Shown: positions 1 through 64,000 of the stretch, one piece after another
How positions within the stretch are numbered: position 1 is the stretch's first letter
How the letters are laid out: each line of letters starts with the position of its first letter
Assembly: GCA_037576195.1 (NCBI GenBank)
Contig: CM075102.1
Coordinates: forward strand, 4,464,001 to 4,528,000
Length of the DNA: 64,000 nucleotides
Direction of reading: 5' to 3'
Origin: Phytoseiulus persimilis
Lineage: Eukaryota; Arthropoda; Arachnida; Mesostigmata; Phytoseiidae
Notes under the pieces: model-generated
Databases searched by the model: none
The model's input: only the letters and a program-made list of their open reading frames with translations
What the model was told of the DNA's origin: nothing
Program-made: the position numbers and the translations under genes

Positions 1-4374
<4,374 letters not shown>

Positions 4375-7300
4375 GAGTGATAGTGAATAATGGAAGAAGG
4401 AGATCTCGTTACAAGAATCGAAACGAATGAATTCTAGGCTCTTCCTCGTTTTAATAGAATGATTTACCAAGAAGTATTCCCTCAAATGCAATGTAAAAAA
4501 GCTTGATCGACTCCCACGGACGGGAATCAGCTGGAAGTATCTGTTGTCACCTGATGATTGTCTCTATATGATATTGGAATCTACGGACTGCTACAGCATC
4601 AAAATGTGCGATCGGGACAGATGATTTATAATTATTGACTGCGCTAAGCATTCCAAAGGGAACCGCCGGATGCGCCGGATGAGTCAGATGTGAATTGATA
4701 TAAATTTTTCCAATCAAAAACTACGTCAGCTCTTTCTAATTCATCATTTGTCGTCAACCGATATCCTGTGTCGCCCACCTGGGAAACGCTCCTGCAACAA
4801 ATCGGTCCATCCATCACGTGGCCATTATCTCCTGTTTCTGGGAGGGTTCGATCAAGAGGATATCGAAACACAAGATTCGGACTCCGAACGATCATTTGAG
4901 AGCGAGCAAGGTTTGCCTGTGCCGAGAGAACATGGGGCGGAGTTTTACGGCTTCATCAGAACCATGGCTTCCGAATCCCCCCGAAAGAATCTCCCCACTG
5001 AGTTTTTACGAGGCAAATAAAATGAGGCTCTAAAATCTAACGCGAATAATCGGATAATTGCGAATGTTCGAGAAAGTTTCCATCATCAGGCTCGACGAGT
5101 TAAAAAAAAACAGCGGGGGTACAGGACTATAAATTCCCGCGAGCGTCATTAACCTCGGGGGAATAAAATTTTCCGGTTCGAATGCGCGCGAATCGCAGAG
5201 GAGAATTCGCGCTATATACGATTTAATGTCGATGGGAAGCTTCTCGTCCCAGAATCGACACTTACCGCTGTCGCTGGGTCGATCAGACAGCGGTCGTCGT
5301 CGTTGTGTTCAATCTCAGCAAGATATGATTTCATAAGTTCCGGCGTTCCGCGAACACGCGGGGAAAAACTTCCCACGGAACCGGGAGAGGTAAAGTCGCG
5401 AAACGCTGTTCTGTCGACGGAATCTCGTGTTTTACGGCCTCGGTGACTCCCCACTGATGATTATCGGAACGAGGCGAGGGGTAAAGGTGGGTCCGAAGCC
5501 TTCCTCGCTCGAAAGGAGCATGATCAAGCCTTATTGAATAACGCGTGCCTACCTGGTGGTCATCCCTTTTGATAGGAAGTTTGAGGCTTCCGAGAGTTTT
5601 GGAGCCCACGACGAGAGAGTTTCTTTGATCAGGTGATCTGTCTTCTTGGTCTAAACTTCTGACCTGTTCCATCCCCAACATGGCAGCACTGTACATGGTA
5701 GGCGGATCTACGGAAGGTAGAGCCGACAGACAGGCGACCCGGTGGACCCATGGGTGTAAGGAAACTCTCATAATAGTAATGAACCGTACTTTCGATGGAT
5801 TACAAATATGAGGAGCACATCCTCGCCGCCAGAGACTCCATCACTCAACTCATGGGGGTTCTATGATCTGCTACGCGACTCCAACGACCGTTGAGACAGT
5901 GTTCACCCGATAGATGCGGTCCGCCGTGATCAAAAGATATGTGAGTGTCGGGGCATTTGTCTGAAGTCGGCCGTCGTCGCAACCGCTCATCATGAGTCAC
6001 AACGTTGTCCAGATCCGCCGTCTTTGAGGTCTTATTCAGCATATCGCAGCATCATCTCACCCACGCTTTTACAATCTGAGAGCTCTCGTCGGAATACAAG
6101 CCTGTAGCTCATGGCCATGTTCTGGATTCTAAGCCCAGACAAGCAAGATACCGTACTCATAAATGAGGCGAGTGAACCGGTCGTGATGGCCCTAGGACGA
6201 GGGCTCTGCTCATGCTCAATGTGTTCCGTTCGGATTCTTCTCCCGAACTCCACCCGATACCTCTCATCGTCCTATGCTAGAGCTCTTCGCCCCTTCATCC
6301 GAAAAGGAGTCTTCGACGGGAATTCTTGGATTTTGCGCTCCCAGATCATGGGACCGGCTGAAAGCTGGCGACGGCGATCTCTCGAGATTCGCGTGAGCTG
6401 ACTGCATTCGCCTTGCGTGCATCTTTCGAAAACGAAGAACTTTTTGCAAAACCCGGAGTTCATCACAACGTTACGTCGAGCTAGCATTGCGTGTTATTCA
6501 CTATTAAATTGAAAGTTGCGAACGCGCTCGATCAGACGATTCTCTCCATTTGAATCTCGAGCGATTCCTCGCTTCCGCTCCGCCTCCAAGACGTTTTCCG
6601 CTTCGACATTTCAACAGAGCACCGACAACAATTTTCCCTTTTTCGGTCACGAATATCACTATCTTCTGAACGTCCGTCCTCCACCGTCGGTATCGAGTCT
6701 CCGCTCTTCTGCTTGGGTTCCCCCGTATCTCGTCATCATTGTTTCGCTAACCAGGCAAACGTTGGAATGGCCATCGGCGAGGACGCGTCGATGGACGGCG
6801 ATGGCTGCCGCAGGAACATACCATTCACGTGCAGCCGCGGGACATGCGGAACGTTTGTCCATCGTTTAATGGGGACCCGGACCAAGATAAAGACCTCGCG
6901 CGCGCGCGGTAGAGGAACTTCGCCGCGTTTGTTACAACGCTGGCAGAAAACTCTCTGATGGCGTCGATGATACGCGGAGACGAAGATACGTTATCACCAG
7001 GCCCGCTGAACAAGCGGAATGGAGAGAGAAAAACGGAGCGTGCAGCGGGGAATTCAGGCGAAATAGAGTATCGCGAGCGGCAGTTGACGTGGGTGACTAT
7101 GCGACAAATGTCATCGAATTCCCGGCCGTGAGAAGCCCCTCCTGGAAGTAGACATTTTTTCCAACTCTCGAATGTTCCTTCATTCTCCTGGTTCTCCTTC
7201 GAGAGTTGTGCGTTCTTACTCGTATGTGCCGAAGAACCAGATTCCGCAGATCATCATGTCGATGATGGGCCATCCCTGCTGGGATACTTGGTATCAGCCG

Positions 7301-10300
7301 CTCTGTCCGATGCGATTGGTCGCCTGAAAACCAGGGTGGTAGAGGAAGAAGTTCGATCGAAACGCTCCGATATTTGCAGGAGAGTCCAGGACGGAGGCGC
7401 AGGTCGTCATCAAGCATTAATTGGAGCAGGCATATTTCTCCGGGATAAAAATCGTCCTCTCCCGGATCCGAGGTTAATTTAGCAGGAGTGCGGCGCCAAG
7501 TTAACTGGAGCGCGTGGCTGACGAAGGACGTCGAACCGCATGCTCCCTACGCACCTAGGGGATGCACGTCACGTAGGAAGAACAGGATTCTTGCTGATCA
7601 AGTCACTTCACAACGGATCTGTGCTCCGGAGTCTGATTATCTCAGTTACAGCCCCGGTGACCGCACATCCTTCCGTGTCGCGCGGTCTCACCACTAGGGT
7701 GACCGATACCTCGGCTCCACTGTTGTGTCTCTCGCGAATTACTTTGGGCTCGATTCTAGCACCGCGAATAAAGATTCCGAGAGAATCTCCTGCTACCCGA
7801 CTCCCCGAAACTCTTGTTTCCGCGACGCGAACGATCGGCCAACGCCCTGACCAAACCGGCTACTTCAGCCCTGGTCGACCCAGTACACATATTTCCTGAA
7901 GCATGCGTCTGTACATGCCTGCGACTCGGTCGGAACGACCCGTTGCGAGCATTTTCTAATCGGATGCACCGTCTTCCCTTGATCAGGATTGAAGCAAGTG
8001 TTATGGTTATTGATTGATTGACTGTTACAAGGATGTGTCCGGAGCTCTTGGTTCACACAGGACGTCCCTCGATATCGTTCTTGTGGAAAATAGAGAAAAT
8101 TCTTCTTAGCGGTCCGGTTCCGACACGGGAAAGCTCGCCGAGAGACCGCTCGCGAGCGAACTTCTTGGAGCATGTGCCGCAGACAGGGGGAAGAAACGTG
8201 CAGCACGTCCAAACCACACCTCGACGCAAATACTCCCTTGAAGTAGGCGAATCGTCAACAAGCCCAGGCAGCTCGCGCAGGCGTGTAGCTGCACATGAAT
8301 TCAGAACTTAACTCCGTTCGGAACGATACGGATGACAAGACCAGATGCGCGAGGTTCTGACTCGTTGATCAGCATTGGACATTGGAACTCGGGGAACTTT
8401 CTGCGAGGATCCCGAGAGTCTGGCTCTCCACGGGACCGCGAGGAGCGTCTCCTAGGAGCAATGTCGGCTCCTCCAAACTGAGATGATATTCTACAACTGG
8501 GGTGTGTCCTGTGCCTGAGCAGAAGCCGTGAGTATGGTCGCGTGCGGAACGTTTTGCGCTCCATCAAAGTACCATCATCCGTTTTCGCGACGGGCAAAGG
8601 AAGCGAGGAGTCGCGCGGTGGGAAGCGGCGAGTCGTTCAGGATCGGTTGGAATAATGAATGAGCATGGAACGGAAAACACTGGGTTCTTCATGAGAGGCT
8701 GCCCGGGACGTCGGCGGCGGCTGATTGCGTCTCGGAGACAGTCTTCCATAGCACCATAGATCTTATGCGCTGGAAGCGTCGGAAAGCGGGTGGGCATGAG
8801 CCGAACGGACAGACGGCGAATGAGGAGAAAGCTCGTCACTCGGAAGCGAGGAATCAAGACAGTCGGGGAAATTAATGAGCACGTCGCTCCTCACTAGCAC
8901 AGGAGGCGAGAGCAGTTGCGAAGTTGTTATACCCTTTCTGTTATACCGGGCATCCGTCTCCCAGATACAAGCGACGTGGACGACGTCCATGACATGCTTT
9001 CAGAGTCGACTCCCGACGACCGAATGCGGCCACAACGCACATCTGGACGACCAGCGGGCCGTCCTACAAAGCCGCCGAGAGAGCCTTCGAGGAAAGGATC
9101 CACGGCCGATTCCCATTGAATAGGTCGAAGAAAAGCACCACGGCCACAGGGTTGCGAATACGACGCTATTGGCCGACCGCGTGTGTTTGCGGATGACAGC
9201 ACGAAAAACGTCAAAGAAACGCACAGAAAGCGACATACGGTAGAGTAATTAATCTCATCGGCGCAAGGACCGGCGTCCGAAACGAATCCCAGCCAGACAT
9301 CCTCGGATTGCTAATTACCGAAGACGGATCCAGGAGCGGCTCCGTTTGCGAAAGATTCGCGAGCGGCGTTCCATCCGGATCGACGACCGACAATATGGAG
9401 GTCGCGTGGAGGAGCGCTCTTATCATCTATCGCGAGCTTGTTGACGGTCGAATGGCCCGACGCCTGATTAATGAGTCGCCTCGCAATCATTCTTCATGAA
9501 TTTGTCCGCGCGATATACCTGACCCAAGGCTTTCGGGAGTGCCCCCAGAGCAACCCGAGTGATCCCGGCTTCGTTCGGTTGATATTTTCAAGCCACAATC
9601 CCTCCGGCATATCTGGGAGACTGTTTCAAGGTGAGACGTTTCCAGGGAAGCTCGCCGTCTGAGTGGGAGGCCCTCAGCTTGAGGTCGAAATTGTCCACTG
9701 GATGTGGGTTTCGTCATCTAGTGCTTCCCGCGATGGATACTGGCCTGATATTCAGTGCAAACTCAATCTGATCAAAAACTCCGGTCTTCTCCATCGAACT
9801 CGTGCTTCCCTGAAGAGGCTTGGACCTAGGCTAACGCTCCCATGAATCAGGAGATCGCTCTAGCCAAGGATTTCCATCTCGATAGGAACTCGCATCGACC
9901 GAGATTCGCGCAGCATCCCAACTGAGATGCGAAGGCCGGCGGGTCAAGGGTTTCCGAAAGATCGACAGGTTGACCAGAGCTCGTGGACGGGAGCTCAAGA
10001 TGGTTGCATGCGAGCCAAGTGTAGCGACGCGGAGACACGCGCGTGACGATGCGTGACACCGCGCATCTGCCGTGTCAAGAATGGATCAAACGGTGTCCAC
10101 TCTTCTCAGAACTGTGATCAGCGCTCCCTCGTCCCCAGTCTCACAGGTACGCCGGATGTGAGATCGTGCGTGAGACCAGAGTCAATGCACGGGTGACAAC
10201 CTGGCTACCCAGATCGAAGCCGAGTGATCCACCCCAAGGAATGAGTAGCCGCAGCTCCATCCGGAATGAGAGTCTCCTCCTCCCTTCCGCTCGGAATCAG

Positions 10301-13300
10301 ACTCGAGTCCTTTCTCAAGTTCGCGGTCCGCACGAATTCCCGCACGGGATTCCGCCCGCCCCAATTAAAAGTTCATGTGACAGAGCCTGTAGTGTCTGCA
10401 TTAATGACGTTGTCAGCGTCGAAGTTGGGCTAGATGCTCGCTTGCTATTGCCACCAACGTTGTGTCGTCCTGGCACACTCCGTCTTTCCGATAGATATGG
10501 GTAATGAGGCGTCGGTCGCTCGCAACCCGCTGTGGCGCGGGACACGCCTATAGGTAGATACTGCGAGGTCCAAGCCGCCCCGACGCGACGCAAACCAAGG
10601 CCTGCTGGGGAGAAAGTGTCAGCGGCCACGATGGATCATCGCAAAGCTAACTCGCGGAGGCCTTTGTCTGGACCAAACAATGCTCGTGCCCTTGGTTTCG
10701 CTCTCCCCCTTCGCCCGCCACCAGCAAAACATTGAGTCGAGCTTCTACTTGTGAACGGAGAATATCGTCGAGCTGACCTCCGTCCGCGTCGTCAAAACCT
10801 TAAGCGGAGAGGATTATTTTACAAAACCTCGTGCCCGCTCCAACCGAAAGCTTTCCGGACGTGAAACCGTCACTATCGCTGAGATGAAATGAATCCTGCG
10901 ATGGGGCCGAATTCGCGCGGTCGAGCTGATACGAATAATACAAATCTTCGATCGGACCCGCAGAATGAGTTCGATGAATTTTTTATGTTGGGGGGCAGAG
11001 AGACGTGGCCGATCACCTGGTGCTCCGTCGGATGTCGATGAAGCCGAATCGGAGACAAGATAATTACGCCCAAATTCCGCCCGATCCGCGAGGTCAATCC
11101 TGTTGACGGATGACTCGAGCGCCCGCCCAAACACCGGCTTTTCAGCTAACTTCATCGCCTGGCAGAGTTCGCGATCGGTCCCATCGAGGGAGAGCCCCAG
11201 ACCACATCATGTAAGTGACTCATTGTGTGGAATGGAAAGCTCGATGATCGAGATGACAAGGATGTTGGGATTCGCGCTCGAACTCATTTGGAATCGTTAT
11301 TCAGACGAGCATTCACGACGATGCGCCTGCGAGTATTATGAGGCAGTTTGAGGTTGAGAATGCCGTCGGCTCAAACTCCGCGAACGAGGAATGACCAGCG
11401 TCGCACCTGCGCAAACTATTTCGCAAGTTTTCTGATTCCGATCCGGAGCCAGGGTTCCAACGTCATCATATCTACTGTCGGAGAAATGCTGATTTGAGCG
11501 GATCGCTCCGTTGCGGTTTGAGTAGAGTGACTGCCTCGCTTCCTCTTCTTTGATGACGGATTGGTCTTTACTCACAGAAGCTCCTTTTGGACTCCATCGC
11601 TTCTCCTTAAACTGTTCGCTTTCAGCTGGCGTCTGGTTGGTTCTTTCCTCCTGTTTTTCCCGCAGCCGTTGCCGCTTCCCATGTGCTCCTGTCATCTCAT
11701 CGTGCTGTCCTCCTTCCTGGCTGCGAGGAGAAGCACATAAACGAATTTGCTGCGAACTCGGCTCAGCCGAAACTTCAAATGGGATCTGAACATCCATGGA
11801 GTATTGTGCTCTTCGCTCGAGTGAATCGAGTGCCCGCCGCCGATCGACAACCGATCTAATCCGTATTAACGCATTTCCGGAGCTTTTGAACGAAACTCAA
11901 TAAAGAGCGAGTTCAAGCTCGGCGATTCGCCCTCATTGAAGAACTGGAAATTTTCTGCTTCTCATGTTCGTTTTGGACTGACTCCGCTCGGGGAATCCCG
12001 GAAAATAGTGCTCAATCTCCTGCAGATTGAGAAAGCCTCGGGGGTGGACTCCCCTGCCTGCGCGGCCAACAGGTTAGCCCGCTCAACAAGGATCACGATT
12101 TTCTCCGTGGGCCTGTTCGAGGCCATAAAACTACATCGTTCTCTTGATACAAGCTCGCCCCTCCACTCATTCACTCACCCGCCAACAACATCTCGGAACA
12201 GCTGCTGCAAGGCGTCGCTGTTTGCCCAGAACATCGGCATGTTCCGTATATTGGGCTTTTGAACTCTACTCTCGTATATATATATATTCTTTCCGCTCAA
12301 TTAGCCGCTTCGGGATCGTGAAACTGGAGCGGCAAAAAATTGCGGGTATAACGGCCGAGTCGATAGAGTGTTTGATCGTTGAAACGCATTCTCTCCATTG
12401 CTTCCCTTTGCAGAATCCAGCGCTGGTCGGGAATGCCGTGACGGATTGGCACACTGTCAGACACTTCGGTGGATCTCGCTCCTCTACGTGCCGAGAGCGT
12501 TCCGAACTCATCGAAGATGTGTCGCGAGCGAGGCGGTCTCCCAGAGTGCCCTTGCCACAACAATCTGACTGCGACGAGCGATCACAGTTGGGAGGATCAC
12601 GGAGTCGGGACTTAGCCACATGTGTCCCTTACATATCACAGAGAACTGGTTCTCTCGTGCAGAACGTACAGCGCGAACGTAGTCTCAGGTCGACCCCACG
12701 GAAGATTCGCTCAGTCAGCCAGAGCTTGGTGTCTTTCTCAAATCTGTCCTCAAATCCTCGGAGTTCGGTTTCGCAGAGCTCACAAGGAACTGACGAGAAC
12801 GGTATTGAGATTATTTTCCTCAATAACACTTGGGTGTTTGGCGCCGGTTAGAGTTGAATCCAAGGCGCGGCGACATCCTAGCTTTGGCTACCAGGCGTCG
12901 GTTTCAGCTCCTTCGCGGCGAGAAACACTCTCGTTCGGGAAGGTTCTCAGAAAATGAACGCCTCATCTCGGTCCTGGTCCGAATGTCTGTCCGCTCCGTG
13001 TTCGATGCTCTTCGAGAACCGCCTCTCAAGTGAGCCAGGACTCACGTGAAGAAGATCTGTGCAGGAATGAAGCCTGGATTCGGAAGTCGATATGAGGAAC
13101 CCTTCCCCGAAAGTTTATTGCGTTTGAACACACGCGCGTGCACGAACCGATGGACGTACGGACGAGCGAATCTACATTTGCATACGGCTGCATGTAGACT
13201 TGCTGCATGGCCCATTTAATACGGCTTTGCACTCAGATTGCTTTCTCTCGGTTTCCCTTTTCGGTTGCTTATTCGATTTGTCCGCAGAGGCAGTAGTAAC

Positions 13301-16300
13301 GGCGTCTCCTTCTTCCGGCGCACAACTTCCTGCGGGAGACGACCGAGCGGCCGAAAGAGGAAGAACCTCAACGGGCGACGACGAAGGCGGCAACGACGAA
13401 GCAGTGTCCCTGTTTTTCTCTGTTGGTCGACTCGACTGCCGGCTCGTTGGCTGGATCCGTTCGCGCCTACTTCTGAATGGAGGCGCCTACAAACATTTGG
13501 CCTTGACTTCGGCCCGTCGAACGATACATCTCGCCGTTCGACTGCGTTCCTACCCTCCTGAATGTCTGTCGATCCGGGTCTCTTTGGCTCCGTGCATGAA
13601 TGTATACGCGGACGAGCGGGTTTTCCCCGGATGCAGTGGTAGAAATATTCTTGTTCGACTCGCCCCGTCTCCTACGATGCGCGCTCCCGGGAATCTTTGT
13701 GAAAGTTCGAATAACTCTCGGAACGAATGTTGGCAGAACCGTTCTCTCCGGAAAACCCGATGGCACTCGAGGTTCAGCTGCGAACAAGCCCGGCGGGCTG
13801 GTCTCATTTTCCAGCGCAATCCCATGAGCGATTTGCCGGAAGGAGGGCCGAGGTGGATTCCATTCATCTGTTTGATGGACCACCACATGACGCCACGAGC
13901 AGGTTACGCTCTTGGGCGATCCCAGTGCGTGGAGTTCAGTGCTTTGCATTCCCAGACCTCTGCGGAGCCTCCTCGGGGCTATTCGGGAGACGCGGACCAT
14001 CTGTCTCACGTCCTTGACGAGGCAGAGGTCCCTGCTCCACCCAGTTTGTAATTGGCGCTGCTGAAGCTGATAAGCTATTCAGAACAGGCGGAGGGGCATA
14101 AAACAATGTGGGGTATTCGTTCGCCTTCCGAGACGGTTGGAGCTATTCTATTATTCATAAAGGTAGCTATCGTTTGGGCCCATGTAGCCCATCGGAGCAA
14201 AAGGGCTAGTTTTTATGGTGGTCGAGTTAGGTCGTCGTCTCTCGCTCAATACCGCAGGATCGCACTCCAAAGACGCTTCACTGGCCAGACCATGTTGATT
14301 CGTTGTCCACAACGGCCGTTTCCAGAAGTTTCAAGAGCCCGGCGGTCACGTGAGCGTGGACGAGGAAGAACCCGGACGGCTTCCGTGCGGGTCGCGAGTC
14401 GTACTGCTGAGTGAGTCCGGATCGCTGGCGAGTTCTCTCCCTGAGCGGACAGGGCTCTAAGAGGAACGCGGTCCCTGCGCCAGTACTGAACGGTTCAAGT
14501 CGCTCCTGTGAAACGCGCGACAAGTTCCCCTGGTTTCCCTGACCGGCGAGTTTGGATCTGCACGACAGGACGGGAGACTGGTTTCTCAGCACACCGCTGT
14601 CGTCCTGAGTTGATTACATGCTAATGCAGGCGGAGCACTAACTCAATATGGCAAGAGGAAAGGAAGGCTCTTCCGCCAACGCCCGAGAGAAACTCATTCG
14701 GGAAAGACTTCCAACACAAGGGCAACTGCAGCTTCCGCTAAAACGAATCAACCGGCCTGGCGCGCTCATGTTGCTGGGAAGGGCGTTGTGGCCGTCTAGC
14801 AAAGCTCACGAGTCGGCGAACGTGTCGCAATGCGAACCGAGGGAAGAATCCGAAGCACCCAATCGGACAGAGCAGCTCCACCGAACCCGGGGCTCACTCG
14901 TTTTCCAGATGGCGTTCGATCCGGACCCGACACGGCGCCGTCGCTCCGAACGGACGATGAGGTGAACCCGGTTAGGCTCGATACGAACGTTCGATGTGAA
15001 TTCGAAACCGAGCCGGGAAGTGGCTTTTCGGAGGGCCACGCGGAGCCTGTCCATTGGACACGCTGTCCACTTTCGTTGGAGCGGAAACCCCAGACGCTCC
15101 GCTCGTATGGGACGGTACGATGAGATGGCTGTTGAAATCGAAATCTGAGCACTAGCATCCAACTCCCCGATCTCATGCTCCTCGGCGCTCGAGAAGTAAA
15201 TTCTGGAACTAACTTTCAACGTTGACATCGGAGTCGACTCCTTCCGGAAGGTGGGAAACGCTCGGTCATCGACGACCAGAGTTCAGGTGGAATCTCATTC
15301 TCCTGATCGAAGGGCTCACCGGTAGTTGACATAACGGCGGTGCTGTTCATACCTCATCGCCACCTTAGCCACCCAGCTTGAAACCCGTGGGCGCTCCAAG
15401 CTAGAAGAAGGACTTGAGATTTGGTCCATCGGATGAGGCAGAGAGGGGAGATTCGTTCATTTTTTGAGGGCAACTCACAGAGAGGAGATTCACAAAAGAA
15501 ACTGTGGCTGCGAGAGAAAAAAACAACAATGAGCGAAGATTTTTCTGTTCTAGCGGATGTGCCGAAACTGATTGTAATCCGTTGAGAACCCGGAAGGCCG
15601 AAAAACCTTTTAACTCGTTTTGATAGTCGAGCGGATCCAGCCATGCTTCTATGTACAGCACGGAGTCCAAGAGACTGGACGTCCATAGGCAAGAAGGGAC
15701 TGGAAGATATATTACACAACTTGAATGAGAACAATTGGCTGTGGGGGAAGACTCTTCTCTCCAGCTCGAACGGGGGCATCGGCTTCTGCTGCGAGCTTGC
15801 CGCGCTTTATCCACAATCACTACAGCTGCGGAATCTATGCACATGGAATCTTTGAGAAGGCGGTGACGCTCCTCTCCATCGCGTATCAACTGACGAAGTT
15901 TCATCGGAGTCGAGCACTATAATTGGAGCAAGGCGAACTTTCTGATGCCGGAAGATCGCGGAAGATCCACTTTAAAGACAGGGCAGGAGCATGAAGTTTC
16001 CCGTTTCCTGATACATCCGAGCCCCATCCAATACGCGGGTTCCAAGCTCATCGTGATTCTCTCGGTATCTTCTGGCTCGCTGACCGAGAGCTCCTCAGTC
16101 GGACTCAGGCTTGTGCTTACCAACCCGTGACTCCCCTCAAACATCCGATAGATCATCGATCAGGGACCTCCGCAACTCTGATACTCGCTGGCATCATTTA
16201 GATACACAGTTCCACCTTCATATTGATCCACTCGGTGTCCTAAGGCTCATGGAGCATGTGCAGCTTGTCGGTCTTTGTTCTATGCATGGAAGCTTAGCTC

Positions 16301-16531
16301 AATCCGCTTGACCGCCGAAAATAGGGGAGTGTCTTCGGCCCACCGGAGTTTCGTTTCGGTCAAACGAGTTTTCGTTGCAATCGTTTTCGGCTCATCGGGG
16401 GGACGAATAATCTTTGTGAAGTACACAGATGGATCTTTATCGAGAAGTATTTTAATCGAGTACAGAAGCCGATGATTTACCTAGAAACGAATATGAACGG
16501 TTGCAATCACACTAATCCTAAGAGCAGGCTA
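4375..16531. other. Gene-poor stretch after MYCBP2, including its 3' UTR
   Basis: The first 0.6-0.8 kb is probably MYCBP2 3' UTR. Beyond that I found only short open frames on both strands, of the length expected by chance at this base composition, and no protein family I recognise. A 283-codon frame at 13200-14051 lacks an early ATG and any recognisable motif. This part may be intergenic or long intron. Confidence 0.5.
5016..5021 (+). terminator. Candidate polyadenylation signal for MYCBP2
   Basis: This is the first canonical AATAAA on the + strand after the MYCBP2 stop, about 640 bp downstream. A second AATAAA lies at 5162-5167. Either could end the transcript; no transcript evidence is available. 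Confidence 0.4.
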
Positions 16532-16564
16532 CCTGTAGGGAGGCACGCAGGGCCTCCCTACAGG
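16532..16564. repeat. Perfect 13-bp inverted repeat (hairpin) with 7-base loop
   Basis: CCTGTAGGGAGGC at 16532-16544 is followed by the loop ACGCAGG and by GCCTCCCTACAGG at 16552-16564. It begins a roughly 300-bp patch that reads differently from its surroundings. It could be a relic of a small transposable element or a structured RNA. I find no matching copy elsewhere in the window. Confidence 0.6.
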
Positions 16565-19500
16565 CTATTTGGGAATGCTGCCAAATCCGCCCCTGACGGG
16601 GAGGTAAACCGCTTAATAAGTAGTATTAAATCGCAAACCTCCCGGCTGATCAAGGGGGAAGTTCCAATTATAGGTCGATCGTCCTTTATAGGGAAATACC
16701 GCCAACAGCTTGATGGGCGGGAAGTGGAAGGGACGGGGATCTGGAAGTCGGGTAAGGGAAACCGCTCCCGGATAGGGGGAAAGCTCGATGAGCTTACCGC
16801 ACTTATTCGAACGGTGTGCACAATTATTTCCACTTCTCTAGCAAACCCGTGAGAACGTGAGGTATTTTTATGCGGACGTCGGAAAAGTGCAAAAACCTGT
16901 TCTTAGTCCTCCTTGCCACACGCTGCGCAGCCAACTTGCCGAGCAGACCTCCCCGCCGGGTGTGTGGACGGGGAAACCGACGAGCCGAAACGAATTCCCC
17001 GTTTTCAAGAACTCGGCTGCGGTCCGTCTCACTCTGAAATGAACTTCCCGGTTCGAGGTGTTCCCGATCCGCCACGCGGGAACCGCCTGGAGGAACTTTT
17101 AAGGTATTCCCGCTCCCTTCGTTCCCAGACCGCTCCCCAAACGACCCGTACCCACAGAGTTCTCGTGAATCTGAGTCACATGAGAGTCATGTCAAATCAA
17201 GTCCGACAGCCGAAGAACTCCTAATCATGGTCACGAACCGTGAGTCTCACACAACTTCCCGCATCATTCCTCACTCGGCTTCCGCGAGTCAGAACTGGCG
17301 CCACCCTCGCTCGGCGGTGTCTCGGAGTTCTTGTTTGATTCATTTGAAATTGGAAATAAGCAAGCTCATTATCGTCTGCTACGCTGATTGGCCGTGGAGT
17401 CGTGAGTCTGCGATCGACGCAACTTGACACCTCTGTTTTGCTCCGGCTTCGCTCACAACAATCGATGGAGAAACGACGCCGGCGGCGGCGGCGACGACGA
17501 CGACGACGCGGTATCGTATTTCGAGCGTCATGTTACTTTAGGCCGACGAACACGCGGGAGCGTCCACTCAGAATTTTCTCCGCATCTCCTCAGCCTCGGA
17601 AGGAGCCGACGGAGCAGGGTTTCCTGATCAGAATTTGCGGAACCGACTCCGCGATTCTGTGGACTGACTCACTTAACGAAAGTATGATTGGATCCGAACT
17701 CGTCGTCTCTCGTGGGGTTCAAGATCGAAGTATCAAACCTCGGTCGCAGTTCTGAGGTTCAATCAAAGATGAGATTCGCCAACGAATATGTCGTTCCGAT
17801 TCGGCTCTAGACGAAGCCTCGAGTCGGAACAGTGCTGCAACTGCACCGGACGGAAACAAGATCAGGAAGAAAGTGATTCTAAAAGAAGTGCTCGATATTG
17901 GATGAGACCGGAGACAGGGAGGAAGAGTAGAGGAAGGAATTTGCTGAAAAGATTACCGCCGCCGGAGCGGCTGCCTTCGCTTATCTTGCCTACCAACGGA
18001 GAAAGAATGAGACGTCACAGCCAGCTTTTAATCTCGCTCTTTGTGTGCTGCGGGAAGTCCTTGGGGAAGGTTTCCTACGAACGAATCGCCCAACCTCTGT
18101 CCGGCTTCCGTCGCCACACGTGTAAGTCCCCTCGGTGCGCTGACCGGAGCTCATTGAGGAGATCCGGGTGAAGTTTGTAACGAATACTTACGTAGATCCC
18201 GGAACTCGTGAATTTTCATCGAGGTTTCCCCTCGGCCTCTGATTCTTCCCGTCTCCTCACCGTCGCGCCTCCGAGACGATCTGTCTCAGAAACTTGGACT
18301 CCCACGGACAGAAGAGGGATGGTTTGACACAACAGCTGATGATTTCTCGATCACGTTCTGCACCGGGTTTCCTGAATGGAATCTGTGATATTTGTCGAAC
18401 CAGAGTGAAGCATCGTTTCAACGAGATCCCAAAACAACGAACACACTCCTTGTTTTTCTCGGCGTTCCTAGATTCAATGTCGGAAAACGAGGATATCGTC
18501 ACAACGGGATCATCTCGCTCCTTTCGGTCCAGTGGAGCCCACGGTGGAAGTTATCTCTCTCGCTACAAAGAAGTTGTCGAGTTTACCAGCGGGTCTCGGC
18601 GGCCTCGGGTTCCTCTATGGAATTTCGTCCACGTCGGAGACATGACAGGTGATGCAGAGATCTTCCACCGAACACTTTCGAACCGTTTCGTCTGAATAGA
18701 CGAACTAAAAATGTACTCATTCGGAACTTACCGATTCATGGCACGATCCCATCCAAGGACGCTTCCTCTGTCGCTCAGGTCGAGCAACATTGATTGCCAT
18801 CTGATTTCCGATGGAAAAACTCTCCTCTCCTCGCGATCTGCGTTACATCTCTTTCGTATCCGATTCCGCTCCGCGATTCTTCCCGAGTTTCGAGCCAGAA
18901 CTTCTCGTAGCCCGACCGCGAGATCCGCGCGAACCGACTCCAATCTGTGACATGGCACCTGGACGTTTTCGTCTAGGGGATGGAGAAGGCATGGAATCAT
19001 GCTTAGGCTTGCTGCAAAGTACGGGAGGGCGACGACCTGGTGGCAGCGAGAACGAGAAAACTCCACAGCACGGTATGACCGACCCGTCCTTCAAGTTTCC
19101 ACACGCCGACCGACCGACCGACGGTCCGTCCATAAAGTCGGGAGGAGAAAGTAGAGGATTCGTGTGCATACACTCTAGCATCATCCGTCTGATGTCCGCA
19201 GTCCTTTCTCTCCCGGGATCCCGCTGTGGGTCACTCCGCCTTATCGGCGAATATTCCCTCACCGACCTCTGGTAGACAACTCGGGAGCCGATCTCTGGAA
19301 TCGAAGTGCAGCTGGATCTCTCTTCGCTACTTCAAACGTTACGAGGAGTCGTGTTCCATCTGCCCATCCTCGTCAACGAGCCAGATCATGATGCCGATAG
19401 CAATGACCCGGGGGCCTTGTTACGGATGGATCCGGTGGATAACTCATCGATCACTCACTGAGGAGCATATCTCATGATGCGAAGTGTTCGCATCAGAACA

Positions 19501-20892
19501 ACCCCCCGCCTCGCCGTGCATGTGCGGCTCTCTATCATCTGCGATTCTAGCTGCGCGAGTTCACCAGCCCTGTGCGCGAGCAATCGTTCCTCATGCCCAT
19601 TGTCATGTCAGGGACGAGGAGGAAGTGCGTTCTTTTATCAATGCGGAAGGCTTATCTCTGACTCCAGGTAGGCCCGCCAACGGAAACTTCGCCTGTGGCG
19701 ATGACAATCAAAAGACTCGCTGTCGATTCCCGCTGCTTGCTGCCTCCTGCAACAACACATTCAGGCTCATTCTCGGAGCCCGGCACGTAGACGCTACGTA
19801 CATTAGCGAATTGGCTCTCGCTTACGGACGTCGGTGCCGACGATTGGAGCAGCCCGTATACGAATGGATAGCCGCACCAGAACCATTCAGCGTGTTCACC
19901 ATGATCGCAGCATAATTGTTCATACATAGCTATACTTCGAATGGCCATCGGTGGTGGGAGAGTGCAGGCGCTTTATTGCTTGCGTCGGTGAACGTGTGTG
20001 CCGATATCTATCCATTCTATGTCTGCCTGGCAACGCATTGTTCCCGCTGCGTTCGAGCCTAGCAGGGAGTTCCGGAATATGGCTGCGAGCCATGACGGAA
20101 GGTCCCGTCAGATTCAGTCGGTTTCGATCATCACTTGTGGCTCCCAACGAAGTGGTTGGGTCGACTGGCGAAACCACCCTGCGAATAACATGGTGCACAC
20201 CAAGCCGCAGTGCGGAATCGCGTGTGCGCAACAGCCACCCCTGAGCTATCACGGAAGAAGCTTCGTCATTGCAGTTGTATCTGCGGTCGCTCAGCTTGAA
20301 ATTCAGTTCAATGGTTCGTTGAGAACGTCTGTTCACTTTCGTTCTCGGAAACGTTTCTCAGAGGCTGTGGAGATGAGCTCCGAGCAACCGATCGAAGACC
20401 CGATGTGACCGCTACGGAAAAGTCGCCATTGCAGACCAACGACAACGAGCTCGCTCGACGAGGTCCCCGGGCACTGAATTTCCTCTCCGCGGAGGACACC
20501 TCAATCATCTATCCATGCATATTCTATTATTCTGACTGTACCTACAGGAAAATCAACTTCCTCGGCAGTAGAATATGACTGCAAATCTTTTTTTTTTCGC
20601 CCCAAACCGTTGAGGAAGGGAGAGGGAGTCCTCGCTCTGACTCCGCGACTGGCAACTGAACTCATTCTCAGTATTGTCGACTACAAACTATAGCTGTGTG
20701 AAGGCCGACAAGAGCGAGAAGTCCGACCGCGAGCCGTGGGTTCGATCGCAGCATTCCAGGGATCTCGCCCACGAACCTTCCATGCGAGACCGGTGATCGA
20801 ATGGATGTTTCCTCCGATTCGGGTCAATTTTCACTGAATGATCCCGAGGCTCGAGGAACGGTTCCTCGAGCCCGTTCCCGGGAGTTATTGGG
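16565..20892. other. Gene-poor stretch between the hairpin and the first poly-C tract
   Basis: No recognisable coding sequence. The stretch holds a CGG/CGA trinucleotide tract at 17473-17510 and a run of CCGA units near 19100-19120. Open frames are short and give no family match by eye. Confidence 0.45.
17473..17510. repeat. CGG/CGA trinucleotide tract
   Basis: A short run of GGC units followed by GAC units. It reads as poly-Arg or poly-Asp in the overlapping frames. Simple-sequence repeat. Confidence 0.85.
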
Positions 20893-20916
20893 CCCCCCCC
20901 CCCCCCCCCCCCCCCC
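20893..20916. repeat. Poly-C tract (24 bp)
   Basis: A pure run of 24 C on the + strand, the longest of four such tracts in this window. Confidence 0.95.
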
Positions 20917-22512
20917 TCCATCATCATCGAACTCTCTTCCATCGGACGAACCCCTAAAAATATCAGAGGTGCGGACGCGTGGCGAAAGTTTCCAGTACGC
21001 TGAGAACGATTCTCGAGAGGGCCTCCCGATCTTGGACACAAAAATCAGCCGAGACGGATTTCGGCTTTGATCGATTAATCGATTCCGATTTTTCCCTACA
21101 CGTTTTGCGAGAATCTGTTAAAAACGCTCTCGAGAATTCCTCGGCGAGTGGGCGCTGTGCGGAAGGCTCGAAGAAGCGAGCCATCGGCATCCGATCGAGA
21201 TAATGATAGCGGCGGCGAGCTCCTCAGTGGAGAGGCGTTTCTTTCAGGAATGAATCGTGTACTTCCAAAAAAGCCCAAATCCATGCAATCAAATCTTGAG
21301 AAAGGTTTACGCCTCCCAGGAGAACCCCTCTCTTAATGATTTCCAACAGTCCGCCCTGTTAGGAGGTCCCCGACGGAAGGACCGTTTTGTTTATTACTCC
21401 AGATTTTTTCATTCAGGATAAATCGCTATATCCATCTTGTATACGTGGAAGCCTTGAGCGCAGAGTCCGGCGCGTTCCATGGCGGCGACATTGGATGTTT
21501 AGCACATCTGCTGAAGACATATCTGATTATTCGGTGTCTTGGACATCATCATCACCATCTGAAACGGTGGCGAGTCGACTGCCGCTGCGAGGAAACACAA
21601 CACCAGGGGTAGCGCGAACATCTGCGAATGAGTCGAGGAGAGATCAACGCATGTTGAATTAGGGTGACGCGGTCGATCTCCGAGAAATCCGATCACAGTG
21701 CTATCCCACGAGTCGAGCCTCCCAATAATCTAGATCCCATTCTGAGTTTCGATCATGACTACAGGAAGCCCTCGCATAGTGCGATGTTGCAAAGTCTGAA
21801 TACGACAGCACGGTTGTCCAAGGGGTAATCATGAAGCGGCCATACCTTGATAGACCTGTTCAAGAAACTTATTCTTCTTTCATGTTCCCAGCCCGAATAT
21901 TCGCATAGTCGGCGTCGGGTGATACGAATCTGGAAACTGCGCTATCCGAGGGCTTCCTGTTTTTCACTGCAATCCACTTCCTGTAATTTTTGGATTGTGA
22001 TTTTGGAGACAGTTGATTTCTGCATTTTTACGCTCGCTTGCCACTCTGACAGCTGACTGATCCAGATGCCTGCAGGCTCGAGAAAAAGTTTGGAACCGGA
22101 GATCCCCCGTATTATGAGCTCCTATCTCACGCTTGTTCTCTCTCCTCGTGGAAGTCATCTTCTACATATATCTATCAAAGACAATGTTTGTGCGTGGTAT
22201 GGTGCCCGGTGAAGTTAGTGGGAAGGAATGCGTGGGACGGGGAATCCCGTGCGAATGTCGAATAGCCTCTGAGCCAGGTTTTGGTGTCGGCTCGGTTGTT
22301 AGTGGTACACGTTTCAGATTGCTGTAGCGAAAGAATCGTTTTCCGATCGAACTTCGCCGTTTCAATGACAGTTATATGGGGTACCGAAGAACGATGAGAT
22401 TTTGGGTCGGTATTAAGTCAATGGTTCCTTCAGGAGTTGAAATCTGGTGAAGTTGCCACCGGAACGCCTCCGTTTGGGGCGAGTTACATCACTAGCGAAA
22501 CGTTCGAGGAGG
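20917..22512. other. Stretch upstream of the Helitron remnant
   Basis: No recognisable gene. The last part may contain the 5' portion of the degraded Helitron, but I cannot identify a terminus. Confidence 0.4.
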
Positions 22513-23933
22513 GCACGCCTAGAAGCGAGCGATGATGCGCGAGTAACTAGGTTGGAAATCGAGCGGGAACGCATGGCTCGACGACTAGATCAGAAGACGC
22601 AGGAAGAGAGATGAGTGAGTCTGCGCGTCTCACGAGAGCCGATCGGTGCTCGTAATTTGGCGGCGGAGGAACGAAGACAAATAATTTTGGAAACCCATCG
22701 CGCGAGGACACAGCTACTCTCCTCTCAGAGACAGGATAGAAAAGGTATCGACGTCAGGGTTAGAGAGAGCGGATGAACCGGGCGCGTCGTTCAAGGGTCA
22801 ACGGTCCGAGCGGTGTTGCGTACGAGGACTGTCCTCAGTATAAATACGGAAGCCATCCGAGCGTTATTATCGGGAACGTGGACGAGGTGTGTGTCTATTG
22901 TCACGCATCGACATACGGGGGTCAGCCTGCAGGAATGTGTAGCGAGAATGGAAAAGTTAAACTGTTGCCCCTGGCACTTTCCCTCAAAGCCTTAGCAGAA
23001 CTTACAGCTAGACTGACGAGAGAATCGAAGCATTGCCTATGAAATATTCGTACGTATAACGCATGTTTTCAATTAGCTTTTTTTGGGGCGACCAAGATTA
23101 TGAGGGAGTATATGCCGACGTTCAAAGTGCAAGAGCAGATGTATCACCGTGTTCAGAAGATGCCCAGTGGCTGTCAAGGAGTTGTCATCAGGGACAGGGT
23201 ACATACGGGGCAACACGCGGGAAGCCCCTCCAGGAAATTCTCTCGCTTCGCTCCGACTCCGCTAGCGGTTCAATTCACCCACTTCAGCTGAGGTGGCGGC
23301 GGAACTCGTGGGAACAGAGTGTGAAGAACGCGATAGAGTTCTCCGGAGTCAAAATCGAGAAGTGAAGATGAAATGTGAAACGCATCACGCTTACGACTCT
23401 TTGCGATATCTGTTGATTCATTGGGGGGAGGTCAAGATGTGTATCATTCTGATATCAAGATGAGGGACCCTCGTACGAATCAATGGTCGGAGAAAAACGC
23501 TCGCGCGATTAACTTCTATTGATATCGATTGATGGTCCGTTGTAACACGTAAGAATCACATCTTGAAATGTCGGAAATCGTTTCAACAACACGTCGTTGA
23601 TATGATTGCGAAAATCGAGATTGAAAGGTTGTTATACATTCGGACGCATCAGAAAGAGCTCCGTGCTGAAGAGTATATCGACTTGCGTGATGCAATCGCG
23701 GCTGGTGAGCGAACGTGAATCGGAGCGAGGTCGGGAAGAGGGTCATATTGGCAGCGACGTTAACGGGGAGTCCGCGAAACATGCATGAATATTCTCGAGA
23801 TACGATGACCTACGTTCGGGATTACGCCCGTCCTGATTTATTCATCGCCTTCACATGCAATCCGACGTGGGTTGAAATCAAGGAACTTTCAATTCCTGGC
23901 CAAGTGACGGTGAAGAGAAATATTACGAGGGTA
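22513..23933 (+). mobile_element. Degenerate Helitron (rolling-circle transposon) coding remnant
   Basis: Pieces in order match the N-terminal part of animal Helitron Rep/helicase proteins. First is an Arg/Glu-rich leader (ARLEASDDARVTRLEIERER, from 22513). Next come YGSHPSVIIGNVDEVC, CHASTYGGQPAGMCSENGKV, ESKHCL, NIRTYNACFQ, FGATKIMREYMPTFKVQ, QQHVVDMIAKIEIERLLYIR, LRAEEYIDLRDAIAAGE and GKRVILAATLTGSPRNMHEY. A TGA at 23040-23042 replaces a sense codon, and several frame changes occur between 23166 and 23720. The Rep HUH motif, helicase domain and both element termini are absent or unrecognisable, so this copy cannot encode a transposase. An autonomous element would normally encode more than 1000 residues. 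Confidence 0.88.
23578..23933 (+). pseudogene. Helitron-like N domain, conserved block, frameshifted
   Basis: This is the best-preserved segment. It includes HVVDMIAKIEIERLLYIRTH, ELRAEEYIDLRDAIAA and then, after a frame change near 23718, GKRVILAATLTGSP, DTMTYVRDYARPDLFIAFTC and NPTWVEIKEL. These correspond to the region just before the Rep nuclease motif. Similarity stops abruptly near 23933, about 150 bp before the element-like terminus at 24087. Confidence 0.85.
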
Positions 23934-24086
23934 TGTTGGACATCGCGCTTCCCACTCTCTTTTCATTACTGCGCAGGTGTATGTATATCTTGCATCGAAA
24001 CCTCTCGACTGAAAATTTTAGGTCGGACTCTCAAGGAACGCTTTTTCTTCCGAGCTCGAGCCCAAAAAGCTGCTGGTTCCCACCAA

Positions 24087-24145
24087 CAGTGGCGTATCCT
24101 GGAGGCAGGGGAGGGGGAGGTGCCCCGGGCGCAAGGCTGGCGGGG
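24087..24145 (+). mobile_element. Element terminus-like sequence CAGTGGCGTATCC
   Basis: CAGTGGCGTATCCTGGAGGC followed by G-rich DNA resembles the common CAGTGGCGTA...-type termini of DNA transposons, probably hAT-like nonautonomous elements. A nearly identical start occurs in the opposite orientation at 50616-50601. I cannot find the matching inverted end within 1 kb, so this is probably a truncated copy. The family assignment is inference. Confidence 0.45.
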
Positions 24146-27100
24146 CGCGCAGTCAGGGGCGCGTAACTGAGGGGCGTGAAACCGTAGTTAATTCTTCCCA
24201 TATACGTCGCGATGAGAAAAACTCGATTCGTCTTCCGAACTAATAGGCGCCCTGGAGATCTGAGGGGCGCACAATCGGAGTCAAGCTGTGAATCAAGTTT
24301 TGTGAATATACGTGTCTGCATTGAAGATTGAATTCTCTCTTGGAAACTAAAGATCGCTCCAGGCGAGTTAGGGTGCGAAAGAGAGATGAAATTCTGTGGA
24401 TCTCGTCAGTTGCAATGGAAATCCCTTTCATTTCGAACACAGGAGCGTGCTCCAGAGGAATGGGAGGGGCACGAATTCGGACTTGCCTCTCCATCTGTCG
24501 AGGGGGCGCAAAGCCGGGGACAGACAGCTCTGTCAACCTCCTGCACTGCAGCCGAAATTCAGTCGAGAAAAAATCGCATCCAGAGAGCTGCGGGGGCCAG
24601 AATCGTAGTTGCAGTTCGATTCATCGAAGAGGCTCTATGATAAGATGAATGGCAATGGATAATTGAAAAATGAGTCTCGATCATCATGGGCCAAGAAAGG
24701 CTGATCGCATTAGCGCTTTCAAGCATTGAAAGAGACGAAACAGAAGAAAAAAGACTTCGGAGCCGTTATAGAAAGTTTTGCTGCACTCGAGGCTCATCGT
24801 GCGCGAGTCAGATCATCACAGTATCGTGATTGAATTCATGGAGCCCGGCGTTGTTTTCCAGTCCCAGAAGCTCCAAAGACTCCTCACGGAGTTTTCCCGA
24901 GGGTTTCAAGGGGCGACCTTCTGCCGGTTTTCCCCGGGCTCAGCTCGAGCTACATACTGCCCACCAACCGTACGCCCGGAGAAAATCCTTCCCCGGCTCG
25001 GTGTCGCGACGCCCAGGACCCGACTAGGAGGAGAGCTCGGATCGTCTCACAAACCTAAGGAATTCCGGAGAACACGGTAAGGCTTCAGGGGAATAGCGGG
25101 TTTGGGAAGAAATATAAGGACATGGTAGGGAGCGTTTTGCCATAATGTGGCGTAGGATGCATCGTCATGCTTGTGATACGGGCGACTCTCAGGGGCGTCA
25201 CCGCCGAGAGAGTTCAGGAAGCGTTGCATCCATCATCACAAAGAGAAACTTGAACATTTCTGCAATAGATGGGAAACGTCGAACAAAGGAAATATTGATG
25301 TCGATTCGTAAAGTCTTCGACAAGTATGCACTAGAGTCGATCGTATCCCGATCGGAACCCACTCCCCACCGACAGGCAGCTCGCTCATGGCGCTCCAGGT
25401 CTCGGGGTGAATCCTTGTGAATATTTTCCTCACCGTTGAATATGTGCTTAAGCAGAACGCAGCAACGAATGGCTATGTATATGAGGTATTAGCGAGCACA
25501 TTGGTATTCGGTAGTTGCGGGCAGTTTCCGGCTGAATAGCCCTTCCGAACGACACCCTCCAGAGCGGAGAACCGGTGGAACACTTCTCAACAGCGGAGCA
25601 TGGAGCGGAGCGAGAGACTGAACGGCCGTTGGAATTCGTGCAAAGCCGATCAATAATCCTTCGGAGAGGGAGACGAGCATGGCTTCGTCAGAACCGTCGA
25701 GGGAATCGCGCCCGTTGTTCTGTACGAGATCTTCGTGGCTTCGCGAGACTATGAAAATGAAGCCGTTCGATGGCCAAGGTTGATCCCGAGCCCTGAAGCA
25801 AGCCACAGAGACTTGAGGGAGAGTTTGTTTGAGCCGTGTTCGCCCCAGTTTCCAGGTGAGGGGCGGTTCTCCTTCCATCACCACCGCTTCTGTTAATCGT
25901 GCAGAAACCTTCACTTGCCGACATTCCTCATTCGGCTGACTGCAGAAGAGTTGAGATAATCACTCCGTGCACCGACACCCTGCTCTGAGAACTCTTGGCG
26001 TCGTACGGCCCATTGCGTCAAGCTGACCATCTGACCGTGACGTCCATCGTGTCAAGGAAACGGAGCCCGCCACTCTCCCGCCGGGTGTTCCCCGGCTAAA
26101 CTTAGCGAACCATTGGACACTCTCCTTGGATTCCCTCATGAGCCATTCACATGACGAGTATTACCTCCTCCTAAAACCTCTCATCTCGCGCTTTGTTACC
26201 CTCCGTCAGGACAAACTGAGAAGCGGTGCCGTTACATGCCTCGAAAGTGAATCCACTCCAAAGACGAGGACTCGCAGTTGTGCACATGGAGCGGAGGATG
26301 AGTTTCGCGAACCATCGAGCGTCCGAGGAAGAGCTGGTGGGGTCCTCGACCTGATACCCAATGTACCCGTGAAGATCTTCTCCTAATTCTGGGGGATTCA
26401 ACGTGCCTTGGTAATGACGAAGGTGGCAGCAAGCAACAAATCTTGGACCATTTTCGACGCTTTCGAACCCCCGAAAATTTTAGTTCGATCTCTGATTTGC
26501 GAGGCTTCACATAACGAGAAGCTTTTCGAGAAGTATTATGCAGAACGTCCCCGGCCTGATCTGGCGATGATTATTATCCGGGAAAGGACCGACCTTCCGG
26601 CTCTTCACGGGTGGGGGACAGCGCCTCAGGCTGGCATGCCGCGCTCTAATTCAGGACTCTGCCCGCGGTCACTTGAACTTGGGGGCCGCGACTATGGGGG
26701 AAAATTATCTTCAGAGCAGATGCAGACTTCGTGCCTCGACCGTGATCCTGCCGCACCTCGTCGTTTTTCTAGAGCGGTTTCCTGCTCATCCCAACTGAGG
26801 TAACATGGAGAGCGAATCGCTCGTCGATACATTGAATTGCATGAGGAGCTTGGCTCCGTGTCTCTCCCACCGTTCATGATACACGGCTTATCTGTTTTGT
26901 CCGCTCAGACAAAGAGGCTCCGTCGATACTTCCTCAGTTTTTCTCCCGTCAAAAGCCTCTTCCTCTCCTCGCGTCGACGAGCAGCGACTCTCAAAATCAT
27001 GGTCTTGCTATGAACGAGCCTTGAAGTCGTTATTAATGGGAGCTCGATCCAGCTCGGAGAAACCGAGCACTAACCACCAACGCGCGAGACTGCCTGAGGA

Positions 27101-27380
27101 GATCCGCAACAAATTCGAAGAGCATTAGCGCCAGCCTCGCTGGCATATTCAACTTTCCCGAAGCAGTTCAATGGATTCGAACGTCTCGCTGCTCGCATGT
27201 TTTCGTATCTCGCGAGTTCGATACATTTTGTGACTGCTCGTCGAAGAAGTGGAAATGTGCCCGACCTGATATTTCGATCCGCAGAGACGATCGGTCTCTG
27301 TTCGATAAGTCGACAGAACGAGTCGTGGTGTTACTTGCACCGCACGGACTTTCGTTGCAGTGATCCCGTTGTCCAACATC
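24146..27380. other. Gene-poor stretch between the mobile elements and the type II membrane protein gene
   Basis: No recognised gene. The first ~500 bp (24150-24610) is G-rich with repeated GGGGCGC words and may belong to the truncated element. The last ~200 bp should contain the promoter and 5' UTR of the gene starting at 27381. A possible 3' splice site (ttcgttgcag) ends at 27360, which would allow a non-coding first exon. Confidence 0.4.
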
Positions 27381-28109
27381 ATGGTGCTTCCGAACGCGGA
27401 TACTCCGAACGAGAGTCCGCTCCTGCGAGCTTTTTATCAACGTTTCTTGATGAAGAAAAAGTTCCTCCAGATCTTGAGCCTCGCCGTCATTTGCGGCCTC
27501 TCGATAACAATGCTCTATCCGAACACGTACGCCCTGCGAAAGGAACAACAAACAGAAGAGAGAGTCTGCGTGAACGCAAGTGAGGATCCTCTGCACTTTT
27601 GCTTCGACGTCGCCCCCCTCTTGAGGGACGTGCGGGCGTTTCCCCATTTCGTGGAAGGCGTTTTCAAGTACGAGTTTTCGTTTGGCTCTCATCAAATTCC
27701 GCTGCAAATCGAGTTCGAACGCGTGGTAAAAATCACCATCGGCTGCTTGCCGCTCATGAGAAACACCACCGAGACGTTGCACGTCATCTTCGGACTCGAT
27801 CGCCTCACGGTGAACGGGAAGCCCGTCGAAGCTACCGTTCCGGAATCCTACGCGTTCCGCTGCGCGCACAACGTCCCGAACCATCTGTGTTCGATGTGGC
27901 TGGGCTCGCTCTACTTCCGCAAGGGTTTCGATCTGGAATACATGCCGGAATACATGCAAAAAAATTCTACTCCGTGCCGCGTGCGACCAATGATGACTGT
28001 CGTCAGGGAAAGGGGAGCGATCATGTGCAACTTCCCTTTCCTCAACCTTCTGTTCGGTGGCTGTGGACCCGAGAACTCTTCGGAACGGAAGAATGGGAGC
28101 CGTTTGTGA
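27381..28109 (+). CDS. Predicted type II membrane glycoprotein, unknown family (242 aa)
   Basis: A single open exon with a good start context (aacatcATGG) and TGA stop. The N-terminus is a short polar segment ending in RFLMKKK. It is followed by one hydrophobic helix at residues ~28-46 (FLQILSLAVICGLSITMLY) and a luminal or extracellular part of about 195 residues. That part has four N-glycosylation sequons (NAS, NTT, NST, NSS) and about eight cysteines (VC, FC, GC, RC, LC, PC, MC, GC), as expected for a disulfide-bonded secretory-pathway domain. The basic residues before the helix favour the type II orientation. A polyadenylation signal follows 45 bp after the stop. The antisense frame (27168-27959) is a shadow. 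I do not recognise the family; it may be lineage-specific. A ttcgttgcag acceptor at 27360 suggests an upstream non-coding exon. Confidence 0.8.
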   Translation: MVLPNADTPNESPLLRAFYQRFLMKKKFLQILSLAVICGLSITMLYPNTYALRKEQQTEERVCVNASEDPLHFCFDVAPLLRDVRAFPHFVEGVFKYEFSFGSHQIPLQIEFERVVKITIGCLPLMRNTTETLHVIFGLDRLTVNGKPVEATVPESYAFRCAHNVPNHLCSMWLGSLYFRKGFDLEYMPEYMQKNSTPCRVRPMMTVVRERGAIMCNFPFLNLLFGGCGPENSSERKNGSRL

Positions 28110-28153
28110 ATCAAGTCGCCTCCCGCGTTTTTCATGTCAAGGAGACACTTGAA

Positions 28154-28159
28154 AATAAA
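28154..28159 (+). terminator. Polyadenylation signal of the type II membrane protein gene
   Basis: AATAAA 45 bp after the stop codon at 28109, giving a very short 3' UTR. Confidence 0.7.
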
Positions 28160-30738
28160 GAATGATGAAACGTGCAGGTGTTGATCAGCCTGCAGACAAC
28201 ACAGGGCGTGTCAGAAAATTTATCTCAACCATTCGCTCCCTTGAGCCGATCTGGAAGTGGGACGTTGATTGTCGACCGGCGGTGCTCGGGAATTCCAAGG
28301 TCGGGGACAAGAATGGAGGCGATGATTACATTGGTCATGAATTTCGAGTCGCAATTCATTCATCCTCAATCACACCGGTAACATTTCACTCTTGGGGCCG
28401 GCCCAGACTCATTTTGAAGAAGCTGAAACGAGAAAGTTTTCCAAGATTTATCTCGGAGGCATTCAACTCTGTTGGAGATTGACTTCTCTTCCTCACGAAA
28501 TTCCCGTCGTGGAACGATTGGACTCGATGGGAGTATCCGCTACGGCCACTCACGGAACTGAAATGTGTAGCATTCCCGGAGACCCGGGTTGTCTCCCGAC
28601 TAAGACATTCGTGAAGGGAGCTCTGACAGCGACCGCGGATTCACCGAAAATGCCGACGCGCACGAATGGAGCTAGGATGCTGAGGAACCGGTCTCTCGGA
28701 GTTGCCGATTTGGGGACCTCTTCTGTTTGGATTTTGGAAACGGCAACTGAAAAAACATGTCCAACGGAGTTAGTGATAGCCGGTGCGTGATGGATACTGT
28801 GTTGTCTCAACGGTGTTTGCATTCCCAACTGCTAAGATTTCAGGTCTGAGAGCTTCACAGAAGAACGGCGCAAAACGTTCGCGAAGCAGTTTCCCCGCTA
28901 CTTCGGAGGTGATCTTGATAGTTTCCATAACTTGAATGAGAACGCTTTCGGAAGTACCCGGTGCGAAAAACCTCCGAACTCGGGACAACATTCGTGAGCT
29001 CCAAGGTTCCTCTAACCTTCGATCCTCTCGCTGCTCGATTCACAGCTCATTGACTCGTGCCATGTCTTCCGCGAAAGTGGGGGAAAATCTTTCAGATCCG
29101 AATCTTCTCGATGAATGACTCACCCTGATTTGCGGAGATGTCTTCTTCAGCTATCGCGATAAGTATACACAAAGATAAAACGAGGATGGTATCCTGCAAC
29201 GACAATGAACACCCAATTCAAATGTGTTGTCAGAGTTCATCATTCTCCTTTTCCACAGAACTCCCTCAATGCAGATGGGCTCTTTCTTCAACGCTGATTC
29301 GGATGTCATGAACTCTTTTACGAACGGACGCTTCGTGGTTTCAGAAGCGTTCGAACAACTGGAATTCCCTCGTGCACGAAATTTCACTTAGTCAACAACA
29401 CGAAATTCGGAAAACTTGCCAAACACACGAAACTAGAAGATGAAGCCATGTTTCTGCGTGCCTCTTTGGTGACTTAGCATTAATCTGGAAGCAGGCCACC
29501 TTGCAGACTTCGGTAGGCAATCAAGCTAAATATAGAAGAGACCTGAAGAGAGAGAACCCTCTCTCACTTTTGCCAGACTGAAGTTACAGAAGAATTCGCG
29601 AGCTCCCAGTTGAATGATCACGAACAGATACAGAGAGAAAAACATCGGGAGGATGCTCGTCAGCGGTAACTGCACTGATTCGCTTTATCTGCGCCAACGA
29701 TCAAAAGTGTAACACGACGTCAGGGATTTTTGGTCAAGGCCAAAGAGCGAAATTTCTCCCCGACCAGAATATACGAGAAAGTCGTTGTTGTCAGTCATCA
29801 TCGCTGTCGGGCGTTGACGTGATTCCACCCTTGCGTTCCGACGGAACTCGGCTGATGGAGTCGTAGATACGCCTCACGTTCCGATGTCCTGCAGAACTTG
29901 AGTGCTATCGGCCCGCATCTTGAGGCACGCTCTGCTGAAGCCCCAGAAAACCATCGACGATGGAGCTTATTCGTCGCACTGGACCCTCATTGTAGCGAGT
30001 GGAAGTTTCCGGAAGGCGTCCGAGATGTTTTCGATCAGGAGGTATTTGTTTTGATGAGTTCCGATCCAAGACTACGGAAGACGAATCGTTGATCTTGACG
30101 TTATCGTTCCATTCAAGGCTCGAACGCGTTTGCTCGAATCGCGTTCGCGACTCCATTGGAGCTACTTCCATTTCGATCTCCACCGGCATTGAGACATGGC
30201 TCTCGGCAGCACCGGTCGCTCGCGAACGATATCGTTGATTCTTGTTGGAAAGGAGCTAGTGACTCGAGACGAATTCCGACGGTTCAAGGAAACGCACCAG
30301 GTATCGCTCGATTTCATGCGCAGCGAGCTGCAGCCGTCTAGTTACAGCCTAGACGGCGGTCGCAGCGGAAACGGCACTTCAGCGAACTTTGTAACGACGT
30401 CGTAGGGTGTCTTATGGGCCGGAGCACCTCCCTCAACGACGTCAGCGAGCACGTTGTTTTTCATTTTTCTAATTCATTGTTTGCTGTGCCTGGACTCGAG
30501 CGCTTTCTCGTCACTGTTCCCTTTTCCGAATCTTCGCCGACGCCCATCCACGCGATCTCTCTCGAGCTCACTCCCCCATCCGCTTCCCATTGGGCCCCTG
30601 CCCTCTTTTTCCCCAACGGGGGACGGGCATCCTCAGCGTCAGGCGTGCTGAACTTGAGCGAGGTCCCCATCCCCGAACTACTCAGACACTCCACCTGGCC
30701 GTTGTATTTCCAGGACTTGTTTACCGAGGCCTCGCACG
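28160..30738. other. Gene-poor stretch
   Basis: Only short frames on both strands. Frames of about 70-130 codons on each strand at 28390-28990 overlap one another and have no recognisable motif or clear splice context. Confidence 0.4.
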
Positions 30739-31058
30739 TCAAAGGCGACGAAAAGTTAATGCGATACCCACGTGCGGATGACCGCACCGCAAGATTTTTC
30801 CTCCTTGGATCCCCCAGGAGGTGTACTCGGCCGGGAGTTCCACCGCCGAGGTAGGAAATCTGTCGTTGGTATCCTTGATGAAAGCGGATTGTGTTTCCAA
30901 GCATAATTCCGTCCGGTATCCGCTGGTAACGTCGGCCTCGAGGGTAAGCTTTGCGGCCTGATGGACTTCCGGACTCTGCTTGATTAGGTCGCCTCCTTGC
31001 TTGCCGAGTTGTGCGCCTTGCGACCAAGAGCCAACAGTTCTTACGGGCGAGCACTTCA
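30739..31058 (-). CDS. Weak candidate coding exon, unknown product
   Basis: About 106 open codons with protein-like composition, including GKQGGDLIKQSPEVHQAAKL, TLEADVTSGYRTELCLETQ and FIKDTNDRFPTSAVELPAEY. A possible donor (gtgggt) follows CGHPH, and an acceptor-like aacggccag lies further along the - strand before another open frame. There is no ATG; the frame opens after a TAG. The opposite strand also has an open frame, so this may be chance. No family is recognised. Confidence 0.2.
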
Positions 31059-33554
31059 CTCCATACTATAAGCCGGCTGTCATCAGATAATACTGCAATA
31101 CCGGCGTGCCGCGATGGAAAGAAGATTCCCCCGCCTCGATTCCCATCTAAAGATTCTCTATGACGAACGTGGACTCGAGTATTCGGTTTGGCTTCAGAGG
31201 AGTTCGTGGCATGGGATCGACGTGACGGTTGATCAGATAAGTCGAGTCACGCGATTCGGGAGGTTGACTCGATCCCGAGGATTGGACGTTTCGTTGTGTT
31301 TGCGCTGCGGTGCTCGGGACAGACTACACAACGATACTCCCAGTTGTCCCGCAAATAACCCGCCTGGCATTTCTGTGGGGAGGAAATAATTTCAAGGGAA
31401 CTCTGACGCGACCGGAGCTATGGTCGTCGCTCGTGGACAGCGATCCGAACTATCATTCCAGGTTACGAGAGTCGTTTCCCGTTCGACCACGGCATCGATC
31501 CCACAAAAAAAGTCCCCATTTCCCCCCCCCCCCCCCTCTCCTACTGACGAAAGAGTTTTAGCGTGGCCTGCAGCGGAAACTGGCGAGCTGGGAGGAAGCA
31601 GCTCGAGAAAGTTCGGTGGAACCGCCCTCGATCTCGTTCGTTCGAAGTCGCTCTCTGAGCTGCGCGGAGAACTCGCAAAGCAAGGATTCGGTGCGCATGG
31701 AGGAGTTCAGAGGAGTTACATACTTCGAGAGCTCAGAGATCCAGCTCCGATCTGTACGTAGGTCGGGTGTGCGCCAGCAGCCGCGTAAAGTCTATCGGAG
31801 CGTCTCTACCTGGCTGCCTCCTCCTCCTCGGATCGTAGACCTTAAATGGAACGTGACAGAAGTAATTGCAGAGCGGGGAGAGGGCAGGCCGTGTGCAGAT
31901 GGACCAGGTCATGAACTTCTTGGTCCGCTTCGTTGCCCACCGCGAACTCAAAAGCTTGCAAACCACACAGACGAGCAGCGGACCAGGCGTTCAGACACCA
32001 GGCGGGCGGGCGGACGAGCGAGCGAGCAGTCGACCGACCAACAAACTCCGGATGCTTTCCAGACCTCGAAGTGATGAACAACACCACTCGTCCGGAACAG
32101 CAAAGTTTTGCGCCGAATTTCAGAGGTACTCTCGCGGATCTCCGCTCATCGTTTGAGTGACTTCAGCCATCGACCGAGGATCTGCTTCCTCCCGTTTCTT
32201 CTGTGGCTCTGGGCGCGCGATACGAGCGCCCTTCTGTGAGTGGCAACAGTCAGTAGCCTTGATGAACACAGAATTGTTTGTGATTCGGAAGACGACTGCA
32301 AGTGGTGGGCGTGCCCGTTAGGCCTGGCATCCATTATGTGGAATGAGTTACGTTCTTTAACGTGCTCGGCCAATTTGTAGTCTCGCCTCGCTCCGAAACG
32401 GCCGGAACCGCTGCTGTCAGGGCAGACGACCGACGGCTGCGCCAATTCTCCGTCAGCGAGAGTCAGCCAGAGCTCAACGGCCAAGCGCCGAGCGGCTGCC
32501 GCTAACCGCGTCCTCAGTCCCCAGCACCTGAGCGAGTGGCTCCACCATTTGGCTAAAAGACTGATCGCTCGTTAGACGGCGCGACGCGTGCTAATGAGGC
32601 GTTAATGCACCGTCTGGAGCACCAAGAGATGCATCCTCCGATGCTTCCATGCACTTTCGTGGAATTTCCAGAGCGATATGTGCGCAAGCGATGATTCGCC
32701 ATTCTCTGCCAAAAGTGGTCTGGATAATGGAGCTGCCGGAATCTTGGAGCAGCGTGCCTGTTTGGCCGCTCGCCTGGAATGCGATCTGATCAGTGGGAGG
32801 TCGCGGCTGACATCTGCAATCGAGAGCCCTGCTAGTGGAACTCTCGAGTCCATATGGGCCTGGTGTATGCAGATTGATATGTCTGAACGCAAACGAAGAT
32901 GAACGAATGCTGCGAGCAGTTACAGTCGATGAAACGAAACGAGGAATCGCGACTATCGTCCTCCTGGCGAATCAGTCCGACTCGCAGGCTCGAAAAGTTC
33001 AACTAGTTTGCTGTATCGGGTTCTCCTCGCTTATAACGAGCGTCTATACCTCCCGAAAGGATCTCGAGGGGACGCGCGCACTCTTTACCGGCGCGCCCTT
33101 TTCCACTCCGACCGACTCGTCACCTGAACAAAATTCGGAAGGCAGGAGATCCGAGGAGGTCAACTGAGTCATTTTCAATACGCACGAAATCACGGAGCGT
33201 TCACGCCGCGTCGACTGAAAACAGAGGACGCCGGACCGCGTTTCGACTCGTTTTCTCGACTGATTTGGAGGAGTCTCTTGGCCATGAGCCGCATGAGCTC
33301 TCAGCACACTGGTTTCTGCGAGATCAATTCCGTCCTCGAGCTTAATTAAGTCGAGTGTGAGCTCAAGATGCGGGTAACGAATCGATCGCCAGCCGAATGG
33401 AACAATCTGGGGCAATTCTCCGGGACTCGAACGTCTTGATGCGAGACTATTCATGGCAGGACGTGACGAAAGAGCGCAATATTCGATTAGCCACGTACAT
33501 CTGACGCGGGAGAGATTCTCTGCAAGGTCGTTCGTCCGTCTGCCCGTCTTCCAA
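31059..33554. other. Gene-poor stretch with simple repeats
   Basis: Contains a 15-bp poly-C tract at 31522-31536 and GGGC/GAGC tetranucleotide runs near 32008-32030. No recognised gene. Confidence 0.4.
31522..31536. repeat. Poly-C tract (15 bp)
   Basis: Pure C run on the + strand, preceded by an A run and TTT. Confidence 0.95.
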
Positions 33555-33594
33555 CGAGCGAGCGAGCGAGCGAGCCGGCCGGCCGGCCGGTCGG
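33555..33594. repeat. CGAG and CCGG tetranucleotide tract
   Basis: Five CGAG units followed directly by about four CCGG units and GTCGG. The 270-codon minus-strand frame at 33044-33856 runs straight through it and is not credible as a gene. Confidence 0.9.
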
Positions 33595-34105
33595 CTAGAT
33601 AGCGAGCTCGACCAAAAATAGTCGCTGCAGCCTCCTTGTTCGGACGCCATTTGCTTCTTTTTCTGTCGCATGAGCTCCTCTCCCGGAATCCCCAAAAATC
33701 TGCCCGGCTTTCTATTGTAATATTATTACTATTATCATCATCGAGAATAAAAACTCTAATAGATGCGGCTGCCGCCGCGCCTGCAAAAGGACCGCGGGGT
33801 CGACCGCACCCGGCCCGCGATAAGAGCTCTCGAGGGATCCCAGACCCTCGGTCCAACCGACTGACTTGCCGTTGCCTCTTCCTGCCAAGCCACAGATTGC
33901 ATCGCAGAAGTCTTTCCGAATCTTATGCGTCGCAATGATTCTCCCATCCTCGCGAGGTGGTCTTGCCATTTTCGGTGTGTATGTGTGTGTACAACGCGGG
34001 GAAAAACAGATTTCGCCCGGAGCTCGAATACGGCGGATCTCAGGAGAAACCTCCTCCGCGAGGGACGACAATTTTCCAATGGGAACGCAGAGCAATCACC
34101 GGATT

Positions 34106-34153
34106 CGACGGGCAGGCCGGACCTGAACACGACGGGTAGGCCGGACCTGAACC
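34106..34153. repeat. 24-bp unit tandemly duplicated
   Basis: Two adjacent 24-bp copies, each of the form CGACGGGyAGGCCGGACCTG plus four bases, differ at two positions. Both are in frame with one another, because 24 is divisible by three. Confidence 0.9.
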
Positions 34154-37100
34154 CAACGTGGGAAAAAAACATTTTCACCCTGGTGTTGTCGACAGCAGTT
34201 CCTCGCCAGGAGCCCAACGTAGCCAGCGTCCACGCACTATATTTAAGTGGGTAATGGCGTGACCAACTTTTTTTTTCAAGCCTCTCGTTCAATTATTTGA
34301 GCACCGGCTAGCTGAAAGAGTTCCGGGTGCAACGCGAAGGGGCTGATAGAAACCGCTGACTAATTATAGGGGATTCCTTCCCTGAATTTGGTCCAAGGAG
34401 AGTGTCATAATTAGCCGCCAGCCGTTCGCGGGGAGCGAATGTGCTATTTCCTCTCAACAATTTTGAGGAATAGGACCGGGTTGCTTCCTGGGGTCTCAGT
34501 CGTGGGGAATCTTAGAAGAGGAATCGCTCGATAAAAACCTCGGGAGCACCACAGCTGGAGTCATTCCGTATCTGGCTGTTTCCCGATTGCAGATTGTTCC
34601 AAGAGACGGCAGTCCGGAGGGAAAATAGTTCAGGAATTCATCCAGCGCCTCAGGTCCATGAGGAAGGAGAAGGAAACAGTTGATAAGTTTTCTCACGACT
34701 CTATCATGGGGGAAGGGACGAGCTGTTCCAAGCTCTCGCCTTCCGGAAATCGGAAAAACTGAGCAACGCTTGCCCGCCGTTTAAGCGGGTGACACGCACG
34801 CTCGGCAGGCACCTACCCAGGATACCCAGGCCGAAGAGGTACCCATGGGGACCTTTCAAAACACTAAGTCTCGGATCGAAAAACCAAACTTTAGAGTACA
34901 AATATAAAGGTTCGGGTAGGGCATGAGCGCACTCGAAGGATTGCGACGTCATCAAGGAAGTTGGATACCAACTTGCGGTTCAAAACCCGGACGATTCTGA
35001 AACCGACAGCTGCGGGAGCTGCAACCACGAAAGCATCGGAGGAGTATGATAATCAGTTCCAGCAGGTCGGAGATTGGAGCGGGGTCAGCTGTCTCTGCCC
35101 GTGACGTTCCAGCCCTTGGTTCCCGTTCTCGATTCCGAGATGGTTTTCATGATGACCCCATTTTTGCCCACATAGCGCCGGATGAGATCCCTGAGCCAGA
35201 GCTGCCGTGTCCCAAATCGCAGGATGCCGGTTACTTGAATATTTCCAGGGTCAAGCGGCGAGCCGATGAGCTTGAATCATTTGTCGCCCTCCCAGACCGG
35301 GGTTCAGAGGTTTTCATTCTATTGAAGGTAGTCCAGCTCCTCGAGGCCCCGGAGTTGTCGTCTTGCGGGGTCTCAGTATCTAGGAGGGACGGACCGCAGA
35401 CCACGGATTCGCCTCCGACGACGGCGGAAAATAATCGTCAGCCTTCGAATGGGGTCTCAAGCGCGCTTTGGTCGAACTCTTGATGATCAATATGCCCTCG
35501 CCCCGGCCAGCAATCGAATAGAATGATCAACTCATGTAGCTCGCTCGCAGCCGGAGGGATGGTTGGCCGCGTTTGACATAAACTTAGTCCTCGAAATAGA
35601 ACAGTCCGACATCGTAGTGAGTCCCAAGGGCCAGTTTGGCGGATACAGGACAATGTACGAGGTCTTTTATAGCCACAAGACGTCTGGACGCAAGCTTCGT
35701 AGAGAGCAACAACAAGCCTCCTTCGTTGGCCATTCGGAAAGGAACCGCTTCGGAGGCTGAATCCTCGGAGGGGAACCGCATGCAGACGCCGAACAAACGG
35801 GCAGACAACGCAGCAACGCCCTAAAGTTCAGGGGACGGGGAAGCGGAAGCTCGTTGCGGCCGGCGAGGGAGAAAGGACGATGGATAGGCGAGGCTCCAAA
35901 GAGCAAATCCTGGCGTTTTGTTGCCTTGTGACCTCCAAGCTCCTAGCGACGGCGGCGTTTGCCTTGGCACCGGTGGCAAGGAATGTGGTAAATCTCGTGC
36001 CATCAAGTGCATATGCAGGCGGAGCTGCACCTCATCCCGGAGGCACGTGCGCCTTCTTGATGGCCTACTTTCAGAAATGACACATGACGGGATTTCGCGA
36101 TGCCATGCCACCACCATTCTGGATGAGAACGCCATTCGGTACCGCTCGAGAGGGGCGCGGTCGAAGGTCGGCTGCATTCAGCACTCAGGTTAATGACGAA
36201 GCATAATCGAATCAGAGCCGCTTATCTCGGGGCGACGTACGGCCGGGCTGGGAGAACGAGCCGAATTTCCGGTTTTAACCGATCGCGTCGTGCAGTCGCC
36301 GCACGTTTCCCTCCTGACGCTCAGAGATCGCGGCTCGCTCGTTGTTCGAACAGTCCTGGGTGAATGCCATGCGCCGTTCGGTGGCGTGTCTTGCCGCTCT
36401 GTCGAGGAATGATCCGCCCACACGTGAGTGGAGCTAGTCTCCCACCGGCCCATCCGCTCCAACATTCCCTCTACCGAGTTGAGGAACCAATGGGATCTGA
36501 TTGATCACGTCATACTTTGCGTGCATGATCGACGCAGGTCCCGGGAACGTACGGGGAGCGCTCTCTCTCCCGACCAACTGTTCCATCTCAAAGCAGCGGT
36601 TCCCACTGTACATATGTTCGATTGCTCACCGTTCTCCTAATCGGTTACTCCAACATTCGAGCCGGAGCACCCACAAACAAGGGGTCCTGTCGATGGACGA
36701 AACCTCCCTCGGCCAATATTCGAGGAGAATCGGGGTACCGGGTGGAGGAGTCGAGTCCCACTGGAAAAACGGCGGGACGAAGGACGGATCTCCTCGGCAA
36801 GGGACAAGAGCCCTCTCGGGTGCATGGTGACCCGATTGGAGGCGAATTACTTCAGCAATCACGCCGAACGGGGCGGTGTCCCCCGAGGGTCCGGTCCCCC
36901 CGACTCTTCCCCCATAGAGCGCTGGTTTTTGACCCAACTATGACCAGCTCCCTGAATGTCCTGAGCCGCGCAGCATCGATTCCGGCTCGAGCGATTTTCG
37001 TCGACAGTCCAGGTTCCGCTCGATTTCTTGTCGAAGCAGTAACGAGACGACTCGGAAGCTCTCTGGGCGCGCTACTGGGGTTTGCTGTGTACGTACGTGG

Positions 37101-40100
37101 CTTGCGCCTCGGAATGGCTCGGAACGATTAAAGAAATAAGACCTCTTGTGTGGAGGAAACTTGTTCGGTAACTTGCTGCGGCTGGCACGCTGCTTTTAAG
37201 ATCCAGCGTGGTGTCTGAACGTGAAGCATCCAAGTTAGCGGCTGCGTCCCCACTGCCGCGGCTGTTCTTGCAACGGCGAGGCGATCGTAAACTTGCAGAA
37301 GCAGGCAAACTGCATCGACGTGCTTCCTCTCAAAACGGAACCGCTTTACGGCGGAGCTCCTCGGGGGAGCCCGATTCCAGGAGATTCTCCCTACGGAAAG
37401 AACAATGTTTTACTCGTCCGCGGCGGCTCTCAATGCGTAAACTCCCGGATGTGGTGCAGTAAAGCCATCCTTTCGCTATATAGCCCGCGCTCGCCAACCA
37501 AGACCATCGACCGCGAGCCGAATGTTCTCAGGGCGCAAACTACGAAATCATTTGCTCCGATTGCTTGTTGCAGCGCTGCGTTTTCTGTCCCCCGGAAGTG
37601 GACCGACTCGAGTCTCGCATTCTAACCGGGGGGGATTCTCGGTGGGCGAGAACTCCCGTTCGGGCAGAGCTGGACACCCGAGAACGCCCCCCCCCCCCTT
37701 CTCGCGGTTCTCGGCCCCTTGAGCCTGGAAAGGCCTCTCGTTGCAAGCAGTGGAACGCTCCGACGTTCAACATGCATCGCTGTCGGTGGGTTCATTCTTC
37801 TGGCTTACCCAGGACAGGTCGGTCGGCGGCGTGGAGAGGAAGCCGCCCCCAAGCTTTTCTTTAACAGCGCTTACCACCTGTTTCGAGTCCCGCCCATACG
37901 ACGGAATTCTCCTCACACAATGGCTCGGGTCATTATTGGTGATGCATCAGAAGTTTAGAATCGCTCTCCCAGAGAATCGGAACGCTTTCAAGCCCGGTAA
38001 CCCCACGACGAACTTTTAGCCAGTTTTCAGCTCGGTGGTCGTCTCGTGGATACGTTGCATATTCAGTTGAGAATTTGTTGTTCCCAACCTCTCAGGCTGC
38101 GGACGCCGTTGGAGGGCTTTCAACATCCTCTCAAATGACACGTTGCTCGACCTCGGGTTCATCAGTTTGAATGTTTGCATATCATTCGCTGATCTCAGTC
38201 AATCGATAGGATGCAAGTCCGCTCGTTTGACGAAGAAGCGAAAAGATAGCGCGGACTGACCTTCCGTGCTCGAATCATCGAGGACACGAGCCCATCGCGA
38301 TCGGATCGACTTCGGGGTTCAAGATCAGGAGACGAGAGTCGAGGGTGTTGGTTGCGGATTCCGTCCCACGGGATGGAATGGTTAGAAGAGTGTCTGCTCA
38401 TTCGGGTTGTGTATTCTGCTTGTCTCTGTCTTTCAGTATGTACTTGTGTCAGCCATCTGGCCGGCTCGAAGCCAGTGAGTCATGTCATGTCCTAACAGAG
38501 CAGTCCATTTTGTCAAGTGATACCCCCAACAAGAAGAAGATTGCTCATCTGTTTAGTGAGCCAAGTCTCGGTTCCGTTGTAGCTGGCGAACAACACGGCC
38601 AACCAAGCGAGCGGCCAACCGACCGGGCTATAGACTCGGCGACCGGCCGAGTTGCCCAACGAGAGGGAGCCCGACCACGGAAGCATACTCACAGGCTATG
38701 GAAAGACCGGGACGGGGCGAGGGGTATCCGCTCAAAACGCGACATTCCGCTCCGCTGATCACTAAGACCGCAATATTGTGGGGTCTCATGGTAATGCTAT
38801 TAAAAACATATCAAGAGAGGATGAAGCCTTTGATGCGCCTCCAAGCAATGACCATGTCATCTTACGACTCTCTCACTTGCTTGTTTGCTTGGTTTGGCGG
38901 CATCCGCCGTCGACGATGCCAACGTGGGCTGTCGGTGGCCGCATCGCTTCCGATGAAAGTCACGCGGACTCTTCAGAAACTCCACGGAGTTAACATGAGT
39001 TCAAAGGATGCTCACTTACTTCCAACTCGTTTTAAAAGTTGCCGAGGAACGTGAGCTCTCGAGGAAGGTTCGTCGCGGGCCTGCGCAGGTCGACATCAAC
39101 CGACCCGAGTCGGCCAGGGTAGCCGCTGACGGGGCCGTGGTCGCCGGACTCGGGAGGCCATCTCGTCGTCGCGAGAAATGCGCGGGGATCGAGAAGTCGC
39201 GGTGCGCATCGTTACTCACAAGAAAAAACTCGCCCTCGAAGCTCACTCAGTCCTGGGTTGGCAAACTCGACAATTAGGGGTTGGAGGGAACGCGTGGAAG
39301 GACCCTCCCACTTAGACCTAGATCCCTCGGGCTTTCCTTGGCGGTTCTCTTGTGGCAAGTCAGAGAAGAGGCGTTTTGTAGCGTGGCTCTACGTGACATG
39401 AGTAATATTTCAACATGAGAAGCACGCCAGGAGAAGGAGTACATTATTAATTGCCTGTACACCCACCAACCAAGCACTACGCAGAATACGTACACTTGAG
39501 ACGCACTTCTTCCCTCCCTTCTAGATTCCCGAGACGGTTTGCCGGTCTGCGTGTCCCGGTAGTCGGAGTACTTTCTGAGTCGATTCCTCCTTCCACGAGG
39601 GATTCGAGGAGGGGGCTGCGTTCTCTCCTCCTGAGTTGTCTCCTTTTTGAGGACACGTACAATGGAGAGAATCTTTTGTAAATGGTCTCTCCCGAGTGTT
39701 TCTCCATGACACATATCGAGAAAAAACGAGCGTGACTGATTGGCGGGATCGATTGGAACACCACTGATTCAGAAACTCGATTCGGAGCTCCTAAGCGACA
39801 ACTCCAGGGAAGTCGCAAGATGAACCCCCGGCGTGCTCCCGAGAGAATGAACTCCAGGTCCCCCAGCTGAGAATGAAACACCGAAACTCGATATGCAGTC
39901 CAATACTGTGCGGCCGCCATCGGTCGAGTCTGGGTCCGCATCGGGGAATCATGTCGGCTCTGAGCGGGAACGGACGAGATGAGAGCGCCGCCCGAAACAC
40001 TTTGACGAGACTTCCAGTGGAAATTCGCTGCACGCTCTCCCAGGTAGGAAACAACATCTCCAGACTTTCGTGACGAGTTTGGAGAGGATTGGAAGATGTT

Positions 40101-41792
40101 CGAGTTCCGATTCGGACAGCTGTAACAGGTGTTCGTAGTTCCCACTCGAGACTGGATTTCCGCGTTAGGAAATCGCGACGCCCGCTCCGACGCGACTCCA
40201 GCTAGCTTGGTGATAGGTTCGCGATCGAAAACTCCTAGGCTCTGTAATCACAGGGAGGTCGCAGTGGACCATGGATCAGACTCCTGACTAGGATAGGACT
40301 CGCAACCCAAGTTTGAAATCCGAAAAGGAGCTTGACGCAAGAGACAATCGCAGAGCCATCGATGTTCGGCTCCCTGTCTCATTGCATTGGGAACGAGTTC
40401 CAATCTCGATATTCGTTGCAAGCTGTTCCCTAGGAGCGGAATGTTCTGGTGTTATTGAGCTGCTCGCACGCCCATCGTTACTTCGGAACCGCAACGAAAT
40501 ATTTGGATTTCGACGGAAATCCTGAGGATTCCGAGAGCTTAGAGTTATCCGGCGCCCATGGATGGGGAACAGTGCTCGGTTCGGTCGGGGCGGTCTCAAC
40601 TCACGTTTGATCGGACCTCAACGCTCTCACTTTGAGCACGATTGTCGCCAGCTCATGGATGATGCGGCATTTTTCCAGTTTGGTACCACCGACTCACTCT
40701 GACTTCGCAGAACCCGCAACAGAGACGACTTGGACTTCCTTACTGCATCGCAACACGTCGCCTCGGACATTCTAAAGTCGGCGGGGCCCGTTCAGGAACG
40801 AGCCGAGGATTCAGATGCGAGCTTCAAGTGGACGTCCCCTCACGAAGCTTTCAGGATCATGTCGGTTCCGTTATTTTTTGAATGTGTGATCGCTGTACGA
40901 CCAATGACCCCGTGAAGGTCGAGTGCGCGGAAGCACGTCAAGTCACTGCGAGTCCGTCTCTCCTGAGATGGTTTGTGGATACTATTGGCGTTCCGTGAGG
41001 ATACTCGTGAGATCTTTGTGGACACCTCCCTGTGCGACCGCGCTCGAATAGAGTGCCGGATCCTCAGATGCTGGTATCAACCTGGCTCAAGGATCTTCAC
41101 TTTCTATGTTCGTCCCTTCTCATGGGTGTCGCTTGGAGGTTCCCATTGTTTTATGTCCAATGTTGACCGAGACTTCGCCACGGAGGCACGTCAGTCTCAG
41201 GTACAATCACTGGAGCCCCCAGGAGAACTCAAATTGATGTTCATGAGGCTACGCGTGCTAGGCAAACACGCATAAACACGCATTACGCCAGCGGCGGAAG
41301 GACTACAGCTCCTGTACCGTAGTGGTGATGGGCAGGAGAACAAACGGACAGAGCGCGCAGCTGCCGCTGTAACGCGCCTCTCTAGCCATAGAATGTGGAT
41401 GAATAATACCGGGTTTCCCCATTGAACTGGCGGAGTTGTTCGATACCCGATCCATCAGTCCCAAAGGCCTGAGCAGCAAGTAGCACCGTTCTCACCGGCA
41501 TTACAACCAGATGGGGCCGACTTTTTGAGGCTGTTTCCTCGAGTCAACGCAGCTTTCGTCCATGCACCCCCGCCGAAGTTAACAGGCATCCGTTCGCCAG
41601 ACGCTTCGCTCTCGGCCGGATCGTTGTGGTCCCCTGCGGAGATCAGATCAAAGTACGTAGGCTTGGATGCGAGGAAGTCAGTGGGGATTTCGGTGGAGAG
41701 CTGCTGTCTGTGCGTTTGAATTTAATCCAATGTAATGTCGTCGTTTAGCCAGCACCGCATACACTGACTGAGTGAGAATGGCTCTTCTCCCT
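34154..41792. other. Gene-poor stretch
   Basis: Open frames of 100-170 codons occur at 35046-35483 and 36622-37131 on the + strand, with equally long frames opposite. None shows a motif I can name. A 12-bp poly-C tract lies at 37687-37698. The 35.0-36.2 kb part has a somewhat different texture and could be an old retroelement, but I could not confirm any gag or reverse transcriptase motif. Confidence 0.35.
37687..37698. repeat. Poly-C tract (12 bp)
   Basis: Pure C run on the + strand. Confidence 0.9.
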
Positions 41793-41811
41793 CCCCCCCC
41801 CCCCCCCCCCC
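41793..41811. repeat. Poly-C tract (19 bp)
   Basis: Pure C run on the + strand within a pyrimidine-rich stretch. Confidence 0.95.
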
Positions 41812-43615
41812 TCTTTTCCTCTGCCAGGTTGACATTTGGACGCTTTTTCGACCGTCTAATGGCAAGCAAGGCCGACTCAGCAATAAAGACCACTGTTCTC
41901 ATAGTGATGACTCTTTCTGGTCGTAACATTTTTTTGAAACAACTTCCGACCGAGTCGACTTCTCTGTGCTCAGGGTCTGCATTTGTTCGTGAGGTGCCAA
42001 GGAGAAATCAATTCAGGACACTGCGGTCGAACCGGAGTTCGAGCGAGGCTCCGATCGCAGCTTCTTGAACTCGACGAATTTCCAGAAAGATGTGCCCGTG
42101 GGGAACCAGGAAGCCTCGATGACTTGTCTCGACGGCGCAGATGAGGAATTTTCGAGCTCGGGTCGGTTTTGCAGAGCTTGCGACTCAATGTTAATGGGAG
42201 GAGCTTAAGCTCAACTAAGTCGCGGTTTCCGAGCTCGACAATCAGCAAGGCACCAAATAAAGAGTTAACGAGGTAATAACAACCGCTCGGCAGTGAATCG
42301 TGTGTTTAGCGTTGTCGCAACTATTCGTTTACAAATGCTCCTGCTGCCGCCGTCGACGCTATCTCGAAAGATAATTAGGCCTGGCGCACGGTTTTCAATG
42401 TAATCCGCTTATAGCTGTTGCTCCCCCCGTCCATTGGTTGCGCGCATGCTGCAGCTCGACTCGGTTTAGTGTTTGGTCGCTCGCTTTGTTAGATGTAAGC
42501 GCCAGCCGTTCGGTTAGATTCACCGCCTGCCGCCCGCTGCTGCGGCGACCGCTGTACCTCGGTGTATCTACTTGTTGCCGACGTGTGCGTGCTCCTTCAG
42601 CTCCGGGGACATTCGGGCAGCTACTTCGGCGTTCACAGAGAAAACCAAGAAACAGAAGAAGAGTGGCGGGCCGTACAGACGTACGAAAAAAGGAATCACC
42701 TCAGCTGGATTACCGAATTTTTATTGGGAAGGACACCTGGTCTATCTCCGGTTTTCAGGTTCTATCTAACCTTCGCAGCCATATGTCTCACAGGAGAAGC
42801 TTAATGTCATTGATATCGATCTGATTGACATACCGGCGCTACAACCACGTCATCAACAAAGTGGGTCCCTCAATACTATCTGGGATTGACAATCTCCGGA
42901 ATCCTTGCAAATGACCCTGCAGATGGCGAGAGTTCCATGCTTCACTGTTCCGATGTTGCCGGGGCGGGCATGACTTCTTTCAGCCACAAAGTGGCGGCGA
43001 CCATCTCGTGAGCCAGAGCTGGAGGATTCCTCGTCTGTCTGGTCTGATAGGCTTTCATTATTCGTTGCCGGCTGGTGGCTTAGCCGAGCATCGCCTCTCT
43101 TGTTCGATTTTCGCTGGTTTTCTTCACGATTCTGGGGAAGTCGGCATCCCACCATGGTTTTCACTCCTTTTTCCAGCGGATGTGTCAATAACCTAAGTTT
43201 CGAACTCGATCGATACCTTGCCGAAAGGTGGAGCTCATCTCGAGAAGGCTGACCCCTACCTGACAAGCGGACAGTGTGCACGACAGTAGATGCACGCTGG
43301 TTTTGGGTGGGATTTTTAGTTCTTCTGCCGTTGAGAAGCACTTTCATCAGTCATTCCAGACCAACCTCCTCCAACTGGCGAATGCATTTCGAATCATTCA
43401 GAACAAACGATGATTATTTCGAGATGCCATCGTTCAAATCTCTCAATAGAGTGGTCGATTTCGGACTTCGGTCTCGCCGCGCAACATCCCTCTGTGGCTG
43501 TGAATCAACAGCCTCAGCGATCTGACTCACGGGAATCTTTCTCCGCGAGGACCGACAGCAGCGACAATCAGTCATACGGATGATTCATACTCGTGAAGTT
43601 CGCCACGAATTTATT
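41812..43615. other. Gene-poor stretch with promoter-like texture near 42.3-42.7 kb
   Basis: Around 42430-42650 the sequence has a CCATTGG box and a CT-rich, stop-poor, 5' UTR-like texture on the + strand. This is only suggestive, and no coding exon follows that I can define. Confidence 0.25.
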
Positions 43616-44083
43616 TCAGGAGTGGAAAGGATGCCTAATGGTCGGAAATGCTCCTCCAAATCCCGATTTCCAGGTAGGGCTTTCCATTCCACGTTGTTGA
43701 TTAGTATGCTCCCGGGGAACATGAGGTCCAAGCACGCTGCCTGCGATCAGTTCGAACCTGCATCTCCGTTCAACGGGAAAGGCAGATGGTCCGACAAGCA
43801 TTCTGACAGGCGAAAAGTCCTGAGCTGGAATCTTACAGCCCAATGAGCTCTGAATCATAACTTCGTTCTCCATTTTTCCCTCTTCATCATGCATGCTGCC
43901 AGAGAGAGGCTGATGATGAGTAGAATTTTCCCAGCTCACCACGCGGCTCCAATTCGGTACTCGGAATTCTCCGTTCAGCCTGATCGTTTTGAAACGAAAC
44001 TGAGGAAACCCCTGGGAAATTTCAAATGCAATTTCCACGTTCCGAATCTCGAACTTGATTTTTTCCAGAGACTCGACAAGTTT
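43616..44083 (-). CDS. Weak candidate coding exon, unknown product
   Basis: Read on the - strand, about 155 open codons begin KLVESLEKIKFEIRNVEIAF, then EISQGFPQFRFKTIRLNGEF and RVPNW. They are followed by an in-frame donor-like gtgagct after Val. The first third is more protein-like than background, with an alternating beta-strand pattern; the rest could be intron. Open frames also exist on the + strand here. No family is recognised. Confidence 0.22.
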   Translation of the reverse strand, partial: KLVESLEKIKFEIRNVEIAFEISQGFPQFRFKTIRLNGEFRVPNWSRVVSWENSTHHQPLSGSMHDEEGKMENEVMIQSSLGCKIPAQDFSPVRMLVGPSAFPVERRCRFELIAGSVLGPHVPREHTNQQRGMESPTWKSGFGGAFPTIRHPFHS

Positions 44084-47000
44084 CTAGCGCACCGCTCAGC
44101 GATGAACTGAAGTCGTTTAGCGCAGTGAGCTGGACGAAACTTCTCTTCATCATTTTCTTCCATCTAACATGATGAGAACGGAATTGAAAACGGAACGAAA
44201 TTTGACATTTGAAAATATTTCTCTGAGACTTTCAAGGTAGATGAGTCAGTTTGTGAGTTGTTTTGTCCATCATTGGCATTCCGAAAACTTCGTTTCAGCT
44301 TCCCGTTAACGGGAGTTCAGGCCCGGAAAAATCCCCCTGCGATGAAACGTGACAGAGGAAACTACGCCGCTTCATTGCAATCTTCGGTTCGAGCGTTCCA
44401 CGATCAGCTCAGCTAATTCAGCTCGAGGGACTGTGGCAGATGTCGGAATTCGTTTTGTGAGCAACACCTGCTCCCCACTTGTCAACGACGTCGGGTACGA
44501 CAACAACTATGGTACCAACAGCATCGATAGAGTATATTTACGAGCGAGTTGCCACGAGCCTCGGGGGCTACCACTGTTGTCTGAGATAAGCGATATGAGT
44601 TTTCCAACACTCTTTCCATAAATATCAAGCTCTGGAGGTCTCCTGGGTTTTAGGAGCCAGCCGTGGAGAATCAGCGTTGGTCGAGAGAGTTCGCTCGTAG
44701 CGGGGAGGCTCCCCGTATCAGAGACGAATCACTCCGAGGTTTCGACTACGAGAACGAAGACGGTCCCCTGAAGTCTCCTGTTCGTCCTAAATCGAGCTCC
44801 GCCGATTCGACTGCCCGAGAGACACGCGTGAACACTCATGCCGAGTGGGAGGGCACACATCAGACAATTTAGGGAAATACTGAACACACACTTCACCGAG
44901 CAGTGCGAGCTCGTCTATAGTCGAATCATTACATGACGGATCGTGCAATCAGAAAATCTCAAGTGTTTGCTCAGCAATTTCAATCGAGTCTCGCAAACGA
45001 AGCTCGGCATCCGAGAGAATCGCATGCGACTGAGAGAGCTTTTTCGATCTTTCCCGAAGTTTTCATTCCAGAACTCTGTTCTCCCACGGCGGCTGCATTG
45101 GGCTGTGACGGTCTTCAAGCAGCCCCGGTGATCCTTCGTGTGTGAGCCTCATGCCCTGGGGAGGAATATTTAGGTTCGAACAACTTAATTCTTCTCGAAG
45201 AAAAACCGGAGGGAAAGTTCTATCTTGGAGAGAGAACCTTAAACGCTCATTTCCGGCAGCCTGGTCCCTGAACAAACCCAGAATCGATGCTACCCACCAA
45301 AACTACCGGCTGGAAACCGATCATCGGCTCCGCAAACTCATCGCCGACGGCGATAACCTGTTCGGCTTATTTGAGAATTCAGAGGTTCGAAACACAACCA
45401 CGGGGAGAGAGCCGTTGACTCGGGGCAGTGCAGTGCGCCAATTCGCATCCACCTCGAGCAGGGATCCCGAGTCATACGAGATTCCAGGAAGTTTTTGAGG
45501 AACCCAAAATTGGCCCGCCAGCCACGATCGAACCGCACACTCCCATGTGGATGCGGGACTTTCAAATACTCGGAATTCTTCCCGAAACCAAAGCAAAGGG
45601 AACTATCGCTTCGGATTAGGGATCTGGTAAGCGTCCGACTCTAAGTTCCCGGCCAGGGTCGGATTCCTCTTACATGGAATATCAGGCCTCCAGTTCGCCC
45701 ATGGATGAAAATGAACGAGCCACTCAGGAATACAGTTATCATGAGTCGATCCTGGACAAAATTGGTATTCTCTCACTGGATTCAATCATATGAGTCATGA
45801 TGTCATACATCACGTACAGATCATCATACTGAGTGTACAAGAGTCATTATTGATATGCTGCGGCCAATAACACAGGACAGTTTCGCTCACTCGATCGAGC
45901 GCTTCGCGCCGGAACGTGTTCTGGGAGCGCAGCCAACTCCAGCTAATGGCGAGCTGGCTGACCGCACCGACGGATCCGAAATCCGCCCGAATGCCCGGAT
46001 GGCGATCGGGCACTTGTCCGTGACAATCGCGCGGGCTGAATTCAAATCAGCGTCGGGAACTTTCGGAACAGTTCGGCTCGTTCGCACTCGGTTGACACCG
46101 GACGTTCACGAGGTCCGATAACTGCCTTTCAGGCTTATTAATAGCGGGGGCGCCGGTCACGAACCATCGCAGACATCGAATCAGCAGAAGTTTCCTGCGT
46201 ATTCGCTAATCTCGAGCATCTTCCCAGACGCCGTCTTCTGGAGCGGAGTCAGGGACGCGGGAAACCATGAATACCAGACCGAACTCCCAAGGTCGCGGCG
46301 CAATCCCCGCCGCTGTAACTCGTGATGTCTGTGGATATGCACTCTGCATAAAGTTTCACATCGTGCGAGGCCGAATACTGCCCTCATACATGACTACGGA
46401 TCCAAGAGCTCGCTCCTATAAAAAACCAACCGCGTCTCTGACTCAGCACGGCTTGCGGGACCTTCCCGCGTCGGATTTCGCTCAGATCCCGGAAGAAGTG
46501 AATCAGGGACAGCGAAACGACAGCGAGAAACTGAAAACTGGGCTTCCTCGATTCCATGATAGAAAAGAAGATGCTCTCGAAGGCTGGGGCTTTGGGCGGG
46601 TTCCCAAGTTTCTGTTTCTCCCGCGTCTCGGGTCGGGGGTACTTGCCGGTGGAGTGGGAAGTTACCGCCGGGATCGGTCAGCCTTGATTGGACTAAGTGA
46701 TTCGCAATAGATGAAACAATAACGAAGGAATTCCTTACCAACCGGTCCGCTGGCAGCTGGCGATCCGCGGCGGCGCAATTCTCTAAAAGCCTCCTCGGTC
46801 TGATGATTTGCACCTTGTGCCCCATCCCCGCAATTTCCCACCTGGGCAGCCCCGGTGCTATGCCCGTTACCAAGCCTCGCCTATCCCACATATCCGCGAA
46901 ACCCATCCCCTTCAGCAGGCGGGTAGTGCGCATTGGCGGACAGGAAGAAAGAGTGGAAGAAATACAGAAGTCGGTTTGGCTGCGGCCGTTGTATGATTTA

Positions 47001-48590
47001 CGCACGACCATCATAGCGCGGTGAAGGAAAAGAAAACCGGCCTGGCTGCCTGCCTGACTGGCTGGATTGATGGAACGCCTCTCTAGGTGGAAGATGGTGT
47101 TTAGAGGAGATGCGAGGGTGCTCGACGGGTGGGAGAGCAGCCCCACCGAGCAGCGATGTTCTTTGAAGGGTTCTGTTTTGTGGCAAAGGAAAACTTTTCC
47201 CCGCCGACTCCTTGAAGACGCCACGGCAACCGACAGAACCGACTCTGCTCCCTGAACTCGAGCCCGGCAGTGAGTTTTCCCGCCGCCAGCTCATCTTTCG
47301 GAGCGGCATCCGGTCGATCGCCATAACGGCATTCGAAATTGATGAAAGAATCTTGACGATCTCCAGGACGACTCCCGCTAGAGAGTACCCGCCGCGCTTC
47401 TGGCAGTCTCAGAATTTCCCGCGTCTCTTGAGTTCAGTTGGACGGCTAGACTCAATTCCCTAAAGTAAATCCTCATTACCGAATATGCCTAATGGAATGC
47501 GGGATCGCGAGGAACGTTTCGCACGCGGAACTCCGCGCTCGCCGCAGCCTCGGATCGTATCGTCGAAAAGCGTGTAGAAGCTTCACAAGATGAACTCTCA
47601 TGGCCCTGAGGAAGTCGTAGGCCACCCTCATATTGTAGAGGTCTAAAAAGGAGTATCCCGTCGTTCGAGCTTCTTGCCCGAATCAATAGTCAGCTGGGAG
47701 CGCAAACCTGCCTCTGGTTCGTCCTAGCGGAGCGTGCTCGACCAGAAACAGGCCACCTAGAGCTTGGTCAAAGATTTCCTGAACCTACTCAGGAAAAAAA
47801 TCAGTGCGTGCATGTGATACCCTGTTGGGCTCAGAGCTCGGGTCTCAGCGACTCCGTGGTCGTCGTGGGCAGTGATCTGGTCCGCCTCAAACGAACCCCG
47901 GCATTGAAACCTCGACAGCGGTTTTCCTCCAAACTCCTGGGTGAGCTGCAAGATACGTTCAGCCTCCACGAATTTCCGGTTCGCACTGTCAGGTGTTTCC
48001 TATGGTTTTCTCTCGAAGCTGATAACAAACCAACTGAGACTCAATCGAAGATGCGATCGGGAGGTCTCTTTGAGACGAACATCCGCGAGTCGAAAGCGGG
48101 GCTCCGATTCTTCAAATAAGGAACCAGTTCATGTACCTGAACTTGAGGTGTCTGCCTGCAGTTTGGCAAGTTTATCTGCGCCAAACTTCACGACACCAGT
48201 TGCATCTTGCTGTCATCTCGAGACTTCGCTGCCCGAGCATAGTCGTAATGTTGACCGAAGCGACAAGTATCGAGACGAATTTGCTTCCGACCTCCAGCTA
48301 GGGAACACGGACAGCTGATTGCGTTTTCTGAGCAAACGATCTTGGAGGCTGTGAATGAATTTGAATAAATTCATAGCTCCCATCACAACCATCCTGAGCT
48401 CGTATCAGATTTCGGCAGTGGAAAACAAGTTCCCAGGGGCGTTCAAGGTGGGAGTGAGTCCATGAATGCGTGTTTGTTAACCAACCGGAGGCTGCTTATC
48501 TTATCTGCCGCCTGCATTTCAGCTCGCCGTTGAAGCTCATGCGGATGAGAGAGCCGGCGGGCGGGCGAGCGAGCTCTTCCGTCTCTTGAT
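44084..48590. other. Gene-poor stretch
   Basis: Includes a 276-codon minus-strand frame at 46394-47224, with basic, low-information composition and no recognisable motif, which I do not accept as a gene. No other candidate stands out. Confidence 0.35.
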
Positions 48591-48614
48591 GTTGCTTTTT
48601 TGTTCAAAAGCAAC
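48591..48614. repeat. Perfect 9-bp inverted repeat, 6-base loop
   Basis: GTTGCTTTT, loop TTGTTC, AAAAGCAAC. It lies just after a GCGG/GAGC repeat cluster and before a CT-rich 5' UTR-like stretch. Confidence 0.6.
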
Positions 48615-50262
48615 AGCGGCTTACTTCAGCATCTCGTTGTTGTTGTCGTCTGAGTTGTGGTCCGACGGGCCACCCAGACACTTCATCTCCTTAGCAGCAG
48701 TCTTGTTCACTTCTTTGATATTCCCCTCTTGAGAAGAAGCGTCACCGACACCACCACCAGCCCGAATCGGTTCTTACCCAGACGCACCAGCGATCCGGTA
48801 TCGGCTATTCGGCTCCTCGGGTGGCAGCTCTTAAGTAGCTATGAACAAAAAAAGTTAAACCTTAAGAACTGAGGCATCGGTTTGTGAACGCCGCCGTCGT
48901 CCGAACGAAGTGCTCAGAAATAAAAATCGAACCATCCGTACTCAGGTGAACTGACGATCGCCGGCATTCCAATGCCAGCAGGGCAAAAAAAACACGAGAA
49001 TCGTTGGAAAAATCCACAGGACTCGTTCGAAGCAGCTCAAAAGTCCGTTCGGGAGACAGAGGACCAAAAGGGAGGGGATCGAGAGAACCGCTTCTGTGCC
49101 TCCACTGTTGTTCTTTGTTTCCGCAGTTTAGTTTTCTTCCTCTACGATCTTGTTCTCGATCTCATTAGCTTTGACGAATGAGGGGGCGCGCTACGAAGAC
49201 GATGGAAGTTGTAATCACTGCTGTAATGGCAGCCTCCGACTGGGCAGCGATGATTCCACCCGTATTGTGGGTGGTGGATAGATCGGTTGCCTCTCACCAC
49301 TTTTTCCTTTCATCACTACCACCTTGCTAGAGATGACGAATTCGGCTAATGGCCCGGCCGCAATCGCGGGCGCGAGACAACCGCTCATTAAAATCGAATG
49401 TTTCTATCTTGGAACAATCCCACACTTCAGCCGGGGTTTGGCATGAGTCTTGACCGGCGGTGGATCACATCTCGATGGACGTTTCCATGATCGCTCGCAA
49501 CTTCATCAGCACGATTGGATCGCGGGTCCGGGCGGGAGAAAGGGTTCAGGCGAGGACGGAAAGAACGAAAAACGTTTTCCGAGCTGGGCGAAATCGGCTC
49601 TTCGGAAAACCACAGATCATCACAGGGACATGTTCTGTATGCCCTCGATCAAACTGGCAGAAAGCAGTTGGCAGCTGTTGAATCGGTTGCGTTGCTTCAG
49701 CTTTTTGGTTGTCTCTCGGGGTGACTACGAACGTTGGAATATTGAAAACTATTCGTAATGAACCAATAGGAGTTCTGGGAACAGGCGGATTCTTCAGACA
49801 ACTCAGTGGAGACGAGCGGGGCGGAATTCCATTTTTCGGTCTGCGAATTTGGATCATTCCCGGCCTTCGTAGAAGGTTGGGTGTCGCCCGCCTGGAGCGT
49901 TTGTTGTGCTTCGTCAGAGTTTCCCGGACACAGAATTTTCTGACCTCGCGCTCAGAATGACGCACGAAACACTTACAATATTCGAGAAACGAAGTTTGCA
50001 ATATCATCCTATCCTAATGGGAGCAATGCGCCGCACCGGAACCTCTCTTGCGATACCGAATTCTCGAGTCTTCTCGAGATTAATTTTCCTTTTCTCTTGT
50101 GTGTTGACCTAATTTGGAGAATCAGAGCCACGCGGTTGGTTAAAGGCCTTCGGCTGCCAGAAACATCGGCCGTTCTCCAGGCCCGGAGTACAGATTTTCA
50201 AGTTTGGTTCTTCTGACGGCAGGATCAGAAGTCTACTCTCTAGCTGCATGAATCCATCTCAC
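48615..50262. other. Gene-poor stretch
   Basis: No recognised gene. Frames of 70-150 codons overlap on both strands at 49450-50007 without a motif. Confidence 0.35.
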
Positions 50263-50616
50263 CTATTCATGCATCTGACCATCATGGACAGACGGAACTT
50301 CGGCCCGTAAATTTACAGTTGATGGAAATGAGCCGCTTTTCTCCACTGGTACCCACTTGGGCTTCCTTTCTGCCCAGAAGTGTATCGGCTCCGGAATGAG
50401 CCCCATGATATATTTCACAAATTCTGAGGATATTGTACGCTTTTCCCAGGCAATTAATTCCCCGTCATGATGTACCCAAGTGCAGCTCATTCCTACGGGC
50501 CGTAATACCACGGCCCGCTCATCGAGGGCGCCACGAGCTGCATGAATCCACCTTTCCCACTGTAATCTGAAAGTTTTAGGGGGGATGCCCCCCTCACCCC
50601 CCTGGGTACGCCACTG
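50263..50616 (-). mobile_element. Probable nonautonomous element with CAGTGGCGTACCC terminus
   Basis: Read on the - strand from 50616, the sequence begins CAGTGGCGTACCCAGGGGGG and continues G-rich, then about 300 bp of unique-looking sequence. The start matches the terminus at 24087 in 11 of the first 12 bases. The inner boundary near 50263 is a guess; I do not see the second end. The minus-strand frame at 50263-50760 that reads WRTQGGEGG is translation of this terminus, not a protein. Confidence 0.45.
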
Positions 50617-53098
50617 CTTGCAACCCTCGCAGTCAAAGAGCAGACCTGATTCATTTATTCGACGGCCCTGCGCTTTCCGAGCTGAGAAACCATTGAACGA
50701 GACCAAGGTGAGGGCGCGATCCCGCTCTCTCGGTCTCGTACCTGCCAACCCCGTAAACACAACAAGACGGGCCCGCCCCGATCATGCACTACAGTTCGGT
50801 GAAGAGGTGTTCCTGGGAGCCTCTTGATCCTGTTTTCCTCGGCAACCTCAGGCCGCCGTCATCCGTCAGGAGTGATGTGAGAACGAGGAGGGAAAGTTGC
50901 GGGAAAGTAGCGCGACATTTTCGAGAGCGCCCGTTGCTCGAGTCGGGCGCGGGAGCGAACGATTCCCAACGACAGAATATGAGAGAGAATATACGAGCCG
51001 CTCTCATCCTTCATCAATCCACTTTGTCTCCGCTTGATCCAACATATTGGATCGGAGGAGGCGAGGAAGAGAAAGATGTCCTCAGGCGATGTACACCACG
51101 ACCACCGCTGCTACCACGGCGGAGCGTGAGGAAGAGACAACGGAGAAGCGGTGTCTTCGTGGCTGGGTGCCGCCTGTCAAGATCGCGCACGTTGACACCA
51201 GAGATATCCTCGGGCGGAGAGCGGGTTAATCTGACGTTGCGTGTCGCCGTCTCATGTATTAACAGCGCGACCGGCGTCCGGAGTCGATCCGCTCCTGCTT
51301 TTCTGGAAGGCGATTCGAGAATCCCAGTGAAAGCTCCCATCTTGTGAAAGGTGAACAGCCGGTCTCGTTTTCCACGATTGCCCGTCGGTATTGTTGGAGG
51401 CGGAGAAAAGAAATTAGAAATCCGAAGAAAACCACCTTCGAGACGACATCCGCCTCCTGGAACCGAGGCGGTTTTGGCAGAAGAACCACCCGACGCCACT
51501 TTGCACTCGATTGTGGCGTCGAGTGTTGAACAAAGGGCGTCATCGGATCGTTCGACTCGCGTTGGGAAATGGAAGTGGAGGGGACGTTTTCTGGATGGCG
51601 CGTGGCTTTTGACACAGGAGCGAGAACTTTTCGAACCGATGGCGTTCGTCGAATGTTCTGACGACCGCGTCGCCCGCTCTTCCTCGCTCAGCGAGCACGA
51701 TGGGGGCCGATCCGGTCCGCGGTCAAGTGACGCGCCAACGGGAAATTTGCACAGTTGTCGACGAAAAATGGATTATTGGGTGCCGATAACACCGGCTGGT
51801 GGCGACAGCGTTTGACAGATCTGTCCAGCCGAGTGACAGATCCCTGGACAGGCTAGTGGATTACGGTGGACACACAGGATGACACTCAACTAATCATACG
51901 ATGAATGTATGAATATCATCGCACACACATTAACCGGAGAGCGACCCAGACGCGATGAGAGGAAAGTGTGGCGAGAGAAGGGAATGAGTGACAGCTACGA
52001 CGATCCTGGACACGGGGGTGCATTCGTGTGCCTGAGCGGGCGGGCGGGCGGGCTGCGGGTTAGTTGAATGGGTAGGAGGCTTGGGCGGTGGTTGCAAGAC
52101 TAGGCACTCGAGTGAGCCAACCACTCCGCAGGCCCAGCATGGAACAAAGGAAAGTGACTCATCGAGCAAGAAATTGAGACGGAATGAAAAAAAGAGCGAA
52201 AAAGGAGGAAAAAAAATTGGGGGAGGGAAGTTCAGGGTGGAGCGTTTGAATTCAACCCGAACACATGAGTTTGCTACTCTCTGAGTAATTTTCACCTCAG
52301 AAGACTTGCTCGCCCACCTCAATTATGATTTGGCGGAGCGAGTTGGAGCCGATTGCGCATTCCGGAGACCTGTTCGAACTCGGAACTCCAATTTTGAGCT
52401 CCACTCATCTGTTATTCGGATCGTTTCGAGCTAAGCGGGAATTACCAAGAAGTTGATGAAGAAGTGAAAGACGTCGTCCTGGCTTCGGTGGTCAAGGTCC
52501 AGGAGGCAGCCGAGAGCGGTCACATTCTTCGATGGTTCCACAAACAGGACTACATCCGCTTATCCATCTTCCGTCTCGTTTGCTGGAACCGAGTAAATTC
52601 AGTTCGAGGATTTCAAACAGGTTCGAGGTCTTCGGGAATGGAACCACGTGGAGGAGGAAGCCTTCGAGCCTGGCTCTAGAATGATTCCTTCTCGAGGTGT
52701 ACTGTGAACAGGAAGGCGTCAGGAAGACTCTGAGCACGCCCCGCTTGAGAACTGGCGGAACGTCGAAAGGGAGAGTTTGTGTCCAGAGTTGACACGACGG
52801 GCTCAAGATGAGAGCCGACGGAAGTGGTGCACCGGAAACCGTAGAGATATGAGTGTTGTCGTACAGTTCGCTGTCCTTCAGGAGAGTCGGAGCCGCCCCT
52901 CGCTGGAGCTCTGACTCGTGCCGGGTAATTTGCATAGCTTCATATGAGAATGGTCGACAGCGACAAGGGAGGAGAGGATGATGAGGGCCGAATCCTCGTC
53001 ATGAATTTTCAAGGCTTTGACTCAGCCAGTGCGGCTCTCATCCAAAACACACGCTCAATGCCTCTCCGAGGGCTCCTATTGCCTTGTGGGAGAGCCTT

Positions 53099-53118
53099 GC
53101 TGGCTGGCTGGCTGGCTG
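53099..53118. repeat. (GCTG)n tetranucleotide tract
   Basis: Five units of GCTG. Confidence 0.85.
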
Positions 53119-55124
53119 ACTGGCGGAAGATGCCCGAGGCACTTCTTGCGCGATTGGAGAAACCACCCGCCAGAGCCTCGGCGAGGGAGCGCGAGCCACC
53201 AACAAACCAACCACTGATTAAGCGACTCCCCCCGGTAAGAATCCACTTCCGATCACACACCGCACCACCTTCTCGCAAATTACTCCAAGTGAATCCTCAT
53301 CCGCGAGCCCGCTGAGGTCTTTGTTCAAAGTGAAACAGCGTGGGATTCGGCACCTCGAGGAGTTTTTTTAGCTCGCGACCCCGTCCTCGAATGTTTGCTC
53401 GATGCGATTGAGAGAGCCGGCCGTACCCACTCATCAAGAAGTACTCTTCGATTTTCATCACCACTTTTTCCTGACCACGGCAGTTGGGACATTGTCCTCA
53501 GAACTGGTGCCATCGAGTCCAATCACTTCTGGCTCACTCCGCACAGTGCGGGAAGAAATATCTCGGGAGCTCCGATCTCTCGATCCGAACCTTCGCACCG
53601 TGGCCCAGAAAAACTTTCCGTGACCTTGGGTACTCGGACGAGAACTTGCGCGCGGGGAAGGGTGGGCCGCGGGAGGGTTGCAAATGATCGTGACGCCCTC
53701 GAGAGGGGACGGGGGCGGTTGGCTTCGGGAATCATCTATTTTGAAGTTGCGTTGCATGGGAAGTGTCTCCCGGGACAGATGTGAAGGGCGGTGTTCGTCT
53801 CCCGGCTGCTGCAGACTCGGTATTTTTTCAATGGTTGATGATAAATTAAAAATCTTGCAGTCTCCTCGAAAAATTAGTCTGACATACGGAGCTGTACTCT
53901 GTTTAGGCGCTTCGTCGGCCTCCCGAATAATTCTTTCTGAGAGCGTGAGCGAGCATGCCTCGCTCGGCGGAGGGATTCATAAATTCACGATGATTTCCAA
54001 GCGATTCATTTGGGATTAATTGGAGCAGGAAAACCCTCGGAACACAAGGCCCCATAAGAGTGTTCCGATCAAGACCCGAACGACGGGAACTTCCCAGCAG
54101 TTTCACCAAGCTTCAGAAAAATCAGTCTTTCGAGCTCAATGGGGTTGCGAGGCTGAAGATGAATCGTGTTCGACGCTCTCGGATCTTGTGCTGGTGGAAG
54201 AACAACCTAAGTTTCGGTCGCTCTCAGAACGCGGGACTTCCATGATTCGAGAGCACGGAAATTTCCTAGAATCATCTCCCGGCAACAAAAGATTCTTCTT
54301 CAGACAATCGATTGCCGCTCGAGCAGGAGCGGTGAAGGAAACTAAGTCACAATATTGATGTTTCATAAATCCGTTTCGGTCTCTGGAAATAGCTGTCTCA
54401 GCTGATGGGATGTTGGAAACACACGGCGTTCGCAAGAATCGATTTCACTGTTACAGTTCTCTTCGGACGATTTGGTCCATCATATCAACTATCGTCGTCA
54501 TGGTCACAAGCCTCTTCGGGCATGTGACGGAGGACGGGACCTGAGGCAAGCCGACCGACGTTGGACCGACCCCGCAAGAAGAGGGGCGGAACGGGAAGGG
54601 CTCCAATTAGGTGAATTATTTGTTTCAATGAGCTCTGGGAAGACTCCTCGTGAATTGAGTGAAGATTTGTTTGGGTGGGTCACGAGCGTGCAACTCGATA
54701 CTTTCTTGAAAGTACCACATGACAAGGAAAACTGCTGTGTGATGTGAGACTCTTCAACATGATTGTGAATCAAGAGGAGCATTGTTGTCTAACGAGATTT
54801 CGAACAATTTTTCAAGCTCGAGTGCATGTCTAGCAAACAGCATTTGAAAAAGGACATTTCATTCTTCGTTATCGACCGTCTCTATCTCCTCGCTTGCTGC
54901 CTGCCTGCCCGTGTTTGTCTCACTCCCGCCGCTTCTGGCCGTCCCGATGGAGCTGGCGAATTTGCACCTCAATGCCTAGCACAATGTTACCGCTCGAGAG
55001 ATATTCATGGACATGCCAGATGAAATTGGCTCTATTTTTGCTAGTAGCCGAAGTCTCTCCTCTCAACTCAGCGTCCAACCCCATATGGCCATTCAGGCTT
55101 TGTGCTCGTCGATTCATTTTTTCT

Positions 55125-55144
55125 TCTCTCTCTCTCTCTCTCTC
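55125..55144. repeat. (TC)n microsatellite
   Basis: Ten TC units, the complementary motif to the GA tract in the MYCBP2 intron. Confidence 0.9.
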
Positions 55145-57597
55145 CTGAACCAACTCCCGCCTGCCTAGGACAATTCCCCTCATAACACACACAGAATGGA
55201 AGTTGCGGACACAGCACCGACAACTAGTCCGCCTGTTGTCGGCAGAATAGATGTCGTTCCGCTGAAATCTCACTCCCATCTCTACAGAGCCGCCCGGCAA
55301 GGAAAGAACACGGCCTCGACCCGAAAGCGTTTCGAATCTCCTCAGATCTAACGTCGCTTCGCGCGAGAGTCTGTCCGACTGTCCTCGAAGCCGAATTTCT
55401 CTGCGCCCGACAACGGCTCGGCCGGGTGGGGAGAATCTGAGATCAGATACTAATGGATCATCAAAGAGATTCTTTGAGAGGGGCTTCTCTCTCGGTTCTC
55501 CTCCAGTATTTTGAATTGTTACGCTGATCCACGCCGGCTGTTACGCAGAGTCCGACTCGTCATCGCCCAACTCGATTTCGGATCGGAAATCCTTACACTA
55601 ATGCATCGTTCATATATTCACCGATTCGTGGGGAGGCCTGGCAGACCACCCGTCGATCTACGAGACGTCTATCCAAAAGGCGGTTCTGGCGATTCGTCCC
55701 AGAAACACCATTGTCGAGCTTCTGTTTCTCCTTTCTGCTTCGCGAGGAAACCGAGAAGGAGTTCGATGATCTCCGCCGTTCGGTCTCATCTGTTCCGAAA
55801 CTGCGCAGAATTTCGAGGATCACTTTTCCGGGACGCCCACAGACAATCAGATGCGTTGAACATTACGAAAATTGGAGCTTCTCCGATTCTCCCGGGTCTT
55901 GAGAGCTCAAGACCAACCGTTGTTTCAATCTCTGTTTTCTTCCCCGCGATAGTACTTCGTAGATTGTTCAGCCGTCACCCTCCTCGAATACCCGGTCCGT
56001 AGCAGATTCAGTGCAAAGTGGGAAATCATTGCTGCCTACACGAGCTCCACAATCGATTGACGATCATTCAATTGTGATTCTCTCCGCTCAGAATTCGCAG
56101 TTGCCCCGATCGATCGAAACAGCGTTCTCGAGTTTGGATCCCCTGGCTCTGGGGAGGCGGAACTGGAATGAAATAGGATCACGGCCCCGCGCGATCGTTA
56201 ATAGGGAAATTTTCCCTCACAGCCGAGCTGGTACCAACGTGGCAATACCGAACAAGCTTCGATAGAGTATTCTCGTTATGCTGAAACTTGATGCGTTCTC
56301 CTGTTTCCCTCGACTGGCTCAGGATATGGAACTTTCAGAAGATTTACTCAAGCGGTTACAGGCGACAAGAATTACTTGCATGAACGGAGGGACCTGTTTC
56401 AGATTGGGTTTTTATTTTCGGAGTTCTGGGAAGCGTCTCTCCAACGATGGGCCCTATTAACATCGGAGCTGTGGAGCGCAGGGTTTCTTCGTGCTTAATG
56501 TATTCAGTTCGGATTCGCGCTCAGCAGGCAACAGCGGCTACCAACTGCATCTTTTCATCCTTCTCAGAAGCTCCAGGAAGAATTCATAAGGGTGGATCGA
56601 ACAGAACTTCCGAACGCGTAGCCCATTGCATCAATTTGAAACTCTTGCGAGCTAACGAACTTCTACCGGGATTCCGAATTTTCTTCCTCGAACGGGAAAG
56701 AGTCCCAAACATGGCTGACTTTGAAAAAATCCACGAACTGGGCGGGGGCGAATCGCTGGGAAATACGGGGAAGTGGCTTGAGGTCAAACTCGCACGCCAT
56801 GGGTCCGAATACTCGCGTTGGCCGCCAGCAATTTTCCCGCTTTTCTCCCTCGTTCCGCCGACTCGGGTGTCAACCGAGCGATATGCAACGGCCGCAACGT
56901 CATAATTATCTCTGCCAGCTTCTCAGAATAACCTCCTATATTTCCTGCTCCAAACGTTCCTCTTTTTCCCCGTCCTCTCTTCTCTCAAATGAAGTGGCCC
57001 CTCTCAACGACGTTCGGCCTTTTTTGTGGAAGCTGGCATTCTGCTCTGAGCATAATTTGAACATATTTCATCCCGTTCCACCCGTCCTGTTGCCTCAGAG
57101 TGATTTTTATCTCGACGACGCGAGCCAGGCTGCGTTCGCCGCGCTCCTGCCGTCCTGCCCCTGACATCCCGTGTCTTGCCGATCTGCGTGGTTCCTTCCA
57201 GAGCTGGATCAAGGCTTTCAAGAGTGGATCTGAGAGAATCCCGGACAACAGACAATTTTTCAAGCAAACCGAGAATCAGCGACGTTCAAGCTCCGATTCT
57301 ATTCGAGAAAAAATAAACCTCCGAGCTCATTGCAGCGGGTTGTGTCGCTCCATATCCGGACTTGCTTCCCCAAGTCCAGACAGTCAACTAGGTTGTTGGG
57401 CGCCCCTTCGACCGCGGGCTCAGTCTGTAATTGAGGACGAACCCGAGGAGAAGATCGGGCTCGGTTATGCTAACAAGCTCTTTCTCTTCTCCACTCAAAT
57501 GGAAGGTTGTCGCCAGCCTCCACAATGCAATACGGGGCCTCCAGGTAATTCGACGCGGATCAGGCAAGAATCACAGGGAGCCCATATTTGCATTCAG

Positions 57598-57630
57598 AAA
57601 AAAAAACGAAAAAAAAAACGAAAAAAAAAA
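57598..57630. repeat. Interrupted poly-A tract (A9-CG-A10-CG-A10)
   Basis: Three A runs separated by CG. It produces Lys-rich and Phe-rich artificial frames. Confidence 0.95.
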
Positions 57631-57761
57631 CTCGTTCAATTCAGGGACGTCGAGTCCGCGGTTGAAGTCGCCCGGGATTCGAGCGCACAGGGCATCTGCC
57701 ATTGTCTCAATGCCCCCTTCGGTGCGTCCCGCCCGATCATCGGTCGGTCGGCGGCATGAAT

Positions 57762-57780
57762 GAACGAACGAACGAACGAG
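57762..57780. repeat. (GAAC)n tetranucleotide tract
   Basis: Four GAAC units followed by GAG. Related GAGC units recur near 57950. Confidence 0.85.
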
Positions 57781-60700
57781 CCAGCGGACGAACGGCTCAG
57801 AAGACCGACGAATCAGACTGTGGTGGCTGGACTGGTTCAGACAGCTGATGCTCGGGGTCACCCCTAGGTTCTCAGTGGGTGCAGTTTTAGCCGCTGCATA
57901 GGTCTTTGTGGTGAGCGACTTTGTGAGCGAGCAAGCCATCCCGAACGAGTGAGCGAGCGAGCGACTGAGCTAGATGTGAGGTCTTCACGCAGCGGGATAC
58001 GTGCTACGACAGTGCTATAGATCGACGCGGAGCTACTTAGCCAAGCGGCGATAATCCGAAACGAAAGCCTTCCAAAACGGAGCCCCTGTGAGAGCAGTAC
58101 AGCATCAACAACATCTACCGCAACTATAACGACAACGACCACCACGACCGCCACAGAGTACAGCACCGCTTCACACGCCTTCGCGGGCGAGCGATAGTGG
58201 GAAACTAAAACAAGAGAGGAAAGTTTCATACATGCCACCAACGACCCTGCACAATGACTTTGCGGATCTGGAACTCAAAGCACTCACACTCCGGTGTCCT
58301 CGGGCTTGAAAAGTAGATCAATAATTGACCAGCCTAACCGAGCGAACACACGACGCTGCAAAGAGATTCTGGTCTGGGGATTCCACTCCCTCGAACGGTG
58401 TGAATTTACGGATGTGTGCTTCCCGTTAAAAATTGATGACGTCACCCGTGCTCATCTCCTTCTCCAAGCACTTTGTCATCAGTCTCCTCCACAAGTAATG
58501 GAAGTTCAACCGACTCTCTCCTGAGCGGACACTCTGCCTCGCGGAGTTCCGCCATTTCCTCAATCTACGAACTGTGGTCACGAATCTCTCAGGGCCCCAT
58601 TGGGTCATTTGCTTGAGGGATCCTGAAGTCATTGCGCTTAGCGAGCTCTCTGACTCAGTCGATCAAGCCATTCGAGAGGTCCCAAAAACTGCAGCAGGTT
58701 TCCGGAACGTAAACCCCATACCTCGATGACGCTTACCCAGTTGAAAGAAAACTTCTGATCGGAAACCAGTATGGTGTCGAAGCCTCCAGAGTCTAGACAC
58801 GTAGGAGCACCATTCGCATTTTAGTAGAAAAGAAAACCTAACACCGATTTCGGCTGCGCTCAGAGAGAGGGTTTGAGAACGAAAATAGTTATGTAGTTTC
58901 TGTCTTACGAAACTGCCTCATATTCGCTGGAGTGTAGCCATCATCGATGAAGAAGGCAGTGGAATCAGAACTCGAGGAATCTAACTCCTCAGAATACCGC
59001 CCTTCTTTTCGAAGTAGAGGTTCCGCGGAGTCCACTGTCTGACGGTCCAGTTTTCACAAGTTATTCCGGCGGGATCTCAAATGGCTCCGTTTGAGCCAAG
59101 AAGTGTTCCGCTTGATCCTGCAGTACCTCATTGTCCGAAGAAACTGAGTGCCCAGATACTGTAGCCGTGGAATTCAGGGAGGGAGTCCCAGGGACGGCGG
59201 AGGAAGACCTACGCCAGATTCCAGTCGGCAACCGAATTCTCTCTCGGTAATATCGATGCCGAATGCGAACTGGATGAATTATCATCCTCGAACCAGAATC
59301 TACTCAGATTAGGTCCTAATGAGTCTTTTATTCGTTTTGGTGGTCGCCGCGTTGACCTGCCTAATCATTGCATCATCATCACCTGCCTATCCCCGGTCGC
59401 GATCCACGACTCATTTCGCCTCCGATCATAAGTCACAGCCTGGGTCGCAGAGAAATCGTGAATCATGATTTTCCCGCGTTGCTCTCTCGAGATTCCAACA
59501 CGTGCTCCGGAGAATCGGCTTCACCCGCAACTTCAGTTCGGTTTCCCATCGGGCGGACCTGGAAACGCGTTCTCGTGAAATTCTGAACTTGAGACTTTGT
59601 ATAGGAACGAAGAAAAGTTGAATCACAAGTGATAGAGAGAAAATATTGGATTCCGGGAATCGGCCAGCCGACTGTACCAGTGGCAGGATATCGGGTGAAT
59701 GGCTGAAGAACGTATTCCGCTCATTCGGGATGTCTGAAGTTCCAAGTTCGTTGATGAGGTGTGCTACTCCATGACGAGTGGAGCTTAGATGTTTTTTCGA
59801 AATTATCCCTTGATTGCAACGGATCAATCCTAGGCGATTGATGGAATCATTTTGGAAAATAACTCGGGCTCCCAGGCGCTAGTAGTCAATCACTGTGAAC
59901 GAGGGTTTCCATTTTCGCCATTATCGAGTTTGAACCACGCGTCGGAAATTTCGGTTCCCTGAAATGCATCCGAATGCGGGTTTCCGATGTGCTTCTCTCG
60001 CGAGAGTCGCTCCAAGGACGTTCTCTGGTTGGTATCCTAGTAGTTTCTGGATTCGGAGCTGACCATGTCCGATCGTGAGGTTTGCACTCCCAACTTAGAC
60101 GTAGATGGTCATTGTGCGATCCTCCGGACGGAACGAGCGAAACTCTAACTCCGAGCCCTCCGCGCTCAACCACTCGGCGTGACCGTGATTCTTCTCTCTT
60201 CTAATTTTGCGTTCAATGTGATCTAAGGGTGGAACTATGGAACCATGTTGAGAGGAGCGATGTCTCAGCACAAGAAAGATACGAATTTTCAAAGCGCGCT
60301 CAGAATCAACACAGTAACGGGTGGAGTCGCTCGGTGATCATCGTGACAGCATCAACGTCGACGACAACGATGACGAGCGCAGTCTTAAAAGCTGAGCTAG
60401 CGGCGGCATTCTTCTACTCTACTGTTGTGTGTGTCCGCGTTTGTGATGAGTGTGTGCATAAATTGAATGAACTGAAATTCAACTTCGGTTTATTCTCCGT
60501 CTGTGTTTGATTCTCTGCCGTTGTGGGCGTGGGGCGGCTTCATAAGAAGAAGCAGCAGATTGGGGACTCAACCCGGATTCTTTCAGCGCTGCAACTCTGC
60601 CAAATCGCCAAATTCCTTCCCATCGCTCTTTCACAGTTGTCTCCGTCAGCGTCATCTTCAAAGAGTCGAGTCGCTCCACGGCATGATTGGAGCTCGATTA

Positions 60701-60800
60701 TTTCCCCATTTTAGATAATGTTGACGAGCGCCATGAGCCAGGCATCTCTATTCTGGTAGTTCCAATCGTATACAGCGACTTTCCGATAGTGGAAACGGCC
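57781..60800. other. Stretch upstream of the kinase-like gene
   Basis: Around 58090-58230 the + strand is rich in CAACGA/CCACGA words, like a 5' UTR, and leads to a short frame MPPTTLHNDFADLELKALTL at 58232. Another short protein-like segment (FTDVCFPLKIDDVTRAHLLL) lies at 58396-58455 before a gtaatg. Neither can be tied to a gene. The 60.2-60.8 kb part should hold the promoter of the kinase-like gene. Confidence 0.3.
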
Positions 60801-62204
60801 ATGAGCGATCCTCCCGGACAAGGTCACGGCTCGATCCTCGCGCTCTTGACGATTGCTCTCGTTCTCCGCTTCGAGGGAAACACTCAAACTGCTATTCCTC
60901 CAAATGCTGGGTATGCTCCGTGGATCGGGTCATCACAACAGAACTGTTTCGATCCCGAGTTTGAGGTTTCGTTTTTGAATGATGACTCAATGAAAATTCT
61001 CCTTGGAAGCGATCCGTAGACCACTGTCAGGAGGACTCTTCAGTGGTCGTGGCCGGTCTCGGTTGTCTCTCAGCAGGCACATCTGAAGCCGAGTCACATG
61101 GCTCTGCACAAGACTCGCCCGGAAAACCTTTCGAAATCGCTGAAGACCTCGGGAGCTTCACTTGTGAGGGTGTTGAAGTTCATGTACTAATAAGGATCGG
61201 CTGCGGGGTGAATGGCTCTTTTTTCAACGTGAGCGGGAGAAAGCCACCGATTTTTCGAGAGAGGGTTCGGGGGAGATGAGGGATGTTCACGGCATTCTAC
61301 CGAATTTCCAGGCTGAACTGGGTTCCGAAGCCCGTACCTTGAAAATATCCAGGAATTCCGAGGATTGTTCATCCTTGAAAGACGCCATTTCGAAAGAAGT
61401 GAGCTTGAATGTCCCTGTGTGCCGCATTGAGCCGTTGAAAATCATCGCTCCTTCTCTCTCATTTTTACTCCGATTCCGTCAGATCGAGATGAACAAAGCG
61501 CTGATGACTCGCTTTCATGGGAATTTCTTCCCCATTGTCGAGAACGAGATCGTGTTCTGCGACCACAGTATTCTCGTGCTGCAATCTCTGTACGGCAACA
61601 TCTTCGATTGTTTCAAACACAGGCCTGCTTCGGTGGATGCCCTTGGCATCATCTTGTTCCAGCTGATGCGCGCACTCCACGCTCTAGAGAAAATGGGCCT
61701 TGTTCATCTCAACGTTCGCACGCAGAACATTATGTGTGTCAGCGAGACGCGGAACAATTGCCGCGTGAAGATCTGTTGCGGACGGTATCCCCAGAGTGGA
61801 GGCTTCGAAAGATGCATCGAAAGAACTCGACTCCCCGAAACAGGTCATCGTCCTCATTGTCAGCTCGCCAACTCCAACATTACCCGGTACTGCTCGGAGC
61901 TGAAGATAGAGTCCGAAGTCTTCTCTGAAGAGTGAGTTTTACCCTGCCAAGTGCCACCATTGCGCTTTCCGAGGCATCTCCCTCGACATGAACGGGAATC
62001 GAAACTTGAAACAGCGCAACTCGGATTCGTTCGTCTCTGAAGGAACTCCTTCGGCTCTCTAACTTCTACTTCTCCATGATTCCGTCTCGCAGGGAAGACC
62101 GAGCGCCCGAAGTCATTCTGAATTACGCGAAGCCTTCGACAACAACTGACGTGTTCGGCGCCGCGATTGTCATGCAGAAACTCTATTTCAACAAAACTCC
62201 GTAG
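60801..62204 (+). CDS. Kinase-like protein with N-terminal hydrophobic leader; catalytically dead (pseudokinase), probably a decaying copy
   Basis: Four exons fit by phase: 60801-60965, 61031-61228, 61312-61931 and 62093-62204, with GT-AG introns of 65, 83 and 161 bp. The N-terminus has a hydrophobic segment (SILALLTIALVL, residues 11-22), so a secreted or membrane-anchored product is likely. The kinase fold follows: glycine loop IGCGVNG (111-117), lysine in ARTLKI (Lys132), a possible helix-C Glu180, and HGNFFPIV. The catalytic loop is HLNVRTQN (253-260), where HRD Asp is Asn255 but Asn260 is kept. DFG is CCG (276-278), APE is intact (332-334), and DVFG sits in subdomain IX (347-350). An in-frame TAG at 62202-62204 ends the frame after Pro364, before subdomains X-XI. 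An alternative donor gtagtt at 62201 joined to 62347 would bypass it. Kinase fold is recognised from motifs; secretion and pseudogene status are inferred. No named family fits. Confidence 0.7.
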
Positions 62205-63033
62205 TTTGCGCCGTGCCCTTCGCTCACAGAGAATTTCAATGACAACAGCATCTTTCAGTATGTGGTCTGAGTCTTCCAAGAAGTGAGGATCGACTGTTCG
62301 ATGCTTCTGAACTCTATCTGCTCTCCTGGACGACTGCGACTCACAGAGGTCTCCCCTCATTGTTTGAACCGTTGCCAACGGTTTTTGTGGGGTATCGTCA
62401 TTAAGTCGCCAAGCACTTCGAGCAGAGGAACAAGCAGCGGCATCTGAAGAAACTGGTCGCTCCTAAAACGGGCATGAAACTGGTTCGGAGTTCTGTATTC
62501 GATTCCAACGCATATTGAGGTGGAAGTTCAGCTCTTGAAGAAAGATTGCGAAAATCCGGTTTTGATCGCCAGAGAGATGCATGGACGAGTTCAACACGGA
62601 GCTGAAAGAAACCGAAAAAGCGCGAATCATTGTATGCTGTAAGAATATGCTGAGCTACGTTGACCGACCCGGTCCTGGAGGAGTGTTGAAAGCGGAGCTT
62701 CTACCGAAGATGGGCAACTATTTCTTTGACTTGTCTGTACTGTCAAAAGCTCAATGAGACAACAGAAACCCGTGCATGTGGACAATTGAATACATCTGGT
62801 TCCGTGGGAAATTTCCTTCATTTCCGATATCGTTCTTTTCTTGTCGCCTCAACCGATGTCTTCTCCCTGTTGATCAAATCCGCGAGTATTCCGAAGCTCG
62901 ACCGCTCCATGACGGTAACCAGACCGAGCCGAGCGTCGATTGGGAAGCTCGGCTTAACGATTTCGTTCCGATGAACAGTAGTTCTGCTATTGAGAGGGCG
63001 AACGCTGCGATCACCGCATTGCACATCGGATAG
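62205..63033 (+). pseudogene. Broken C-terminal lobe of the kinase-like gene
   Basis: Coding-like pieces continue after the stop but change frame repeatedly. FAPCPSLTENFNDNSIF runs to a possible donor at 62258. GLPSLFEPLPTVFVGYRH starts at 62348 and ends at TAA 62402-62404. THIEVEVQLLKKDCENPVLI then AREM at 62512-62580 is followed one base out of frame by MDEFNTELKETEKARIIVCC at 62581. That piece runs on to a TGA at 62755-62757, then PVDQIREYSEARPLHDGN to AITALHIG ends at TAG near 63033. The +1 shift at ATGCATGG (62577-62584) looks like a single-base insertion. The pieces are consistent with a kinase C-lobe and tail, but only the order and proximity support that. Confidence 0.45.
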
Positions 63034-63487
63034 GTACTTCGAATCTTGATGGTTCGATCATATCTCAGATCGTATGGGATTCACGGCTTTGTCTCTCGCC
63101 GAAGTTATTGTTGTTGCTAACATTGATGATGCCGGTCGCTTGCTTCTGGCAATTTTCGTTGTCGACGTTCTTCTGGTATGATACAGGGCCGGATTCAATG
63201 ACGCATGACAGAAGAAGATGCCACTCCTCCGAAAAGTGTTGGCATAGATCACAGCCATTATTTTCTTCGGCGTCTTCCTTCCCTTCCCGGCTCATCACTT
63301 CATCAGCATTGAACAAATACAGAGGAGAAGCCTCGGAAAAACAGAGTGCCTCGGGTGAATCGAGGAAGACAGAAAAGAGACGAGCGAACGAACGAACGTC
63401 AAAAACAGAAACAGCTCCGCGGTGTACCGCCGAGTTCGAGCTAAATCCAGCAATTGAGCTTCGAACTGGCGAACGATATCTGTTCGA
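63034..63487. other. Stretch after the kinase-like locus
   Basis: No recognised gene. A short (GAAC)n run occurs near 63385-63400. Confidence 0.35.
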
Positions 63488-63727
63488 GTGTATCGTCGCT
63501 GCAAGTTCGAGGCCTCGGGCAGAAACTACGACAGTGGCATCCTCTCATTTTTCTTCGATTCCGTGAATGGCGGGGCTTGCAGAGTACGCGTCAGAGGAAC
63601 GGCTCCAGTTGGGTTTTGGCTTGAAACTCTTATGGGCTGTCTCTCCACCTTGCTTCCGTCTTCCGAATTCGTGGTTAATCGAGCCGATTATGTTCCAATT
63701 CACTCGATATTGGACACTGAGCGATAG
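63488..63727 (+). CDS. Weak candidate terminal exon, unknown product
   Basis: About 79 open codons including FEASGRNYDSGILSFFFDSV, GFWLETLMGCLSTLLPSSEF and VVNRADYVPIHSILDTER, then TGA. Its composition is more protein-like than background, and it could be the tail of the kinase-like locus or of another gene. No clear acceptor or family match; treat as tentative. Confidence 0.2.
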   Translation: MYRRCKFEASGRNYDSGILSFFFDSVNGGACRVRVRGTAPVGFWLETLMGCLSTLLPSSEFVVNRADYVPIHSILDTER

Positions 63728-64000
63728 AGCGATTCGATGGCCAGTTCGTCATCGTCGTCGGCAGCAGCGAAACGGGAAGCATAAACTCTTGAAGAGTAGA
63801 GTATTAGAAGAAGAAAGAGCTTCTCGTGAAAGACCGCGATTGCGTGGGTCGTGTTTTCGAAACTGAACGGAAACACCGCGAGAATAGATTCCGGAGGCGG
63901 CCAGGCCGGCTGGCGTCGAAACTCGCCGTCTTCAAGATTGAAGTGCGTGTGAAGATCGGCAACCGAACAGCGGCAGTGGTTTGTGCGTCTTAGATTTTTT

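What the first reader, a model, noticed from the sequence alone, without database searches (positions are those of the whole stretch)
60801..62204. Leader-bearing kinase-fold gene with a dead catalytic centre
The predicted spliced protein keeps the kinase scaffold: glycine loop, ATP-binding Lys132, the Asn of the catalytic loop, APE and the subdomain IX Asp. It has lost the HRD Asp (Asn255) and the DFG Asp (Cys276). It also begins with a hydrophobic leader instead of a cytosolic N-terminus. A secreted or membrane-tethered pseudokinase is unusual and could act as a scaffold, decoy or nucleotide sensor. Three introns fit by phase, so this is a duplicated gene, not a processed copy.
Basis: partly seen in the sequence, partly recalled or inferred. 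Interest (0 to 1): 0.72.

Follow-up and report, generated by a model that had tools for sequence, protein, structure and literature searches.

The report
Decaying copy of a HIPK-like kinase
This stretch holds the middle part of a duplicated, fast-changing relative of the animal kinase HIPK that has lost its catalytic residue and stops early, so it is most likely a decaying gene copy rather than a new secreted signalling protein.

Summary
The kinase core is real. Window 61501-61773 matches the HIPK family (49.4 bits, 0 of 100 shuffles; best solved-structure hits HIPK3/HIPK2), and 62100-62186 matches its APE-to-alphaF exon (19.1 bits, 0 of 100). Between them an intron (61932-62092) fits the codon and phase (2) of the intron in all four HIPK-type paralogues I spliced from the same genome. 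The catalytic loop reads H-L-N instead of H-x-D.

The rest is weak. Glycine loop and Lys132 get only suggestive support. 'DFG Cys276' lies in a stretch without detectable homology. The leader is unusually hydrophobic, but its splice sites and codon usage look like background. The kinase scaffold is not kept: an in-frame TAG follows alphaF, inside an exon that is open in 4 of 4 paralogues, and subdomain XI was not found on either strand of window-45001-to-69000. Three of four paralogues keep both catalytic Asp residues.

Best reading: a degenerating HIPK-family paralogue, probably a pseudogene. A live truncated pseudokinase is possible, a secreted one unlikely. No transcripts or related genomes could be consulted.

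The parts
61501..61773 (+). catalytic-loop exon core: alphaD-alphaE-HLN catalytic loop to ...RVKI, homologous to HIPK
   Evidence: 49.4 bits against the four-paralogue profile, 0 of 100 shuffles; HIPK3 E 8.6e-6; codon score of 61390-61773 +0.109 per codon, within the range of paralogue exons
   Evidence: 10.7 bits, 16 of 100 shuffles; codon score -0.072, uninformative because two paralogue exons score about as low
61932..62092 (+). intron, phase 2, same codon as the intron before RAPE in all four spliced paralogues
   Evidence: donor AGAGTGAGT 7.3 bits, acceptor TCTCGCAG 7.6 bits; family phase and place; against: the aligner preferred 61859-62097 in phase 1
62093..62201 (+). APE-to-alphaF exon (EDRAPEVILNYAKPSTTTDVFGAAIVMQKLYFNKTP)
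   Evidence: 62100-62186: 19.1 bits, 0 of 100 shuffles; Pfam Pkinase E 0.04, below cut-off; codon score +0.101
62202..62204 (+). in-frame TAG stop, codon 35 counted from the RAPE Arg; the four paralogues run 43 codons plus 2 bases from that Arg to the next donor with no stop
   Evidence: translation; paralogue coordinates
61229..61311 (+). probable intron, phase 0, at about the place of the family's first kinase-domain intron
   Evidence: donor 8.3 bits (0.2% of GTs), acceptor 4.2 bits (9.5% of AGs)
61031..61228 (+). possible glycine-loop exon (IGCGVNGSFFN); tentative
   Evidence: G-loop plus Lys pair 6 of 1000 shuffles but codon score -0.296 and N-lobe alignment at chance
60801..60965 (+). 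claimed hydrophobic leader exon; membership in this gene not supported
   Evidence: 1 of 317 background ATG-started stretches is as hydrophobic, but codon score -0.151 and donor matched by 41% of GTs

Best explanation
It is a duplicated, spliced paralogue of the HIPK kinase that has diverged fast, lost its catalytic Asp, has an early stop after alphaF and no recognisable subdomain XI. It most likely makes no working kinase and is a gene copy in decay. Shown: HIPK-family origin of the catalytic and APE exons, loss of the HRD Asp, the in-frame stop, no subdomain XI in 24 kb around it. Well supported: one ancestral intron. Inferred: that it is not expressed or not under selection now. Codon usage in the two core exons still looks coding, so the decay would be recent or partial.
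For: HIPK placement: (window groups with the four HIPK-type rows at 93/92 support, just under the tool's mark of 95; it has the longest end branch, 2.41 against a median of 1.09). Family phase-2 intron. Stop inside an exon that is open in 4 of 4 paralogues. Subdomain XI: best score on either strand in window-45001-to-69000 is 16.0 bits, against 35.0, 43.0 and 58.7 for three held-out paralogues. No C-lobe extension above shuffles. Three of four paralogues keep both Asp residues.
Against: Codon usage of 61390-61773 and 62094-62201 (+0.109, +0.101 per codon) is as coding-like as in the paralogues, and the core motif is still recognisable at about 30% identity, so it evolved as a protein for most of its history. 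Only one stop surely lies within an exon. Stretch 62566-62757 also has coding-like codon usage (+0.086) without known homology, so a very divergent 3' part cannot be excluded. The alphaG/CMGC-insert piece could not be judged: held-out paralogues score 21.8 to 27.4 bits and unrelated places up to 21.4. No RNA or cross-species data.
Confidence: 0.6

Rival explanations
1. A live, rapidly evolving, truncated pseudokinase: the protein ends after alphaF and acts without catalysis, for example as a binding decoy for HIPK partners.
For: Coding-like codon usage in both core exons; strong splice sites at 61932, 62092 and a strong donor at 61229; another paralogue (L023) has lost its DFG Asp while still aligning through subdomain XI, so non-catalytic HIPK relatives may be tolerated here.
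Against: Truncation before subdomain XI; no N-lobe alignment above chance; the stop lies inside an exon of constant length in 4 of 4 paralogues.
Confidence: 0.28
2. One reading: a secreted or membrane-tethered pseudokinase with a signal leader.
For: The ATG at 60801 starts an unusually hydrophobic segment (1 of 317 background stretches is as hydrophobic), and the exon 61031-61228 has no ATG in its frame, so some upstream exon is needed (frame 60986-61279).
Against: Splice sites joining it are at background level; exon 1 and 2 codon scores -0.151 and -0.296 against a non-coding mean of -0.153; no N-lobe alignment above chance; truncated C-lobe.
Confidence: 0.06
3. A processed (retroposed) copy of HIPK.
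For: The family introns before the alphaE exon and before DFG are not seen in the window copy (family splice sites; window sequence).
Against: The phase-2 intron before RAPE is retained with strong splice sites.
Confidence: 0.03
4. Chance open frames with no kinase ancestry.
For: Long open frames are common in this window; the Pfam score is below its cut-off.
Against: 49.4-bit and 19.1-bit matches, each with 0 of 100 shuffles as high, in the right order and separated by a family-type intron.
Confidence: 0.02

Closest known systems
Homeodomain-interacting protein kinase (HIPK) of the same genome (locus L010, C3:37371872)
   Same: Catalytic-loop exon 30% identical; same phase-2 intron before RAPE; APE and subdomain IX Asp kept
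   Different: HAD to HLN; no recognisable DFG or subdomain XI; introns before the alphaE exon and before DFG not seen; early stop
HIPK-like paralogues L011, L021, L023 (C3, 37.2-37.9 Mb)
   Same: Also divergent relatives of HIPK with largely the same intron positions; L023 has also lost the DFG Asp
   Different: Align through subdomain XI; 3 of 3 keep the HxD Asp; on another contig
FAM20A, a secretory-pathway pseudokinase (listing and start of abstract of PMC4421793)
   Same: Would be a model for a secreted pseudokinase
   Different: No sequence comparison with it was run; a secretory leader is not supported here

Membership tests
HIPK family (CMGC group) | Catalytic-loop region closest to HIPK | tested here: met
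   PDB best hits HIPK3/HIPK2; best own-genome hit after itself is the canonical HIPK; tree fork 93/92, not starred
HIPK family (CMGC group) | Intron positions shared with in-genome HIPK genes | tested here: inconclusive
   Phase-2 intron before RAPE fits exactly; first intron similar in phase and place; introns before the alphaE exon and before DFG not seen; aligner's own choice differs by some bases
HIPK family (CMGC group) | HxD catalytic Asp | tested here: not met
   HLN in the window, HAD/HGD in 4 of 4 paralogues
HIPK family (CMGC group) | DFG Asp | tested here: inconclusive
   Contiguous reading gives CCG, but the segment's homology is at chance level
HIPK family (CMGC group) | Kinase domain through subdomain XI | tested here: not met
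   TAG at 62202-62204
HIPK family (CMGC group) | alphaG and CMGC insert | tested here: inconclusive
   Controls 21.8-27.4 bits overlap unrelated places (up to 21.4); best place downstream of the gene 17.5 bits at 63432
Secreted pseudokinase | N-terminal signal sequence joined to the kinase domain | tested here: inconclusive
   Hydrophobic segment present, splice link at background level; no signal-peptide predictor and no transcripts available
Processed pseudogene | No introns | tested here: not met
   Family phase-2 intron
Duplicated (unprocessed) pseudogene | Disabling change relative to intact paralogues | tested here: met
   Stop inside an exon open in 4 of 4 paralogues
Duplicated (unprocessed) pseudogene | No constraint or expression | not testable with these tools
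   No RNA reads, and no relatives of this genome are held (note)

The most novel reading that the evidence does not exclude
A HIPK-derived gene family in this animal is shedding catalysis step by step (DFG Asp lost in L023; HRD Asp and subdomain XI lost in the window copy), and the window copy is a live, truncated, non-catalytic HIPK decoy.
Probability: 0.12. Interest if true: 0.5.

Novelty: new member of a known kind. Interest (0 to 1): 0.2.

Why it matters
Mainly as a caution: a plausible spliced model can make a decaying kinase copy look like a new secreted pseudokinase. If the copy is alive, it would be an extreme truncated pseudokinase within a small, fast-evolving HIPK family, a group with nuclear signalling roles in other animals (the last point is recalled, not from a call).

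Tried and rejected
C-lobe relic beyond the stop: it looked convincing by eye, but the local test was reached by 38, 40 and 33 of 60 shuffles under three settings, and the anchored test by at least 84 of 100 shuffles and 60 of 62 other stretches of the window under both settings. Dropped.

A fifth family intron with donor at 62258 was considered because its phase fits; it scores 0.3 bits, which 44% of GTs reach. Dropped. A strong donor at 62283 (7.6 bits, phase 0) lies after two in-frame stops and out of the family phase; not used.

Retrocopy: considered from the missing introns, rejected on the shared phase-2 intron.

Aligner: with cheap introns the home-made protein-to-DNA aligner gave a nonsense model. 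With intron cost 11-13 bits it aligned the window to profile 51-197 under two settings and 8-197 under a third with an implausible N-lobe; all three placed the intron at 61859-62097, phase 1, and I overrode this by hand in favour of 61932-62092 on family phase and splice scores. In the held-out controls L021 aligned with one stop (2569) whose exon structure I did not resolve, and L011 was read through one intron.

N-lobe elsewhere: the best place for the N-lobe profile upstream is 60875-60952, in another frame than the leader, 16.5 bits, 1 of 100 shuffles; unrelated places in the 24 kb reach 15.2 (plus) and 21.2 (minus) bits and held-out paralogues only 12.7 to 23.0, so I take it as chance.

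Limits: 60 to 1000 shuffles per test; the profile rests on four paralogues spliced by hand; the codon model was trained on 3049 codons of stop-to-stop frames from five kinase loci and its coding yardstick is not held out; splice models rest on 21 hand-listed donors, one misplaced and dropped by the GT filter, and 19 hand-listed acceptors, which include the four paralogues' own versions of the intron being judged.

I left the odds as they were.

Full report
SETTING. The window is a 64 kb piece of a 52 Mb contig in a 181 Mb, 127-contig assembly. A DNA search with 60600-63600 finds only itself in the genome; that search skips simple repeats and very common words.

THE OBSERVATION. The frame 61177-61935 is open for 252 codons. 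Length alone means little: eight other stop-to-stop frames of at least 252 codons lie in window 5001-60500, and seven of the eight have negative codon scores; one of the seven (27171-28136, minus strand) is antisense to the eighth, 27309-28106, which looks coding. Homology is the real evidence. Pfam Pkinase matches at 17.7 bits (cut-off 31.7). Phmmer against solved structures gives HIPK3 at E 8.6e-6 and HIPK2 next. In the same genome the best other match is the canonical HIPK on contig C3 (E 5.2e-5).

THE FAMILY IN THIS GENOME. A HIPK exon query returned 19 places at E up to 0.01, the window included. I spliced by hand four HIPK-type genes, all on C3 between 37.2 and 37.9 Mb: L010 (canonical), L011, L021 and L023. 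The other 14 places I did not splice. The tree used eight other kinase loci (seven fetched, L038). It groups the window row with the four at 93/92 support, below the tool's own mark of 95/80, with midpoint rooting and a warning about long branches; the window row has the longest. Queries with the L023 and L021 exons returned 6 and 24 places at E up to 0.1; I did not study the new ones. The catalytic motifs are HAD/DFG (L010), HGD/DFS (L011), HAD/DFG (L021) and HGD/TGF (L023): 3 of 4 keep both Asp residues, 4 of 4 keep the HxD Asp.

WHAT IS SOLID. Against a profile of the four paralogues, 61501-61773 scores 49.4 bits (0 of 100 shuffles) and 62100-62186 scores 19.1 bits (0 of 100). All four paralogues have a phase-2 intron three codons before RAPE (splice sequences; phase 2 at this place in 4 of 4 alignments, with the L011 donor misplaced by the aligner). 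The window can be read with the same intron in the same codon and phase, 61932-62092, with donor and acceptor scores of 7.3 and 7.6 bits, which 0.8% of GTs and 1.3% of AGs in the noncoding part of the window reach. Against this, the aligner left to itself chose 61859-62097 in phase 1 under three settings; either way an intron separates the two exons. So the locus is a DNA-level duplicate of a HIPK-type gene. The catalytic loop reads HLN for H-x-D.

WHAT IS TENTATIVE. The intron 61229-61311 has a strong donor and lies, in phase 0, near the place of the family's first kinase-domain intron. Earlier searches for the G-loop and the Lys/alphaC segment were also at chance (16 of 100 and 86 of 100).

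WHAT FAILS. (a) DFG: the stretch after RVKI scores at chance (16 of 100), and in the family an intron begins just before this point; calling Cys276 a substituted DFG Asp is not justified. Its codon score, -0.072, decides nothing. (b) Scaffold: the frame ends at TAG 62202-62204. In 4 of 4 paralogues the same exon runs 131 bases from the RAPE Arg to the next donor without a stop; in the window the stop is codon 35 from that Arg. No GT between 62094 and 62202 scores above 3.0 bits. Extension past the stop does not beat shuffles. Subdomain XI, which scores 35.0 to 58.7 bits in three held-out paralogues, reaches at most 16.0 bits on either strand in window-45001-to-69000. The alphaG/CMGC-insert piece and the N-lobe piece could not be judged this way: held-out paralogues score 21.8 to 27.4 and 12.7 to 23.0 bits, while unrelated places reach 21.4 and 21.2. 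But the donor 60966 is matched by 41% and the acceptor 61030 by 22% of background sites, and the codon scores of exons 1 and 2 (-0.151 and -0.296) lie below all ten paralogue exons tested and at or below the non-coding mean of -0.153. In the training genes 6.8% of 55-codon and 0.4% of 61-codon windows are that low.

CODING SIGNAL. The core exons score +0.109 (61390-61773) and +0.101 (62094-62201) per codon; ten paralogue exons score from -0.081 to +0.127. Of stop-free windows in the noncoding part, 3.8% of 128-codon and 1.9% of 36-codon windows reach +0.10; these overlap one another and include the coding-like frame at 27309-28106. So the core evolved as protein; whether it still does cannot be told from one genome.

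MECHANISM. Most likely the copy arose by duplication of a HIPK-type gene, diverged quickly once free of kinase function, lost the HRD Asp and subdomain XI, and is now a pseudogene or a truncated remnant (inferred). If it is alive, it probably acts without phosphotransfer.

LITERATURE. Listings and starts of abstracts only; no paper was opened. Terms HIPK/pseudokinase/mite (12 of 232 papers shown) and HIPK/gene duplication/arthropod (2 of 2 shown) showed no paper on HIPK paralogues in mites. Searches (predatory mite genomes; FAM20A; pseudokinase reviews) were seen the same way.

VERDICT. A real but ordinary feature: a degenerate member of the HIPK family. The secreted-pseudokinase reading is not supported.

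Noticed in passing
L023 (C3:37214136, minus strand): A HIPK-like paralogue that keeps HGD and aligns through subdomain XI but reads T-G-F where DFG should be: a better pseudokinase candidate than the window copy, though its N-lobe was not resolved.
   Followed up: partly
C3:37.21-37.86 Mb (L010, L011, L021, L023): Four HIPK-type genes within about 0.65 Mb, two of them about 13 kb apart on opposite strands: a local HIPK family expansion.
   Followed up: partly
window 27309-28106 (+): Open frame of 266 codons with coding-like codon usage (+0.107 per codon), a hydrophobic stretch after an internal Met, and no Pfam match at E up to 0.01.
   Followed up: no
window 50-4241 (+): Frames with an APC10-like domain (E 1.6e-5, above cut-off) and a RING finger below its cut-off, which look like the 3' end of a MYCBP2/Highwire-type gene (name recalled, not from a call).
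   Followed up: no
window 62566-62757 (+): Short frame downstream of the stop with coding-like codon usage (+0.086) and no Pfam match; could be an unrecognised 3' part or chance.
   Followed up: partly
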